A stretch of DNA of 64,000 nt from Leptotrichia sp. oral taxon 218 (GTDB taxonomy: Bacteria; Fusobacteriota; Fusobacteriia; Fusobacteriales; Leptotrichiaceae): assembly GCF_018128225.1 (NCBI RefSeq), contig NZ_CP072377.1, positions 2,046,001-2,110,000 on the forward strand, written 5' to 3'. This document shows positions 1 through 64,000 of this stretch, piece by piece (position 1 is the stretch's first letter; each line of letters starts with the position of its first letter). The notes beneath the pieces were generated by a model. It ran no database searches and had not been told where the DNA came from. It saw nothing but the letters and a program-made list of their open reading frames with translations. Both the position numbers and the translations under genes were made by a program.

Positions 1-118
1 TCGGCAAAGTCAAATAATCAATTTCTGAATCTGGATACATTTCTTTCAATCTCTGTATCAAGGGTGTCGACAGCACAATATCCCCAATAAATGCCGTGTG
101 TATAATTAATATCTTCAT
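1..118 (-). CDS. Glycosyltransferase family 9 (heptosyltransferase-like), N-terminal part only
   Basis: The gene is cut by the window edge; the first 39 residues are visible, starting from the ATG complementary to 116-118. The translation begins MKILIIHTAFIGDIVLSTPL, the N-terminal pattern of LPS heptosyltransferases of family GT9 (hydrophobic strand, then G-D-x-x-x-x-T-P, helix, YPDSEIDYL). Such enzymes add heptose or related sugars to the lipid A core on the cytoplasmic face of the inner membrane. A second GT9 gene lies at 28717. The acceptor and sugar cannot be told from this fragment. Confidence 0.75.
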   Translation of the reverse strand, partial: MKILIIHTAFIGDIVLSTPLIQRLKEMYPDSEIDYLTLP

Positions 119-232
119 ATTATTTCCTTTTTTAAAAATTTTTCTTTCTTAAGATTATATCACAAAATTATACTTTTTTCTTATTTTTTTCAAGTTTTTG
201 AGAAAATAAATTTTATAAAAAAATAAAAACAA

Positions 233-265
233 AAGAAGGAATTATTTTAAAGATAATCCCTTCTT
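233..265 (-). terminator. Rho-independent terminator of the PTS operon
   Basis: Read on the minus strand, a 13-bp stem (AAGAAGGGATTAT pairing with ATAATTCCTTCTT) with an 8-nt loop lies directly after the stop codon at 270 and is followed by a T-rich stretch. It closes the mannose-family PTS operon and separates it from the GT9 gene. Confidence 0.85.
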
Positions 266-269
266 CCCA

Positions 270-659
270 CTATTTCTTATATTTTTCAACAAACTTCTGA
301 AGTTCTGATATTTCTTTTTTCGCCCTATCTGATAAAACTTTTACATCGTTAATCATTTGTTTAGAACGAGCTGTAATGAAGTCCAAATATTCAGTATTTT
401 TAGTTTTCAAATACATATCTTTAGCATAATACATATCACGAAAATCATTCTTAGCCTGTTTTATAAGCAACTTTTGCCCAACCATAACAATTAGAGCCGC
501 TGCTAAAGCTATTATTGTTCCATAACCTTTTGTAAATGGATATAAGATCATTCCAATAATCATAAGTCCTGTAACTAAAATAGAACTATTTTTAATATAT
601 CCTTCCTTTGGCGGAACCTTCACAAATTTTTCCACTTTTGAAATCATTTTCTTAAACAT
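270..659 (-). CDS. Small membrane protein of the mannose-family PTS operon, unknown function
   Basis: The protein has 129 residues. A basic N-terminus (about 1-25) is followed by two adjacent hydrophobic segments (about 27-43 and 46-66) and a long charged, helix-prone C-terminal half (about 70-129) that may be coiled coil. It starts one base after the EIID stop, so it is probably translated as part of the PTS operon, and the operon terminator follows directly. It does not resemble the DUF956 protein often found with Firmicute mannose PTS genes. I do not recognise a family; a membrane partner or stabiliser of the permease would be a guess from position only. Confidence 0.75.
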   Translation of the reverse strand: MFKKMISKVEKFVKVPPKEGYIKNSSILVTGLMIIGMILYPFTKGYGTIIALAAALIVMVGQKLLIKQAKNDFRDMYYAKDMYLKTKNTEYLDFITARSKQMINDVKVLSDRAKKEISELQKFVEKYKK

Positions 660-660
660 A

Positions 661-1500
661 TTATGCCAAAATTCCTAACCAGAATCCGATTATTCCTATT
701 GCAAAGAATCCAAAGATAATCCAAATAGCATTCACTTTTTTCTTCAATAAGTGCATACATCCAAATGTTAATAATAACGCTAATAATCCAGGTAATAATG
801 AATCTAAAATACTTTGAACAGTAGTTACAACTTCTTTTCCTGTTGAATCAGTATATTTAGACAATACCAATGGAACATTTATTGAAGTCCATTTAGAAAC
901 CAAGGCTCCCATTACGAAAAGCCCTAATATAGAAGCACCTTGAGTTAATTTTTGGATAACTCCACCTTCCATATCCCCAACGATTTCAGTACCTTTTTCA
1001 TAACCATATTTTAATCCATACCATCTAGTCAAAACTCTTGCAATATTTATTCCAATGAAGAAAATCAATGGACCTAGTAAATTTCCTCCAGCAATAGCTA
1101 ATGAAGCTCCAAGCGCCGCTAAAACTGGTCTTAATGTTCCCCAGAAAATTGGATCTCCAACTCCAGCAAGTGGTCCCATAAGCCCTACTTTAATACCACT
1201 TATAGTTGCGTCATCAATGTCTACTCCATTTGCTTTTTCCTGTTCCATCGCAGCCGTAACACCCATTATAGTTGAACCAATCCAAGGTTGAGTATTAAAG
1301 AATTCCAAATGTCTTTTTAATGCAGCTGCTTGATCTTCTTTTTTAGAATAAAGTCTTTTTATTGCAGGAATCATTGTTACGCAAAATCCCATTGACTGCA
1401 TTCTTTCAAAGTTGAAAGAACCTAATAAAGTAGTAGATCTCCAATACATGCTTTTCAAATCTTTATCAGTTAATTTTTTTTCTACATTATTTTCTGCCAT
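661..1500 (-). CDS. PTS mannose/fructose/sorbose family transporter subunit IID
   Basis: The 279-residue protein has the IID pattern: an N-terminal KKLTDKDLKSMYWRST stretch, NFERMQSMGF near residue 29, the conserved region with PLAGVGDPIFWGTLRP around 110-127, and hydrophobic C-terminal segments. IID and IIC together form the membrane channel that imports a sugar while EIIB phosphorylates it. A GGAGG-like Shine-Dalgarno precedes the ATG at 1500, and the gene follows EIIC by 12 bases. The mannose-family assignment is firm, but the substrate cannot be read from sequence. Confidence 0.93.
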   Translation of the reverse strand: MAENNVEKKLTDKDLKSMYWRSTTLLGSFNFERMQSMGFCVTMIPAIKRLYSKKEDQAAALKRHLEFFNTQPWIGSTIMGVTAAMEQEKANGVDIDDATISGIKVGLMGPLAGVGDPIFWGTLRPVLAALGASLAIAGGNLLGPLIFFIGINIARVLTRWYGLKYGYEKGTEIVGDMEGGVIQKLTQGASILGLFVMGALVSKWTSINVPLVLSKYTDSTGKEVVTTVQSILDSLLPGLLALLLTFGCMHLLKKKVNAIWIIFGFFAIGIIGFWLGILA

Positions 1501-1512
1501 TTTTTTTACCTC

Positions 1513-2331
1513 CTATAGTCCTTCCAATTCATCGTCAGCTTCTTCTGTAATCCCAGCTCCACCGCCATCATTTCCACCACTTGGCAAAGCAATAGAAGCG
1601 TGATATTTAGGATTTAATTGAATGTACAAGATTGCAAGACATAATCCCAAAATACCTAAACCAACTAAGTTAAATTCTGTAAATGCTGCTATTACGAATC
1701 CTAAGAAGAAAAATGGCATCAAAGCTTTTGCTTCCATCATATTTATAACCATCGCATACCCAACAACTACGATAAATCCTCCTGCAATTTGCAATCCTCT
1801 AGTAATTACTTCAGGAATTGCATGTAATGCTCCTTCTACAGCACTTGTTCCCGCAATCAGACCAACTAGAAGTGCTGGTATCGCAACTCTTAACGCTTGT
1901 AAAGCCAATCCCGCAAGGTGACACATCTCAATCCCTTTAAAATTAGCTTGTTCTGCAAAATCATCCGCTTTATGTTGAAAGAATACTGTTATTGTTCTAA
2001 CGAAAATTGTAAGAACTTGCCCTGCCGCTGCAATCGGTACTGCAACTGCGATTCCTTCTCCAATTGACTGTTTACCTACTATTACTAATATCGCTGAAAT
2101 TACACTTGCTAGCGCTGCATCTGGTGCCATTGCTGCTCCGACATTCATCCATCCAAGTGCTATCATTTCAAGCGAACCACCTAAGATAATTCCTGTTTTT
2201 AAATCTCCTAGTACAAGACCGACTAAAGTACACGCCACTAATGGACGGTGAGTCTGTCTTTCATCAAGTACGCTTCCCATTCCTGTTATTGCTGCTACCA
2301 ATACCAGTAAAATTAACTGAACAACATTCAT
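1513..2331 (-). CDS. PTS mannose/fructose/sorbose family transporter subunit IIC
   Basis: This 272-residue polytopic protein carries the typical EIIC-Man N-terminus (MNVVQLILLVLVAAITGMGSVLDE in the first 24 residues) and the GLVLGDLKTGIILGG region around 37-51. The acidic C-terminal tail is hydrophilic. The start is supported by a strong GGAGGG ribosome-binding site a few bases upstream. It lies between EIIB and EIID in the operon and forms the translocation unit with IID. Confidence 0.93.
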   Translation of the reverse strand: MNVVQLILLVLVAAITGMGSVLDERQTHRPLVACTLVGLVLGDLKTGIILGGSLEMIALGWMNVGAAMAPDAALASVISAILVIVGKQSIGEGIAVAVPIAAAGQVLTIFVRTITVFFQHKADDFAEQANFKGIEMCHLAGLALQALRVAIPALLVGLIAGTSAVEGALHAIPEVITRGLQIAGGFIVVVGYAMVINMMEAKALMPFFFLGFVIAAFTEFNLVGLGILGLCLAILYIQLNPKYHASIALPSGGNDGGGAGITEEADDELEGL

Positions 2332-2395
2332 TTTTTAGCCCTCCTACAATTTTGAGTTTTTATACTTTACAATGATTTTCAATTTTACTAAATAA

Positions 2396-2420
2396 ATCAG
2401 GAAATTTTATATTCCCTGAT
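2396..2420 (-). terminator. Hairpin between EIIB and EIIC, possible attenuator or processing site
   Basis: An ATCAGGGAA / TTCCTGAT stem with a short AT loop lies just downstream of the EIIB stop. A modest T-rich stretch follows on the transcribed strand. It may reduce read-through or stabilise the upstream EIIA-EIIB message rather than fully terminate, since EIIC and EIID must be expressed with EIIB. Confidence 0.5.
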
Positions 2421-2428
2421 ATTTTTTA

Positions 2429-2920
2429 TTAGTCAAATGAAATAGAATCTAGTTTAGAATTAATATCTTCTTTTGCAGAAGTTACTAATTGTCTCATATC
2501 AAGTTCTACTCCCATAGATCTTAATTTGTTGAATGCTTCCAAATCATCTTTATTAATTGCAACTGCTTTTGAAATTAATTTGTCTCCTTCTTTAAAAGTC
2601 ATTCCTCCAACATTAACTGCTTTAATGTCAACTCCACCTTCGATTAATCTAACTACATCAGCTGGACAAGTAACAAGCAGCATTACTTTTGTTTTAGCAT
2701 ATTTAGGGTTTTTGTAAACTGCGATTGCTTTTTCAACAGGTATTACAAATGATTTTACTCCTTCAGGTGCCACTTGTAATAAAAGTGATTTTCTAATTTT
2801 ATCTTCTGCCACATCGTCATTTACCGCAAAAATTGCTTCAGGTTTAGTTGCTTTTACCCATGAAGTCGCAACTTGTCCGTGTATTAATCTTGAGTCTATT
2901 CTTGTTAAAACTAATTCCAT
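2429..2920 (-). CDS. PTS mannose/fructose/sorbose family transporter subunit IIB
   Basis: The protein has 163 residues. The IIB active-site signature RIDSRLIHGQV is at the N-terminus, with His14 as the residue that takes the phosphoryl group from EIIA and passes it to the incoming sugar. Length and the later VNVGGMTFK segment fit the family. It is cytoplasmic. A 280-base gap separates it from EIIA upstream, which is larger than usual for this operon type and contains an inverted repeat. Confidence 0.93.
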   Translation of the reverse strand: MELVLTRIDSRLIHGQVATSWVKATKPEAIFAVNDDVAEDKIRKSLLLQVAPEGVKSFVIPVEKAIAVYKNPKYAKTKVMLLVTCPADVVRLIEGGVDIKAVNVGGMTFKEGDKLISKAVAINKDDLEAFNKLRSMGVELDMRQLVTSAKEDINSKLDSISFD

Positions 2921-2932
2921 AATTCTATTTCC

Positions 2933-2986
2933 CGCTACTGAAAACTCTGTAATTATTTTTTTATTTTAATTTAGTTTGCAGTAACG
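2933..2986 (-). promoter_or_regulatory. Inverted repeat in the EIIA-EIIB intergenic region
   Basis: CGCTACTGAAAACT (2933-2946) and AGTTTGCAGTAACG (2973-2986) are imperfect inverted copies (12 of 14 positions match), 26 bases apart and just upstream of the EIIB start. It could be an operator, or a hairpin in the leader of the EIIB message. No regulator gene is nearby, so the function is open. Confidence 0.4.
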
Positions 2987-3202
2987 CTCCCTTCTTTTTT
3001 TATTTTTTATATTTTTTTACTTAATTTTTAAAATTTTGTATTTTTTCGAATGTGTAAAAATTTTTGTGTAAATAGAACAACAAAGTATTGAATTTACTAA
3101 GTTCATCTATAAGTTCAAAAAAAATTATTGACACTCTTTATTTTCAGCTAAAAAATTTTCACATTTATTTTATATTTTAATTTATAAATGTTTAGTAAAC
3201 TT

Positions 3203-3646
3203 TTATAAATCCAATTCATCCAAATCTTCATCTTCATCATCAGAATTATCAACGAATAATTCACTAAAAATCTTAATTCCGTTAATTCCAGAATTTTTCG
3301 CAATTTGAACTAATTCTGCAACATCGTTTGTTTCTTCTCTAGCGTCTATCACTTCCAGCAACATAGGCACATTAACCCCTGTTATTACATCAGTATTTTC
3401 TGTTTCAGCAACTACACGGCATGCTGCATTGTATGGACTTCCACCAAATAAATCCACTAAAAACAATGTCCCCTCACTGTCATATTTTGCAATAATGTCC
3501 TGATATTTTTTTATCAAATCTTCAGGTCCTTCACCAGGCACAAAAGTGACAAAATCCAGCTGTTCACTTTCTCCTAAAACCATTTTTGTAAGATTAACAG
3601 TTTCCTCCGACATTTTTCCATGAGTTGCTACGATTAAATTAATCAT
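3203..3646 (-). CDS. PTS mannose/fructose/sorbose family transporter subunit IIA
   Basis: The 147-residue cytoplasmic EIIA has phosphorylatable His9 in IVATHGKMSEE; it receives phosphate from HPr. The LVDLFGGSPYNAA motif around 79-91 and GVNVPMLLE are family hallmarks. A longer frame begins at 3667, but its first codons overlap the Shine-Dalgarno AAAGGAGAG, which is placed correctly for the ATG at 3646, so I use the shorter form. The tail is strikingly acidic (DNSDDEDEDLDELDL). It is probably the first gene of the PTS operon. Confidence 0.93.
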   Translation of the reverse strand: MINLIVATHGKMSEETVNLTKMVLGESEQLDFVTFVPGEGPEDLIKKYQDIIAKYDSEGTLFLVDLFGGSPYNAACRVVAETENTDVITGVNVPMLLEVIDAREETNDVAELVQIAKNSGINGIKIFSELFVDNSDDEDEDLDELDL

Positions 3647-3747
3647 AAAAAACTCTCCTTTCATCAAAATAAAATTTTAAAAAAGAACTTACTAATAAAA
3701 TTATACCTTACTTTTTTCATATTGCAAATTTTTAGTAAAAAAAATTT

Positions 3748-4200
3748 TTATTTTAAAACTTTTTGTTCAAATCTTTTTCCGCCGTAGTACATCACATATT
3801 TTTTATCTTGTAATGCTCCTGGATTTACAAAAGTTATTCCATTTTTTTCTTCCAAAAATTCTTTGTGAGTATGTCCAAATATGCAAATATCCACATTTTC
3901 ATAACGAGCTTTTTTTTCTAGTTCTTTAAGAGTTGTTTTTACATTGAAAAGATGTCCATGAGTTAGCAAGACTTTTTTCCCAAATAGATCAAAAACTTTT
4001 GTTTCTCTCGTATCAAAATCGTCGTAATCAGTATTTCCTTTCACAATCGCAAATGGAACTTCTCTAAAGACAAGCGACATATCAAGTGCATCAGTACTGT
4101 GATCTCCAGCAAATATGACAACCTCTGGTTCTTCGAGTTCCATCACCTGTTGAAAATAATCAAGTCTTTGGTGGCTGTCAGAGCAAATTAATGCTTTCAT
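3748..4200 (-). CDS. YfcE/MJ0936-family metallophosphoesterase
   Basis: The protein has 150 residues with the full set of metal-binding motifs of the small calcineurin-like phosphodiesterases: DSH (8-10), GDH (32-34), GNTDYDD, THGH and GHTH, ending in a VNPGA strand. Family members (YfcE, YsnB, MJ0936) hydrolyse phosphodiester bonds in vitro; the cellular substrate is unsettled. It stands alone between the PTS operon and the gyrA cluster, with its own ribosome-binding site. Confidence 0.9.
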   Translation of the reverse strand: MKALICSDSHQRLDYFQQVMELEEPEVVIFAGDHSTDALDMSLVFREVPFAIVKGNTDYDDFDTRETKVFDLFGKKVLLTHGHLFNVKTTLKELEKKARYENVDICIFGHTHKEFLEEKNGITFVNPGALQDKKYVMYYGGKRFEQKVLK

Positions 4201-4433
4201 AATTTTATTTCTCCTTTCTTTTTCAATTAAAATATTAATTTTTTATTAAATAAAAAGAATACTATTTAGATAAGAAAAATTGTTTATATAATGTTTTGTG
4301 TGCCATAATTATAGTTAATTAAAGTTTTAATTTGATTAGTTTTTTGTTATTTTTTTCTGTTTTTATGTTATTTTTTAAAAATTTTTATTTTTTTTTCAAA
4401 TTTTTTATCAAAAATTTTCATTATTTTTAAAAA

Positions 4434-4485
4434 AAACTATATCCAAAATAAACAATTTTTTTATTTAATTTTTTGGATATAGTTT
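4434..4485 (-). terminator. Strong terminator after the gyrA-side operon
   Basis: A perfect 15-bp stem (AAACTATATCCAAAA and its complement) with a 22-nt AT-rich loop lies just after the stop codon at 4493. On the minus strand it is followed by a run of T. It ends the transcript that includes gyrA and the unknown 254-residue protein. The stretch 4201-4433 is otherwise plain AT-rich sequence. Confidence 0.88.
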
Positions 4486-4492
4486 GAAATTG

Positions 4493-5257
4493 TTATACTA
4501 TAAATATTGGTTTTTTTACATTTTCAAGAAGTCTGATTCCCAATTTTCCTGTGATTTTTTCCACCATAATGGTATATCTCAAGTCTCCCATCAATATAAA
4601 ATCATAATTTTCCGTTTCTTTCAAAAGTGTTTTAAAAGTTTCACCTTTTTTATAAATCAAATTATAATTTTCTCCAAATCTCTGAGCAAGTCCGTCTTCT
4701 TCTTTTTCAAGGTCGCTGTTTACCCGAAGAACATTTACTTTTTGTTCTCCAAACATATATAAAAATGTAAATAATGTCTTGTTCGCATTATAAGCGCCAT
4801 CATCCAGCAAAAGTATATTTTCCATTTCAAATTCTTCCACATTTGGCAAAATAATTAGCGGTTTGTAGTTACTTCTCAAAAGTTCTTTTAAAACTGGACT
4901 AACTTTTTCATTTTTTACCAAAACAAGCGCATCGTATTTTTTTAGTTCTTCTAACGCAATTTCATCAGTTTCCCCTTCTTTTGCATAAACTTTGTCAAAA
5001 GAATCATCTATTTGACTTTTTATTTTTTGAAAAACTTTTTCTTCCTGTTCCTTGTATTCTCTGACAAAATAATTCATTCCCACATTTACGCCAATTCCTT
5101 CGACTGCTACAGGAAAAACTTCGTATTTTAAAACATCTTTTACATAAATTACATCCATTTGCACATCATACTTTTCTTTAAACTTTTTCCCAAATTGTGT
5201 CAATGCTTTAATTTCATTTTCTGCTGTAATTAAAAATAAAATTTTTTTAGATAACAT
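4493..5257 (-). CDS. Hypothetical protein with universal-stress-protein-like features
   Basis: The protein has 254 residues and follows gyrA by 27 bases. It starts MLSKKILFLITAENEIKALT; the upstream GTG at 5266 is less likely because GGGAAG is spaced well only for the ATG at 5257. Alternating hydrophobic strands and helices, a middle segment (YDALVLVKNEKVSPVLKEL), and a C-terminal half ending LLENVKKPIFIV resemble tandem UspA-type alpha/beta domains, where the last strand often reads KPVLVV. I see no clear ATP-binding glycine motif. The USP assignment is tentative and rests on pattern only. Confidence 0.7.
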   Translation of the reverse strand: MLSKKILFLITAENEIKALTQFGKKFKEKYDVQMDVIYVKDVLKYEVFPVAVEGIGVNVGMNYFVREYKEQEEKVFQKIKSQIDDSFDKVYAKEGETDEIALEELKKYDALVLVKNEKVSPVLKELLRSNYKPLIILPNVEEFEMENILLLDDGAYNANKTLFTFLYMFGEQKVNVLRVNSDLEKEEDGLAQRFGENYNLIYKKGETFKTLLKETENYDFILMGDLRYTIMVEKITGKLGIRLLENVKKPIFIV

Positions 5258-5284
5258 TTCAATCACTTCCCAATATCAAATTTT

Positions 5285-7810
5285 TTATTTTTTTTCAAAT
5301 TCAGATGTTTCTGTTATTTTTACTGTCGAAACTATTTTTTCACTATTTCTCACTTTCATAATTTTAACTCCCGATGAATAACGTCCAAATGTAGAAATAC
5401 TGTCAACTCTAGTTCTAATAAGTGTACCTTCAGAAGTTATAAGCATGATTTCATCATCTTTTCCAACTACTTTGACATCTATTATCTGTCCAGTCTTTTC
5501 ATTTAATTTAGCATTTAAAATTCCTTTTCCACCACGAGAAGTCAATCTGTATTCTGACAATTTAGTACATTTTCCATATCCCTCTTCAGTAATTGTAAGA
5601 ATTTTAATTTTAGTATCGTCTATTTCCGAATTAATGATTGCCGCTCCAATGATTTTATCTTTATCTCGAAGAGTTATTCCTTTCACTCCAGCAGCTATAG
5701 TTCCCATACTTCTCACATTTTTTTCTGAAAATCTTATCGCAATACCATTTCTAGTTGCCACAAAAATTTCATCTTTACCGCTTCCGCTAGTAAGCCCAAC
5801 AAACATAACTTCATCTTCATCATTTAATTTAATTGCCCGTTTTCCAGCTTTCATAATATTATTAAACAATGTTAATTCAGATTTTTTAACAACTCCTTTT
5901 CGCGTCACAAAAAATAAATTTTTATTTTTTTCAAATTCACGAACTTTTATTATTGTGCTAACTTTTTCGTCACTATCCAAATTTATAATATTTCCAATAA
6001 GTTTTCCACGAGCTTGTTTTCCAGTTTCAGGAATTTCGTAAACTTTTATGCTAAACACTTTTCCTTTTGTTGTAAAAATAAGAAATGTATCAAGGTTTTT
6101 AGCAATATACATGTCTTTTATCACATCGTCTTCCACAGTATTTGTGGCACTTACTCCAACGCCACCTCTTTTTTGTGAACGATATGTATCAATTGCCATT
6201 CTTTTTACATAACCTTTTTCAGTAAGCGTCACAACTACTTTTTCATCTTTGATCAAATCTTCTCTGCTAATTTCAGCTCTAGCATCTCTTATTTCTGTTC
6301 TTCTCTCGTCACCAAAATCTTCTTTTAATTTAAGCACTTCTTCCCTAATTATCTCAAATACTTTTCTGTCATCTTCTAAAATTGCCGTTAATTCTGCAAT
6401 CAATTTCATAATTTCATCATATTCTTCATTAATTTTATCTCTTTCAAGTCCAGTTAGCCTTTGCAGTCTCATGTCAAGAATTGATTTTGCTTGTACTTCT
6501 GAAAATGAAAAAGCATTTATTAAATCTATTTTTGCAACATTAGCATCTTTTGCCGCTCGAATAATTTTTATGACTTCTTCAATGTTGTCAAGCGCAATTT
6601 TAAATCCTTCTAAAATATGAGCTCTATTTTTAGCTTTATTTAGTTCAAATTTAACTCTTCTTGTAATTACTTCAAATCTATGCTCCAAATATTTTTCCAA
6701 AATTTGTTTCAAATTTAGAATTTTTGGCGCATTGTCAACTAATGCTAACATTATTACACCAAAAGTATTTTGCAGATCAGTAAATTTGTAAAGATTGTTC
6801 AATATAAGCTCACTTTCTTCACCTTTTTTAAGCTCAATTACAATTCTTATTCCATCTCTGTCAGTTTCATCCCGCAAATCTGAAATTCCTGTTATTTTTT
6901 TCTGTTTTACCAAATCCGCAATTCTTTCGATAAGTCTTGCTTTATTAACTTGATACGGCAATTCTGTCACAATAATTGACTGTCTTCCAGTTTTAGATGT
7001 TTCCACATCCACACGCCCTGCAACTCTTAATTTTCCTCGTCCAGTTTTATAAGCGTCATAAATTCCCTGTTTCCCATTAATTATTCCACCTGTTGGAAAA
7101 TCTGGACCTTTTATGTAACTAATTAATTCGTCAATCGATATTTCTGGATTGTCAATCAGTGCAACAATTCCGTCCACAACTTCTCCTAAATTATGTGGCG
7201 GTATATTCGTAGCCATTCCAACTGCTATTCCATTTGCTCCGTTTAAAAGTAAATTTGGCAATTTTGCAGGTAATACAGCGGGTTCATCCAGACTTTCATC
7301 AAAGTTTTTTCTATAATCAATCGTATCTTTATTTATATCAGCCAGTAATTCTTCTGTAATTTTGTCCATTCTAGCTTCAGTATATCTCATGGCAGCCGCT
7401 TCATCACCGTCAATTGAACCAAAGTTTCCATGCCCTTCAATTAACTCATATCTCATGTTAAAATCTTGCGCCATTCTGACCATAGCCCCGTAAACCGAAG
7501 AATCTCCGTGCGGATGATATTTCCCAAGTACATCTCCGACAATTCTTGCAGATTTTCTAAATGGTGTCTTATGAGTCATTCCCATTTCATTCATCGCAAA
7601 AAGTATTCTTCTGTGAACAGGTTTTAGTCCATCTCTTACATCAGGTAAAGCACGGCTCACAATGACACTCATCGAATAGTCTAAATATGCAGCTCTTATT
7701 TCTTCTTCGATATAAACATTTTGCTCATTTGATAAATCCGTCGTTTTTGAAACTTCATTTTTTTCTACTTCATCTTTTTTTTCTTTGTCATCTCTGAAAT
7801 CGTCAGACAT
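5285..7810 (-). CDS. gyrA: DNA gyrase subunit A
   Basis: The 841-residue protein is the breakage-reunion subunit of gyrase, which introduces negative supercoils with GyrB. The N-terminal catalytic domain carries the active-site Tyr143 in [10 protein letters not shown]; the C-terminal beta-propeller region includes the GyrA-box-like QKRGGVGV segment near residue 547. An unusual hydrophilic N-terminal extension of about 30 residues precedes the conserved [24 protein letters not shown] core. In the quinolone-resistance region the sequence is [15 protein letters not shown], so Gly108 sits where E. coli has Asp87. It lies 38 bases downstream of gyrB. Confidence 0.98.
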
Positions 7811-7848
7811 TTCTTACCTCATTTCTTTTTCCTAAAAAATTTTGTAAA

Positions 7849-9831
7849 TTAAATATCCAAGTTTTTAACATAACTTGCATTTTCTTCAATAAATCTTCGT
7901 CTTGGCTCAACTTTATCGCCCATCAAGATATTAAACATTTTATCAGCATAAGATGCATCTTCCATTGTCACTTTTAAAAGTGTTCTAACTTCTGGATCAA
8001 GAGTTGTTTCCCACAATTGCTCAGGATTCATTTCTCCCAACCCTTTGTATCGCTGAATCGTATATTTTTTCCCATCATTTTCAAGCACTTTTGTAACTTT
8101 TTTTAACTGTTCATCTGAATAAGCATATCTAATCGATTTTCCAGCCTGTATTTTGTATAAAGGTGGTTGCGCTATATAAATATACCCTTCATTTATCAAC
8201 TCTCTTAGATGTCTGTAAAAGAATGTCAGCATCAATGTTCTTATATGAGCTCCATCAACATCGGCATCCGTCATTATTACAATCTTGTGGTATCTCAATT
8301 TTTCAAGATTCATATCGTCGCCAAATCCCGCACCAAATGCAGTTATCATATCCCTTATTTCCGCATTTTCAAGCGTACGGTGAACACTAGCTTTTTCCAC
8401 ATTCAATATTTTTCCACGAAGCGGTAAAATCGCCTGAAATCTTCTATCTCTTCCTTGTTTTGCTGAGCCTCCCGCAGAATTTCCTTCGACTATGAATATT
8501 TCTGACTCAGCCGGATCTTTTGAAGAGCAGTCAGCCAATTTTCCAGGAAGTGAACCCACTTCTAAGTTATTTTTTCTTAATACAAGTTCTCTTGCTTTTT
8601 TAGCCGCTTCTCTTGCTTTTTTTGACACAGCCATTTTTTCTATTATTTTTTCAGCTGCTTTCGGATGGTCTTCCAAATAAAATTTCAAGTTATTTCCAAC
8701 GATATTCGAAACAATTCCAGTAACTTCACTATTTCCAAGTTTAGTTTTTGTCTGCCCTTCAAATTGCGGTTCAGGAATTTTTACGCTTATTATACAGACA
8801 AGCCCTTCTCTGACATCTGTCCCTTGAAATGTGCCACTTTTTTCCTTTATCAAATTCATCTGTTTAGCTATATCGTTAATCGTTCTAGTAAGCGCCGTTC
8901 TAAATCCGCTGACATGAGTCCCACCTTCATGAGTATTTATATTATTTACAAATGAATAGACAATTTCTCTTTGAGCAGTTGTATAATTCATTGCAATTTC
9001 CACTTCAACTATTTTTGCCCCAACTTTTTTTATGTAAACATTTCCATTTTCGTCCACAGCTTCCACTTCTTTAGCAGGTTGAGTTTCAAACGAATCCGCC
9101 ATATAAATGACATCATCTACAATTTTTTCATTGTCAGTTATCTCGTTCAAAAAATCTTTTATTCCGCCCTCAAAATGAAATTCCTCTTCTCTTATGTCAT
9201 CTTTTTTTCTCTCGTCAATTAATTTTATCTTAAGCCCTTTATTTAAATATGACAACTCTTTTAATCTCGATTCAAGAACAGAATAATCATAAACTGTCGT
9301 CTCAAAAATTTCATCATCTGCTTTAAATCTGATGACTGTTCCATGCGCATCAAGAGGTGCATCTCCAATTTTTTCTGGAGCTGAAACCGGCACTCCTCTT
9401 TCAAATCTTTGTCTTACAATTTGCCCATCTCTTGTTACAGTCGCTTCCACCCATTCAGATAAGGCATTGACAACTGAAATTCCCACTCCATGCAGTCCTC
9501 CTGACACTTTGTAGTTGTCATTGTCAAATTTTCCTCCAGCGTGAAGCACAGTCATAACTACTTCAAGCGTTGATTTTCCTGTTTTATGCATTGCAACTGG
9601 AATTCCACGCCCGTTATCCGTTACTTCAATAACATTTCCCTCAAGTATTTTCACAGTAATTTTATCACAAACTCCCGCAAGTGCTTCATCAACACTATTA
9701 TCAACAATTTCCCACACCAAGTGATGCAGCCCTTTTGATGATGTTGAACCTATATACATTCCAGGTCTTTTCCTTACAGCTTCCAGCCCCTCCAATACCG
9801 TAATACTTTCAGCTCCGTAATTATTAGCCAT
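7849..9831 (-). CDS. gyrB: DNA gyrase subunit B
   Basis: The 660-residue ATPase subunit of gyrase shows GHKL ATP-binding motifs ([12 protein letters not shown] near 42, [22 protein letters not shown]), the [21 protein letters not shown] and [10 protein letters not shown] motifs, and the C-terminal [18 protein letters not shown]. It reads as intact. The start ATG at 9831 follows a short AG-rich leader. A 183-bp IS605-type derivative (9888-10070) sits about 57 bases upstream, in the likely promoter region. Confidence 0.98.
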
Positions 9832-9887
9832 TTTTTATAATCCCTCTCTTTATCTTCTCTTATATTTTTATAAAATAAATCTTTTAA

Positions 9888-10070
9888 GTGAACTACTACC
9901 GCTTATTAGAAGCGGGAGCTTCTTGGGAAGTATCTGCTTTTATTAGCCAAATATATTTACCAAGCTCTTCGGGTAGTTCCTACCCTGATGTATTTAGTGT
10001 AATATGTCAATCAAAAATGCTATTCATCTCCCACTTAGTAGAAGTTGGAGACTTCTTGTTCACTTTTTGT
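9888..10070 (-). mobile_element. tnpB-less IS605-type derivative retaining both ends and a putative omega-RNA scaffold
   Basis: Bases 9888-9989 are nearly identical to 26799-26899, the right end of the intact tnpB element, including the GAAGCGGGAG hairpin, GGGAAGTATCTGC and the GGGTAGTTCCTACCC palindrome. Bases about 10018-10070 match that element's left end (TTCATCTCCCACTT, TAGAAGT, GGAGACTTCTTG, CTTTTTGT). The transposase gene between them is missing, so this is an internal-deletion derivative in the same orientation. It occupies most of the gap between gyrB and mnmE; the rest (10071-10234) is AT-rich with nothing evident. Frames inside it are not genes. Confidence 0.85.
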
Positions 10071-10234
10071 TAAAATTTTTTATATAAATTTTAAAATTAT
10101 TTATATATATTATACTACATTTTTGTTTTAATTTCCTTAGTGCACTTTTCCCAAACTTTTCTATTTGCAAAATCTACATTCCATTTTGAGCTAAATTTTT
10201 AAATTACTTTTAAAATTCTATTTCTCTCTATTTT

Positions 10235-11605
10235 TTATTTTCCCACGCAAAAATTTCCAAATACATGGTCTAAAATATCTTCAGATGAAATTTCTCCAGT
10301 AATTTCTGAAAGGCTATCAAGCGCTTCTTTCAAATCAACCGAAATCAAATCCATAGGAAGTCCAGCATCTATTGTCTCAAAAATATTTTTTATTGCCTCT
10401 TTTGTCTTTTCAAGCGCTGTTTTATGTCTTATATTTGTAATTACAAGTTTTTCCGAAGAATCTTCAACTTTTTCAGAAATAATATAAGAATAAATCTTTT
10501 CTTCCATATCTTCAATTCCAATATTATCCTTTGCCGAAATTTCCACAACATTTTCCAAATCAAATTCTTTTAAATCAATTTTTTTTTCCAAATCAATTTT
10601 ATTTAACAAAACTATCGCCTTTTTACCATTTTCTTTAATTTTTTCAATCACTTCTCTGTCTTCTTTTTCCAATTCTTTTGAAGCATCTAGCACAAGTAAA
10701 ACTAAATCCGCTTTTTCTATAAACTCTTTTGATTTTGTAACCCCAATATTTTCCACAATATCGTCAGTCTGTCTAATTCCAGCTGTATCCACAAGCACCA
10801 AAGGAATTCCTTTTATGTTTATAACTTCTTCAATTACATCTCTTGTCGTCCCTGCCACATGCGTCACAATCGCTCTCTCTTCCCTCAAAAGTGAATTTAG
10901 CAAAGTCGATTTCCCCACATTCGGTTTTCCAACAATGACCGTCTTTATCCCCTCTTTTATTTTTTTCCCTTTGTCATACGACTCAATAAGTCTATTTGCT
11001 TCTTCATACACATTTTCAAGATTATCTCTCAAATCTTTTGGAAGCGGATCATCAATCCCTTCTTCGGGATAGTCAAGCACCACATTCACATGTGCTGTAA
11101 TATCCAAAAGTGCCTTTTTAAAACTATTTACTTTATCCCGCAAATCTCCTCTTAGCTGATCCAATGATAAAGACACGCTTTTTTCAGTTTTTCCATGAAT
11201 GATGTCCATTACCGCTTCAGCCTGAGATAAGTCAATTCTCCCGTTCATAAAAGCTCTTTTGGTAAATTCCCCTTTTTCCGCATGTCTTGCTCCATGTTTC
11301 AAAACTAGCTCCAATATTTTTTGTGAAACAACTACTCCTCCATGACAATTTATTTCCACAATATCTTCACAGGTGTAAGTTTTTGGCGCTTTTAATCTTA
11401 CTACCATCACTTCGTCCACCATTTTTTCTCCATCTTTGATAAATCCGTAATTTAATTTAGAAAAACCCAAATCACTGTTTGGGTTTTGTCTTTTAAATAT
11501 TTTTTCCAAAATTTCAAATGATTTATCGCCGGATATTCTTACTATTGCAATTCCTCCTTCACCTTTTGGTGTTGAAATTGCTGCTATTGTGTCATCCCAT
11601 AACAT
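10235..11605 (-). CDS. mnmE: tRNA uridine-5-carboxymethylaminomethyl(34) synthesis GTPase MnmE
   Basis: The 456-residue protein has an N-terminal folate-binding domain (starting [23 protein letters not shown]), a G domain with Walker [14 protein letters not shown] and NKID, and the C-terminal CVGK end, whose cysteine is characteristic of MnmE. With MnmG (encoded at 23215) it modifies the wobble uridine of several tRNAs. It follows jag in the rpmH-rnpA-yidD-yidC-jag-mnmE string typical of origin regions. Confidence 0.97.
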
Positions 11606-11683
11606 TTCTTTACCTCTTTTTTTAAATCATTTATTTATTTTTATTTTTAATATTTTCACTAATATTTTTATTAATTTTTTTAT

Positions 11684-12439
11684 TTAATTATCAATTTTTT
11701 TTATAACTAAATATCTTTTTGGTTCTTCCCCTATGCTCTCTGTTTTAAGTCCATTCATAAAAGAAATTTCCTCGTGAATTATTTTTCTCTCTCTTGCTGA
11801 CATTGGATTTAGTTTTACGGCATTTCCTGTCGAAAGTACTATTTTTCCTTTTTTTCTAGCAAGTTCTCTAAGTGAAATTTCTCGCTTTTCCTTATAATTA
11901 TTTGAATCTACCACAATTTTTATATTTTTAAATTTTTTTATCGCACTTAGCAGATATTCAAAGTTATTAAGCGTATTTCCTTTTTCTCCAATAATGTATC
12001 TCATATCTTTTCCATCCAATAAGACTAAGTATTTATCATTATTTTCTTTTTTTATAGCCACAATTTTTATATCTAATTTTGTATTAACTATAAATTCTTT
12101 AAAAAATCCTCTAATTTTATCAGTAGTTGCATCTGATGCATTTTTTTTAGTAAAATTTGATTTTAAAACTGCTTTTTTCTCTCTCGAATTATTTCCCAAA
12201 TTTTCTTGTATTTGTTTTTTTTCTTTTTTAGGAAAATCTTCAGATTCTGATTTTTTTATTTCCGCTTTTTTTATAATTTCAACTTCATATTCCCCTTTTA
12301 TGTTGACAAAAAGGATTTTTTTGGGATACTTTAATATTTTTACACGATAAGTTTCATCTTCCTTTAAAGTTAGAGAACGCTCTATCATCTCTTTAAGTTC
12401 TTCTTCATTTTGTGACTTTAGTATTATTTTCTCCATCAT
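11684..12439 (-). CDS. jag: RNA-binding protein Jag/KhpB (KH-R3H)
   Basis: The C-terminal half has a KH domain with the GEKGNTLNNFEYLLSAI loop and an R3H domain ending NPMSARERKIIHEEI. The N-terminal Jag_N-like region and a Lys-rich linker precede it. The start is uncertain among GTG 12442, ATG 12439 and ATG 12436, all following GGGAG; I use 12439, giving 251 residues. It overlaps the 3' end of yidC by about 35 bases, which suggests translational coupling. KhpB-type proteins bind RNA and affect cell elongation and division in Firmicutes; the role here is inferred. Confidence 0.92.
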   Translation of the reverse strand: MMEKIILKSQNEEELKEMIERSLTLKEDETYRVKILKYPKKILFVNIKGEYEVEIIKKAEIKKSESEDFPKKEKKQIQENLGNNSREKKAVLKSNFTKKNASDATTDKIRGFFKEFIVNTKLDIKIVAIKKENNDKYLVLLDGKDMRYIIGEKGNTLNNFEYLLSAIKKFKNIKIVVDSNNYKEKREISLRELARKKGKIVLSTGNAVKLNPMSARERKIIHEEISFMNGLKTESIGEEPKRYLVIKKIDN

Positions 12440-13082
12440 CACTTCTCCCTTTTAAAATAATATATTGTTGTAACAGTGCTAGTGCTCCTGAAACTAAATA
12501 ATATAAAGTTACTCCTGATGGCATTCTATAAAATATAAATAACATCATAATTGGCATCATATACATCATTGTCTGCATCTGTTGATTATCTTGTCCAGGT
12601 GTTGCCATCATTTTTTGCTGAATAAATGTAATAACTACATTTAGTATTGGCAATAAGTTAAATGCAAATGTTCCTATCACAAATAATTTATCAGGTTGTT
12701 TTAATGTGAACCATAAAAATTTTGCATTATTTGGTATTGCTTCACCCATAAATGCATAATATAGTGCTACAAATATTGGTAATTGAATTAATAGCGGAAG
12801 ACATCCTCCTAGTGGATTTACTCCAGCTTCACGATATAATTCTGCTGTTTTCTTTTGAAATTCTTGTGGATTATCTTTATACTTTTCTTTCAATTTATCC
12901 ATCTCAGGTTGTATTTCACGCATTTTTTTCATTGATTTTTCTTGTTTTAAAGTCAATGGAAATACAATTATTCTCATCAGTACTGTCACAATAATTATTG
13001 CTATTCCATAGTTTCCCACAATTTTATAAATAGCATTTAGCACAAATACAACAAAGTTTACTAGTGCTGGTATTTTGAACAT
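12405..13082 (-). CDS. yidC: Membrane protein insertase YidC, short form
   Basis: The 225-residue protein has the 60KD_IMP core: the hydrophilic-groove arginine (Arg37 in VTVLMRIIVFPLT), a cytoplasmic helical hairpin (about 47-85), PLGGCLPLLIQLPIFVALY, and the last helices with PSGVTLYYLVSG. It inserts membrane proteins alone or with SecYEG. It lacks the large periplasmic domain usual in proteobacterial YidC and shows no lipobox, so it has the compact layout seen in Firmicutes although other genes here indicate an outer membrane. Confidence 0.95.
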   Translation of the reverse strand: MFKIPALVNFVVFVLNAIYKIVGNYGIAIIIVTVLMRIIVFPLTLKQEKSMKKMREIQPEMDKLKEKYKDNPQEFQKKTAELYREAGVNPLGGCLPLLIQLPIFVALYYAFMGEAIPNNAKFLWFTLKQPDKLFVIGTFAFNLLPILNVVITFIQQKMMATPGQDNQQMQTMMYMMPIMMLFIFYRMPSGVTLYYLVSGALALLQQYIILKGRSDDGENNTKVTK

Positions 13083-13135
13083 AAACTTTCCTCCATGTTT
13101 TTTATATTAAGTTTTTAACTTTTAACTATTTTTAA

Positions 13136-13348
13136 CTATTTTAAAGGATCATAGCCACCTTTGTGAAAAGGATGACACTTTAATATTCTTTTTATGCTTA
13201 AGTAAGTTCCTTTTGTTGCTCCGTATTTTATAATTGCTTGTCTTGAATATTCTGAACAAGTAGGGTAAAATCTGCATCTTCTTCCAAGCATGGGAGAAAT
13301 AGCTTTTTGATAAATTTTTATTAAAAACAATAAAATTTTTTTTGTCAT
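13136..13348 (-). CDS. yidD: Membrane protein insertion efficiency factor YidD
   Basis: The 70-residue protein shows the conserved [20 protein letters not shown] core with CSEYSRQAI and a C-terminal [12 protein letters not shown]. YidD is a small membrane-associated protein that helps YidC-dependent insertion. Its ATG overlaps the rnpA stop by four bases, a typical coupled arrangement. Confidence 0.96.
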
Positions 13349-13671
13349 TTTATCACCTTACTTAAGTCTTTTTCTATGTCTTTATACTTTATATTTTTTA
13401 AATTATCTTTTAAAATTGATTTACCTACAAAAACATAATCCGTTTCTTTACTAAATTTGTTTTTATTTAAATTTACAAATTCTTTAAACAATCTTCTAAT
13501 TCTATTTCTATAAACAGAATTTCCTGTTTTTTTACTTGCTACAAATCCGAATCTCTGTTCTTTTTCTAAATTTTTTTTTATAAAAATAATAGCATACTTT
13601 GTATGCACTTTTTTTGATTTGTTATATATTGTTGAAAAATCTTTTGTTTTTTTTATTTTATTAATAGACAT
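13345..13671 (-). CDS. rnpA: Ribonuclease P protein component
   Basis: The 108-residue basic protein carries the RNase P signature region [16 protein letters not shown] around 51-66. It binds the RNA subunit and helps recognise pre-tRNA leaders. It lies between rpmH and yidD, the near-universal origin-region order. A hairpin with a U-tract lies between it and rpmH and may keep its expression below that of L34. Confidence 0.96.
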
Positions 13672-13713
13672 ATTTCTTCTTCTTTTTTTAAATTCATTTT
13701 TTATTTAAAAAAC

Positions 13714-13730
13714 AGGGGAATTATTCCCCT
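13714..13730 (-). terminator. Hairpin between rpmH and rnpA, likely partial terminator
   Basis: AGGGGAATTATTCCCCT is a self-complementary hairpin. On the transcribed strand it is followed by GTTTTTT, so it has terminator form. Its place after rpmH fits attenuation that makes much L34 message and less rnpA message. Confidence 0.75.
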
Positions 13731-13760
13731 ACAATTTAATCTTTTTTGCAAAGTTATAAA

Positions 13761-13898
13761 TTATGCAGATAATTTACTTCTTCCTTTTGCTCTTCTTCTT
13801 TTTAATACATTTCTTCCACTTTTATTTTGCATTCTTTTTCTAAAACCATGATCTTTTTTTCTTTTTCTTTTATTTGGTTGATATGTTCTTTTTGTCAT
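13761..13898 (-). CDS. rpmH: 50S ribosomal protein L34
   Basis: The protein has 45 residues and is missed by length-filtered ORF calling. It starts [19 protein letters not shown] and ends GRSKLSA; the TYQPNxRKRKKxHGFRKRM pattern is diagnostic of L34. It is first in the rpmH-rnpA-yidD-yidC-jag-mnmE string and lies next to oriC. AAGGAAAAAAG serves as the ribosome-binding site. Confidence 0.98.
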
Positions 13899-13960
13899 TT
13901 TTTACTTTTTTCCTTTCTTAAACTTAGTTTCTTTTCAATAACTTCTAGTATTTTACAAGT

Positions 13961-13989
13961 ATTATATACAATATTTAGACAAAAGTCAA
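13961..13989 (-). promoter_or_regulatory. Sigma-70-type promoter for rpmH
   Basis: On the minus strand TTGACT (13984-13989) and TATAAT (13961-13966) are separated by exactly 17 bases, directed toward rpmH about 60 bases further on. This is a near-consensus housekeeping promoter at the left edge of oriC. Confidence 0.85.
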
Positions 13990-14023
13990 GTAAAATCCCT
14001 TTACTAACTTATTAACTTTTTAG

Positions 14024-14608
14024 TTTTCCACAGTTTTCCACAACCTATTATTATAATATATTATATATTATTATATATATATTATTATTATGCAATGTGG
14101 AAATGTGGGAACAATGATGAATAGCGGGTTTGCCAGAGAATAACCTGTGGAAAACTTTTCCCAAAATTGTGGAAAACTTTTTTTCCACAAAGTTTCCCAC
14201 AGGTTTTCCACAATTCGATGTGGAAAACTAAAAAAATGTGGAAAACCTGTGGGAATCCAGTAAAATAGCCTATTCATTTTTATGTGGAAAACTTGATAAT
14301 TTTGGGGTAAAATAGCTATAAACTCAATAAATATAGTATCTAGTGCCTGTGGAAAACTATGTGGAAAACTTTTTGCCAAATCTTGATTATTTATTTTATA
14401 TATGTTATATTCATAATATAAAAATGTATCAAATCTGAAAAAAATGAGAAAAAAATAAAAAAATTGTGGAAAACTCTCTGGTTTTTTTATTTATTTAGTG
14501 AAAAAATAAAAAAATTTTAAAAATGTGGAAAACTAATTGTGGAAAACTATGTGGAAAAAAATTTTTTTGTGGAAAACTCTAAAATTATTGTTTTATTAAT
14601 GTGGAAAA
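14024..14608. other. Replication origin, upstream DnaA-box cluster with AT-rich stretch
   Basis: This is part of the gene-free stretch 13899-14711. By eye it has about 17 copies of TTTTCCACA or its complement TGTGGAAAA, often extended to AGTTTTCCACAA/T, in both orientations. Examples are at 14024, 14034, 14182, 14203 and 14600. Bases 14046-14091 are almost purely A and T and could be the unwinding element. The switch of gene strand and the adjacent dnaA fit a bidirectional oriC. The usual DnaA box is TTATCCACA; the T at position 3 is the local consensus here. Confidence 0.88.
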
Positions 14609-14711
14609 GTAAAATTTTAATTTGGATAAAAATTAATAAAACACTGTAAAAAAGCGACTTTTAAGGCTATTGATTCATTTGAAATAATTTAATTAAAAGG
14701 GAGATGAAACT

Positions 14712-16085
14712 GTGCAGGAAGCTGAAAAATTGTGGGAAAAGTTAAAAAAATTAGTGAAAAAAAGTGTGGAAGAAGTGATTTTTGAAACATTTTTTCAAAA
14801 TGTCAAAGCTGTGGAAATTGTGGATAATACACTTCTTTTGTCCTGTAATTCAAAAGTTATCAAAAAAAATGTGGAAAACTATAGAGCTGAAATGGAAGAA
14901 ATTTTAGAGCTTGTAACTGATGAAAAAATGGAAATAAAAATAGAGGTCAAAAAACAAAAAAAAGAAATAAAACAGCCAGAAATAAAGATTTTTACCACAA
15001 ACGAAGTGGAAAAACCTAAAATTAAAAATGACAAAATGAAAAATACTGGTTTAAATCCAAAACATAGGTTAGATAACTTTGTAGTTGGCGAAAATAGCAG
15101 ACTTGCATACAATGCATGCCTTGCTGTCGTAAAAAATCCCAAACCTGTCTATAATCCACTTTTTATTTTTGGAAGTTCTGGACTTGGAAAAACCCATCTT
15201 ATGCAAGCTGTGGGAAATGAAATTCTTGAAAAGAATCCTGGAAAAAGAGTATATTATTCCACATCTGAAGAGTTTGCAAATGAATTTTTTAAAGTTTTGA
15301 ACAGTGGAAGAATCCAGAATTTTAGGGATATATTTAGAAATTTGGATGTGCTTTTGTTAGATGATATTCAATTTTTCGAAAAAGTTTTTGGACGTGGAGA
15401 AGGCACAGTGGAAGAGGAATTTTTCCACACTTTTAACAAACTGCAGGAATTGGGAAAGCAGATTATTATGATAAGTGACAAGTCTCCAAAAGAAATAAAA
15501 AATTTGTCTAAAAGGTTAGAATCTAGGTTTTTATCGGGACTTACGGTAGAAATTCAGCGTCCTGGCTTTGAAACTAGAATGATGATTTTAAAAAATATTG
15601 CGAAAAATCAAGATATAGAAATTGGTGATGATATTTTGGAATATATTTCAGATGCAGTTGTTTCAAATGTGAGAGAACTTGAGGGAATTTTGACAAATTT
15701 GAATGCTAGAGCAAAGTTGTTAAATGAGCCTATTACAATAGATCAAGTTCAGGAGATGCTATCACATAATATAAAAAGGGAGCGTTCAAAAATGACAGCT
15801 CAAAAGGTAATAGAAATGATATCATCGCATTATGGCGTAAGTGTGGAGGATATAAAATCCAAAAAAAGACAAAAAAAGATAGTAGAATCTCGGCAAATTG
15901 CAATGTTTATATTAAAGCACAATGTTGAGTTAGATTTAAGTTTAACCGCTATTGGTGGACTTTTTGGCGGAAAGGATCACAGTACGGTAATAAGCAGCAT
16001 TAGAAAAGTGGAAGAATTAAAGGAGCAAAATCTTGTGTTTAAAAAAGAAGTGGAAAATTTGTATAAAAAGATATTTAAAGTATAG
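14712..16085 (+). CDS. dnaA: Chromosomal replication initiator protein DnaA
   Basis: The 457-residue protein has domain I (1-80), a Lys-rich linker (about 80-112), AAA+ domain III with Walker A GSSGLGKT (154-161) and Walker B LLLDDIQ (214-220), and domain IV with the box-contacting signature GGKDHSTVISS near the C-terminus. It starts at GTG 14712 after AAGGGAG. DnaA-ATP binds the TTTTCCACA boxes on both sides of its own gene; such boxes probably also autoregulate dnaA. A short insertion (VFGRGE) follows Walker B. Confidence 0.98.
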   Translation: MQEAEKLWEKLKKLVKKSVEEVIFETFFQNVKAVEIVDNTLLLSCNSKVIKKNVENYRAEMEEILELVTDEKMEIKIEVKKQKKEIKQPEIKIFTTNEVEKPKIKNDKMKNTGLNPKHRLDNFVVGENSRLAYNACLAVVKNPKPVYNPLFIFGSSGLGKTHLMQAVGNEILEKNPGKRVYYSTSEEFANEFFKVLNSGRIQNFRDIFRNLDVLLLDDIQFFEKVFGRGEGTVEEEFFHTFNKLQELGKQIIMISDKSPKEIKNLSKRLESRFLSGLTVEIQRPGFETRMMILKNIAKNQDIEIGDDILEYISDAVVSNVRELEGILTNLNARAKLLNEPITIDQVQEMLSHNIKRERSKMTAQKVIEMISSHYGVSVEDIKSKKRQKKIVESRQIAMFILKHNVELDLSLTAIGGLFGGKDHSTVISSIRKVEELKEQNLVFKKEVENLYKKIFKV

Positions 16086-16106
16086 AGTTTTTTTTTTATT
16101 TAAAAT

Positions 16107-16667
16107 GTGGAAAAAAATTTAAAAATGTGGAAAACTATGTGGAAAACTTTTTGAAAATTTAGAGAGTTTTCCACAATGTGGAAAACTTTTTCCACATTGA
16201 AAAAATAGTTTATATAGTATTAAATAAAAATTAATTTAAAATAAAAAAAATAAAAAAATTTTTGGAATTGTGGAAAACTTTTTAGAAAAAATTGTGGAAA
16301 AAAGAAAAGTTTTCCACAATTTATGTCTTTTAATAGAATGAAATAACCCCTTATTTTAAAGGGAAAAAATAAAAAATGTGGAAAACTATGTGGAAAACTG
16401 GATTTAGAAAATGTGGAAAACTCACAAAATTTATTTAGGATGTGGAAAACTTCAAAAAATTTAAAATATAATTGAAAATAATTATAATTTTAGTTAAAAA
16501 TAAAAAAAAATAAATAAGTTTTCCACAATATTAAAAAATAATAAAATTTAAAAAGAAATTTTTTTGGGTAGTTAAAACCCTTTAAAAATGGGAATAAATT
16601 GGAATTGTGGAAAACATGTGGAAAACTATGTGGAAAAGTTTTCCACAATAAAAATGAGTTTTCCACA
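16107..16667. other. Replication origin, downstream DnaA-box cluster
   Basis: This is the main content of the gene-free stretch 16086-16841. About 19 copies of TTTTCCACA/TGTGGAAAA lie in both orientations, some as back-to-back inverted pairs (for example around 16629-16646). Spacing is irregular. Bases 16668-16841 are AT-rich leader sequence for yaaA with no obvious hairpin. Together with the upstream cluster it makes a bipartite origin with dnaA in the middle. Confidence 0.85.
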
Positions 16668-16841
16668 ATTGAAATTTAAACATTAATTTTATTAATGATT
16701 GAAAAAATTTGGCAAAAATTTTTTACTTAAAGTATAAATTTTTAGGAATTTGTGGTATAAATATATAAATAGCAAAAATTAAAAAATAAAGAATAAAAAA
16801 TCAAAAACTAAAAAATAAAAAATAAAAAAAGGAGAAGGAAA

Positions 16842-18994
16842 ATGAAAATACATACAGAATTTATTAAATAGTGCAAGAACACTCGCAACTCTAGTCGTGA
16901 GATGAATTGCACGAAAATTTTAGTAAGCATATAGGGAAACTTGTATGTAGACACAGAAAGAACTGTGCAACAAAGAAACTGAATTGCTGGGAACTCTTAA
17001 AGCTAGTATGACCACAACATAATACCTTCGTTCAAATATGGTATAAGTGTGAAGGTAGCGAAAGCAGAAAAAATATACTAGATGGTGCAAGGTTAAATCC
17101 TAAACATTATGATAATAGACAATCAGCAGCTAAGCCTGAAAAGGAAAGTTCAACGACTATCCCTCGTGAGGGGAGTACAATACAAGCGATTGGTATTGGA
17201 AGTGGTTTCGCCTAAGTCCTTGAAATAGGATATGGATAAGATATAGTCTGTGCTTGTTAGAGATAACAAGAAGTTCAAGGCTAATCTCCTTAATTTATTA
17301 AGGAGTACATATGCCATGAGAACTGCATAAGTAGTAGCGTACTTATGTGAACGACGCTTCCCGCTGTTGTGGGGTTTTAAAAACTTTAAAAATATTTAAA
17401 AATAAATAAAAATATTACTTTTTTGACAGATAAAATGTAGAATACATGGTATAATATCTCTGATGAAAAGGAGGTGATTATATATGTATTTAACATTAAA
17501 ACAACAAGTAAAACATCTTAGTAAAAAGGAGTTTAGAAATTTAAAATATTTATCTCATATAGCCAAGAATTTAACTAATGAAGCTATATATAATATTAGA
17601 CAACACTATTTTCAAAATAAAAAGTATTTAAGTTATAATGAAAACTATAAAATGCTTAAAAATAGTGAGAACTATAAAAAATTAAATTCTAATATGGCTC
17701 AACAAATTCTAAAAGAAGTAGACGGAAGTTTCAAATCATTTTTTGGACTTTTAAAACTTGCTAAAAATGGTCAATATGATAATAAGAAAATAAAATTACC
17801 TAAATATCTTGCTAAAGATGGATTTACAACTCTTGTTATAGGTTTTGTTAGATTAAAAGATGATATTCTGATAGTTCCTTATTCAAATTCGTTTAAGAAA
17901 ACTCATCAGGAAGTTAAAATTAAGCTGCCACCAGTATTAAAAGGCAAGAAGATAAAAGAGATTAGAATAATACCAAAACAACATTCTAGGTACTTTGAAA
18001 TTCAATATACTTATGAGGTAGAAGAAGTTCAAAGGGAATTAAATAAAGAAAATGCACTAGGAATTGATTTAGGTATAAACAATCTTTGTACTTGTGTTAC
18101 AAATTCTGGAGCTTCATTTATAATAGATGGTAGAAAATTAAAATCAATAAATCAATACTATAACAAGACAAATGCAAAGCTGCAAAGCATAAAAGATAAG
18201 CAAAAGACCTCCCGCACAACATTAAGGCAAAAGAGAATAGCTAGAAAGAGAAATAATCGTATAGAAGATTATCTTTCAAAAGCAGCAAGAATAATAATAA
18301 ATTATTGTCTTAATAATGATATAGGAAAACTAGTTCTAGGATGTAACGAAGATTTTCAAAGAAATTCAAATATAGGAAGTATAAATAATCAAAACTTTGT
18401 AAATATACCATATGGGAAATTAAGAGATAAACTAATATATCTATGTAAACTATATGGAATAGAATTTAAACTGCAAGAAGAGAGTTATACATCGAAAGCA
18501 AGTTTCTTTGATGGAGATGAGATTCCAATATATGATAAAGAAAATCAAAAAGAATATATATTCAGTGGAAAAAGGATAAAAAGAGGACTATATCAAACAA
18601 GTAAAGGCTATCAATTAAATGCAGATTGTAATGGAGCATTAAATATTTTAAGAAAAAGTAAAGTTGTGGACTTAAGCGTCCTATACAATAGAGGTGAGCT
18701 GAACACACCTAAAAGAATAAGGGTAGTGTAAAGCTATCAAACTTCTTAGAAGATTTTTGAATATTTTTAAAGATTTTAGAACCCTGCGACTTTAGTCGTG
18801 GGAGGTTCAGAAAATTAGATCAATTATTAAAGTGGGAAAATTTGGTTGAATCAGGAGCTATGGCAAAAATGGTTATTTTAAATGGCGATGTGAAAGTAAA
18901 CGGAGAAATCGAAACTAGAAGGGGGAAAAAAATATATCCAGGTGATGTTGTAGAATTTAATGGAGAAAAAATTGTTGTGGAAAAAGAAGTTTAA
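16842..18994 (+). CDS. yaaA: S4-domain RNA-binding protein YaaA, split by an IStron (exons 16842-16864 and 18811-18994)
   Basis: Exon 1 encodes MKIHTEF plus two bases of the next codon; it starts after GGAGAAGG. Joining base 16864 to 18811 gives a continuous 68-residue protein (MKIHTEFIKLDQLLKW... ending VVEKEV) with the S4 pattern SGAMAKMVILNGDVKVNG and RRGKKIYPGDVVEF. This matches the small S4 protein encoded between dnaA and recF in Firmicutes. Without splicing, translation stops at the TAG at 16869 after nine residues. The function of the YaaA family is poorly known; RNA binding is inferred from S4. Confidence 0.88.
16865..17400 (+). ncRNA. Group I self-splicing intron catalytic core
   Basis: Conserved segments appear in order: P (GAATTGCTGGGAACTC, 16981-16996), Q (AATCAGCAGCTAAGCC, 17121-17136), R (GTTCAACGACTATCC, ending 17162) and S (AAGATATAGTCTG, about 17238-17250). 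P7 forms between GACTAT (17155-17160) and ATAGTC (17243-17248). P1 pairs exon UUUAU with GUAAG at 16923-16927, giving a U-G pair at the splice site. P10 can pair UUUU (16918-16921) with the first AAAA of exon 2. A GTGCAA/TTGCAC stem-loop sits in the P1 loop. A CTCCTTAA/TTAAGGAG hairpin (17287-17306) lies beyond P7. The subgroup is not determined. Confidence 0.88.
17423..17455 (+). promoter_or_regulatory. Promoter inside the intron for tnpB
   Basis: An extended -10 (TGGTATAAT, hexamer 17450-17455) lies about 28 bases before the tnpB start. TTGACA occurs at 17423-17428, but the 21-base spacing is long, so the extended -10 probably dominates. An exceptionally good ribosome-binding site, AAGGAGGTGATT, precedes the ATG at 17484. 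tnpB could therefore be expressed independently of the dnaA-yaaA transcript. Confidence 0.6.
17484..18731 (+). CDS. tnpB: IStron-encoded TnpB, RNA-guided nuclease-like protein without zinc ribbon
   Basis: The 415-residue protein has a basic N-terminal region (about 1-185) and a RuvC-like domain: RuvC-I GIDLGINNL with Asp195, RuvC-II region LVLGCNEDF with Gly286 where most TnpB have Glu, and RuvC-III NADCNGALNI with Asp381. An EESYTSKASFFDGDEIP segment (332-348) offers Glu332/Glu333 as a possible displaced catalytic acid. The CxxC...CxxC zinc ribbon is absent. It belongs to the TnpB type with EESYTSKAS, seen in clostridial elements. TnpB proteins use an omega-RNA from the element right end to cut DNA next to a TAM. 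The frame is intact. Confidence 0.9.
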   Translation: MYLTLKQQVKHLSKKEFRNLKYLSHIAKNLTNEAIYNIRQHYFQNKKYLSYNENYKMLKNSENYKKLNSNMAQQILKEVDGSFKSFFGLLKLAKNGQYDNKKIKLPKYLAKDGFTTLVIGFVRLKDDILIVPYSNSFKKTHQEVKIKLPPVLKGKKIKEIRIIPKQHSRYFEIQYTYEVEEVQRELNKENALGIDLGINNLCTCVTNSGASFIIDGRKLKSINQYYNKTNAKLQSIKDKQKTSRTTLRQKRIARKRNNRIEDYLSKAARIIINYCLNNDIGKLVLGCNEDFQRNSNIGSINNQNFVNIPYGKLRDKLIYLCKLYGIEFKLQEESYTSKASFFDGDEIPIYDKENQKEYIFSGKRIKRGLYQTSKGYQLNADCNGALNILRKSKVVDLSVLYNRGELNTPKRIRVV

Positions 18995-19018
18995 AAAAAC
19001 AAAAAAGGGAAAAAAATA

Positions 19019-20107
19019 ATGTATTTAAGTCAAATAAATTTTAATAATTTTCGTTGCCTAGAAGATGATAAATTGGTGTTTAGTAAGGATTTTAACTTGA
19101 TTTATGGAAAAAATGGACAAGGCAAGACTTCACTTATTGAAGCCATTTATTTTCTTGCGACAGGAAAAAGTTTTAGGACAAAAAAAGTTAAAGAAATGAA
19201 AAAATATAATTTTCATAGAGCAATTGTCTTTGGAAAATTTGAGACAAAGAACGGAAATAAAATTATTGCAATTGATGTCAACGAGGAAAAAAAAGATTAT
19301 TATATAAATAAAAGAAAAAGTAAATATATAGATTATATTGGAAATTTAAATGTAATTTCTTTTATTCCAGAAGATATTGAAATAATTATGGGAAATCCCA
19401 ATATTAGAAGAGGTTTTTTTAATTATGAAATTTCCCAGGCAAGAAAAGATTATTTGAAATCAATCGTAAGTTTTGAAAAAATATTGAAAGTTAGAAATAA
19501 ACTTATAAAAGAAAAAAAAACTTATGAAGAAATTTATAAGATTTACAACAAAAAATTTATTGAAGAAGGTGTGAATATTATTATTCACAGAAGGGAATTT
19601 ATAAAGAAAATATCGGACTTGCTAAATTTTAATTATCAGAAACTTTTTGATAAAAAAGCGAAGTTAAAGTTAAAATATGATTGTTTTTTGGGAATTGTAG
19701 AAAAAAAAAGCAGATCCGAATTAGTGGAAAAATTTAAAGAGCAATGTTTAAAAAAAATGGAACGGGAAAATTTTTTGGGTTACAGTTTGCTAGGACCGCA
19801 AAAAGATGACTTTGTCTTTGAGTTAAATGGAAAAAATGCGAAATCTTATTCTTCTCAAGGAGAAAAAAAATCAATAATATTTTCACTAAAAATTTCTGAG
19901 ATTGATATTTTGATGGCGGAAAAAAATGAATATCCAATTTTTGTCATGGATGATATTTCTTCGTATTTTGATGAAATTAGAAAAAATAGCATTTTGGATT
20001 ATTTTAAAAATAAAAAAATTCAGTGTTTTATAACTTCGACACAAGATTTAAAAATTTTTGGGAAACAATTTATTGTTGACGGTGGAAAAACTGAAGCGGG
20101 GGAATAA
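19019..20107 (+). CDS. recF: DNA replication and repair protein RecF
   Basis: The 362-residue SMC-like ATPase has Walker A GKNGQGKTS near residue 30, the signature SYSSQGEKKS near 280, and Walker B YPIFVMDDISSYFDE. It loads RecA at gaps through RecFOR. It follows yaaA by 24 bases, so transcription from the dnaA side would have to pass through the IStron. dnaN, which usually lies between dnaA and recF, is not present here. Confidence 0.96.
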   Translation: MYLSQINFNNFRCLEDDKLVFSKDFNLIYGKNGQGKTSLIEAIYFLATGKSFRTKKVKEMKKYNFHRAIVFGKFETKNGNKIIAIDVNEEKKDYYINKRKSKYIDYIGNLNVISFIPEDIEIIMGNPNIRRGFFNYEISQARKDYLKSIVSFEKILKVRNKLIKEKKTYEEIYKIYNKKFIEEGVNIIIHRREFIKKISDLLNFNYQKLFDKKAKLKLKYDCFLGIVEKKSRSELVEKFKEQCLKKMERENFLGYSLLGPQKDDFVFELNGKNAKSYSSQGEKKSIIFSLKISEIDILMAEKNEYPIFVMDDISSYFDEIRKNSILDYFKNKKIQCFITSTQDLKIFGKQFIVDGGKTEAGE

Positions 20108-20109
20108 AA

Positions 20110-21183
20110 ATGGAAGATAAAGTCAATAAATTAGGTAATTTAGCTAAATATATATATGATAAGAAAAAAATTTCTTTTTTTAATAATGAAAAATATATTT
20201 TGGAAAAAATAAAAAAAAATTGGGAAATATTTGTCGGTGGTCCAATTTTTGAGAGATCTGAGCCAAAAAGTCTGTTTGAAAAAAAATTGATTGTAAATTT
20301 GACTGATTCGACGGTTTATCATACATTTCTTATGCATAAAAATGTAATAAAAGATAGAATTAATAAATTTTTGGGTAATAATGTCGTGGAAGATTTAGAA
20401 ATTCATAAAATAAATTATAAAATAAAAAGAGAAATTTTAGATGAGTTAATTGAAAATGAAGAAAATTTTGGAACTATAAAAGTTGGACAGATGTTGAGAG
20501 AACACGAAGTTACTAAAAGAAGATGGGGAAATAATAAAAAAAAGAACTTTTATAAAAAATTTTCTAAAAAAGGAAAAATTGATATAAACAAAGTTATTCT
20601 GCCAAAAAAAACAGTTGATGAAATCCATAAAACTATGGTTGAGAATACAAATTGTGACAAAGAGCTTTTAGAAAAATTGGAAAATATTTTGATAAAGATG
20701 GAAAAGCGGAGAATTTGTCTAAAAGAACTTGGATATGTTGAATGTAAGAGATGTGAAGGTTTGTTTAAACCTGTGAGAGATGAAAAAATTTGTTATGAAT
20801 GCGAAATGACAATAAAAAATAGAATTTTTGAGAGTATGATGCGACTTATTCAAGAAAAGCCGTTTGTTGGGGAAAGACAGGCACTAAAGATTATAAAGAC
20901 GGACAAAAAAACATATTATAAGGCTCGTGAAATTTTATCACAGCAAATTTATAATGAACTTTTGTACTTCTGTATTGAAAAAAATAAAGAGATTGGCACT
21001 AATGAAGAGTATAGTTTTGAAATTCGCAGTGAAGCCAAAAAAGAGATGGAAGATATGATAAAAAATTATATCAATTGCAAAATTGGGAGTGACAACAAAG
21101 AAGTCTTTAAAATTGAGCGAAAAAAAGTTTTGTGGAAACTTAAAAAAGAAGTGGAATTTAGAATGAAGTACAGATATAGATGA
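20110..21183 (+). CDS. DUF721/DciA-like protein with extended C-terminus and CxxC pair
   Basis: The 357-residue protein starts two bases after recF. Residues about 28-105 match the DUF721 pattern (IKKNWEIFVGG, LIVNLTDSTVYHTFLMHKNVI), the domain of DciA, a loader of the replicative helicase DnaB in many bacteria and often encoded after recF. Known DciA proteins are short. This one adds about 250 residues that include a likely zinc site (Cys212, Cys215, Cys228, Cys231: CKRCEG and CYECE) and a basic helical tail. The helicase-loader role is an inference from the domain and position. Confidence 0.72.
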   Translation: MEDKVNKLGNLAKYIYDKKKISFFNNEKYILEKIKKNWEIFVGGPIFERSEPKSLFEKKLIVNLTDSTVYHTFLMHKNVIKDRINKFLGNNVVEDLEIHKINYKIKREILDELIENEENFGTIKVGQMLREHEVTKRRWGNNKKKNFYKKFSKKGKIDINKVILPKKTVDEIHKTMVENTNCDKELLEKLENILIKMEKRRICLKELGYVECKRCEGLFKPVRDEKICYECEMTIKNRIFESMMRLIQEKPFVGERQALKIIKTDKKTYYKAREILSQQIYNELLYFCIEKNKEIGTNEEYSFEIRSEAKKEMEDMIKNYINCKIGSDNKEVFKIERKKVLWKLKKEVEFRMKYRYR

Positions 21184-21221
21184 AAATATTAAAATTACAA
21201 TTTAAAAATTCAGTTAAATAA

Positions 21222-21300
21222 AAACAAAAACAAAAATAAAAGTGAGAGCAAAAAGTAAAAGCAAATGCAAAAGTAAAAGTAAAAGAAAGGGAAAGGGAAA
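21222..21300 (+). repeat. Purine-rich low-complexity leader with AAAGTA/AAAGCA repeats
   Basis: Degenerate six-base units (AAAAGT, AAAAGC) are repeated about eight times just upstream of the TPR gene, ending in AAGGGAAAGGG, which serves as ribosome-binding sequence. It may arise by replication slippage. No open frame uses it. Confidence 0.5.
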
Positions 21301-21306
21301 TATAAA

Positions 21307-22299
21307 GTGAATGTGGAAGAACTGCTATTGGAAGCGGATAAAATGATAGATAAAAAGGAGTATGACAATGCTATGCTTTATTTAAAAACAGTTTTGGAAA
21401 TAGATGAAAGCAATTTTATGGCATTGACTGGAATTGTTGAATTGTATTCTGGATTTGAGATGTATACAGAAGCAGAAAAATATGCTCAGAAACGCTATAA
21501 TAAGTATCCTAAAGATAAAGATTCCATTTTTTCTTTAGCATATATTTATCAAGCGCTAGGAAAATTTAAAAAGGCAATTTCTGTTTATAAAAAATTTTTG
21601 GAAGTTGAAAATAATTATTTTGTAAAATTGAACTTGGCAATGTGCTATTCATTTTTAAAATATTTTAAAAAGGCTATGGAATATGTGGAAAAAGCTATTG
21701 AATTAGAGCCAAAAAGTGTTGAAGCATATTTTCAAAAAGGCGATATTTTAGCGATGATGAAAAAATATGAAAGTGCAATTTTACAATATAAAAGTCTTGT
21801 AAATTTTGAAGGAATAAATTTGGCTAAACTTTACGCTCGAATGGGAGATGTGATGGTTTATTCAAATAATATTAAAGAAGCTATAAAATATTATAATATT
21901 GCCATAAGCTGTGATGATGTGCAAGATTATATATTTGAAGATTTTTTTCAAGTACTGCTTCAAGCGAAGGAATATAAAGAAATTGAGCTTTTATTTTTAA
22001 ATTATGAAAATTCTGGCTTATCCAGAATAAAAATGTTGAATTTGAAGGGACGATATTATCTTGCAAGAAAAGAATTTGAAAAAGCAGAAAAAGTTTGCCA
22101 TAAAATGATAATACTTGAGCCAGAAAATTCCAGACATTATTATAATTTAATTTTTGTTTTGGGAAGAGAACATAAATATGATGAAGCTTTTGAGTGTATA
22201 AAAAATAATAAAAATATTTTAACAAATAAAAATATTGTAAATGAATTAAAGAAAAAATTGAGAGCTAGTAAAAGAAAATATGAAAAACTTATAAAATAA
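21307..22299 (+). CDS. Tetratricopeptide repeat protein
   Basis: The 330-residue protein starts at GTG. It consists almost entirely of TPR helix pairs: patterns such as ALTGIVELYSGFEMYTEAEKYA, KDSIFSLAYIYQALGKFKKA, MEYVEKAIELEPKSVEAYFQ and AEKVCHKMIILEPENSRHYY recur every 34 residues or so. There is no signal peptide or membrane segment, so it is probably a cytoplasmic scaffold. Its neighbours are replication and LPS genes and do not point to a partner. Confidence 0.85.
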   Translation: MNVEELLLEADKMIDKKEYDNAMLYLKTVLEIDESNFMALTGIVELYSGFEMYTEAEKYAQKRYNKYPKDKDSIFSLAYIYQALGKFKKAISVYKKFLEVENNYFVKLNLAMCYSFLKYFKKAMEYVEKAIELEPKSVEAYFQKGDILAMMKKYESAILQYKSLVNFEGINLAKLYARMGDVMVYSNNIKEAIKYYNIAISCDDVQDYIFEDFFQVLLQAKEYKEIELLFLNYENSGLSRIKMLNLKGRYYLARKEFEKAEKVCHKMIILEPENSRHYYNLIFVLGREHKYDEAFECIKNNKNILTNKNIVNELKKKLRASKRKYEKLIK

Positions 22300-22353
22300 A
22301 TAAAAAAAATAAATTTAAAATAATAAAAAAATAAAAAAAGAGGTCAAACAAAA

Positions 22354-23163
22354 ATGAATGATTTCAAAATAAATAAAAATTATGAGAAAGAACTTTTAGT
22401 GAAAATATTAAAAAATTTTGATAAAATTGGAGAGTATGTCGTTCCGCCAGGGAGAAATGAGATAAAAAGGGTTGTTGTAAATGAAAAAAATTTTTTTAAA
22501 ACAATAAATATAAAAAAATTTAAAAAGCCAAATTTTATTTCAAATATTGTTTATAAGTACACAAAAGGTTCAAAAGCTAAGCGTTCTTTTGAATATGCAA
22601 AAAAACTTTTGGAAAAAAATATAGGGACGCCAGAGCCAATCGCCTATTTTGATAAGTTTGGAAAAGATGAAAGAGATTACTATATAAGTGAAGATTTAAA
22701 ATATGACTTTACTTGTCGGGAGATATTTTGGCCGGAAGATTATGAAAAAGTTAAAACAGAGTATTGGTATAAAAAAATTGAAGAAAAAAGAGAAAAAGTT
22801 ATAAGACAGTTTGCTAAATTTTCTTATGATTTGCATGAAAAAGGGATTCAATTTGAAGATTATTCGCCGGGAAATGTGTTAATTGTGGAAAAAAATGAGA
22901 ATTTTGAATTTTATCTTGTAGATTTGAACAGAATGAAATTTGATGTAAAAATGAACATTAAAAGTCGGATGAAAAATGTTTCTAGAATGATGGAAGATGA
23001 AAATCTGGCTAAAATTTTTTGTAATGAATATGCAAAATGTTGTAAATTGCCTGAAAAAATTTTTTATAAAAATTTGAATAGATTTATAAAAAAACATAAA
23101 AATTATGTGTTTATAATGGATTTGACTAGACCAGTTAGAAGAGCTTTTAAAAAGAAAAAATAA
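22354..23163 (+). CDS. WaaP/InaA-like lipopolysaccharide core kinase family protein
   Basis: The 269-residue protein is basic and soluble. It has a degenerate protein-kinase-like fold: a Lys in NFFKTINIKKF for ATP, the catalytic loop LHEKGIQFEDYSPGNVLI near 160-177 (Asp in place of the usual HGD motif), and YLVDLNRMKF as the DFG-equivalent. This pattern occurs in Kdo/WaaP-type kinases that phosphorylate sugars of the LPS inner core. The substrate is inferred from family, and other GT9 and heptose genes in the window agree. Confidence 0.75.
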   Translation: MNDFKINKNYEKELLVKILKNFDKIGEYVVPPGRNEIKRVVVNEKNFFKTINIKKFKKPNFISNIVYKYTKGSKAKRSFEYAKKLLEKNIGTPEPIAYFDKFGKDERDYYISEDLKYDFTCREIFWPEDYEKVKTEYWYKKIEEKREKVIRQFAKFSYDLHEKGIQFEDYSPGNVLIVEKNENFEFYLVDLNRMKFDVKMNIKSRMKNVSRMMEDENLAKIFCNEYAKCCKLPEKIFYKNLNRFIKKHKNYVFIMDLTRPVRRAFKKKK

Positions 23164-23214
23164 TTTAAAGAAAAAGTAATTTTAAAGAGAGGAAAAAAAA
23201 GAAAGGAAAATAGG

Positions 23215-25074
23215 ATGAGTAAAAATTATGATGTAATAGTAGTTGGAGCAGGACACGCAGGAGTTGAGGCGGCTTTGGCTTCGGCAAGACAAGGTTTGAA
23301 AACAGCCTTATTTACAATTTATTTGGACAGCATTGCCATGATGTCGTGTAATCCGTCAATTGGAGGGCCTGGAAAAAGTCATTTAGTTTCGGAATTGGGA
23401 ATGCTTGGCGGTGAGATGGCAAGACATATTGACAAGTATAATTTGCAGCTTAAAAATTTGAATCATACAAAAGGACTTGCTTCCAGAATAACGAGAGCTC
23501 AAGCTGATAAATATAAATATAGAATTAAAATGAGAGAAATTGTGGAAAATCAGAAGAATTTGGATGTTGTTCAAGCTATTGTTGTGGATTTGAAAGTTTG
23601 CAACAAAAAGGTTTGCGGAGTTTTGGACAATTTTGGAATTGAGTATGGGGCAAAGGCAGTTGTGCTTTGTACGGGGACATTTTTAGGTGGAGAATATATT
23701 ATGGGAGATGTAAAATATTCTTCGGGAAGAGTGGGAGAACCTGCGAGTGTCGATTTACCTAATAGATTGGAAGAATATGGCTTTGAGCTGGACAGATACC
23801 AGACAGCAACACCTCCTAGAATTGCTAAAAAGTCTATAGATTTTTCTAAAATGCAAAAGTTGGGTGGAGAGAAAAATCCGAGATATTTTTCTTATGAAAC
23901 TGAAAAAGAATATGCTGAAATTCTTCCCACTTGGCTTACATTTACAACGCCAGAAACAATAAAAGTTGGACAGGAAATGTTAAAATATTCGCCGATTGTA
24001 ACTGGAATTGTGAGTACAAAAGGGCCGAGACATTGTCCTTCGCTAGATAGAAAAATTATGAATTTTCCGCAAAAAACTGATCATCAGATATTTTTGGAAC
24101 AGGAATCGATAGAGTCGGATGAAATTTACATAAATGGATTTACGACGGCTATGCCACCGTTTGCACAAGAAGCTATGCTGCATACAATCACAGGCTTGGA
24201 AAATGCTCAAATTGTGCGATATGGCTATGCTGTAGAGTATAATTTTATTCCAGCTCATCAGCTTAATTTGACACTTGAGACAAAAGTCGTGGAAGGACTT
24301 TATACTGCAGGAACGATTAATGGGACAAGCGGATATGAAGAAGCGGCGTGTCAAGGATTTATTGCTGGGGTTAATGCAGCTAGAAAAGTTTTGGGAAAAG
24401 AAGAAATTGTGATTGACAGAAGTGAAGGATATATCGGAGTTTTAATTGATGATATAATAAATAAAAAAACGCCGGAACCTTATCGAGTATTGCCGTCAAG
24501 AGCTGAATATAGGCTTACTTTAAGACAGGATAATGTTTTTATAAGACTTCTTGAAAAATCAAAAGAAATCGGGATTTTGGACAGAAATACGACAAAAAAA
24601 TTGGAAGATGCTGTAAAAGAAATTGACGAGGAAGTAAAAAGATTGAAAGAAATTACAATTTATCCAACAAAAGAAAATAACGAAAAATTAAAAAATATTG
24701 AAGGTGGCACAGAAAATAGCATGAATAGTCCCGTTTCGGCATTTGACTTTTTAGCAAGAAAAGAAATTAATTATGATAATTTAAGTGAGTTTTGTGAAAC
24801 TTTAAATTTATCAAAATTGGCGAAAGAGCAAGTTGAAATAAATGCGAAATATAAAATTTTTATAGAGAGGGAAAAAGCTCAGATTGAAAAATTTAAAAAG
24901 TTGGAAGAAATGGAAATTCCAGAAAATTTTGACTATGAAAATGTAAAAGGGCTTAGTAATATAGCAATTTCTGGATTAATTTATGGAAATCCTAAAAATA
25001 TTGGACAAGCTAGTAGAATAAGCGGAGTAACTTATAACGATATTTCGATTTTGATTGCGGTATTAAAAAATTAA
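23215..25074 (+). CDS. mnmG: tRNA uridine-5-carboxymethylaminomethyl(34) synthesis enzyme MnmG
   Basis: The 619-residue protein has the N-terminal FAD motif VVGAGHAGVEAALASARQG, the CNPSIGGPGKSHLV signature, the GTFLGG segment, TSGYEEAACQGFIAGVNAA, and the C-terminal helical domain that binds MnmE and tRNA. It works with MnmE (10235-11605), which here lies on the other side of oriC. Length and motifs are complete. Confidence 0.97.
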   Translation: MSKNYDVIVVGAGHAGVEAALASARQGLKTALFTIYLDSIAMMSCNPSIGGPGKSHLVSELGMLGGEMARHIDKYNLQLKNLNHTKGLASRITRAQADKYKYRIKMREIVENQKNLDVVQAIVVDLKVCNKKVCGVLDNFGIEYGAKAVVLCTGTFLGGEYIMGDVKYSSGRVGEPASVDLPNRLEEYGFELDRYQTATPPRIAKKSIDFSKMQKLGGEKNPRYFSYETEKEYAEILPTWLTFTTPETIKVGQEMLKYSPIVTGIVSTKGPRHCPSLDRKIMNFPQKTDHQIFLEQESIESDEIYINGFTTAMPPFAQEAMLHTITGLENAQIVRYGYAVEYNFIPAHQLNLTLETKVVEGLYTAGTINGTSGYEEAACQGFIAGVNAARKVLGKEEIVIDRSEGYIGVLIDDIINKKTPEPYRVLPSRAEYRLTLRQDNVFIRLLEKSKEIGILDRNTTKKLEDAVKEIDEEVKRLKEITIYPTKENNEKLKNIEGGTENSMNSPVSAFDFLARKEINYDNLSEFCETLNLSKLAKEQVEINAKYKIFIEREKAQIEKFKKLEEMEIPENFDYENVKGLSNIAISGLIYGNPKNIGQASRISGVTYNDISILIAVLKN

Positions 25075-25128
25075 ATAACTAAAAATCTAAAAATAAAATT
25101 ATTAAATTAAATAAATTTATAAAAAAAA

Positions 25129-25178
25129 ACAAAACTAAAAATAGGAAAAATAGAGCTTTTCAAAATTTTTAGTTTTGT
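25129..25178. repeat. 14-bp inverted repeat downstream of mnmG
   Basis: ACAAAACTAAAAAT (25129-25142) and its exact complement (25165-25178) enclose a 22-base loop, 55 bases after the mnmG stop. It could end the mnmG transcript, although no T-run follows on the plus strand. A role in pdxS regulation is also possible. Confidence 0.5.
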
Positions 25179-25276
25179 ACATCCAGAATTTGATTTAATT
25201 TTTTATTTTTTACATTAAAGTATACCTTAATTTTTTAAAATAGTCAATGAAAAGTGAGTAAATTAATTATATAAAT

Positions 25277-25305
25277 TTGTAAAATTTTTTGAATAGTAGT
25301 ATAAT
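25277..25305 (+). promoter_or_regulatory. Promoter of pdxS-pdxT
   Basis: TTGTAA (25277-25282) and TATAAT (25300-25305) are spaced by 17 bases, about 43 bases before the pdxS start. I saw no PdxR-type operator. Confidence 0.7.
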
Positions 25306-25347
25306 AATTGTATATTAAATTTTTTTATCATGAAAGGATGGAATTTT

Positions 25348-26223
25348 ATGAAAAACGAAAGATATGAATTGAATAAAAATTTAGCACAAATGTTAAAAGG
25401 TGGAGTTATAATGGATGTTTCCACTCCTGAACAGGCAAAAATAGCTGAAGCGGCTGGAGCGGCGGCGGTTATGGCACTTGAAAGAATTCCAGCTGATATC
25501 AGAGCTGTGGGTGGAGTTTCAAGAATGAGTGACCCTAAAATGATTAAAGGTATTCAGGAAGTCGTTTCAATTCCAGTAATGGCAAAAGTTAGAATTGGAC
25601 ATTTTGTGGAAGCACAAATTTTAGAAGCGATAGAAATTGACTACATAGATGAAAGTGAAGTATTGTCACCTGCCGATGATAAATTTCATGTAGATAAGAA
25701 AAAATTTAAAGTTCCTTTTGTATGTGGAGCAAAAGATTTGGGAGAAGCTCTTAGAAGAATAGCTGAAGGAGCTTCAATGATAAGAACTAAAGGTGAGCCA
25801 GGAACTGGGGATGTTGTACAGGCAGTAAGACATATGAGAATGATGAATCAGGAAATAAGAAGAATACAGAATATGAGAGAAGATGAACTTTATTTTACAG
25901 CTAAGGAATTGCAAGTTCCTTTTGATTTAGTAAAATATGTTCACGAAAATGGTAAATTGCCAGTAGTGAATTTTGCAGCAGGTGGTGTTGCTACTCCTGC
26001 AGATGCGGCTTTGATGATGCAGCTTGGAGCTGAAGGTGTATTCGTTGGATCGGGAATATTCAAATCTGGAGATCCTGTAAAAAGAGCTCAGGCGATAGTT
26101 AAAGCTGTTACTAACTATAATGATCCAAAAGTGTTAGCCGAAATTTCTGAAGATTTAGGAGAAGCTATGGTTGGAATCAATGAAAATGAAATTAAGTTAC
26201 TTATGGCTGAAAGAGGTAAATAA
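25348..26223 (+). CDS. pdxS: Pyridoxal 5'-phosphate synthase lyase subunit PdxS
   Basis: The 291-residue TIM-barrel enzyme makes PLP from ribose 5-phosphate, glyceraldehyde 3-phosphate and ammonia supplied by PdxT. It shows [44 protein letters not shown] and the phosphate-binding GEPGTGDV. I chose ATG 25348 because GAAAGGATGG is spaced properly for it; the ATG at 25330 overlaps that site. The stop overlaps the pdxT ATG. Confidence 0.97.
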
Positions 26224-26819
26224 TGAAAATCGGTGTATTGGCTTTACAGGGAGCTTTTGCAGAACATAGAAAAATGCTGGAGAAACTTGGGATAGAATCA
26301 TTTGAAATAAGAAAAAAATCTGATTTAAGCAATGCTGTTAATAATAATGATATTGACGGGTTAATTATTCCAGGTGGAGAAAGTACAGTTATCGGAAAGC
26401 TGCTTTATGACCTTGATTTATTTGATGACATAAAAAAGCTTATTTTGGAAGGATTACCTGTATTTGGTACTTGCGCAGGATTAATTCTTTTGGCAAAGGA
26501 AATTGAAAATGACAGTCGGACTTATTTGGGAGCAATGGATATAAAAGTTAGAAGAAATGCTTATGGAAGACAGCTTGGAAGTTTTTTTACCGAAAGTGAG
26601 TTTAAAGGAGTTGGAGTTATTCCAATGACATTTATTCGAGCACCGTATATTTCAAGTGTGGGAAAAAATGTGGAAATTCTTTCAGAAGTCAACGGAAATG
26701 TTGTCGCAGCTAAGGAAAATAATATTCTTGTGACTTCGTATCATCCTGAGTTAAATGATAATCTTAAAGTACATGAGTTTTTTGCTGAGATGTGCAAAGT
26801 GAACTACTCCCGCTTTTAG
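26223..26819 (+). CDS. pdxT: Pyridoxal 5'-phosphate synthase glutaminase subunit PdxT, C-terminus altered by IS insertion
   Basis: The class I glutaminase has [12 protein letters not shown] at the start, [12 protein letters not shown], the nucleophile Cys in [11 protein letters not shown], and the HPE pair in SYHPELND. It feeds ammonia to PdxS. The first base overlaps the pdxS stop. The IS right end begins at 26799, so the last residues VNYSRF and the stop codon are encoded by the mobile element. The lost native tail must be short, and all catalytic residues are kept, so the enzyme is probably active. Confidence 0.95.
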
Positions 26820-26914
26820 AAGCGGGAGCTTCTTGGGAAGTATCTGCTTTTGTTAGCCAAATATATTTACCAAGCTCTTCGGGTAGTTCCTACCCTGTTT
26901 TTTTTTATATTTTT
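26799..26914 (-). ncRNA. Putative omega-RNA scaffold at the right end of the tnpB element
   Basis: The segment between the tnpB stop and the right end has conserved structure: a GGGTAG/CTACCC palindrome (26881-26895), then GGTAAATATATTTGGC, then a terminal hairpin of CTCCCGCTT and AAGCGGGAG. In known TnpB elements the omega-RNA comes from this position and its guide is the adjacent flank, here the antisense of the pdxT end. It is almost identical to the copy at 9888-9989. Transcription is inferred. Confidence 0.6.
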
Positions 26915-28012
26915 CTAATATTTCAACATCAATTTTCCAATATTTTTTATATTCAATGCCGCATTGTAATCTCTATCAATTTCAATTCCACAGCACTCAC
27001 ATTTATAACTTCTTTCTGATAATTCCAGTTTCTCTTTAACATTTCCACATTTACTACAAGTTTTCGACGATGGAAACCACTTATCTATCTTCAAAAATTG
27101 CTTTCCTAAAAACATCAGTTTATACTCAAGCATCTTCAAAAACATTCCCCATCCATTATCTCCTACACTTTTCCCCAAATTTAATGCCTGGCTCATCCCT
27201 TTCATATTCAAATCCTCGACAATCACAGCATTATGTTCTTTGGACAATTTTTTCGATAATTTATGTAAAAAATCTCTTCGACAATTTTTGATATATTCAT
27301 GCAATTTTGATATTTTCGCTTTTTGTTTATACCAATTTTTAGAAAATTTCACTTTTCTTGACAATGACTTTTGTAATTTTTTCAATTTTTTCTCCAATAT
27401 CCTAAAATATTTTGGATAATCAGCTCTTTGGTTTTCAGAACTGACAAATAATTCAGACATTGAAAAATCAAGTCCAATTACTTTATCATTACTTGGTATT
27501 TTTTGAATTTCTTTTTCAAATTCTGTCAAAACCGAAACATAATAACTTCCATTGCTGTTTGTCAATGTTACCGACTTTATTATATAATTCTTTGGTATTT
27601 CTCTATGATATTTCAATTTTATTCTTTTCAGTTTTGGCAAAACCAAATATTTGTTTTCTTCAATTCTTATCGAATTATTCACACAATTTGTCGTGTAACT
27701 TTTAACATTATTCTTTTTAGATTTAAACTTTGGAAACTTCGCTCTCTTCTGAAAAAAATTCGTAAACGATCGTTTTACATTCAATTGAGCATTTGAAAGT
27801 GCTAGACTGTCTACTTCTTTCAAAAATTGGTTTTCACTTTTCAAACTGGCAGGTGTAATTATTTTATTTTTCCCAGTTTCTTCATAAATTTTATTTGCTG
27901 TATACAAAATTGTATTGTAAACAAAACGAACACATCCAAAAGTCTTATTTATCAATAATTCCTGCTCTTTATTTGGATAAATTCTGTATTTGAATGCCAA
28001 ATTATATTTCAT
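26915..28012 (-). CDS. tnpB: TnpB, IS605-type RNA-guided endonuclease
   Basis: The 365-residue protein looks intact: N-terminal helix-turn-helix region (MKYNLAFKYRIYPNKEQE), RuvC-I Asp182 in VIGLDFS, RuvC-II Glu266 in VIVEDLNMKGM, a zinc ribbon with Cys319, Cys322, Cys338, Cys341, and RuvC-III Asp348 in DRDYNAALNI. All catalytic residues are present, in contrast to the IStron copy. GAGGTGTAATTTC precedes the ATG as ribosome-binding site. It is only distantly similar to the IStron TnpB. Confidence 0.95.
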   Translation of the reverse strand: MKYNLAFKYRIYPNKEQELLINKTFGCVRFVYNTILYTANKIYEETGKNKIITPASLKSENQFLKEVDSLALSNAQLNVKRSFTNFFQKRAKFPKFKSKKNNVKSYTTNCVNNSIRIEENKYLVLPKLKRIKLKYHREIPKNYIIKSVTLTNSNGSYYVSVLTEFEKEIQKIPSNDKVIGLDFSMSELFVSSENQRADYPKYFRILEKKLKKLQKSLSRKVKFSKNWYKQKAKISKLHEYIKNCRRDFLHKLSKKLSKEHNAVIVEDLNMKGMSQALNLGKSVGDNGWGMFLKMLEYKLMFLGKQFLKIDKWFPSSKTCSKCGNVKEKLELSERSYKCECCGIEIDRDYNAALNIKNIGKLMLKY

Positions 28013-28277
28013 GAAATTACACCTCCTTTTGATTTTGAATATTATTTTTAATTATTTTTATTCAATATTTTATACAAAAATTGTATCATAAGAGTATACT
28101 TTTTTCAATTTTTTTACAAAAAAAGCAATTCATCTCCCACTTGTAGAAGTCGGAGACTTCTTGCTATCTTTTTGTTAAATTAATAATATATATTTATTGT
28201 ATTTTTTTATATATTATTAGTGTTGCACTTGATTTATGTAATGCACAATATATACCAAAAAAATATTAAAAAAACAC

Positions 28278-28306
28278 TTGACATAAGAATAAATATGTAG
28301 TATAAT
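28278..28306 (+). promoter_or_regulatory. Consensus promoter of the tRNA cluster
   Basis: TTGACA (28278-28283) and TATAAT (28301-28306) with a 17-base spacer, 20 bases before the first tRNA; both hexamers are perfect consensus. Confidence 0.92.
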
Positions 28307-28326
28307 TGTTTTTGTAAATTTGTTTA

Positions 28327-28414
28327 GCCTTGGTGGCGAAATCGGTAGACGCACAGGACTTAAAATCCTGTGGAATATTATTCCGTGCCGGTTCAAGTCC
28401 GGCTCGAGGCACCA
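28327..28414 (+). tRNA. tRNA-Leu (anticodon UAA)
   Basis: 88 bases with encoded CCA. Acceptor GCCTTGG pairs with TCGAGGC with G-T pairs; the anticodon loop is CTTAAAA, and there is a long variable arm (TGGAATATTATTCCG) typical of Leu. The T loop is GGTTCAAGTCC. Confidence 0.95.
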
Positions 28415-28433
28415 CTAACAAATATTAGATTGT

Positions 28434-28510
<77 letters not shown>

Positions 28511-28516
28511 AATTAT

Positions 28517-28593
28517 GCCTAGATAGCTCAGTTGGTTAGAGCATACGGTTCATACCCGTAGGGTCGGAAGTTCGAATCTTCTTCTAGGCACCA
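28517..28593 (+). tRNA. tRNA-Met, elongator (anticodon CAU)
   Basis: 77 bases with encoded CCA. Acceptor GCCTAGA pairs fully with TCTAGGC; the anticodon loop is TTCATAC. Pairing at 1-72 and lack of the GGG/CCC stem exclude the initiator. An Ile tRNA with modified CAU is the alternative and cannot be ruled out by eye. Confidence 0.9.
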
Positions 28594-28615
28594 TTTTAAA
28601 AAATAATTTAAGGTA

Positions 28616-28642
28616 GGAAGTTAATTAGCTTTCTTTTTTTTT
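28616..28642 (+). terminator. Terminator of the tRNA cluster
   Basis: GGAAGTT and AGCTTTC form a short stem around AATT, followed by eight or more T residues, 23 bases after the last tRNA. Confidence 0.8.
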
Positions 28643-28716
28643 GTTTAAAAAACTTGACTTAATTCAATATTTGATGTATAAAATTTAAATAAATAATAAC
28701 AAAAGGAAAAATGATT

Positions 28717-29772
28717 ATGAAAATTTTAATAATGAGATTTAGCTCGTTTGGTGATGTTTTGCTGACGACTCCTGTAATCAGAGCGATTAAAAAAAAATAT
28801 CCAGATGCCACAATTGATTTTGCCGTCTATGACGCTTTTTCACAAGCAATTTCACTTAATCCAGATATCCGAAAACTTGTGATTTTTGAAAAGAAAAAAA
28901 GTAAGGATAAAGAATATATAAAAAATATAATTTCTCAATTAAAAAAAGAAAAATATGATTTTGTGATTGATTTACATTCTAAAATTTTGTCGAGAATAAT
29001 CGGAATAAAATTGAAAAATTCTAAAACTAAATATTTTCGCTACAAAAAAAGAAAATGGTGGAAGACTCTTTTGGTCAAAGCGAAAATTATTGATTATAAT
29101 GCTGACTGCACGATTGTGGAAAGTTATTTTTCTGCACTAAAAAAATTGGGAATTGAATTTTCTTGGAAAAATAAAAAAAATGGACTTGGGGATGCGTTGG
29201 AATTTTATGTGGAAAATTCAGTAGAAAAAAATTTGATTGAAAAATATGATTTAAAAAATGAAGATTATTTTGTTCTTGCGCCAGGAGCTTCTAAATTTAC
29301 GAAAAAATGGCCATTTTACAATGAACTAGCGAAAGATTTGTTAAAATATTTTTCCCAAAAAAATATAAAAATTTTTGTGATTGGTGGAAAAGAAGATGAA
29401 AAAATTGTGCAAGACGATGAAAATGGGAGAATTATTAATTTATGTGGAAAAATTTCTTTTAAAGAAAGCGGAATTATTTTGAAATATGCAAAAATTGCTG
29501 TTGTAAATGACTCTGGACCATTTCATATAGCTCGTGCTGTCAAAACTCCAACTTTTGTATTTTTTGGACCAACAGATCCAAATTTATTTTCTTTTGAGAA
29601 AAATACTTTTTTAATAAAGAATCCAAATTGTAAACCTCACTCGCTTTATGGAGATGACAAATTTCCTAAAAAATACGAAGACTGCATGTCAGGAATATCT
29701 GTAAAAGAAGTAATGAAAAAAATAATTTTTGAATATGAAAAAATTATTAAAAATAAAAATAATTTGAAATAA
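28717..29772 (+). CDS. Glycosyltransferase family 9, LPS heptosyltransferase-like
   Basis: The 351-residue protein has N-terminal KILIMRFSSFGDVLLTTPVI, YDFVIDLHSKILS, a C-terminal APGASKFTKKWPFYNELAKDL donor site, and NDSGPFHIARAVKTPTFVFFGPTDP. These are GT9 features: transfer of heptose (or a similar sugar) from a nucleotide donor to the LPS core in the cytoplasm. An ATG six bases upstream is an alternative start. Its own terminator-separated start suggests it heads the GT9-tsaD-pth group. Confidence 0.92.
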   Translation: MKILIMRFSSFGDVLLTTPVIRAIKKKYPDATIDFAVYDAFSQAISLNPDIRKLVIFEKKKSKDKEYIKNIISQLKKEKYDFVIDLHSKILSRIIGIKLKNSKTKYFRYKKRKWWKTLLVKAKIIDYNADCTIVESYFSALKKLGIEFSWKNKKNGLGDALEFYVENSVEKNLIEKYDLKNEDYFVLAPGASKFTKKWPFYNELAKDLLKYFSQKNIKIFVIGGKEDEKIVQDDENGRIINLCGKISFKESGIILKYAKIAVVNDSGPFHIARAVKTPTFVFFGPTDPNLFSFEKNTFLIKNPNCKPHSLYGDDKFPKKYEDCMSGISVKEVMKKIIFEYEKIIKNKNNLK

Positions 29773-29782
29773 GGAGAAAAAA

Positions 29783-30787
29783 ATGAAAATACTCGCAATC
29801 GAATCTTCGTGCGATGAAACTTCAGTCGCTGTAATTGAAGATGGAAAAAAAGTGTTGAGTAACATCATTTCAACACAAATTGACATTCATAAAGAATTTG
29901 GTGGAGTTGTGCCTGAAATCGCTTCTCGTCACCACATTGAAAATATTTTACCAGTTTTTACACAAGCGTTAAAAAAAGCAGATGTAACTCTTAAAGATAT
30001 TGATTACATCGCTGTTACAAATACACCAGGACTAATTGGATCACTTTTAGTCGGACTTATGTTTGCAAAATCAGTAAGTTTTGCCAACAATATTCCGCTT
30101 ATTCCAATAAATCACATAAACGGACATATTTTTTCAAGTTTTATTGAAAGTGATGTAAAACTTCCAGCAATTTCACTTGTTGTCTCAGGTGGACACACAA
30201 ATTTGTATTATATTTACGAAAAAGATGAGAAAATTGTGACAGAGCTTTTGGGAGAAACTTTGGACGACGCAGTTGGAGAAACTTATGACAAAATTGCTAG
30301 AATTTTGGGACTTCCATATCCCGGCGGTCCGCAAATTGATAGACTTTCTGTTGAAGGAAAAGATATTTTAAAAATCAAAAAACCTAAAGTTGACGGATAT
30401 AATTTTAGTTTTAGCGGAGTTAAAACTTTTATTACAAATTATGTGAATCACGAAAGAATGAAAAAAAATGAGATTTCAAAAGAAGATATTTCAAAGTCGT
30501 TGCAAGAAGCTATTGTAAACATTTTGTATGACAAAGTTGAAAAAGTGGTAAAAGAAAAAAATGTAAAAACTTTGCTTGTAGCTGGAGGAGTTTCAGCGAA
30601 TAAAGGTCTTCGGAAAAAATTTGAAAATTTTTCAGATATTGAAGTTCATTTTCCCAAAATGGAATATTGTACGGATAATGCGGCAATGATTGGAGTTGCG
30701 GCTTATTACGAACTTAAAAATAAAAAAATTGATGACAAAAAAAATAATTACGATGTCGATGCGATTTCTACAAAAGAAGAAAAATAA
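29783..30787 (+). CDS. tsaD: tRNA N6-threonylcarbamoyladenosine biosynthesis protein TsaD
   Basis: The 334-residue protein shows ESSCDETSVAV, the metal-binding region VPEIASRHHIEN, HINGH, VSGGHTNL and GETYDKIARILGLPYPGG. It transfers the threonylcarbamoyl group to A37 of ANN-decoding tRNAs with TsaB and TsaE, which are not in this window. GGAG lies a few bases before the ATG. Confidence 0.97.
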   Translation: MKILAIESSCDETSVAVIEDGKKVLSNIISTQIDIHKEFGGVVPEIASRHHIENILPVFTQALKKADVTLKDIDYIAVTNTPGLIGSLLVGLMFAKSVSFANNIPLIPINHINGHIFSSFIESDVKLPAISLVVSGGHTNLYYIYEKDEKIVTELLGETLDDAVGETYDKIARILGLPYPGGPQIDRLSVEGKDILKIKKPKVDGYNFSFSGVKTFITNYVNHERMKKNEISKEDISKSLQEAIVNILYDKVEKVVKEKNVKTLLVAGGVSANKGLRKKFENFSDIEVHFPKMEYCTDNAAMIGVAAYYELKNKKIDDKKNNYDVDAISTKEEK

Positions 30788-30826
30788 AAAAATACAATAA
30801 AAAAAATAAAAAGGAGAAATTTTATC

Positions 30827-31396
30827 ATGAAATTAATCGTAGGATTAGGAAATCCAGGCGAACAATATAAACTAACTAGACATAACATAGGATTTATATT
30901 TATTGACGAATATTTAAAAGAAAAAAAAATTACAAATTTTACTGAAAAATATAAATCACTTTTTGTAAACACAAATTACAATGGTGACAAAGTTTTTTAT
31001 CAAAAACCCTTGACTTTTATGAATTTAAGTGGAGAAGCAGTTGGAGAAGCGATAAGATTTTTTAAGATTGATCCAAAAACTGAACTTTTTGTAATTTACG
31101 ACGATATGGATATGCAGTTTGGAAAATTGAAAATTAAGCAAAATGGAAGTGCTGGAGGACATAATGGGATAAAATCCATTATTTCGCATGTTGGAAATGA
31201 ATTTGTGCGAATAAAATTTGGAATTGGAAAACCCAAGACGAAAGAAGAAACATTGGGATTTGTGCTTGGAAAATTTACACCTGAAGAAAAGGAAGTTTTA
31301 AGAGATTCGAGAGAAAAGATTTTTAATTTAATTGATGATATAAAAGACGATATGCCAACTCAAAAATTGATGAATAAATATAATTCTAAAAAATAA
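30827..31396 (+). CDS. pth: Peptidyl-tRNA hydrolase
   Basis: The 189-residue protein has the Pth signature GLGNPGEQYKLTRHNIGF with catalytic His20, plus KPLTFMNLSGEAV, YDDMDM and GSAGGHNGIKSI. It releases tRNA from prematurely dropped peptidyl-tRNAs. It follows tsaD by 39 bases after an AAGGAG site. Confidence 0.97.
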   Translation: MKLIVGLGNPGEQYKLTRHNIGFIFIDEYLKEKKITNFTEKYKSLFVNTNYNGDKVFYQKPLTFMNLSGEAVGEAIRFFKIDPKTELFVIYDDMDMQFGKLKIKQNGSAGGHNGIKSIISHVGNEFVRIKFGIGKPKTKEETLGFVLGKFTPEEKEVLRDSREKIFNLIDDIKDDMPTQKLMNKYNSKK

Positions 31397-31429
31397 TTTT
31401 TTATTTTTTTAAAATTGTATATAAAAATG

Positions 31430-31457
31430 TTGACTTATAAAGTTATTGTGCTATAAT
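31430..31457 (+). promoter_or_regulatory. Promoter of the TlpA-like lipoprotein gene
   Basis: TTGACT (31430-31435) and TATAAT (31452-31457) with a 16-base spacer and a TG extension before the -10. The resulting leader is about 100 bases and contains a GCAAC/GTTGC short inverted repeat of unknown meaning. Confidence 0.75.
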
Positions 31458-31564
31458 AATTTTGTAAAAAATTAAAAATCTGCAACAACTGTATTTGAAC
31501 AAAATTTCTAGAAACTTAATGAACAGAATTTAAAAATATATTAGTTGCATGAAAGGATGTAAAA

Positions 31565-32065
31565 ATGAAAAAAATATTGATTATTTTGTCACTGCTTATG
31601 ACATTTGTGCTAGGTTGTGCCAAAACTGTTAAAACTTTTGAAATCAATGCAGAACCAGGAACTAAAGTTCCAAATTTTGAGCTAAAAGATTTTAGTGCAG
31701 CAAAAACACAAGTTAGAAAAATTTTTAATAACGGAAAGCCAACTTTATTTATAGTAGCTGCTGAATGGTGTCCTGATTGTCATGCTGAATTACCTGATGT
31801 GCAAAAATTTTATGAAGAAAATAAAGACAATGTAAATGTAGTAGTTGTATTTACAAACAAGAGATCTTCTCTTGCAAAAGCGAAAAAATATGTGGAAGAA
31901 AGTAAATTTACTTTCCCTGTTTATTACGACTTTGACGGTTCAATTTTGAAAGGATTTAAAGTGACTGAAGTTCCAACTAATGTTAAAATAAATAAATCTG
32001 TAATAGAAGATGTTCAAAAAGGGACTATGAAAATTGACGGATTAAATAAAATGTTTGCAAAATAA
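31565..32065 (+). CDS. Thioredoxin-fold lipoprotein, TlpA/ResA-like
   Basis: The 166-residue protein starts with a lipoprotein signal ending FVLGC with lipidated Cys18. The thioredoxin-like domain has the redox pair WCPDC (Cys69, Cys72) and cis-Pro in EVPTNV. It is probably anchored in the periplasm and reduces or oxidises thiols of exported proteins. The CPDC sequence is unusual compared with CEPC or CPPC, but is shared with the convergent gene at 32169. Confidence 0.88.
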   Translation: MKKILIILSLLMTFVLGCAKTVKTFEINAEPGTKVPNFELKDFSAAKTQVRKIFNNGKPTLFIVAAEWCPDCHAELPDVQKFYEENKDNVNVVVVFTNKRSSLAKAKKYVEESKFTFPVYYDFDGSILKGFKVTEVPTNVKINKSVIEDVQKGTMKIDGLNKMFAK

Positions 32066-32085
32066 AAAAATTTTTATAAAAAATA

Positions 32086-32131
32086 AAAAATACAGGATTT
32101 TTATTATGTTAAATAAATTTCCTGTATTTTT
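32086..32131. terminator. Bidirectional terminator between convergent thioredoxin-fold genes
   Basis: AAAAATACAGGA and TCCTGTATTTTT form a 12-bp stem with A- and T-runs on either side, so it can work in both directions. Confidence 0.88.
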
Positions 32132-32168
32132 AATTTAATAATTTATAAAATTATTTTTATAATTATTT

Positions 32169-32651
32169 TTATAAAGAAAGAAAATATTTTACCAATTCTT
32201 CTTCAATTTTGTCATTAAATTTTCCAATTCTGTAATTATATTTTAAATCTTCAAAATTATCTGGATTTTTTTCCATTTCTTCTCTCACAACTTTTGGAAA
32301 TTCATTCCAGAATAATTCATATTTTTCTCCTTTTTTGGCAAATAAAGACGGTATTTTTATTTTTTCTCCTTCTTTCAAATTTGGAAAAAACTCAGCTCCA
32401 GTTTTTCTATTTCGGTAATCTATTTTAATTTTATCGTTCAAATCGCTAAATTTTTTCAAAAATGTAACTGCAGCTCTGCAATCTGGACAATAAACTTGTG
32501 CAATTGCAACAATTTCTATTTCTTTTTCAATATTTTTTATTGCTTTTACCGTTTTTTCCGAAAGCTGAACTTTTTCTATAATTCTTAACTGTTTTTTATC
32601 TTCCTGCTCTTCTGTAACTTCATATTTTAAATAATCTTCAAATGTAGCCAT
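32169..32651 (-). CDS. Cytoplasmic thioredoxin-family protein
   Basis: The 160-residue protein has no signal peptide. A thioredoxin-like core begins EIEIVAIAQVYCPDCRAAVTFLKKF with redox pair Cys55/Cys58, and continues to IDYRNR and KIPSLFAKKG (cis-Pro region). It resembles small thioredoxin-family proteins of Firmicutes. The same CPDC pair occurs in the convergent lipoprotein, so the two could share a redox function, but that is inference. Confidence 0.8.
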   Translation of the reverse strand: MATFEDYLKYEVTEEQEDKKQLRIIEKVQLSEKTVKAIKNIEKEIEIVAIAQVYCPDCRAAVTFLKKFSDLNDKIKIDYRNRKTGAEFFPNLKEGEKIKIPSLFAKKGEKYELFWNEFPKVVREEMEKNPDNFEDLKYNYRIGKFNDKIEEELVKYFLSL

Positions 32652-32776
32652 AAAATCTTTATCCTTTCAATCTTTTCAATCTTTTTAAAACTATTCAATT
32701 ATATAATTGAATACTATCATATTTAATTTTATAAGTCAAGATTTTTTTTATATAAACATGGCAAAATAATTATTTG

Positions 32777-32826
32777 GTGAACTACTCCCACTTATAGAAA
32801 GCCTACGATTTCTTGCTATCTTTTTA
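32777..32826 (-). mobile_element. Minimal IS605-type end remnant
   Basis: About 50 bases join the left-end sequence (AAAAAGATAGCAAGAAA on the minus strand) directly to the right-end sequence (AAGTGGGAGTAGTTCAC). The flank is TTTTAAT, similar to the sibling insertions. It is the smallest derivative in the window and lies in the divergent 32652-32937 gap; the rest of that gap is AT-rich and contains the promoter at 32867. Confidence 0.65.
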
Positions 32827-32866
32827 TTAAAAAAATGAAAAAATTAACTTAAATTTCACTCTTTCG

Positions 32867-32895
32867 TTGTAAAATACTTATTTTTTTGGTATAAT
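32867..32895 (+). promoter_or_regulatory. Promoter of the sodium/amino-acid symporter gene
   Basis: TTGTAA (32867-32872), 17 bases, then TATAAT (32890-32895) with a TGG extension, 42 bases before the start codon. Confidence 0.75.
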
Positions 32896-32937
32896 TTTAT
32901 TTATAAAGTAAAAATTTTTTGAATAAAGGAGAAAAAA

Positions 32938-34368
32938 ATGGATTATGGACAGTTAGTTAAATTGATTAACGACATTAATAGCTTTATTGCTAGTAATATT
33001 CTGATGTGGGGGTTGCTTGGAGCTGGAACTTATTTGAGCTTTCTTTTGGGATTTCCACAGATTACAAAAATAGGCTATGCTTTTAAAATGGTATTTGGAG
33101 GACTGTTTAAAAAAACTGAAAATTCTAATGAAGGTTCTATGTCTTCGTTTCAAGCATTGGCGACAGCTGTTGCGGCGCAAGTTGGAACTGGAAATGTGGC
33201 AGGAGTTGCTACTGCTATTACTGCTGGAGGACCTGGTGCAGTTTTTTGGATGTGGGTTTCGGCTTTTTTAGGAATGGGAACAATTTTTACAGAAGCAGTT
33301 TTGGCACAAAAGTATAGAAAAAGAATTCACGGGGAATTAGTTGGAGGACCTGCATATTACATTTCAAGAGGACTTAAGAAAACAGGAAAATTTGCCAAAT
33401 TTTTAGCTGGTTTCTTTTCTGTGACAATTATTTTGGCACTTGGATTTATGGGAAATGCTGTTCAATCGAATTCAATAGCTGCGGGTATAAAAGGAATATC
33501 TGGACTGGAAAATATAAATGCTGGTATAATAGGAGTTATAGTTGCAATTTTGGCTGCCTTAATTTTTATTGGCGGAATGAGTAAAATAGCAAAATTTGCT
33601 GAGTTAGTAGTGCCTATTATGGCAGCTGTATATATTTTAGCGAGTATTTTGGTGCTGATAATCTTTCATAAAGAAGTTGTTCCAACATTTGTCTGGATTG
33701 TAAAAAGTGCATTTAGTCCAAATGCCGTTGCAGGTGGAATTGCTGGAGCTAGTGTAAAAGTGGCTGTGCAAAAAGGAATCGCCAGAGGTCTTTTTTCAAA
33801 TGAAGCAGGAATGGGGTCAACTCCTCATGCTCACGCTGTGGCACATGTAAAACATCCGGTAGAACAAGGGCTTTCAGCTATGATAGGAGTGTTTATCGAC
33901 ACAATTTTAGTATGTAGTGCAACTGCACTATCTATATTAGTTACAAAGGCTTATATTTTAAAAGATGCAAAAGGAAATTTTCTTGTGGGGGCGCAGCTTA
34001 CGCAAGGTGCATTTAAAAGCTCTTTTGGAGAATTTGGAGCGATACTTTTAGCTGTATGTCTAGCATTTTTTGCATTTACAACAATAATTGGATGGTATTA
34101 TTTTGGAGAATCGGATATCAAATTTTTGTTTGGGAAAAAGATGTTGCTTCCGTACAGAATTATTGTGATTCTTTGCATAATAGCAGGATCACTGCAGGAA
34201 GTAAAAATTGTCTGGTCATTGGCTGACATATTTAACAGTTTAATGGTAATGCCAAACTTGATTGCCATTGTCTGGATGTCGTTTGAAGTAAAAGCGCTTT
34301 TCAAGGATTATAAGGAAAAAAGTTCAAAAGGAAATGTGACTTATGATTATAGCGCAGAAGATGAATAA
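32938..34368 (+). CDS. Sodium:alanine/glycine symporter, AGCS family
   Basis: The 476-residue inner-membrane protein has about ten hydrophobic segments. Family motifs include ALATAVAAQVGTGNVAGVA (about 73-91), GGPGAVFWMW, and GLFSNEAGMGSTPHAHA (about 285-301). These are the AGCS (AlsT/DagA) hallmarks. It imports small neutral amino acids with sodium. It is a single-gene unit with its own promoter and terminator. Confidence 0.95.
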   Translation: MDYGQLVKLINDINSFIASNILMWGLLGAGTYLSFLLGFPQITKIGYAFKMVFGGLFKKTENSNEGSMSSFQALATAVAAQVGTGNVAGVATAITAGGPGAVFWMWVSAFLGMGTIFTEAVLAQKYRKRIHGELVGGPAYYISRGLKKTGKFAKFLAGFFSVTIILALGFMGNAVQSNSIAAGIKGISGLENINAGIIGVIVAILAALIFIGGMSKIAKFAELVVPIMAAVYILASILVLIIFHKEVVPTFVWIVKSAFSPNAVAGGIAGASVKVAVQKGIARGLFSNEAGMGSTPHAHAVAHVKHPVEQGLSAMIGVFIDTILVCSATALSILVTKAYILKDAKGNFLVGAQLTQGAFKSSFGEFGAILLAVCLAFFAFTTIIGWYYFGESDIKFLFGKKMLLPYRIIVILCIIAGSLQEVKIVWSLADIFNSLMVMPNLIAIVWMSFEVKALFKDYKEKSSKGNVTYDYSAEDE

Positions 34369-34400
34369 TTTTTATTTAACACAAAAAATTTAAAAAATAA

Positions 34401-34446
34401 AAAAATAGAACTATCTAAAAAATAATAAAAAGATAGTTCTTTTTTA
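34401..34446 (+). terminator. Terminator of the symporter gene
   Basis: AGAACTATCT pairs with AGATAGTTCT around a 14-base loop, with A-run before and T-run after. Confidence 0.9.
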
Positions 34447-34496
34447 ATTAAAATTAAATATAAAATTAAGTTTTTATATCAAATGAAAAAAATCAC

Positions 34497-34525
34497 TTGA
34501 CAATTTTTAATAAAAGTAGTAGTAT
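34497..34525 (+). promoter_or_regulatory. Promoter of adhE
   Basis: TTGACA (34497-34502) and TAGTAT (34520-34525) are spaced 17 bases apart, about 50 bases before the start. I saw no clear Rex operator, although adhE is often Rex-controlled in other bacteria. Confidence 0.65.
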
Positions 34526-34576
34526 TATATCAAAAGTAAAAAGTATATATTTACAAATTATTGGGAGGAATCATAA

Positions 34577-37186
34577 ATGGCAGTTAAAGATTTGGACAGT
34601 TTGAAAGAATTGATTGCTCGTGTACGACGAGCTCAAGAAGAGTTTTCTAAATTTGACCAAGAAACAGTCGATAAAATTTTTAGAAAAGTAGCTCAAAGAA
34701 TTAATGACGAAAGAATTACACTTGCAAAAATGGCAGTGGAAGAAACAGGAATGGGAATAATTGAAGATAAAGTTATAAAAAATCACTTTGCTTCGGAATA
34801 TATTTATAATAAATACAAAGATGAAAAAACTTGTGGAGTTTTGGAAGAAGATAAATCTTATGGAGTTAAAAAAATAGCTACTCCAATAGGAGTTATCGCT
34901 GGAGTTGTTCCAACTACAAATCCGACTTCAACAGCAGCTTTTAAAATATTATTAACATTAAAAACAAGAAATGGTATTATTTTATCACCACATCCAAGAG
35001 CAAAAAAATGTACAATTTATGCAGCTAAACTTGCATTGGAAGAAGCTGTTAAATATGGAGCGCCAAAAGATATAATTGGATGGGTAGACGAGCCAAGTGT
35101 AGAATTATCTAAAGAACTTATGGAAAATGCAGATTTAATTCTTGCAACAGGTGGACCTGGAATGGTTAAAGCGGCTTATTCATCTGGAAAACCAGCAATT
35201 GGAGTTGGAGCTGGAAATACGCCAGTTATAATTGATGAAACAGCTGATATAAAAATGACAGTAAACTATATCTTGATGTCTAAAACATTTGATAATGGAG
35301 TAATTTGTGCGACTGAACAATCTGTTATCGTTGACAATAAAATTTATGACAAAGTTAAACAGGAATTTTTGGACAGAGGTGCTTACATCTTAAACGATGA
35401 AGAAAAACAAAAAGTTAGAGAAATTTTATTTATAAATGGAAGATTAAATGCAGAAGTTGTTGGAAAAAGCGCTTATATAATCGCACAAATGGCAGGACTT
35501 GAAATTCCTCATGCTGCAAAAGTTTTAATTGGTGAAGTTGAATCAACAGGACTTGAAGAACCATTTGCGCACGAAAAATTATCACCAGTACTTGCAATGT
35601 ATAGAAGTGAAAACTTTGAAGATGCACTTGATAAAGCGGAAACACTGGTTGAATTAGGTGGACTTGGACATACTTCAGCTCTTTATGTAAATTTGGCAGA
35701 AAGAGAAAAAATTGATGAATTTGGAAGAAAAATGAAAACAGGAAGAACATTGATTAATATGCCAGCGTCACTTGGAGCAATTGGAGATGTATTTAACTTT
35801 AAATTGGAACCATCATTGACACTTGGATGCGGTTCTTGGGGTGGAAACTCAGTTTCTGAAAATATCGGAGTAAAACATCTTATCAATGTTAAAACAATAG
35901 CGGAAAGAAGGGAAAATATGTTGTGGTTCAAAGTGCCTCAGAAAGTATATTTTAAATATGGTTCACTTCCAACAGCTTTGGAAGAATTAAAAGGAGAACA
36001 TAAAAAAGCGTTTATCGTAACAGATAGCGTATTAGCAGAATTGGGATACACAGATCACATTACAAAAGTCTTGGAAGAAATTGGAATTGACTTTAGAATT
36101 TTCTCTGATGTAAAAGCAGACCCATTGCTTAGTGCGACAAAAGAAGGAGCAAAAGCTATGCTTGAATTTAAGCCAGATGTAATTATTGCACTTGGTGGAG
36201 GTTCAGCGATGGATGCCGCTAAAATTATGTGGGTATTATATGAATATCCAGATACTAGATTTAAAGATTTAGCAATGAGATTTATGGACATAAGAAAAAG
36301 AATTTTGCCATTCCCTAAAATGGGATTAAAAGCTAAATTTATCGCAGTTGCAACATCAGCTGGAACTGGTTCAGAAGTTACACCATTTTCAATTATTACA
36401 GATGATGAAACTGGAGTAAAATATTCACTTGCAGACTATGAATTAACTCCGAATGTTGCAATAAATGATCCGGAACTAATGCTTTCAATGCCTAAAGGAC
36501 TTACTGTGGCTTCAGGAATTGATGTATTCACTCACGCACTTGAGTCTTATGTTTCAGTTATGGCGACAGAATATACAAAACCTTATTCATTAGAAGCGGC
36601 TAGATTGGTATTCAAATATCTTCCAGAGTCAGTTGATGGTGGAGCAAAAGCTATAAAAGCTAAAGAAAAAATGGCAAATGCTTCTTGTCTTGCAGGTATG
36701 GCTTTCGCAAATGCATTTTTAGGAATCAATCACTCACTTGCACATAAATTAGGTGGAAAATTCCATATTCCTCACGGAATTGCAAATGCAATTATATTAG
36801 AAACTGTAATAAGATATAATGCTGCTGATGCACCTACAAAAATGGGAGTTTTCCCTCAATATAGATATCCAAATGCAATGCAAAGATATGCAGAAATGTC
36901 TGACCATTTAGGATTTGGAAAAGATGTACATACAAAAGAAGAAAAAATGGAAAAATTAATTGATGGAATTGTGGAAATTAAAAAACGAATTGGTATACCT
37001 ATGACAATTAAAGATTGGGGAGTACCTGAAAAAGACTTTTTAGAAGCGGTTGATGAAATGGCATTGAATGCATTTGATGATCAATGTACAGCAGCTAACC
37101 CTAGATACCCACTAATTTCTGAATTGAAGGAAATTTTACTAGAAGCTTATTATGGAACAAAAGATTATAAAAAAGAAGAAGAATAG
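34577..37186 (+). CDS. adhE: Bifunctional acetaldehyde-CoA/alcohol dehydrogenase AdhE
   Basis: The 869-residue fusion protein has an N-terminal CoA-acylating aldehyde dehydrogenase (about 1-440) with catalytic Cys244 in NGVICATEQS, then an iron-dependent alcohol dehydrogenase (about 460-869) with ALGGGSAMDAAK and metal ligands in FTHALESYVS and HSLAHKLGGKFHIPHG. It reduces acetyl-CoA to ethanol and recycles NADH in fermentation; AdhE forms spirosome filaments. GGGAGG precedes the ATG. It is monocistronic. Confidence 0.98.
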   Translation: MAVKDLDSLKELIARVRRAQEEFSKFDQETVDKIFRKVAQRINDERITLAKMAVEETGMGIIEDKVIKNHFASEYIYNKYKDEKTCGVLEEDKSYGVKKIATPIGVIAGVVPTTNPTSTAAFKILLTLKTRNGIILSPHPRAKKCTIYAAKLALEEAVKYGAPKDIIGWVDEPSVELSKELMENADLILATGGPGMVKAAYSSGKPAIGVGAGNTPVIIDETADIKMTVNYILMSKTFDNGVICATEQSVIVDNKIYDKVKQEFLDRGAYILNDEEKQKVREILFINGRLNAEVVGKSAYIIAQMAGLEIPHAAKVLIGEVESTGLEEPFAHEKLSPVLAMYRSENFEDALDKAETLVELGGLGHTSALYVNLAEREKIDEFGRKMKTGRTLINMPASLGAIGDVFNFKLEPSLTLGCGSWGGNSVSENIGVKHLINVKTIAERRENMLWFKVPQKVYFKYGSLPTALEELKGEHKKAFIVTDSVLAELGYTDHITKVLEEIGIDFRIFSDVKADPLLSATKEGAKAMLEFKPDVIIALGGGSAMDAAKIMWVLYEYPDTRFKDLAMRFMDIRKRILPFPKMGLKAKFIAVATSAGTGSEVTPFSIITDDETGVKYSLADYELTPNVAINDPELMLSMPKGLTVASGIDVFTHALESYVSVMATEYTKPYSLEAARLVFKYLPESVDGGAKAIKAKEKMANASCLAGMAFANAFLGINHSLAHKLGGKFHIPHGIANAIILETVIRYNAADAPTKMGVFPQYRYPNAMQRYAEMSDHLGFGKDVHTKEEKMEKLIDGIVEIKKRIGIPMTIKDWGVPEKDFLEAVDEMALNAFDDQCTAANPRYPLISELKEILLEAYYGTKDYKKEEE

Positions 37187-37230
37187 TTAGTTTTCTAAAT
37201 TAAAACTTTCTAAACTAAAACTATTTTAAC

Positions 37231-37315
37231 AAAAAGATGGCAAGAAGTCTCCAACTTCTATAAGTGGGAGATGAATTGCATTTTTGATTGACATTTATAG
37301 CAAGGAGTAGTTCAC
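37231..37315 (+). mobile_element. Short tnpB-less IS605-type derivative after adhE
   Basis: 85 bases: the left end AAAAAGATGGCAAGAAG, hairpin ACTTCTATAAGT, GAGATGAATTGCA, TTTTTGATTGACAT (shared with the 9888-10070 element), and the right end GGAGTAGTTCAC. The flank is TTTTAAC. It sits between the adhE stop and the adhE terminator. Confidence 0.78.
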
Positions 37316-37316
37316 T

Positions 37317-37366
37317 AAAACTGCACTTAAAATCTTAAATACAAGATAAGAGAGTGTAGTTTTTTT
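37317..37366 (+). terminator. Terminator downstream of adhE
   Basis: AAAACTGCACT pairs with AGTGTAGTTTT, with an inner ATCTT/AAGAT stem and a T-run. It begins two bases after the IS remnant, so the insertion pushed it about 85 bases away from adhE. Confidence 0.8.
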
Positions 37367-37406
37367 ATATTAAAATAAAAAATATTTGTATACAAAAATA
37401 AATAAC

Positions 37407-37435
37407 TTGCAAATATGTATTTTTATAGATATAAT
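37407..37435 (+). promoter_or_regulatory. Promoter of the oligopeptide ABC operon
   Basis: TTGCAA (37407-37412) and TATAAT (37430-37435) with a 17-base spacer, 44 bases before oppB. Confidence 0.75.
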
Positions 37436-37479
37436 AAGATATATAAAAATTTTGGAAAAGAAAGGAAGAAAATCTAAGT

Positions 37480-38457
37480 ATGAAAAATATTTTGAAATTT
37501 TTGATTAAACGGATTTTGATGGGGCTTGGGACACTTTGGCTTGTCGTTACGATTACATTTTTTTTGATACATATGCTTCCTGGCGATCCGTTTCAAGATG
37601 AAAAGGCGATACCACCTGCAATTAAAGCAAATTTGATGGCAAAATATCATTTGGATAAACCTTTGGGCGTTCAGTATGTGGAATATTTAAAAAGTGTTTC
37701 AACTGGAGATTTGGGAATGTCTATGAAGGCGTCTGGAAGAACGGTAAACAGCATGATAAAGGATGGATTTCCAGTATCGGCTGATCTAGGAGCTAGGGCT
37801 TTAATTTTTGCACTTATAGTGGGAATTCCTTTGGGGATTATAGCTGGGCTTAAGAGAGGAAAATATCAGGATAAAATTGCGATGTTGATTGCGATAGTTG
37901 GAATTTCTGTACCAAGTTTCGTACTGGCTGGACTTTTACAAAAATATTCAGTCGATGTTCACAACAGAATTTTAATTGGTAAATTGCATTTACCACTTTT
38001 GAAGATTTCACTGCTTGGTTGGAAAAAACCTGAGAATAAAATACTTCCTGTAATTTCACTGGGGCTTTATACGATAGCGCTTGTGGCTAGACTTTTGCGG
38101 GATAAAATGATAGAAGTGATGGGGCAGGATTACATAAAACTTGCGATTGCAAAAGGTGTGAAACCACGAGATGTGGTTTTTAAACATGCTTTGAGAAATG
38201 CAATTTTGCCAATTATTACGATAATGGGACCTACGATTGCGGCGGTTCTTACAGGTTCGTTTGTAATTGAGCAGATGTTTTCGATTCCGGGACTTGGAAA
38301 ATATTTTGTTGGTAGTATTAACGACAGAGATTATACTTTAATTTTGGGAGTTACGGTGTTTTATGCAATCTTTTTGATTTCGATTATGATAGTTATGGAT
38401 ATTATCTATGTTTTGGTTGACCCTAAAATTAAACTTGGGAAAGGAGAAAATGAGTAA
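37480..38457 (+). CDS. oppB: Oligopeptide/dipeptide ABC transporter permease, OppB-like
   Basis: The 325-residue permease has six hydrophobic segments, the N-terminal FLIKRILMGLGTLWLVVTIT with HMLPGDPF, and the EAA loop region GQDYIKLAIAKGVKPRDVVFKHALRNA. It pairs with the next gene to form the channel. Opp- and Dpp-type systems cannot be separated by eye. The gene ends with TAA directly followed by the oppC ATG. Confidence 0.94.
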   Translation: MKNILKFLIKRILMGLGTLWLVVTITFFLIHMLPGDPFQDEKAIPPAIKANLMAKYHLDKPLGVQYVEYLKSVSTGDLGMSMKASGRTVNSMIKDGFPVSADLGARALIFALIVGIPLGIIAGLKRGKYQDKIAMLIAIVGISVPSFVLAGLLQKYSVDVHNRILIGKLHLPLLKISLLGWKKPENKILPVISLGLYTIALVARLLRDKMIEVMGQDYIKLAIAKGVKPRDVVFKHALRNAILPIITIMGPTIAAVLTGSFVIEQMFSIPGLGKYFVGSINDRDYTLILGVTVFYAIFLISIMIVMDIIYVLVDPKIKLGKGENE

Positions 38458-39411
38458 ATGACACAAGATATAAAAAATAATGATTATTTGCCAAAGCCAG
38501 AAGACTTTGAAATAGTGGGACCAAATTTGGCACAAAGTGAAGTTATTTACAAGCCAAGTTTAACTTTTTGGCAAGACGGACTGAGAAGGTTTAAAAAGAA
38601 TAAATTGGCACTTACATTTTTAGTGATAACTGCGGTATTTCTATTTTTGGCAATATTTGGACAGATGATGACGAAATACACTTATAACAGCAATGACTTG
38701 TCTTCTAAGTTTTTGACTCCGATGGAAGGAATGAAAAAAGGTCACTTTTTGGGTACTGATAATTTAGGAAGAGATTTGTTTGCAAGACTTTCACAGGGAA
38801 TTAGAATTTCTATGGAACTTGCAATTGTGACAGCTGCCATTTGTGTTGTATTTGGGACAATTTATGGAGCTGTTTCAGCATATTTTGGAGGAATTGTAGA
38901 TACAATTATGACAAGATTTGTGGAAATTTTGATGATTATTCCTTCTATGATTTATATAATTTTACTTATGGTAATTATGGGAAATGGAATAAAGACAATA
39001 ATTATTGCGATGTCGCTTACAAGATGGTTAAATTATTCACTGTTAGTTCGTGGAGAGGTTTTGAAAATAAAAGAAAATGAATTTGTATTGGCTTCAAAAT
39101 CGCTTGGAGGAAATTTTTGGTGGATAACGCTAAAACATTTGGTGCCAAATACACTTAGCATAATAATAATAAGACTTACGACGGATATACCAAATATTAT
39201 TTTTACAGAAGCATTTTTGAGCTTTATTGGACTTGGAGTACCCATTCCACAGGCTTCGCTTGGAAATTTGGTCTATGACGGGTCGTCTAATATAACTTCT
39301 TATCCGTATTTATTTATTATTCCGTCAGTTGTAATTTCACTTATTACATTGTCATTTAATATTATAGGAGATGCACTAAATGATGCACTAAATCCTAAAT
39401 TGAGAAGTTAA
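38458..39411 (+). CDS. oppC: Oligopeptide/dipeptide ABC transporter permease, OppC-like
   Basis: The 317-residue permease has a cytoplasmic N-terminal tail (about 1-55), then six membrane segments. GHFLGTDNLGRDLFARLSQG and the EAA loop ENEFVLASKSLGGNFWWITLKHLVPN are OppC family features. It follows oppB with no gap. Confidence 0.94.
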   Translation: MTQDIKNNDYLPKPEDFEIVGPNLAQSEVIYKPSLTFWQDGLRRFKKNKLALTFLVITAVFLFLAIFGQMMTKYTYNSNDLSSKFLTPMEGMKKGHFLGTDNLGRDLFARLSQGIRISMELAIVTAAICVVFGTIYGAVSAYFGGIVDTIMTRFVEILMIIPSMIYIILLMVIMGNGIKTIIIAMSLTRWLNYSLLVRGEVLKIKENEFVLASKSLGGNFWWITLKHLVPNTLSIIIIRLTTDIPNIIFTEAFLSFIGLGVPIPQASLGNLVYDGSSNITSYPYLFIIPSVVISLITLSFNIIGDALNDALNPKLRS

Positions 39412-39446
39412 AATTTAATTTTTTCTAAAAATTTGGAAAGGAAAAA

Positions 39447-40475
39447 ATGGAAAAAATGGGAAAAAAATTATTGGAAGTAAAAAATTTAAGTGTTTCTTTT
39501 AATACTTATGCAGGAGAAGTTCAGGCGCTTCGTGGAATAAGTTTTTTCGTTGAAAGAGGAGAAACTTTGGCAATTGTCGGAGAATCTGGAAGTGGAAAGT
39601 CGGTTACAGTTCAGACGATTATGAAACTTATTCAAATGCCGCCGGGAGAGATAAAATCGGGAGAAATTTTGTTTGACGGAGAAGATTTGGTCACTATAAG
39701 TGATGAAAAAATGGCAAAACTTCGTGGTGGAAAAATTGGGATGATATTTCAAGATCCAATGACTTCACTAAATCCAACAATGAAAATTGGAAAGCAGATT
39801 ATGGAAGGAATTTTAATTCATAAAAAAGTAAATAAAATTGAAGCTAAAAAGAGAGCTATTGAAATGCTTAAAAAAGTTGGAATTCCAAAGCCAGAAGAGC
39901 GATTTAATCAATATCCACATGAATTTTCTGGAGGAATGCGGCAAAGAGTTGTAATTGCAATCGCTCTTGCATGTGAGCCAGATTTACTTATCTGTGATGA
40001 GCCAACAACGGCGTTAGATGTTACAATTCAAGCACAGATACTGGATTTGATAAATGAAATAAAAAAGGAATTAAATATAGCGGTCATTCTTATAACTCAT
40101 GATTTGGGAGTTGTAGCGCAAACGGCAGATAGAGTTATTGTTATGTACGCAGGAGAAAAATTGGAAGAAGCGCCAGTCAGAGAATTATTTAAAAATCCAA
40201 AGCATCCTTACACTTGGGGACTATTAAAATCACTTCCAAGACTGGATATGAACTCAAATGAAAGGCTTACTTCAATTCCTGGAACACCGCCAGATTTGTT
40301 AAATCCGCCAAAAGGAGATCCATTTGCAGCTCGTTCTGAATATGCGATGAAAATTGACTATGAGAGAAAGCCACCGATGATTGATTTAGGAGGCGGACAT
40401 TTTGTAAAATCGTGGTTGTATGTCAAAGGAGCTCCTAAAATTGAATTTTTAAAAGATGAAAAAAATGACGACTAG
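39447..40475 (+). CDS. oppD: Oligopeptide ABC transporter ATP-binding protein, OppD-like
   Basis: The 342-residue ATPase has Walker [10 protein letters not shown]-loop [12 protein letters not shown], signature [12 protein letters not shown], Walker [13 protein letters not shown] and the H-loop [11 protein letters not shown]. The C-terminal oligopeptide-transporter domain contains [18 protein letters not shown], where iron-sulfur-type members have Cys; no Cys motif is present here. It pairs with OppF. Confidence 0.95.
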
Positions 40476-40485
40476 GAAGTGAATT

Positions 40486-41415
40486 ATGGAAAAAATAATA
40501 GAGATGAAAAATTTAAAAAAATATTTTCCAATGAAAAAAAAGACTGTATTAAAAGCGGTTGACAATGTGACGATGGATATTTACAAAGGAGAAATCCTAA
40601 GTCTTGTCGGGGAATCTGGAAGTGGGAAAACAACGCTTGGAAGAACAATTAGTCGACTTTACAAAAAGACAAATGGAGAGATTTTGTATAATGGAAAACC
40701 TGTGGAAGATTACAGCTTAAAGGATTTCACAAAAGAGATTCAGATGATATTTCAAGATCCACAGGCATCGCTAAATCCCCGAATGACGGTAGGAGATATA
40801 GTCGCTGAAGGAATTGACATTCATAAACTTGCAAGTTCAAAGCAGGAGAGAATGGAAAAAGTTTATAGTTTATTGGAATTAGTTGGATTAAACAGGGAAC
40901 ATGCCAGTCGTTTTCCACACGAATTTTCTGGAGGACAACGGCAAAGAATTGGAATTGCTAGAGCACTTGCGGTAAATCCAAGTGTTTTGGTATGTGATGA
41001 GCCAATTTCGGCACTGGATGTGTCAATTCAAGCACAAGTTGTAAATTTATTAAAGGATTTACAAAAGGAGAGAAACTTAACGATGTTGTTTATTGCACAT
41101 GACTTGTCGATGGTAAAATATATTTCAGATAGAGTGGCAGTTATGTATCGGGGAAAAGTTGTGGAACTTGGAACACCTGACGCAGTTTACGGAGATCCTG
41201 TTCACAGTTATACAAAATCGTTGATTTCAGCCGTACCAGTTGCAGATCCAGATTATAAAAAGACGGAAAAAATTAATATGGATGAATCATATTTGCGAAG
41301 TCCGATTGGAAATGTGTCTGAAATTAATGAAGTTCCAAGTGAACCAGAGCTTACGGAATATAGACCGGGACATTTTGTGGAAACCGCATTTTTGAGAGAA
41401 AAAAATTTGATTTAA
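40486..41415 (+). CDS. oppF: Oligopeptide ABC transporter ATP-binding protein, OppF-like
   Basis: The 309-residue ATPase partner of OppD has Walker A GESGSGKTTLGR, QMIFQDPQASLNPRMT, FSGGQRQRIGIARAL, VCDEPISALDVS and FIAHDLSMVKY. A C-terminal EVPSEPELTEYRPGHFV tail matches OppF/DppF. It begins ten bases after oppD. Confidence 0.95.
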   Translation: MEKIIEMKNLKKYFPMKKKTVLKAVDNVTMDIYKGEILSLVGESGSGKTTLGRTISRLYKKTNGEILYNGKPVEDYSLKDFTKEIQMIFQDPQASLNPRMTVGDIVAEGIDIHKLASSKQERMEKVYSLLELVGLNREHASRFPHEFSGGQRQRIGIARALAVNPSVLVCDEPISALDVSIQAQVVNLLKDLQKERNLTMLFIAHDLSMVKYISDRVAVMYRGKVVELGTPDAVYGDPVHSYTKSLISAVPVADPDYKKTEKINMDESYLRSPIGNVSEINEVPSEPELTEYRPGHFVETAFLREKNLI

Positions 41416-41483
41416 ATGTCATTTTAAAGAAAAAAATAAAAAACAAAATAAAAATAAATAAATAAAAAAAGGATGGTAAAAAA

Positions 41484-43073
41484 ATGAAAAAAATTTTGTT
41501 ACTTTTAAGTTTAGTTGCATTTTTTATCGTTTCTTGCGGAAGTGGAAGCGGCGATAATGAGCTAATTTTAAATTTAAAAGAAGAAGGAAAATCTTATGAC
41601 CCAGAATTAGCAAATGATTCAACAGGAGAATTTGTCGATTCACTTTTGACAGAAACACTTACAAGACAGGCAAAAGATGGAAAATCAATGCCAGGGGTGG
41701 CAAAAACTTGGGAACACAATCAAGATTCAACAGTTTGGACATTCCATTTGAGAGATAATGCAAAATGGTCAAATGGAGATCCGATTACAGCGCAAAACTT
41801 TAAAGATGGATGGGTAAGAGCATTAAATCCAAAAACTGCATCAAAATATGCAGATAAATTATTTTACATAAAAAATGCAAAAGAATTTAATTCAGGAAAA
41901 ATCAAAAATCCTGACGAATTGGGAATAAAAGTTGTGGATAACTACACTTTAGTAGTAACTTTAAATGATCCATTGCCATATTTTGACTCAATTGTGCGAA
42001 TTCAAACTTATGCACCGCTTAATAAAGCATTTTATGACAAAGTTAAAGATAAATATATGACTAGTAAAGAAACTTCAATTTCATCAGGAGTTTATAAAAT
42101 AAAAGAATGGACAAGAGACTCACAAATTGTCTTTGAAAAAAATGAAAATTATTGGAATAAAGACAGCATAAAACTTGAAGGTGTAAAAGTTGTGTTTATA
42201 AACGATCCGAATGGAAGCTTGAACGCATTTAAAAATGATGAGATAGATTCGACAAATATTTCTATTGAACAAGCTAAAGAATTTAAAGATGACAAGAGAA
42301 AAATACTTACAGACGACGGTTCTGTCTGGTATATGACTTACAATATGAAAAATAAAGTTCTTGCCAACAAAAAAATAAGACAGGCGTTGTCTCTTGCTGT
42401 AGATAGAGAAAAATTGGTGTCTGATGTGCTTAGTGGAACTGGAAAACCTGCTTATACATACACTGCAAAAGGTGTTGGAATAATGGGAGTGCAAAAAGAT
42501 TTTTCTGAAGAAGCTGGAAAAGTGTTTCCTGCATTTGATGCTGCAAAAGCGAAAAGTTTGTTAGCTGAAGGATTAAAAGAGCTAAATTTACAAAAGTTGC
42601 CGACACTTGAAATGATTTTTAACGACAGTGGAAACAATAAAATTATTTCAGAATATATTCAAGATCAAATCCATAAAAATTTAGGAGTTGATATTAAAAT
42701 ACAGGCGATGACTTTTAGTGAAAGACTTGCCAGAATGGAACAGAGAAACTATGAAATTGCACTTGCTGGTTATAATGGGGACTTTAATGACGCAATCACT
42801 TATTTGGACAGATTTGTGACAAAAGATGGAAATAATTACTCAGATTACTCAAATCCAGAATATGACAGATTGGTTAAATTTGTAAAATCTTCTGGAGATC
42901 AAAAAGCGAGAGTGGCTTCAATGATTCAAATGGAAAAAATTCTTGCTGATGATATGCCAGTTGGAATACTTTATTACAGACAGAATACAAAATTAGTTAA
43001 TCCAAGAGTTCACGACATAGTATTTAGTCCAATTGGAAAAGATTATGTACTGGACTATACTTATATTAAATAA
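41484..43073 (+). CDS. Oligopeptide ABC transporter substrate-binding lipoprotein, first copy
   Basis: The 529-residue protein has a lipoprotein signal with lipidated Cys18 (FFIVSC). The family-5 binding fold shows KTWEHNQDSTVWTFHLRDNAKWSNGDPITA, a typical OppA/MppA region, and an SSGVYKIKEW segment. It captures peptides in the periplasm for the Opp permease. A ribosome-binding site AAAGGATGG precedes it. The next gene is a paralogue. Confidence 0.93.
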   Translation: MKKILLLLSLVAFFIVSCGSGSGDNELILNLKEEGKSYDPELANDSTGEFVDSLLTETLTRQAKDGKSMPGVAKTWEHNQDSTVWTFHLRDNAKWSNGDPITAQNFKDGWVRALNPKTASKYADKLFYIKNAKEFNSGKIKNPDELGIKVVDNYTLVVTLNDPLPYFDSIVRIQTYAPLNKAFYDKVKDKYMTSKETSISSGVYKIKEWTRDSQIVFEKNENYWNKDSIKLEGVKVVFINDPNGSLNAFKNDEIDSTNISIEQAKEFKDDKRKILTDDGSVWYMTYNMKNKVLANKKIRQALSLAVDREKLVSDVLSGTGKPAYTYTAKGVGIMGVQKDFSEEAGKVFPAFDAAKAKSLLAEGLKELNLQKLPTLEMIFNDSGNNKIISEYIQDQIHKNLGVDIKIQAMTFSERLARMEQRNYEIALAGYNGDFNDAITYLDRFVTKDGNNYSDYSNPEYDRLVKFVKSSGDQKARVASMIQMEKILADDMPVGILYYRQNTKLVNPRVHDIVFSPIGKDYVLDYTYIK

Positions 43074-43112
43074 ATTTTAAAAATAATAAAAAAAGAAAGA
43101 GAGGATTTTTAG

Positions 43113-44696
43113 ATGAAAAAATTATTGTTGATATTGGCAATGTCGCTATTTCTACTATCTTGTGGAAATGGTGGGAATGACCAAAACACATTTTCTGTAA
43201 ATATTGTAACGGAGCCAAGTTCGATTGACCCGCAAATCACAACTGACATTCCTGGAGGAACAGTCGATGAACTTATTTTAGAAGGATTGCTTCGAAAAGA
43301 TAAAAATGGAAAATCAGTTGCAGGACTTGCAAAATCGTGGGAAAAATCAAAAGATGGATTAAAATGGACATTTCACTTAAGAGATGGAATAAAATGGTCA
43401 AACGGAGATCCAGTAACCGCAAAAGACTTTAAAGCAGGATGGCTTCGTGCGCTAAATCCAGCAACAGCGGCAAGTAACGCAAATATGTTATTTGTAATAA
43501 AAAATGGAGAAAAATATAACGCTAAAAAAGCGAGTGCCGAAGAAGTTGGAATTAAAGTGGTTGATGACAAAACTTTGGAAGTTACATTGGAAGCACCAGT
43601 TTCATATTTTGATGATTTGGTAACATTTAAAGCATATATGCCTCTAAATGAAAAATATTATAATCAAGTTAAAGACAAATATTTTTCAGAAGCTAAATAT
43701 ACAATAGCTGTAGGTCCTTACACTTTGGACGACTGGACACATAATTCAGAATTGAGATTGAAAAAGAATCCTAATTACTGGGATGCGGCAAATGTTAAGA
43801 CAGAAAATGTAGTTTTGAAAATGATTGACAGTAATTCGTCTGTAAATGCTTTTAAAAATGATGAAGTTGATGTTACACCAGTTACATTTGAACAAGCAAA
43901 AGAATTTAATGGAAAACCTGAATTAGTGACAGCTAAAGATGGAGGAATTTATTATTTATTGTTTAATGTAAACGATCCAGCTTACAAAAATGTGAAAATC
44001 AGAAAAGCTATTTCAATGGCAATCAATAAAAATGATTTGTTGACTAAAGCACTTTCAAATTCTGAAAAAGCGACTAAGACTTTCACACCGCAAGGAATTG
44101 GACTTAACGGACTAAAAGGTGATTTTGCCAAAGAAGTTCCAACAGATCAGCCAAAATATGATGTGGCAGAAGCTAAAAAATTGTTAGCTGAAGGAATGAA
44201 AGAAGCGGGGATTTCTAAATTGCCAAATATAAAAATATTATTTAATGACAGTGGAAGTAGAAAAGCCATTGTGGAATATATTCAAGATAATTTAAAAACT
44301 AATTTAGGTGTTCAAGTTGATGCAGAAATGGTTACTGGAAAAGAGCGTGTAAACCGTACAAAAGAAAATAACTTTAACATTGCTCTAATGAACTGGACTG
44401 GAGATTTCTTAGATCCAATTACATATTTAGATTTATTTGAAAGTACAAATGCAAATAACCGTGGAAAATTCGTAAATTCAAGATATGACCAGCTTGTAAA
44501 AACTGTAAAATCAACAGATGATCCGCAAACAAGAGTACCAGCGATGATTGAAATGGAAAAAATAATTTCGCAAGAAGCTCCAGTTGTAATTTTATTCCAA
44601 AAACAAAAACAATATTTAGTTAATCCGAGAGTTACTAATTTAGGATTTGTTTCAATTGGTGGAGAATTCTTTATAAGAGATGTTGTTTTAAAATAA
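43113..44696 (+). CDS. Oligopeptide ABC transporter substrate-binding lipoprotein, second copy
   Basis: The 527-residue paralogue of the preceding protein has lipidated Cys17 (FLLSC). Residues near the start of the mature domain (VNIVTEPSSIDPQITTD) are closer to the OppA consensus than the first copy. Divergence across the binding lobes suggests different peptide preferences. It is the last gene of the operon. Confidence 0.93.
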   Translation: MKKLLLILAMSLFLLSCGNGGNDQNTFSVNIVTEPSSIDPQITTDIPGGTVDELILEGLLRKDKNGKSVAGLAKSWEKSKDGLKWTFHLRDGIKWSNGDPVTAKDFKAGWLRALNPATAASNANMLFVIKNGEKYNAKKASAEEVGIKVVDDKTLEVTLEAPVSYFDDLVTFKAYMPLNEKYYNQVKDKYFSEAKYTIAVGPYTLDDWTHNSELRLKKNPNYWDAANVKTENVVLKMIDSNSSVNAFKNDEVDVTPVTFEQAKEFNGKPELVTAKDGGIYYLLFNVNDPAYKNVKIRKAISMAINKNDLLTKALSNSEKATKTFTPQGIGLNGLKGDFAKEVPTDQPKYDVAEAKKLLAEGMKEAGISKLPNIKILFNDSGSRKAIVEYIQDNLKTNLGVQVDAEMVTGKERVNRTKENNFNIALMNWTGDFLDPITYLDLFESTNANNRGKFVNSRYDQLVKTVKSTDDPQTRVPAMIEMEKIISQEAPVVILFQKQKQYLVNPRVTNLGFVSIGGEFFIRDVVLK

Positions 44697-44731
44697 ATAT
44701 CAAAAAAAGAAAACTAAAAAAATTTAAAATA

Positions 44732-44762
44732 AAAAAAGTCGGGAAAATTTCTCGGCTTTTTT
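44732..44762. terminator. Terminator between the Opp operon and the cobalamin operon
   Basis: AAAGTCGGGAAA and TTTCTCGGCTTT form a stem with one G-T pair plus a mismatch, flanked by A- and T-runs, between convergent operons; it may serve both. Confidence 0.82.
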
Positions 44763-44772
44763 AAATAAAATC

Positions 44773-45540
44773 TTAAATAAAATTTATAAGTTTATCAATA
44801 TCAGAATAAATGTTTTTGTAATTCACAAAAGGTCTTTTTAGCACCAAAACAACTGTTCCAAATTCTTTACAGGCATCAATTTTTTCTTTTTCTCCGCCAG
44901 TTTTTCCACTTTCTTTTGTAATCAAAAAATCAATTTTAAAACTTTTAAGCATAGCTAAATTCAAATTTTTATCAACAGGCCCTTGAATTGCAATTATATT
45001 TTTAGGCAAATATCCAAGATTTTCTGCCTTTTGAATGGAAGAAGTTGTAGGAAGAATTCGAACAAAAAGATTATTTTTCTCGCCCATAACTTTTATTTCT
45101 TCCAAATTATTCGATCCCAATGTACTTAAAATATTTTTATTTTCATATTTTAAAACAAAGTCATTCATTTCTTGTAAAGTTTCAAATTTAAAGACATTTT
45201 CATCTCCATAATCAAGCATTTCCCGCTCAAATCTTACATATTTAATTCCAAGTTTTTGTGTAACATTCAAAATAGAGCGGCTCACATTTGCAGCATACGG
45301 ATGACTTGCATCGATGACAATATTTATATTTTTTTCGGTGATGACTTTTTCCATTTGCTCTTCATCCAATTTCTTACAAATTATTTGAATATTTTTTTTG
45401 CTATCTAAAGTATATTTTTTCAAAAGTTCTCCGCCGTAGGAAGTGGCAGTGCTAACAAGAATATCCTTTTTATTTTTCACACTGACGAGTTTTTCCAAAA
45501 TATCTCTTCCATCTTTTGTTCCGCCAATTATCCAAATCAT
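44773..45540 (-). CDS. cobK: Precorrin-6A/cobalt-precorrin-6A reductase
   Basis: The 255-residue protein shows MIWIIGGTKDGRDILEKL, TSYGGELLKKY, the signature VIDASHPYAANVSRSI near 75-90, and LITKESGKTGGEKEKI. It reduces the precorrin-6 macrocycle with NAD(P)H in corrin synthesis (CobK aerobic name, CbiJ anaerobic name). The rest of the corrin ring pathway is not in the window. It is the last gene of the minus-strand operon. Confidence 0.93.
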   Translation of the reverse strand: MIWIIGGTKDGRDILEKLVSVKNKKDILVSTATSYGGELLKKYTLDSKKNIQIICKKLDEEQMEKVITEKNINIVIDASHPYAANVSRSILNVTQKLGIKYVRFEREMLDYGDENVFKFETLQEMNDFVLKYENKNILSTLGSNNLEEIKVMGEKNNLFVRILPTTSSIQKAENLGYLPKNIIAIQGPVDKNLNLAMLKSFKIDFLITKESGKTGGEKEKIDACKEFGTVVLVLKRPFVNYKNIYSDIDKLINFI

Positions 45541-45593
45541 ATTTCTCTCTTTCCAAAATTTTTTATTAATTTTATTATAATTTTTAAATAATT

Positions 45594-46208
45594 CTATTGA
45601 AAAAATTTACCATTTTCAAAATAAAATACTCGGCATTCTCCATTTCCAATAAGTTTTCTTTCATCTAAATCGTCTGCTTCCCTGTTTTCAATATAGTTAA
45701 AGAAAAGCTCTAAAACAGTTCCGTGTGTGACAACCAAAATATTTCCGCTTTCGTGAGCTTTCACAATCTTGTCAAGTCCTTGTAAAAATCTAGTTAGTCC
45801 ATCTTTTAACTCTTCTCCACCAACATTTGTCGCACAGTAATTTTTAACATCATAAAAATAATTATGAGCTTCCTGCGGAGAAAAATCAAAAATCTCGCTA
45901 AAAGTCATCCCTTGCCATTTCCCAAAATAAATTTCATTAAGTTCAGGAATTTTTTGAAGTTCTGGTTTCTCATTTTTATTATCTTCTAAAATAATTTTTG
46001 CAGTTTCAACTGTTCTTCCCATTTGACTAGCATAAACAGCATCAAATTTAACATCTTCCAATTCTTTCGCAGTTTTCTTAACTTTTTCAATCCCTTTTTC
46101 TGTAAGTGGCGAATTCATCTGTCCCTGAAATTTTTCCAGAACATTCCATTCAGTTTGTCCATGTCTTACAATGTATAATTTTAATTTATTTTCTTTAATT
46201 TCTTTCAT
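45594..46208 (-). CDS. cobC: Histidine phosphatase family protein, probable alpha-ribazole phosphatase
   Basis: The 204-residue phosphoglycerate-mutase-like enzyme has the catalytic RHGQTEWN at residue 15, GQMNSPLTEKG, a YASQMGRTVETA loop and VVTHGTVLE with the second histidine. The position between cobK and cobT favours the CobC role, removal of the phosphate in the lower-ligand branch of cobalamin synthesis. Family members also hydrolyse other phosphates, so specificity is inferred from the neighbours. Confidence 0.8.
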   Translation of the reverse strand: MKEIKENKLKLYIVRHGQTEWNVLEKFQGQMNSPLTEKGIEKVKKTAKELEDVKFDAVYASQMGRTVETAKIILEDNKNEKPELQKIPELNEIYFGKWQGMTFSEIFDFSPQEAHNYFYDVKNYCATNVGGEELKDGLTRFLQGLDKIVKAHESGNILVVTHGTVLELFFNYIENREADDLDERKLIGNGECRVFYFENGKFFQ

Positions 46209-46386
46209 TTTTTATTTTTTTTTCCTTTCTCTTTTTCTTTCGTTTCTTTAATTTCTTTAAGTTATTTCTTTTCTTTCTTTTATATATATTTTTTTAAAAT
46301 TTATTTCTTTTTTTTTAAAATTTTAATTTTTAAATTTTAAATTCTTATATTTTATTTTTTTAATTAAGTCAATTGAGTTAAGTTAA

Positions 46387-47436
46387 TCAAACATCTGGAT
46401 AAGTTCTCACATCTTCAGTTATTCTACAAGCCGCTTCTATGATTGGAAACATCATAATAGCTCCAGTTCCTTCGCCAAGCTTCATATTCATCAGAAGTGG
46501 CGCGGTTAAATTAAGCTCACTCATAATATATTTCATCCCTGGCTCACAGCTCAAGTGCGAACCAATCATATAGTCACGAGCATTCGGACATAATTTTTGT
46601 GTAATTAATGCCGCAACAGCTGAGATAAAGCCGTCTATGACAACAGGAACGCCATTTTTAGCGCAACCTAAAAAAGTTCCAGACATTCCTGCAATATCCA
46701 GTCCGCCAACTTTGGAAAGCACGTCAATCGGATCTTTTTTATCAATTTTTTTAGTCAAAATCGCTCTTTTTATAACTTCTTTTTTATGTTCCAAAGTCTT
46801 TTTATTAATTCCGCTTCCAAATCCAACAATATCGTCCAGCGGCAAATCTGAAAAAACTTTTAAAATAGCGCTACTCGTCGAAGTATTTCCAATTCCCATT
46901 TCTCCAGTCGCAAAAAGATTATAATCTTTTTTCACAAATTCGTCCACCATTTTTATTCCAATTTCAATGGCAGATACAGCGGTTTCATAACTCATGGCAG
47001 CTTTGTCTGCAATATTATTTGTCCCAAATGGCATAAGTTTTTTGTCAATAATTCCTTCAAAATCAAATTTTTTTGAATTGCTTGAACTTTCATCAATTCC
47101 CAAGTCGACTACTTTTACATCAGCACCAAAACTTTTTGCCAGAGAATTTATCGAAGAAGTGCCGTTTAACATCGCTTCCACGACATATTGAGTTATGACT
47201 CTTTTGGATTTGCTCACTTTTTCACGCTCTACGCCATTGTCGGCTGCCATAACGAGCACCATCTTTTTTTTAGGACGATAATTTTGCCGCATTCCTTCCA
47301 GTCTTACTGCCAAATCTTCAATAATTCCAAGTCCTTTCGGAGTTTTTAGCAAAGAATCAAGTTTTTTTTCTTTTTCTTTCATTCGTTGTCTATTTGCCGC
47401 TTCAATTTGGGTCAAAGTTTTTTTCAAAATCTCCAT
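46387..47436 (-). CDS. cobT: Nicotinate-nucleotide--dimethylbenzimidazole phosphoribosyltransferase
   Basis: The 349-residue protein has VLVMAADNGVEREKVS, GEMGIGNTSTSSAIL, the central DPIDVLSKVGGLDIAGMSG, and MKLGEGTGAIMMFP with the catalytic Glu. It activates the lower-ligand base as its alpha-ribazole phosphate. The 178-base gap to cobC is poly-T-rich with nothing evident. Confidence 0.96.
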   Translation of the reverse strand: MEILKKTLTQIEAANRQRMKEKEKKLDSLLKTPKGLGIIEDLAVRLEGMRQNYRPKKKMVLVMAADNGVEREKVSKSKRVITQYVVEAMLNGTSSINSLAKSFGADVKVVDLGIDESSSNSKKFDFEGIIDKKLMPFGTNNIADKAAMSYETAVSAIEIGIKMVDEFVKKDYNLFATGEMGIGNTSTSSAILKVFSDLPLDDIVGFGSGINKKTLEHKKEVIKRAILTKKIDKKDPIDVLSKVGGLDIAGMSGTFLGCAKNGVPVVIDGFISAVAALITQKLCPNARDYMIGSHLSCEPGMKYIMSELNLTAPLLMNMKLGEGTGAIMMFPIIEAACRITEDVRTYPDV

Positions 47437-47457
47437 CTTTCTCCTAAATTTTTACTT

Positions 47458-48759
47458 TTACAAACTATTTTTTATTTTCTCAAATGCTTTTTCCAACGCA
47501 AAATAAAATTTTTCATAGTCTTCGTCGGAATGAACATAGGAAATGAAATGAGCTTCATATTTTGACGGCGGCACAATAATCCCATTTTCTAACATTGTGT
47601 CAAAATAAATGGCAAACATTTCATCACTTGTATCAATCGCATCTTCCAAATTTTCTATTTTATCCTTTGCAAAAAAGATTGTAAATAAGCTATTAACATA
47701 GTTCACAGTCGCAGGAATTTCATATTTTTGAATTAAGTTTTCTATTTTAGAAACCAATTCTTTCGTTCTTTTCTCCAAAGTCTTGTAAATTTCAGGATTT
47801 TCTTTCAAAATGGAAATCGTTTTAATTCCAGCTGCGACAGAAACTGGATTTCCAGAAAGAGTTCCAGCGTGATAAACATTTCCAACTGGTGAAATCAAAT
47901 CCATAATTTCTTTTTTTCCACCGAATGCACCAACTGGATATCCGCCACCAATGATTTTCCCAAGAGTGACCAAATCTGGCTGTATTCCAAACATTTCACA
48001 AGCGCCGCCAAGCGAAATTCTAAATCCAGTGATAACTTCGTCAAAAATTAGAACAATATTTTTTTTACGAGTAATTTCTCGCAAAAATTCCAAGAATTCT
48101 TTTGAAGTCTCAATAACTCCCATATTTGCTGGAATAGGTTCAACAATGACACAAGCGATGTCATTTTCATCTTCAATAATTTTTTTCGTTTTTTCAAAAT
48201 CTCCAAATGGAGCAGTTATTGTGTCTTTGGTTACGGCTTCAGTAATTCCATTGCTGTCCTGATGCTCAAAAGTAAGAAGTCCAGACCCCGCTTTTACAAG
48301 CAGTGAATCCGAATGTCCGTGATAACATCCTTCAAATTTCAAAATTTTATTCTTTTTCGTAAATGCACGAGAAAGTCTCACAGCCGCCATCGTAGCTTCA
48401 GTCCCAGAAGTTGTAAGCCTAATTTTTTCAATCGCAGGAAAACATTCTTTTACAAGCTCTGCCAATACAACTTCTTTTTTTGTTGGAAGTCCAAAAGATG
48501 TCCCTTTTTCCATCTCAGCTCTCACAACTTCAAGAACTTCAGGGTAATTATGTCCAAGTATCATAGGTCCCCAAGATCCAATCAGATCAATATATTCATT
48601 CCCATCTTCGTCAAAAAGTTTACTTCCTTTTGCACTTTCAATGAAAATAGGATAGTCTTTTTTTATGGATTGAAAAGCTCTAACTGGACTATTTACACCA
48701 CCTGGAATAGATTTTTTTGCTTCTTCAAAAATTTCTTTTGATTTATTTGTATTCATCAT
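47458..48759 (-). CDS. hemL: Glutamate-1-semialdehyde 2,1-aminomutase
   Basis: The 433-residue PLP enzyme makes 5-aminolevulinate, the tetrapyrrole precursor. It shows PGGVNSPVRAF, GSWGPMILGHNYPE, FEGCYHGHSDSLL, FDEVITGFR and TLGKIIGGGYPVGAFGG with the PLP-binding lysine. The ATG overlaps the stop of gmhB (ATGA), so the two are coupled. Its place next to cob genes fits supply of precursor for corrins. Confidence 0.97.
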   Translation of the reverse strand: MMNTNKSKEIFEEAKKSIPGGVNSPVRAFQSIKKDYPIFIESAKGSKLFDEDGNEYIDLIGSWGPMILGHNYPEVLEVVRAEMEKGTSFGLPTKKEVVLAELVKECFPAIEKIRLTTSGTEATMAAVRLSRAFTKKNKILKFEGCYHGHSDSLLVKAGSGLLTFEHQDSNGITEAVTKDTITAPFGDFEKTKKIIEDENDIACVIVEPIPANMGVIETSKEFLEFLREITRKKNIVLIFDEVITGFRISLGGACEMFGIQPDLVTLGKIIGGGYPVGAFGGKKEIMDLISPVGNVYHAGTLSGNPVSVAAGIKTISILKENPEIYKTLEKRTKELVSKIENLIQKYEIPATVNYVNSLFTIFFAKDKIENLEDAIDTSDEMFAIYFDTMLENGIIVPPSKYEAHFISYVHSDEDYEKFYFALEKAFEKIKNSL

Positions 48760-49325
48760 TTAATCGCTCCTTTTTCAATTAAGTTGGCAAATTCCAAAAT
48801 ATCGTCCGCAACAATAGAATCTAAGCCATTTTCTTTAAGTTTTGAAATATTTTTAACTCCGTATCCAGTTTTCACAAGAACAGTTTTCATTCCAAGCTTT
48901 TGTGCAGGAATCAAATCTGTCACTCTGTCGCCAATCATAAAAGAGTTTTTTTCATTTATTTCAAATTCTTTTATTGCCAACTCAAAATTTTTCGTATTTG
49001 GTTTCCGACATTCACAATTTTTTTTGTATTTCCCGATCCCATCAGGATGATGCGGACAAAAATATGACTTTTCAATTTTAATCCCCTTTTTTTGCAAATC
49101 TTCTTCAATAAATTTTTGCAATTTAAAGTAATCTTCTTCGCTGTAAAATCCTTTAGCAATCCCAGCTTGATTAGTAATAACAGCAAATTTATAACCCAAA
49201 TTTTTTAATTTTAGAAGACCCGAAATGACATTTTTTTCATATTCAAAATCTTCAATTTTATGAAGATAATTTTTTTCCACATTAATCACGCCATCTCTGT
49301 CGAGCAAAATAAATTTATTTTTCAT
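48756..49325 (-). CDS. gmhB: D-glycero-beta-D-manno-heptose 1,7-bisphosphate 7-phosphatase
   Basis: The 189-residue HAD phosphatase has DRDGVIN with nucleophile Asp9, TNQAG, the zinc loop CPHHPDG...CECRKP (four Cys/His ligands), and the MIGDRVTDL end motif. It makes heptose 1-phosphate for ADP-heptose, donor of the LPS core. It is first in an operon otherwise devoted to tetrapyrroles, an odd combination. Confidence 0.9.
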   Translation of the reverse strand: MKNKFILLDRDGVINVEKNYLHKIEDFEYEKNVISGLLKLKNLGYKFAVITNQAGIAKGFYSEEDYFKLQKFIEEDLQKKGIKIEKSYFCPHHPDGIGKYKKNCECRKPNTKNFELAIKEFEINEKNSFMIGDRVTDLIPAQKLGMKTVLVKTGYGVKNISKLKENGLDSIVADDILEFANLIEKGAIK

Positions 49326-49428
49326 ATTTTTTTACCTTCTTTCTCCTTTCTCTTTTTTTCTTTCTTTTTTAAATTTTTAAATTTTTTTATTTTTTTCTTT
49401 CTAAAAAAAAACAACCATTCTTACGCAA

Positions 49429-49457
49429 ATTATATAGAATTTGCTTCCAAAAATCAA
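49429..49457 (-). promoter_or_regulatory. Promoter of the gmhB-hemL-cob operon
   Basis: On the minus strand TTGATT (49452-49457) and TATAAT (49429-49434) are 17 bases apart, about 100 bases before gmhB. I could not see a cobalamin riboswitch between promoter and gene; the leader is poly-purine. Confidence 0.7.
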
Positions 49458-49478
49458 TAAATTCTTTTTACATTTCAG

Positions 49479-49507
49479 TTGAATTATGCTCTAATTTATG
49501 CTATACT
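49479..49507 (+). promoter_or_regulatory. Promoter of the polysaccharide locus
   Basis: TTGAAT (49479-49484), 17 bases, then TATACT (49502-49507) with TGC before it (extended -10), 41 bases before the sugar transferase start. It is divergent from the gmhB promoter. Confidence 0.75.
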
Positions 49508-49547
49508 TTTTATTGAGAAACTAAGAAGTTTTTAAGGGAAAAAAGAT

Positions 49548-50843
49548 ATGAAAATAAAAAAAATCGTTATAATTCGAACGATATATATTATTGTTCTCTA
49601 TTTAATTTACAATATACTGTTAAATAAATATGATTACACTACAAAGTATTTAACAAATTTTATCTTTTTAATTTTCATATTTATAAAATTTATTTTTGGA
49701 CAATTAGATTTTTATGCCGAAAGGTTTAGATTAAAAAATATTTTTGTAAATTTTTCAATTGATGCAATTTTTGCATTTGTGTTTTTTATCTTTTTAAGAA
49801 AATTAGAGATATTTTATGTTTTTGGTGCAGTTTTTATCTTTCAGTCAATATTTCGAAAAATAATATCTTCAATTTACATGAAAAAGAAAAATGTCTTAAT
49901 TTTTGGCTCAAACCACATTGAAAACAACATTCAGCAAGATATCATCAATAGTTTGGACTATAACTACATCGGTTATATTTCCAACAACAAAAGCCGTGCA
50001 ACAAAATATTTAATTGGAAATTACGATGAGATGGAAAAAATCATAAAAGAAAATAAAGTTGATCTTCTTGTAATTGTAAAAGATATGCAAAGTCCCAGTT
50101 TTAAAAAATATTTAAAGCGACTTTTTGAACTAAAAGTAAATGGACTGAAAGTTTTGAGCTATGAGATTTTTAACGAAGAAATTCAAAAAAAAATAGATGC
50201 AAGTAAAATTGACGAAGAGTGGTTACTGCAATCCAACGGTTTTGATATTTTAAATGACGGAATGCAAAAGAATATGAAGCGTGGAGCAGATTTAGTCATA
50301 GCTTCAACGCTAATGATTTTACTCTCACCAGTAGCACTAATTGCAGCAATTTTAATAAAATTGGAGTCAAAAGGTCCAATTATTTTCAAACAAGTAAGAA
50401 TCGGAGAAAATATGGTTCCATTTAAAGTTTACAAATTTAGAAGCATGAAAATACACGACCCCCAAAAATACTCAAAATATGCACAAGATAACGACAACAG
50501 AGTGACAAAAATCGGAAATTTTATGAGAAAGACAAGAATTGATGAGTTGCCACAGCTTTTTTGCATTTTAAAAGGAACAATGAGTTTTGTGGGTCCAAGA
50601 CCAGAATGGGATATTTTAGCCAAAGAGTACGAAAAACAAATACCATATTACAACTTAAGACACATGATAAAACCTGGACTAACAGGCTGGGCACAAGTGA
50701 TGTATCCCTACGGCGAAAATATTGAAGACACAAAAAGAAAATTAGAATATGATTTATACTATTTAAAACATCAGGATTTAATTTTGGATGTTTTAATAAT
50801 ATTAAAAACAGTTAAAGTAATACTTTTTGGAAAAGGGAAATAA
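49548..50843 (+). CDS. Polyprenyl glycosylphosphotransferase, WbaP/EpsE-like
   Basis: The 431-residue protein has N-terminal membrane helices (about 1-105), a Rossmann-like soluble region (KKKNVLIFGSN), and the C-terminal phosphoglycosyltransferase domain (about 240-431): KRGADLVIAS, PIIFKQVRIGENMVPFKVYKFRSMK, TRIDELPQLFCILKGTMSFVGPRPE. It puts the first sugar phosphate on undecaprenyl phosphate. The sugar could be glucose or galactose. It opens the surface-polysaccharide locus. Confidence 0.92.
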   Translation: MKIKKIVIIRTIYIIVLYLIYNILLNKYDYTTKYLTNFIFLIFIFIKFIFGQLDFYAERFRLKNIFVNFSIDAIFAFVFFIFLRKLEIFYVFGAVFIFQSIFRKIISSIYMKKKNVLIFGSNHIENNIQQDIINSLDYNYIGYISNNKSRATKYLIGNYDEMEKIIKENKVDLLVIVKDMQSPSFKKYLKRLFELKVNGLKVLSYEIFNEEIQKKIDASKIDEEWLLQSNGFDILNDGMQKNMKRGADLVIASTLMILLSPVALIAAILIKLESKGPIIFKQVRIGENMVPFKVYKFRSMKIHDPQKYSKYAQDNDNRVTKIGNFMRKTRIDELPQLFCILKGTMSFVGPRPEWDILAKEYEKQIPYYNLRHMIKPGLTGWAQVMYPYGENIEDTKRKLEYDLYYLKHQDLILDVLIILKTVKVILFGKGK

Positions 50844-50876
50844 AAGAAAATAGTTAAATAAAATTGGAGGATTTTT

Positions 50877-51740
50877 ATGAAAGGAATTATTTTAGCAGGA
50901 GGAAGTGGAACGAGGCTTTATCCTTTAACAAAGGCAATTTCAAAGCAAATTATGCCAATATACGATAAACCTATGATTTACTATCCATTGTCAGTATTGA
51001 TGTTGGCAAATATAAGAGAAATTTTGATTATTTCTACTCCTAGAGATCTGCCAGTGTTTAAAGAATTATTGGGAGATGGGAGTCAGTTGGGCTTGAAGTT
51101 AGAATATAAAGTACAGAAACATCCAAATGGCTTAGCTGAAGCATTCATAATAGGTGAAGAGTTTATAGGAAATGACAATGTTTGCTTAATTTTAGGAGAT
51201 AACATCTTTTACGGCAGCGGTCTTTCAGGATTACTGGAAGAAGCATCAAAGTTAGAAGAAGGAGCAGTAGTATTTGGTTATCCCGTAAAAGACCCAAGAG
51301 CCTACGGAGTTGTAGAATTTGACAAAAATGGAAAAGCAATTTCATTGGAAGAAAAGCCAGAAAATCCAAAATCAAATTATGCAATACCCGGATTGTACTT
51401 CTATGATAATACGGTACTAAAAAAAGTAAAATCAATAAAACCTTCAGCAAGAGAGGAATTAGAAATTACATCTGTAAATGAAAAATATTTGGAAGAGGGC
51501 AAATTAAGCGTAAAAAAATTTGGAAGAGGCGTAGCTTGGCTTGATACTGGTACTCACGAAGCCTTATTGGAAGCAGCAAATTTTGTGCAAACTGTCCAGA
51601 AAAGACAAGGATTTTACATCGCTTGTATCGAGGAGATTGCTTATCAAAAAGGGTGGATAGGTGAAGAGGAAGTGAGAGAATTGGCGAAGGTTATGATGAA
51701 AACTGAGTATGGGAAATATTTGATTGATTTGAAAAAATAA
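50877..51740 (+). CDS. rmlA: Glucose-1-phosphate thymidylyltransferase RmlA
   Basis: The 287-residue protein has [41 protein letters not shown], and [13 protein letters not shown]. It makes dTDP-glucose, the starting point of dTDP-rhamnose and related deoxy sugars. rmlB, rmlC and rmlD are not in this window and may lie beyond it. The RgpF-like proteins downstream agree with a rhamnose polymer. Confidence 0.96.
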
Positions 51741-51756
51741 AGAAAGTGAGAAATTA

Positions 51757-52518
51757 ATGGAGATATTCAAATATAGAAATCTTATAAAAGAATTAGTTAT
51801 TAGAGATATAAAAGTGAAATATAAAAAATCTATTTTGGGGATATTATGGAGTATTTTAAATCCACTTTTAATGATGATGGTTATGACAGTTGTATTTTCA
51901 ACTATATTTAAATCCTCTATACCAAATTTTCCTATGTATTTAATAATAGGACAAACGCTTTTTACTTTTTTTAGTGAAACTACAAATATGGCATTAATGT
52001 CAATAATTTATAGTGCAGGGTTAATAAAAAAAGTATATATTCCAAAATATATATTTCCATTCTCGAAAAGTTTATTTGCTCTAAGTAATCTTTTCTTTTC
52101 GCTAATAGCTGTATTTATAGTTGCTATTTTTACAAAAATTGAGTTTAGTTTTTATATACTGCTTTTTCCACTTCCAATTTTTTTGTTATTTTTATTTTCA
52201 TTTGGAATAGGATTAATAGTAGCTACATATTCTGTATTTTTTAGAGATATTGCTCATTTATATCAAATATTATTATTAATATGGACATATGTAACTCCTA
52301 TATTTTATCCTATAACAATATTACCAGGAAATCTTGTAAAAACAATTTTATATAATCCACTATTTTGTTATATAACATTTGCAAGAGATTTAATTTTAGA
52401 AAGGAAAATAAGTGATATTAAATTGGTTTCATTATGTTTTTTGTATTCTTTAGTAAGTATGATATTAGGAATGTATATATTTAAAAAAAATGAAAAACAA
52501 TTTATCTTTTACATATAA
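51757..52518 (+). CDS. wzm: ABC-2 type polysaccharide export permease
   Basis: The 253-residue membrane protein has about six hydrophobic segments. KELVIRDIKVKYKKSILGILWSILNPLLMM near the start and WTYVTPIFYPITILPGN later match Wzm/RfbA/TagG exporters. It carries undecaprenyl-linked glycan across the inner membrane with the ATPase encoded in the next gene as part of a fusion. Confidence 0.92.
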   Translation: MEIFKYRNLIKELVIRDIKVKYKKSILGILWSILNPLLMMMVMTVVFSTIFKSSIPNFPMYLIIGQTLFTFFSETTNMALMSIIYSAGLIKKVYIPKYIFPFSKSLFALSNLFFSLIAVFIVAIFTKIEFSFYILLFPLPIFLLFLFSFGIGLIVATYSVFFRDIAHLYQILLLIWTYVTPIFYPITILPGNLVKTILYNPLFCYITFARDLILERKISDIKLVSLCFLYSLVSMILGMYIFKKNEKQFIFYI

Positions 52519-52536
52519 CTGAAAGGGAAATAAATA

Positions 52537-55185
52537 ATGATATTAAATAAAAAAAAAGTAAAAAGATTGGTTATATTTCTTTTTTATGATAAAGAAGGTA
52601 TAGTTGACAATTATATTCCAACTTTTTTTGAAGGATTAAAAGAATTCTACGATAAACTTTGCTTTGTAGCAAATGGGAAATTACAAGAAGAGGGAAGAAA
52701 AAAAGTAGAAAAATATGTAACAGATTTTATAGTTAGAGAAAATAAAGGATTTGATGTATGGGGCTACAAAGAAGGTTTAGAATTTTATGGTTGGGAAGAA
52801 TTAGAGAATTATGATGAAATAATTTTGATGAATTATACAATTTTTGGACCAATATATCCATTTTCTGAAATGTTTGAGAAAATGAATAAAAAAGATTTGG
52901 ATTTTTGGGGAATAACAAAACATCATGAAGTAGATTTCGATGTTTTTGAAACATGTAAATATGGATATATACCAGAACATATACAATCAAGTTTTTTAGT
53001 TATTAGAAATTCTTTGTTAAAGACAAAAGATTATCAAGATATGTGGGAAAATATGCCAATGATAAATTCTTATGCTGAATCAGTAGGATTATATGAGGCT
53101 ATTTTTACAAAAGAATTTAATGAAAAAGGCTACAAATCTGATGTTTATATTGATACAACTGATTTAGAAGGATATACAAGATATCCTTTGATGATGATGT
53201 CAGATGAATTGATAATAAATAGAAGATGTCCAATAATAAAGTTAAAATCTTTTTCACAAAATTATATGGATATATTAACAGATACATTTGGTTATTGTAC
53301 TTTAGATTCATATAATTTTATAGAAAAGAAAACGGATTATAATACAGATTTAATATGGGAAAATATATTAAGAACTTCAAATATGGCTTCTATAAAAAGA
53401 TTAATGCATTTAAATTATATACTACCAACCGAATATAAAAAGAATAAAATAGATATTAGTGATGATAAGATATTATTAATTTTTAATATATATTTTGAGG
53501 ATTTAATAGATGAAGCTATAAGATATATGAAATCAATGCCTCTGAATTCTGATATATTAATAACAATTTCGAAAAAAGAATTAAAAGAGATATTGAAAGA
53601 AAAAATAAAAGAGTTACCATATAAAAATATAGAAATAAAAATAATAGAGAATCGTGGAAGAGATGTATCGTCATTTTTAGTTGGTGCTAAAGATAGAGTT
53701 ATGAATTATGATTATGTTTGTTTTATGCATGATAAAAAAGATTATGAACAAATAGAACTTCTACAATCTTTTTCTTTTAGACACAGATGCTATGAAGGTA
53801 ATTTATCAAGTAAAGAATATGTCATGAATATATTAGAGGTATTTAAAAAGAACAAAAGATTAGGAATATTAATGCCACCACCACCAAATCATGGAAATTA
53901 TTTTCACATGATAGGAAATGAATGGGAAAATAATTTAAAGGAAACAGAAGCATTAGCAAAAAAATTAGGATTAAAAGTTCCTATATATTGGAGAGAAGAG
54001 CCAATAAGTCCATTAGGAACAATGTTTTGGTTTAGACCAAAAGCAATGAAAAAATTATTTGATTATGATTGGAAATATGAAGATATCTCAAGAATTGCTA
54101 ATCTAAAAAACGGAATCCCGATGAAAGTGATAGAACGCGTATATGGTTTTGTTGTTCAAGATGCTGGATATTATGGAGCTTGGATAATGACAGAAAATAT
54201 GGCAAGAATAGAGTTGACAAATTTAAATTATTCAATCAGAGAAATAAATCAATCTATATTTATGAAAAATTTTACAACAAGTTTATATGGAGTTATTACA
54301 GTTATTAATGATTATCAAAATAAATTATTTTCTAAGACTAATTTTTTTAATAAAAATGTTGAAAAAATAGAAGAAGAAAATAAAGAAAATTTAGAAAAAG
54401 ATTTAAATTTTAAAGTTAAAGAAAATTTAGAGATTAGTAAAGAGAAAATAATAGTTTTAGAAAATGTTTCTATGGAATTTAAAATAACAAAAGAGAGAAT
54501 ATTTTCATTAAAAGAATTTTTTATAAATTTTTTAAAAAATAATTTAATATTTGAAAAGTTTAAAGCTTTAGATGAGATAAATTTAGAGATTTTTAAAGGC
54601 GATGTAATTGGAATAATAGGAGATAATGGTTCGGGAAAAAGTACTTTGCTTAAAGTAATATCTGGAATTATAAATCCTTCAAAAGGTAAAGTTACTGTTA
54701 AAGGTGCAATTTCACCATTAATAGAATTAGGAGCTGGTTTTGATGCGGAACTTTCGGGACGTGAAAATATATTTTTAAATGGTTATATTTTAGGATACAG
54801 TAAAAAAATTTTAGAGGAAAAAATAGATGAAATTATAGAATTTTCAGAATTAAAAGAATTTATAGATACACCACTTAAAAATTATTCGTCTGGAATGGTA
54901 GCTAGATTAGGATTTTCAATTGCAACAATAGTAGAACCAGAAATTTTAATTGTTGATGAAATTCTTTCGGTAGGTGATATAAAATTTCAGAAAAAAAGTG
55001 AAAAAAGGATAAAAGATCTTATGAAAAAAGGTTCTACTGTAATTTTTGTCTCACATTCAATAGACCAAATAGAGCAAATATGTGATAGAGTTATTTGGTT
55101 AGAAAAAGGAAAAATAAAAAAAATAGGTAAATCAGAAGAAATATGTCAAGAATATAGAGATAATTCATTTTCAGGAGGTAAATAG
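52537..55185 (+). CDS. Fusion: RgpF-like rhamnan glycosyltransferase + Wzt-like ABC ATPase
   Basis: The 882-residue protein has two parts. Residues about 1-600 match the RgpF family (rhamnan synthesis protein F), with NRGRDVSSFLVGAKD near 375 and SPLGTMFWFRPKAMKKLFDYDW near 490. A Lys/Glu-rich linker leads to an ABC ATPase domain (about 645-882): Walker A GDNGSGKST near 695, a Wzt-type GAISPLIELGAGFDAELSGREN stretch starting near 723, signature NYSSGMVARLG, Walker B LIVDEILSVGD and H-loop FVSHS. The C-terminal glycan-recognition domain of classical Wzt is absent. There is no frameshift at the junction, so the fusion looks real. Confidence 0.9.
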   Translation: MILNKKKVKRLVIFLFYDKEGIVDNYIPTFFEGLKEFYDKLCFVANGKLQEEGRKKVEKYVTDFIVRENKGFDVWGYKEGLEFYGWEELENYDEIILMNYTIFGPIYPFSEMFEKMNKKDLDFWGITKHHEVDFDVFETCKYGYIPEHIQSSFLVIRNSLLKTKDYQDMWENMPMINSYAESVGLYEAIFTKEFNEKGYKSDVYIDTTDLEGYTRYPLMMMSDELIINRRCPIIKLKSFSQNYMDILTDTFGYCTLDSYNFIEKKTDYNTDLIWENILRTSNMASIKRLMHLNYILPTEYKKNKIDISDDKILLIFNIYFEDLIDEAIRYMKSMPLNSDILITISKKELKEILKEKIKELPYKNIEIKIIENRGRDVSSFLVGAKDRVMNYDYVCFMHDKKDYEQIELLQSFSFRHRCYEGNLSSKEYVMNILEVFKKNKRLGILMPPPPNHGNYFHMIGNEWENNLKETEALAKKLGLKVPIYWREEPISPLGTMFWFRPKAMKKLFDYDWKYEDISRIANLKNGIPMKVIERVYGFVVQDAGYYGAWIMTENMARIELTNLNYSIREINQSIFMKNFTTSLYGVITVINDYQNKLFSKTNFFNKNVEKIEEENKENLEKDLNFKVKENLEISKEKIIVLENVSMEFKITKERIFSLKEFFINFLKNNLIFEKFKALDEINLEIFKGDVIGIIGDNGSGKSTLLKVISGIINPSKGKVTVKGAISPLIELGAGFDAELSGRENIFLNGYILGYSKKILEEKIDEIIEFSELKEFIDTPLKNYSSGMVARLGFSIATIVEPEILIVDEILSVGDIKFQKKSEKRIKDLMKKGSTVIFVSHSIDQIEQICDRVIWLEKGKIKKIGKSEEICQEYRDNSFSGGK

Positions 55186-56760
55186 ATGAATAAGCAAATA
55201 TTAGTTACAGGAGCAAATGGATATATAGGAAAACATGTAGTAGAATGGTTACTTAATAATAATTATGATGTTTTAGCTACGGATATTTGTTTAGACAGAG
55301 TTGATGATAGAGCTCAAAAAAAAATTATAAACATATTTGAAAATTCAGAAGATTTTTCAGAAGTATTTAAAAATGTAGGTGTGTGTATTCACTTAGCATG
55401 GAGAAATGGATTTGTACATAATTCACTTACACATCTTCAGGATATACCGAAGCATTATGAATTTTTGAAAAAAATGAGTAACATTGGGATAAAGAATATA
55501 AATGTTATAGGAACAATGCATGAAATAGGATATTGGGAAGGTGAAATAACAGAGGAAACGCCAACAAATCCTATTTCACTTTATGGAATAGCTAAAAATT
55601 CTTTAAGACAATCTTTAATGATTTTGGAGAAAAATGAAAATATAGATTTAAAGTGGTTAAGAGTATACTATATTCAAGGAGATGACAAAAATAATAAGTC
55701 AATTTTTGCAAAAATTTTACAAAAAGAAAATGAAAAAGCGGATAAATTTCCATTCTCTACAGGTAAGAATAAATACGACTTTATAAGTGTATATGAATTA
55801 GCAGAAATGATTTCAAAAGCCTCTTTGCAAACAGAGATAAAGGGTATTATAAATTGTTGTTCTGGGAATCCAATTAGCTTAAAAGAAAAAGTTGAAAATT
55901 TTTTGAGAGAAAATAATTTAAAAATAAAACTTGAATATGGTGCATTTCCTGATAGAGAATATGATTCGCCAGCTATATGGGGAAATAATGCTGCAATATT
56001 AAAGATATTAAATAAGTAGACATCTGAAAGGAGAAAAATGATATTAGATAAAAATAAAATAAAAAGAGTCATAATTTTTCTTTTTTATGACAAGGATGGT
56101 ATTGTAGACAATTATATACCAACTTTATTTGATGGACTTCAGGGTTTCTATGATAAATTATGCTTTGTAGCAAATGGTAAATTACAGGAAGAAGGAAGAA
56201 AAAAAGTAGAAAAATATGTAACAGATTTTATAGTTAGAGAAAATAAAGGATTTGATGTATGGGGCTACAAAGAAGGTTTAGAATTTTATGGTTGGGAAGA
56301 ATTAGAGAATTATGATGAAATAATTTTGATGAATTATACAATTTTTGGACCAATATATCCATTTTCTGAAATGTTTGAGAAAATGAACAAAAAAGATTTG
56401 GATTTTTGGGGAATAACAAAACATCATAAAGTAGATGAAGACATTTTTGAAACATGCAAATATGGATATATACCAGAACATATACAATCAAGTTTTTTAG
56501 TTATTAGAAATTCTTTGTTAAAGACAAAAGATTATCAAGATATGTGGGAAAATATGCCAATGATAAATTCTTATGCTGAATCAGTAGGATTATATGAGGT
56601 GATATTTACTAAAGAATTTAATGAGAAAGGATATAAATCAGCAGTCTATATAGATACTACTGATTTAGAAGGATATACAAGATATCCTTTGATGATGATG
56701 TCAGATGAATTGATAATAAATAGAAGATGTCCAATAATAAAGTTAAAATCTTTTTCACAA
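52693..56760 (+). repeat. Direct repeat blocks between the two RgpF genes
   Basis: Bases 52693-53100 match 56194-56601 with only a handful of differences, as do 53160-53260 and 56661-56760. The offset is a constant 3501 bases. Further identical patches occur near 53630/57130 and 54001/57502. Unlike blocks lie between. The span given runs from the first block to the last main block; only the listed ranges are repeats. Confidence 0.85.
55186..56019 (+). CDS. NAD-dependent epimerase/dehydratase family protein
   Basis: The 277-residue short-chain dehydrogenase-type protein has a GANGYIG dinucleotide motif (residues 9-15) and YGIAK (YxxxK) near 143-147. It probably modifies a nucleotide-sugar for the polysaccharide, for example a 4-ketoreductase. 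It lies between two RgpF paralogues; the exact sugar is unknown. Its ATG immediately follows the fusion gene. Confidence 0.85.
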   Translation: MNKQILVTGANGYIGKHVVEWLLNNNYDVLATDICLDRVDDRAQKKIINIFENSEDFSEVFKNVGVCIHLAWRNGFVHNSLTHLQDIPKHYEFLKKMSNIGIKNINVIGTMHEIGYWEGEITEETPTNPISLYGIAKNSLRQSLMILEKNENIDLKWLRVYYIQGDDKNNKSIFAKILQKENEKADKFPFSTGKNKYDFISVYELAEMISKASLQTEIKGIINCCSGNPISLKEKVENFLRENNLKIKLEYGAFPDREYDSPAIWGNNAAILKILNK

Positions 56761-57918
56761 AGATATTACGATATTTTGAACGATACTATAGGAAAATGTA
56801 CTTTAAGTTCATATGAATTTATAAAAGAAAAAACTGAATATGATGAAAATCTAATATGGGAAAATATATTGAGAACTTCAAGTATGTCAGATATAAAAAG
56901 ATTAATGCATTTAAACTATATTTTACCTACAGATTATAAACTCAAAGAAAATGATTTGTCGAATGATAAGTTATTATTAATCTTTCATATATATTTTGAA
57001 GATTTGATAGATGAATCTATAAGATATATGAAGTCAATGCCAGTAAATTCAGATATATTAATAACATTACCTAAAAAAGAATTAAAAAGTGTATTAGAAG
57101 AAAAGATAAAAGAATTACCATATAAAAATATAGAAATAAAAATAATAGAGAATCGTGGAAGGGATGTATCGTCATTTTTAGTTGGTGCTAAAGATAGAGT
57201 TATGAATTATGATTATGTATGTTTTATGCATGATAAAAAGACGGCGCAATTAAAACCTTATTGTGTAGGAAAAGATTTTAGATACAAATGTTATGAGGGA
57301 AATTTATCAAGTAAGTCATATGTAGAAAATATACTAAATCTATTTAAGGAAAATGAAAAATTAGGAATATTGATGCCGCCACCGCCAAATCACAGTAATT
57401 TTTATCATACATTAGGGAATGAGTGGGCCTCAAACTTGGAAAATACAAAAAAATTATCAGAAAAATTAAAATTGAAAACAAAGGTACATTGGGCAGATGA
57501 ACCAATAAGTCCATTAGGAACAATGTTTTGGTTTAGACCAAAAGCAATGGAAAAATTGTTTGATTATGATTGGGAATATGAAGATTTTCCAAAAGAACCA
57601 AATGAAAATGATGGTACAATATTACATGCTGTAGAAAGAATATATGGATATGTAGTTCAAGATGCAGGGTATTATGGAGCTTGGGTAATGACAGAAAAAT
57701 TAGCTAGAGTTGAGTTAACAAATTTATATTTTGCTTCAAGTGAAATAAATAAAGCATTGTTTAGAAAAAGATATAGTACAAGTCTTTATGGAATAGTGGA
57801 GATAATTTCAAATTCAAAAGGAAGTTTAACATATAAATTTAGATTAGCATTAAAAAAAATTCTTCCTAAATTTATATGGAATAAATTAAAAAAAATCTAT
57901 TTATTTTTGAAAGGATAA
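56038..57918 (+). CDS. RgpF-like rhamnan synthesis glycosyltransferase, second copy
   Basis: The 626-residue protein is close to the N-terminal part of the fusion protein throughout, with long blocks identical at DNA level and more diverged stretches between. It shares NRGRDVSSFLVGAKD and SPLGTMFWFRPKAM. It has no ABC domain; the C-terminus is a basic region (YKFRLALKKILPKFIWNKL). It may add or modify rhamnose side chains. The acceptor is unknown. Confidence 0.88.
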   Translation: MILDKNKIKRVIIFLFYDKDGIVDNYIPTLFDGLQGFYDKLCFVANGKLQEEGRKKVEKYVTDFIVRENKGFDVWGYKEGLEFYGWEELENYDEIILMNYTIFGPIYPFSEMFEKMNKKDLDFWGITKHHKVDEDIFETCKYGYIPEHIQSSFLVIRNSLLKTKDYQDMWENMPMINSYAESVGLYEVIFTKEFNEKGYKSAVYIDTTDLEGYTRYPLMMMSDELIINRRCPIIKLKSFSQRYYDILNDTIGKCTLSSYEFIKEKTEYDENLIWENILRTSSMSDIKRLMHLNYILPTDYKLKENDLSNDKLLLIFHIYFEDLIDESIRYMKSMPVNSDILITLPKKELKSVLEEKIKELPYKNIEIKIIENRGRDVSSFLVGAKDRVMNYDYVCFMHDKKTAQLKPYCVGKDFRYKCYEGNLSSKSYVENILNLFKENEKLGILMPPPPNHSNFYHTLGNEWASNLENTKKLSEKLKLKTKVHWADEPISPLGTMFWFRPKAMEKLFDYDWEYEDFPKEPNENDGTILHAVERIYGYVVQDAGYYGAWVMTEKLARVELTNLYFASSEINKALFRKRYSTSLYGIVEIISNSKGSLTYKFRLALKKILPKFIWNKLKKIYLFLKG

Positions 57919-57922
57919 GAAA

Positions 57923-58422
57923 ATGCTACAAAAAAATATCAATAAATATATATATCTGACATTTTTATTTTCAATTGTTGTTTCTCTTTTTTTGCCACAG
58001 TGTACTATGAATCAATTTATAAGATAAAAAAAATTAATATAAAAAATATCAAAGTTTTAGATTTAAAATCAGAAAATAAAAAATTTCCTTATTATATTGA
58101 TAAAGTTGAAAAACATAATAAAAAAATATTTATAGAAGGGTGGATATTAAAAAAAGGAGAAGATAATATTTATATTAACAGAGTACTTGTCTTAAAAGAT
58201 AGTCAAGGAAATTATTATAAATTATTTACTAAATCAACTATAAGGAGAGAAATAAGTGCATGGTTTAAAAATGAACATAATTATGATAGAACAGGTATTA
58301 TTTCTACAATAAAAATAAATAAAAATATAAAATATCCATTGGATATTTATTTTCTGATACAAGATAATAATGAAAAAATATTAATAAATACAAATTATAG
58401 AATAGAAGGAGAGAATAAATGA
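57923..58422 (+). pseudogene. Membrane-anchored hypothetical protein with an apparent frameshift in a T7 tract
   Basis: ATG 57923 has a good site (GAAAGGATAAG) and opens a frame with a membrane helix (YIYLTFLFSIVVSLF) that stops after 34 codons. The rest of the protein (140 residues, GTG 58000 to 58422) is in another frame and has no ribosome-binding site. Adding one T to the T run at 57987-57993 joins both into a 166-residue protein (SLFFATVYYESIYKIKK). The stop overlaps the next gene by four bases, as expected if this frame is translated. It could be a sequencing error, a phase-variable gene or a true break. The function is unknown. Confidence 0.65.
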
Positions 58423-59864
58423 TTATAAAACTAAAAAATTTTTTTGAAGAAAATAAAATTTATATAATTTTTTCATTAATTATTGGAATATTTATTTTTA
58501 AATATCAATATTCCTTAGCAGACGATATAAAATATAAAACAATGTTTGAAGAGTTAGGGAGATTAGGATTTATAAAATCTGAATATTTTCACTGGTCGGG
58601 AAGATTATCTGTTTTTATAGTAAAAGCAATTTTTAAATATAATCTTTTAGCATGGAAAATAGAAAATATAATTTTATCTTTTTTATTTTTGAAGGGATTA
58701 TCTTATTATTATATTCCTTTTTTAGAAAAAAAAGATAAAATAAAAATGGATAAAATTATATTAACAGTGATGTTTTTTATATATCCTTATACAATAACTT
58801 CAACATTTGTATGGATGGCAGGGAACTATCATTATATTTGGCCTATTACGGGATTTATCTACGCAATGATTCCTTTTTATTATATTTTATTTGTTTCAAA
58901 TAAGTATGAATTTTCTAAAATGAAATGGATTATTTTTTATTTATCAACTTTTATGACTGCTTATGTGGAACAAACTTTTTTTGCTATGTTTATTATAGCT
59001 AGTATTGCTTTGTTTATAATTTTAAGAAATAAAAAAATAAAAGAGAAAAAATTTTTTTTATTATATTATATTTTTTTTATTATTAATGCAGTTATCTCGA
59101 GATTAACTCCTGGATTTAAAGAAAGGGTTAGAACAGAACTTATGTGGTATCAAAATTATGAGAATATGCCATTTGGATATAGAATATATGAAGTTATTAA
59201 TTTAGTGAATAAACACATTATATCAGGTTCTAATTTATTATTTTTTGTATTAGTTATTTTATTAAGTTTAATAGTTTACAAAAGATATAAAAAGAGGTTT
59301 AAAATACTTTATATTCCTTTTTTTTACATGGTGTTAAATCTGTTTCCTGTTAGTTTATTAGATAACAATGTAATGCTTTGGTATTTTAATTTTGAAAATT
59401 TTTTTAATCCTTCGAGAACAAATCAAACTTTATTTATAAGAAATGGCTTAGAAAAAATTCTTTTTGATGTTATGTATCCAATAAGAGAAATTAAAATTGG
59501 ACGAATTGACTATTTACCATCAGTATTAACTTATATAATGATTATATTTGTTTCTTTTATAATCTTAATTTCGTTCAAAAATATAAAAAAAGGTATTTTA
59601 AATTTTGGAATTTATTGGGTTGGTATTGGAACAGTTTACATAATGTGTTTTTCTCCAACAATTTATGCAAGTGGAAGTAGAATTTTTTTATTAATGAATG
59701 TCTTATTTATTTTTATAATTTCTCAATTATATGTAGAATTGAATAAAGAATACAGGATAGAAGAAAATAGAGCATTTAGAATAGGAAAATCTGTATTCTC
59801 TTGTATATCATTATTAATATTATTTTCATATACAATATATTTATTGCAGTCAGTTAGTAATTAG
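58419..59864 (+). CDS. Polytopic membrane protein of the polysaccharide locus, unknown function
   Basis: The 481-residue protein has about ten to twelve hydrophobic segments. The early ADDIKYKTMFEELGRLGFIKSEYFHWSGR region and WMAGNYHYIWPI recall DUF6056-like or GtrII-type membrane proteins in O-antigen loci, which are thought to be glycosyltransferases using lipid-linked sugars. It starts inside the stop codon of the preceding gene. It might cooperate with the GT2 at 60930, a GtrB-like enzyme, but this is inference. Confidence 0.72.
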   Translation: MIIKLKNFFEENKIYIIFSLIIGIFIFKYQYSLADDIKYKTMFEELGRLGFIKSEYFHWSGRLSVFIVKAIFKYNLLAWKIENIILSFLFLKGLSYYYIPFLEKKDKIKMDKIILTVMFFIYPYTITSTFVWMAGNYHYIWPITGFIYAMIPFYYILFVSNKYEFSKMKWIIFYLSTFMTAYVEQTFFAMFIIASIALFIILRNKKIKEKKFFLLYYIFFIINAVISRLTPGFKERVRTELMWYQNYENMPFGYRIYEVINLVNKHIISGSNLLFFVLVILLSLIVYKRYKKRFKILYIPFFYMVLNLFPVSLLDNNVMLWYFNFENFFNPSRTNQTLFIRNGLEKILFDVMYPIREIKIGRIDYLPSVLTYIMIIFVSFIILISFKNIKKGILNFGIYWVGIGTVYIMCFSPTIYASGSRIFLLMNVLFIFIISQLYVELNKEYRIEENRAFRIGKSVFSCISLLILFSYTIYLLQSVSN

Positions 59865-59875
59865 AGAGGATTAAA

Positions 59876-60967
59876 ATGAAAAAATTTAAGATTTTAGAAA
59901 GTTTTAGATTTATTGCAGCTTCAATAGTGGCTTTTGGACATTTCTATGATATTTTATTAAAAATTCCATCTCCAGCAGGAAACGCTGTTGATTTCTTTTT
60001 TGTGTTGAGTTCATTTATTTGGACGATAAAACTAAAAGATAATGACAGTATAGAGTCGTCTAAAATATTAAAAAAAGTATTTTTAGGGAGGTTCATAAGA
60101 TTACTATTACCTTATGTAGTTTTACTTTTAATATGGAATATAGTATATTTTTTAGTATTAAAAGGGAGATTATATTCTTTTTATGACTTTTTTGTTGATA
60201 TTTTTTTATTACAAACTTTAGGTTTGAGAAAAAATATATTTCAAGGATCTATTTTAGGAATTGCTTGGACTTTAGGCTTGGAGTTATATATAGGAACAAT
60301 TTTATTTACTTTAATATATTTTTGGAATAAAAAATATAAAGAGATGTTATTTTTTATATTTATAGTTATAATGATAATTTCACAAAGTTTGATGTTGCAT
60401 TTTTCTGATAAAGCTCAGGGTTATTTTTCTTTAGTACTAAATTCAATCCCTATAGGAGTTTTTAGAATATTGTATTCATATAGTATTGGTGGATTAGCAG
60501 GATTGTATTATAAAAAATATAAAATTAATTTTAAGAAAAATAAATTTTTAAAATATTCCCTATTGGAGATATTAATTGTTTTATTCATCTATTTATTATA
60601 TGGAAGACCTGATTATAATCAAGATAATAATTTAATATTTTCAGTTGTAGCAGCGGTTTTAATAATAGTATTTACTTATGAGGGTGGAATTATTTCAAAA
60701 ATTTTAGAAAAAATATCAATATTAGGAACACTGGGATATTCGATATATTTAATTCATCCAATAGTTATGGATATAATGGGACATTTTAATAAAACTAATA
60801 GGGTATTTTATTATGTTTCAATATTAATAACATCAATATTATTTTACAATTTGGTTGAGAAAAAATTCATAAAATTAAAAAAAGATATAAATAATAAAAA
60901 TATTTATAAAAAAAATATGGAGAATAGAAATGAGAAGAATAACAATAATTGCACCAATGTACAATGA
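59876..60967 (+). CDS. Acyltransferase 3 family membrane protein (OafA-like)
   Basis: The 363-residue protein has about ten membrane segments and the family's early motif: ESFRFIAASIVAFGHFYD with the catalytic-type histidine (H22), then AVDFFFVLSSFIW. Such proteins O-acetylate glycans at the membrane. It ends in an Asn/Lys-rich tail that overlaps the next gene by 38 bases. Confidence 0.9.
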   Translation: MKKFKILESFRFIAASIVAFGHFYDILLKIPSPAGNAVDFFFVLSSFIWTIKLKDNDSIESSKILKKVFLGRFIRLLLPYVVLLLIWNIVYFLVLKGRLYSFYDFFVDIFLLQTLGLRKNIFQGSILGIAWTLGLELYIGTILFTLIYFWNKKYKEMLFFIFIVIMIISQSLMLHFSDKAQGYFSLVLNSIPIGVFRILYSYSIGGLAGLYYKKYKINFKKNKFLKYSLLEILIVLFIYLLYGRPDYNQDNNLIFSVVAAVLIIVFTYEGGIISKILEKISILGTLGYSIYLIHPIVMDIMGHFNKTNRVFYYVSILITSILFYNLVEKKFIKLKKDINNKNIYKKNMENRNEKNNNNCTNVQ

Positions 60968-61862
60968 AGAGAATTTAGTATCAGAATATTGTGAACGAGT
61001 TTTAAAAAACTTAAAACCACTAGAAATAGATTATACTACAGAAATTTTAATGATTAATGATGGTTCTAAAGATAGAACTTGGGAAAAAATGAGTGAAATG
61101 TATGAAAAATATTATCCTAAGTTAAGTATAATTAATTTATCAAGAAATTTTGGATTAGAAGGAGCTATAAATGCAGGATTAGAAAAAGCGAAAGGAGATA
61201 TTGTAATAGTTATGGATGCGGATTTACAAGATCCACCTTCCGTAATATTAGAATTAGTAAAAAAATATGAAAAAGGTTATGATGTCGTTGTAGCTAAAAG
61301 AAAAAAAAGAGAAAGTGACACATTTTTCAAAAAGTTCTCTGCAAATTTGTATTACAAAATTTCAGATAAACTATCTGGAAAGTTAAAACTAGAAAAAAAT
61401 GCTGCTAATTTTAGATTGCTTTCTAGAAAAGTGGTTGATGAATTAAATAAATTAGAAGAAAAAAATAAAGTATTTAGAGTAACCGTTCCATTTGTAGGGA
61501 TGAAAACAGCAGTAATAGAGTATAATAGGGATCAAAGATTTTCAGGAAAAACAAAATATAATTTATTTAGTATGATAAGATATGCATTAGACGGTATTAC
61601 AAGTATTTCTATAGAACCATTAAGAAAAATTTTTACAATATCTATTTTTTCATCAATAGTAACAGTACTTTTGTTAATTTTATCAATAATAAGTAAAGAA
61701 AAACTGTATATCTTAGGATTTATAATAGGATTTTTTTCAACAATGATATTAGTGAGTTTAACAATAATTGGTGAATATACGGGACAAATAATGATAGAAA
61801 GTAAAAGAAGACCAATTTCAATTATAGATGATTATAAAACACCGAATAATATTGAAGAATAG
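60930..61862 (+). CDS. Glycosyltransferase family 2, GtrB/DPM1-like
   Basis: The 310-residue protein has an N-terminal GT-A domain (TIIAPMYNEENLV, NDGSKDRTW, VMDADLQDPPSV with the DxD motif) and two C-terminal membrane helices (about 230-290), the layout of bactoprenol glucosyltransferases. It probably loads a sugar onto undecaprenyl phosphate for side-chain addition. It overlaps the preceding acyltransferase gene. Confidence 0.92.
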   Translation: MRRITIIAPMYNEENLVSEYCERVLKNLKPLEIDYTTEILMINDGSKDRTWEKMSEMYEKYYPKLSIINLSRNFGLEGAINAGLEKAKGDIVIVMDADLQDPPSVILELVKKYEKGYDVVVAKRKKRESDTFFKKFSANLYYKISDKLSGKLKLEKNAANFRLLSRKVVDELNKLEEKNKVFRVTVPFVGMKTAVIEYNRDQRFSGKTKYNLFSMIRYALDGITSISIEPLRKIFTISIFSSIVTVLLLILSIISKEKLYILGFIIGFFSTMILVSLTIIGEYTGQIMIESKRRPISIIDDYKTPNNIEE

Positions 61863-61874
61863 AAGGAGAATATT

Positions 61875-62816
61875 ATGAAATATGTAAGAGTTGGTAAATC
61901 AGGATTAAAAATTACCGAGATAACATTTGGAACAGCTTTAACAATAGGTACAGAATTTAATGAAGAAAAAAGAGTGGCAGAGTTAATTGATACTGCTTGG
62001 AATTTAGGAATAAGATCGTTTGATACTTCAAATAATTATGGAGAAGCAGAAACTTTATTAGGTAGAGCGTTAAGAAGATATAGAAGAGAAGAGTATGTAA
62101 TATCAACAAAAGGCTCTTGGCCTATAGGAGAAACCCCTTTTCATAGAGGACTTTCAAGAAAACATATTTTATGGGCAATAGAAGAATCATTAAAAAAGTT
62201 AAAATTAGATTATGTTGATTTATATTATGCACATAGGTATGATCCTGAAGTTTCAATGGAAGAGATAGTAAGGACATTTAATTATCTTATAAATATTGGA
62301 AAAATAAGATATTGGGCAACTTCTGAATGGCCGATAGAAGCATTAGAAGAATGTCATAAAGTATGTGATGAATTAAAATTAGAAAAGCCAATTTTAGAGC
62401 AAAGTATTTATTCTTATGCGATAACTAAAGTTGAAAAAAACGGAGTAAAAAAGTTTTGCGATGAAAAAGGAATTAGCATATTAGGTTTTTCACCATTGGC
62501 ACAAGGATTACTAACTGGAAAATACAGAAAAGGAATTCCAGAAAATTCTAGAATTGCTAAAAGAAAAAAAATAAATTATTCTAAAACATTAGATATTTAT
62601 AATCAGAATAAGGAACGAATAGATAAATATTTAGAAATTTGTGAAAAGTATAAAGTAAAAGCTCATTATGTTGCTATTCAATGGATGTTAAGAAAAAATA
62701 TTTTTCCTGTTATGGGAGCAAGTAGACCAGAACAATTAATTGATAATGTTAAGGGATTGGAAGCAAAAATACCAGAAGAATTATGGAAAGAATTAGATAA
62801 AATAAATGAAGAATAG
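61875..62816 (+). CDS. Aldo/keto reductase family protein
   Basis: The 313-residue protein has a TIM-barrel AKR pattern: FDTSNNYGEAETLLGRAL with catalytic Asp/Tyr, STKG, DLYYAHRYDPE, and a C-terminal PVMGASRPEQLIDNV cofactor-binding segment. It resembles the YghZ/Kv-beta branch. In this locus it may reduce a keto-sugar, but general detoxification cannot be excluded. Confidence 0.9.
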   Translation: MKYVRVGKSGLKITEITFGTALTIGTEFNEEKRVAELIDTAWNLGIRSFDTSNNYGEAETLLGRALRRYRREEYVISTKGSWPIGETPFHRGLSRKHILWAIEESLKKLKLDYVDLYYAHRYDPEVSMEEIVRTFNYLINIGKIRYWATSEWPIEALEECHKVCDELKLEKPILEQSIYSYAITKVEKNGVKKFCDEKGISILGFSPLAQGLLTGKYRKGIPENSRIAKRKKINYSKTLDIYNQNKERIDKYLEICEKYKVKAHYVAIQWMLRKNIFPVMGASRPEQLIDNVKGLEAKIPEELWKELDKINEE

Positions 62817-62825
62817 AGGTTAATT

Positions 62826-63584
62826 ATGAAGTTATCAATTTCAAATATAGCTTGGGATACATTAAATGATGAAAAAATTTATAGTATGATGGAGAAATAT
62901 GGATTTAAAGGATTGGAGATAGCTCCTACTAAAGTTATGGGAGAAAATCCGTATGAAAAATTAGAAGAAGCTAAAATTTGGAAAGAAGAAATAAAAAAAA
63001 AGTATAATTTAGAAATTTCATCAATGCAGTCAATTTGGTTTGGAAAAACTGAAAACTTATTTGATTCTAAAAAGGAAGAAAAAGTGCTGATGGATTATAC
63101 AAAAAAAGCTATAGATTTTGCAAATGTGATAGAATGTAAAAACTTAGTATTTGGTTCTCCTAAAAATAGAAATATTAATGAGGGTAAAAGTAGTAAAAAT
63201 GAAAAAGAATTTTTTAAAGTATTGGGAGAATATGCATATAAAAAAAATACAATAGTTGGAATGGAAGCAAATCCAACTATTTATAATACAAATTATATTA
63301 ATGATACAAAATCTGCATTAGAATTAGTAAAAAAAGTAAATTCAAAAGGATTTTTGCTAAATTTAGATTTAGGAACAATAATTTCAAATAATGAAAATTT
63401 AACAATATTACAAAATAATGTAAAATATATAAGTCATGTTCATATTAGTGAACCTTGGCTAAAAATGATAGAAAAAAGAGAAATACATAAAAATTTGAAA
63501 AAGATATTATTAAATGAAAATTATAAAAGATTTATTTCTATTGAAATGACAAAATTTAATGAGATAAAAAAATTGAAAATGTAA
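62826..63584 (+). CDS. Sugar phosphate isomerase/epimerase (xylose isomerase-like TIM barrel)
   Basis: The 252-residue protein shows ISNIAWDTLND, YGFKGLEIAPTKVMG, KNLVFGSPKNRN, NLDLGTI and HVHISEP. These are the metal-binding positions of the AP-endonuclease 2/xylose isomerase-like fold. It probably isomerises a sugar for the polysaccharide. It follows the AKR by nine bases. Confidence 0.82.
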   Translation: MKLSISNIAWDTLNDEKIYSMMEKYGFKGLEIAPTKVMGENPYEKLEEAKIWKEEIKKKYNLEISSMQSIWFGKTENLFDSKKEEKVLMDYTKKAIDFANVIECKNLVFGSPKNRNINEGKSSKNEKEFFKVLGEYAYKKNTIVGMEANPTIYNTNYINDTKSALELVKKVNSKGFLLNLDLGTIISNNENLTILQNNVKYISHVHISEPWLKMIEKREIHKNLKKILLNENYKRFISIEMTKFNEIKKLKM

Positions 63585-63688
63585 TTAAATATATTAAGGA
63601 AATTTTTGGATAGTTTTATTTTTAAATAGGAAAAATAAAAAGTTAAGGAGTTGTATTCAAATAAAATTTTATGTTTGAAGGATTAGTT

Positions 63689-64000
63689 ATGGAAAAATAT
63701 GACAAAATAATAATAGGAGCAGGAATATATGGAATGTATGCTGCCAAACGAAGTTTAGAAAAAAATCCTAATGAAAAAGTATTAATACTAGAAGTAGAAA
63801 AAGAACCATTTAATAGGGGATCTTATATAAATCAAGCAAGACTTCACAATGGCTATCATTATCCAAGATCTTTTTCTACGGCATCAAAATCTGCAAAATA
63901 TTTTAATAGATTCTATAATGATTTTAAAAAGGGGATCAATGATAAATTTGAAAAAATTTATGCGGTAGCCTCTGATTATAGTTGGACTAACGGAGAACAA
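63689..64000 (+). CDS. FAD-dependent oxidoreductase, N-terminal part only
   Basis: 104 residues are visible before the window ends. The FAD-binding Rossmann motif IIIGAGIYGMYAAKR and LEVEKEPFNRGSYINQARLHNGYHYPRS fit the DAO family. The start follows GAAGGATTAG. Its role in the polysaccharide locus cannot be judged from the fragment. Confidence 0.82.
   Translation, partial: MEKYDKIIIGAGIYGMYAAKRSLEKNPNEKVLILEVEKEPFNRGSYINQARLHNGYHYPRSFSTASKSAKYFNRFYNDFKKGINDKFEKIYAVASDYSWTNGEQ

What the first reader, a model, noticed from the sequence alone, without database searches (positions are those of the whole stretch)
16842..18994. IStron (group I intron + tnpB) inserted in yaaA between dnaA and recF
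The element interrupts a conserved replication-locus gene and carries every signal needed to remove itself from RNA: P1 (exon UUUAU with GUAAG), P10 (UUUU with the first AAAA of exon 2), P7 (GACTAT/ATAGTC), P/Q/R/S elements, and omega-G. The predicted splice gives an intact 68-residue S4 protein, whereas unspliced RNA stops after nine codons. IStrons are known mainly from Firmicutes (CdISt1, BcISt1). A copy next to oriC in a fusobacterium-like genome, splitting an apparently retained gene, would extend them. The 3' splice site is also the transposon right end, so splicing and omega-RNA formation would compete there.
Basis: partly seen in the sequence, partly recalled or inferred. Interest (0 to 1): 0.92.

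Follow-up and report, generated by a model that had tools for sequence, protein, structure and literature searches.

The report
Self-splicing transposon inside yaaA near oriC
A bacterial jumping gene that carries its own self-cutting RNA sits inside a conserved gene beside the replication origin; the kind is already known, but this genome is unusually full of such elements, and two of them split genes the cell probably cannot do without.

Summary
Window 16865-18810 is a 1946-bp group A IStron (group I intron plus tnpB) after TTTAT, ending TCAG, inside yaaA between dnaA and recF. Rfam's group I model scores it 58.4 bits, full length. On 20 homologs, 43 of 110 hand-drawn pairs, P3 pseudoknot included, change on both sides. 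A congeneric species has the empty site with the predicted junction.

The novelty claim does not hold: fusobacterial IStrons, one in Leptotrichia buccalis, were surveyed in 2014.

The genome adds more: 28 copies of this element plus six of a second family after TTGAT. Guide and target covary (TTTAT/GUAAG, TTGAT/GUCAG). All 28 copies judged intragenic are sense; of six core-less derivatives five lie between genes, one at a gene's start. Copies split single-copy gmk (through its ATG) and topA, so splicing in vivo is the economical inference. IS605 elements with their own tnpA and similar ends could mobilise the IStrons in trans.

Splicing was not observed. New member of a known kind.

The parts
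16842..16864 (+). yaaA exon 1 (first 7 codons and 2 bases), ending in the target TTTAT (16860-16864)
   Evidence: same junction uninterrupted in G005
16865..18810 (+). Group A IStron, 1946 bp, from TAAATAG to TCAG
   Evidence: ends shared with the other copies of the genome
16860..16927 (+). P1: exon UUUAU plus intron UAAA (16860-16868) with UUUAGUAAG (16919-16927; guide GUAAG 16923-16927)
   Evidence: third exon base U-A 14 and G-C 6 of 20
16882..16901 (+). Left-end subterminal palindrome (CTCGCAACT / AGTCGTGAG), resembling that of the genome's IS605 elements
16923..17270 (+). Group I intron core (P2 to P9) as matched by RF00028; P3 = 16975-16980 with 17204-17209, P4 = 16984-16989 with 17124-17129, P7 = 17155-17160 with 17243-17248
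17349..17354 (+). GAACGA after P9.2, the point where the IS part is joined in published IStrons
   Evidence: sequence; motif from PMC4227781 section 14
17484..18731 (+). tnpB, 415 aa, no stop inside
18783..18802 (+). Right-end palindrome (CCTGCGACT / AGTCGTGGG), probable end of the omega-RNA scaffold
   Evidence: sequence; 23 of 25 bases with the IS605 right end; omega-RNA role inferred
18811..18994 (+). yaaA exon 2 (S4 domain), stop codon included; its first bases would also be the omega-RNA guide (inferred)

Best explanation
A group A IStron of the TTTAT type moved into yaaA as single-stranded IS200/IS605 DNA, most likely with TnpA supplied in trans by the genome's own IS605 elements. In the yaaA transcript the group I ribozyme pairs exon UUUAU with its guide GUAAG, cuts after that U, uses the terminal G at 18810 as omega-G and joins 16864 to 18811, so a normal S4-domain protein is made. 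TnpB with an omega-RNA from the right end would instead cut the empty site and so keep the element in place. Shown: anatomy, conserved and covarying ribozyme core, empty sites, sense orientation, split single-copy core genes. Inferred: splicing in the cell, trans mobilisation, omega-RNA use.
For: RF00028 58.4 bits on the window copy, 50.3 on the gmk copy, 72.5 on the topA copy. 43 of 110 pairs change on both sides against 24.1 +/- 2.5 in shuffles, 0 of 500 as high. Exon/guide covariation. Empty sites in G005 for yaaA, gmk and topA. All 28 copies judged intragenic (22 of 28 of family one, 6 of 6 of family two) are sense. Core pairs: at most 3 of 60 broken in each of 34 copies, while tnpB is broken in 6 of 28 and 3 of 6. 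One guanylate kinase match and one topA match in the genome, both split.
Against: No RNA data. Three Rfam scans of longer stretches missed the core, and the genome-wide RF00028 search listed only 17 of the 34 copies, 12 over the cut-off. One in-frame TTG inside the element could start an unspliced gmk product. P10 is not conserved. One core-less derivative lies at the very start of a gene. Part of the sense bias comes from replication orientation.
Confidence: 0.9

Rival explanations
1. The element is an IS200/IS605 transposon whose intron part no longer splices; yaaA is simply broken here.
For: No RNA evidence; yaaA exons 2 of G000 and G005 diverged mostly before the insertion could be dated, so their conservation (16 synonymous, 2 non-synonymous changes) does not prove present function.
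Against: The window copy has 60 of 60 scored core pairs and 58.4 bits. The same element splits single-copy gmk. Intragenic copies are all sense.
Confidence: 0.05
2. IStrons here move by TnpB alone, as was suggested in 2014 for elements without ORF A, and not by TnpA in trans.
For: None of the four Y1-transposase genes of the genome lies inside an IStron; 22 of 28 family-one copies keep a full tnpB.
Against: Two tnpA+tnpB elements (461779 and 1993653) follow a TTTAT, have a similar left palindrome (51 of 65 aligned columns with the gmk copy, 46 of 65 with the window copy) and share 23 of 25 right-end bases with the window element and 34 of 34 with family two. 31 of 34 IStrons run with the fork, as single-strand TnpA insertion predicts (positions; replichores from GC skew; test). 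Their own left boundaries were not checked against an empty site.
Confidence: 0.15
3. The sense bias reflects only insertion into the lagging-strand template combined with co-oriented genes, not selection for splicing.
For: 31 of 34 elements are co-directional; with-fork coding TTTAT sites are sense in 74% (all stretches) or 85% (window) of cases.
Against: 20 with-fork and 2 counter-fork intragenic copies of family one, all sense: joint probability 5e-5 to 1e-4 under that null; background uses plain ORFs of 100 codons or more and stretches chosen around insertions. Core-less derivatives avoid genes in 5 of 6 cases, the sixth at a gene start.
Confidence: 0.1

Closest known systems
Group A IStrons FnISt1, FnISt2 (Fusobacterium nucleatum) and LbISt1 (Leptotrichia buccalis), Tourasse 2014
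   Same: IA2-type group I intron joined to an IS200/IS605 ORF B, no ORF A, insertion after TTGAT/ATTAT/TTTAT, TCAG end, no target duplication
   Different: 28 copies here (plus 6 of a second family) against 1-6 for the fusobacterial ones and 9-24 for CdISt1 in that survey. The second family resembles the G001 (probably L. buccalis) element, about 88% over the intron
CdISt1 of Clostridioides difficile
   Same: Group A architecture; splicing shown experimentally according to PMC4227781 section 20
   Different: Firmicutes element; no sequence of it was fetched or compared here
Autonomous IS605-type elements (tnpA 134 aa + tnpB 478 aa) of the same genome, 461779 and 1993653
   Same: TTTAT in front, similar left palindrome, right end TTCAG
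   Different: They carry tnpA and another tnpB; RF00028 listed nothing at these places, though that search listed only 17 of 34 IStrons

Membership tests
Group A IStron | Group I intron with P3/P7 core, P7.1 and P7.2, P9 region | tested here: met
   RF00028 58.4 bits; helices and covariation
Group A IStron | Insertion after TTGAT, ATTAT or TTTAT | tested here: met
   TTTAT in 27 of 28 family-one copies, one with an extra T; TTGAT in 6 of 6 family-two copies
Group A IStron | 3' end TCAG | tested here: met
   26 of 28 by pattern, the other two read; family two, four ends and two
Group A IStron | No target duplication; intron-less allele has exon 1 joined to exon 2 | tested here: met
   yaaA, gmk and topA in G005; other sites not checked
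Group A IStron | IS200/IS605 ORF B present, located 3' of P9.2 after a GAACGA-type motif | tested here: met
   tnpB; GAACGA at 17349-17354
Group A IStron | Inverted-repeat stem-loop of 6-10 bp around the ORF region | not tested
   not looked for
Group A IStron | Self-splicing | not testable with these tools
   needs RNA
RNA-guided TnpB family | Family profile | tested here: met
   NF040570 205.1 bits, cut-off 100
RNA-guided TnpB family | RuvC catalytic residues and guided cleavage | not tested
   no PDB relative found at E 0.001; residues only looked at by eye
TnpA-mobilised IS200/IS605 element | Subterminal palindromes shared with a tnpA-bearing element, same target, bias towards the lagging-strand template | tested here: met
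   movement itself not testable here

The most novel reading that the evidence does not exclude
This Leptotrichia depends for life on ribozyme splicing: IStrons of two different families must be removed from the mRNAs of its only guanylate kinase and its only topoisomerase I, and the native gmk ATG exists only in spliced RNA (one in-frame TTG in the element being the sole alternative seen). The IStrons are spread by TnpA borrowed from IS605 elements with matching ends.
Probability: 0.55. Interest if true: 0.72.

Novelty: new member of a known kind. Interest (0 to 1): 0.55.

Why it matters
The kind is known, but the genome is a natural experiment on it. Thirty-four IStrons of two families and six core-less derivatives let one see that the ribozyme core, not tnpB, is what is kept inside genes. 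The covariation of exon and guide between families shows that the DNA target of the transposon and the RNA guide of the ribozyme change together. A tnpA-bearing IS605 with the same target and similar ends offers an answer to a question left open in 2014, how IStrons without ORF A spread. Split gmk and topA make in vivo splicing testable with one RNA-seq run.

Tried and rejected
Rfam scans of the whole window, of 2.4 kb and of a 3.6-kb locus missed the group I core; a 401-base scan found it. P10 as a fixed element: rejected as a requirement (AAAA in 5 of 26 copies). Purines are enriched in the first four bases of exon 2 (12 of 28 own copies, 15 of 46 with relatives, against 146 of 1050 background sites; p 2.4e-4 and 0.0019), but a downstream control stretch drifts too (13 of 46, p 0.023; own copies alone 7 of 28, p 0.18), so P10 stays open. 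Codon phase: 8, 2, 12 for phases 0, 1, 2 in family one (counted by hand) against background 433, 256, 360, chi-square by hand about 4.9 with 2 d.f., not significant. The genome-contig scan with TnpB gave only 4 distant loci, one with a group I core upstream (L135). The solved-structure search gave nothing. A first P3 assignment hit the wrong GAAACT in the P2 loop and was corrected.

Full report
WHAT IS THERE. The stretch lies between dnaA (14712-16085) and recF (19019-20107). A gene begins ATGAAAATACATACAGAATTTAT at 16842, is broken after TTTAT (16860-16864) and goes on at 18811 with 184 nt that encode an S4_2 domain. Between them lie 1946 bp ending TTCAG, with a 415-codon tnpB at 17484-18731. 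Unspliced, translation stops after nine codons. No ATG, GTG or TTG stands in frame with exon 2 inside the element (17 open codons). A congeneric species, G005, has the empty site: ACAGAATTTAT directly followed by AAAGTTAGATCAG. The two species differ there by 1 non-synonymous change in exon 1 and by 16 synonymous and 2 non-synonymous changes in exon 2. yaaA matches were found in 95 of 100 genomes, the own one included. Thirty of these loci were returned and compared; in the 29 that are not the own one the segment is contiguous across the junction.

IT IS A GROUP I INTRON. RF00028 matches 16923-17270 with 58.4 bits over all 253 model positions, above the curated 50. Scans of longer stretches missed it. 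The genome-wide search listed 17 of the 34 copies, 12 over the cut-off; the gmk and topA copies were not among them but score 50.3 and 72.5 bits when given alone. I aligned 20 introns: 7 of the own genome and 13 of eight relatives. They are the rows left after near-identical ones (over 95%) were removed from 52. Not among the 52 are the eight search loci L096-L103, one match without a start, and copies that my pattern missed, three own ones included. I drew the structure by hand from the window copy. Of 2091 cells 94.7% pair; 43 of 110 pairs change on both sides (shuffles 24.1 +/- 2.5, 0 of 500 as high); slid controls give 33-42% paired. P3 is GAAACU/GGUUUC in one family and CUACUC/GGGUAG in the other, 120 of 120 cells paired. 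P7 never varies and so says nothing. Drawing the structure from one row inflates the percentage paired more than the two-sided changes.

EXON AND GUIDE CHANGE TOGETHER. In the set of 52, all 42 TTTAT introns have GTAAG. Of the 10 TTGAT introns 7 have GTCAG by pattern; the other three, read separately, have GTCAG once and GTCAA twice. In the 20-row alignment the third exon base pairs U-A 14 times and G-C 6 times.

THE GENOME. It is one contig of 2,172,496 bp with 28 copies of this element. TTTAT precedes 27; the 28th has one extra T. TCAG ends all 28. A second family has six copies of 1779-1783 bp after TTGAT with another tnpB. G001 has a contig of 2,465,610 bp, the published length of the L. 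buccalis type-strain genome (abstract), so the genus is very likely Leptotrichia. Matches to the window's tnpB at E 1e-100 or better, broken copies included: 27 in the own genome, 15 in G003, 6 in G012, 4 in G002, 3 each in G004, G005 and G022, 1 in G008, none in G001 (nine genomes asked).

WHERE THEY SIT. Family one: 20 copies lie in genes whose two halves are open in one phase, one splits a start codon (gmk), and one stands at the very end of a mazG-like frame and is ambiguous; four lie just upstream of a start and two elsewhere between genes (yggS and the acyltransferase-like case read by hand). Family two: 6 of 6 in genes. So 28 of 34 are judged intragenic, and these 28 are sense. Names borne out by calls: recJ (both halves), queA, mannose-6-phosphate isomerase (both halves), a CTP_transf_like gene, an AAA_2 ATPase; topA (both halves), gmk, sbcC, dprA, yggS, a GMP_PMI-type gene. 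The others (EamA, GH108, DUF4250, MFS, secretin, methyltransferase, acyltransferase, mazG-like, virB6-like, sigma-like) are by eye and come from no call; Pfam gave nothing for the virB6-like, sigma-like and SbcC pieces.

IS THE SENSE BIAS ONLY REPLICATION? GC skew of 35 stretches places the replichores, with oriC taken at dnaA. 31 of 34 elements run with the fork, as expected if the lagging-strand template is the target (known for IS608, recalled); 41% of TTTAT sites have that orientation. Given the fork, 74-85% of coding sites are sense by chance, and 5-13% of counter-fork ones. Twenty with-fork and two counter-fork intragenic copies of family one, all sense, then have a probability of 5e-5 to 1e-4. 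The background uses plain ORFs of at least 100 codons and, apart from the window, stretches chosen around insertions.

A NATURAL CONTROL. Six derivatives keep transposon ends but lack the intron core; for one (823993) no right end was found. Checked on both strands, five have no long frame running through, and one (1593045) stands 7 codons after a possible start of a 594-codon frame that also has its own ATG behind the element. Against 28 of 34 core-bearing copies, 0 of 6 intragenic has P 2.4e-4; counting the doubtful one as intragenic, P is about 0.0036 (worked out by hand). Conversely tnpB is broken in 6 of 28 family-one copies, all six judged intragenic, and in 3 of 6 family-two copies, while each of the 34 copies has at most 3 of 60 core pairs broken.

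GENES THE CELL NEEDS. At 449179 the element splits AT|G of gmk. The empty site in G005 reads AAGGTGATTTTTATGAAAGG, and the genome has one match to the guanylate kinase query. Unspliced, one in-frame TTG within the element could serve as a start, so dependence on splicing is likely but not strict. At 1103699 a family-two copy splits topA (234 and 594 open codons; halves match positions 1-222 and 236-623 of TIGR01051). The genome has one match to the topA query, and G005 has the uninterrupted junction. dprA, upstream of topA, carries another copy. That gmk and topA are essential is general knowledge, not tested for this genus.

HOW IT MOVES. Four Y1-transposase genes were found, none inside an IStron. 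Two of them (461779, 1993653) belong to elements with their own tnpB that follow a TTTAT. Their left palindrome resembles that of the IStrons (one of them against the gmk copy: 51 of 65 aligned columns, with a 31-base stretch differing at one base; against the window copy 46 of 65), and they end TTCAG (34 of 34 right-end bases with family two, 23 of 25 with the window element). The other two tnpA genes lie in elements whose ends I did not find. Trans mobilisation is the simplest account. Tourasse 2014 thought it unlikely because no IStron with intact ORF A was in the same genomes, but the donor here is not an IStron.

WHAT IS KNOWN. Tourasse 2014 defines group A, lists three fusobacterial IStrons and gives copy numbers up to 24. 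PMC1924603 (passages) reported five in F. nucleatum. Zedaveinyte 2024 was seen only in a reference list. In the held library no paper since 2021 holds both IStron and TnpB, and the only evident match for Leptotrichia with group I intron is the 2014 survey (listing); most subscription papers are not held.

VERDICT. A real and very probably functional IStron, a new member of a known kind, more interesting for its genome than for its single site.

Noticed in passing
window 13900-14712 and 16086-16841: 17 and 19 copies of TTTTCCACA/TGTGGAAAA (36 of 48 in the window) flank dnaA, and no TTATCCACA: a dense DnaA-box-like array of a variant nonamer at oriC.
   Followed up: partly
G000:C1 605302+, 250541+, 1446163-, 1089123-, 1106921-, 1103699- (L085-L089): A second IStron family after TTGAT with another tnpB; two copies sit in the neighbouring genes dprA and topA.
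   Followed up: yes
L090, L091, L092, L093, L094, L095 (1938986-, 823993+, 1593045-, 428991+, 1946987-, 18014+): Short derivatives with IStron or IS605 ends but no intron core; four of the right ends found lie 255-320 bp from the left end pattern, some close to rRNA or tRNA genes.
   Followed up: partly
L186, L187 (461779-, 1993653-): IS605-type elements with tnpA and tnpB, TTTAT in front and palindromes like those of the IStrons: candidate donors of TnpA.
   Followed up: partly
L135 (Selenomonadaceae MAG): A tnpB 62% identical to the window's with a group I core (62.6 bits) upstream: an IStron outside Fusobacteria.
   Followed up: no
window 17484-18731: By eye this TnpB lacks the CxxC pairs that the second family shows and has G where other TnpBs have the RuvC-II glutamate; it recalls a rearranged-RuvC subgroup (recalled, not tested).
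   Followed up: no
G000:C1 1098276-, 1768509-, 1810329-, 1626424-: Four family-one copies sit just upstream of a ribosome-binding site or start, in sense, as introns or promoters of 5' leaders.
   Followed up: no
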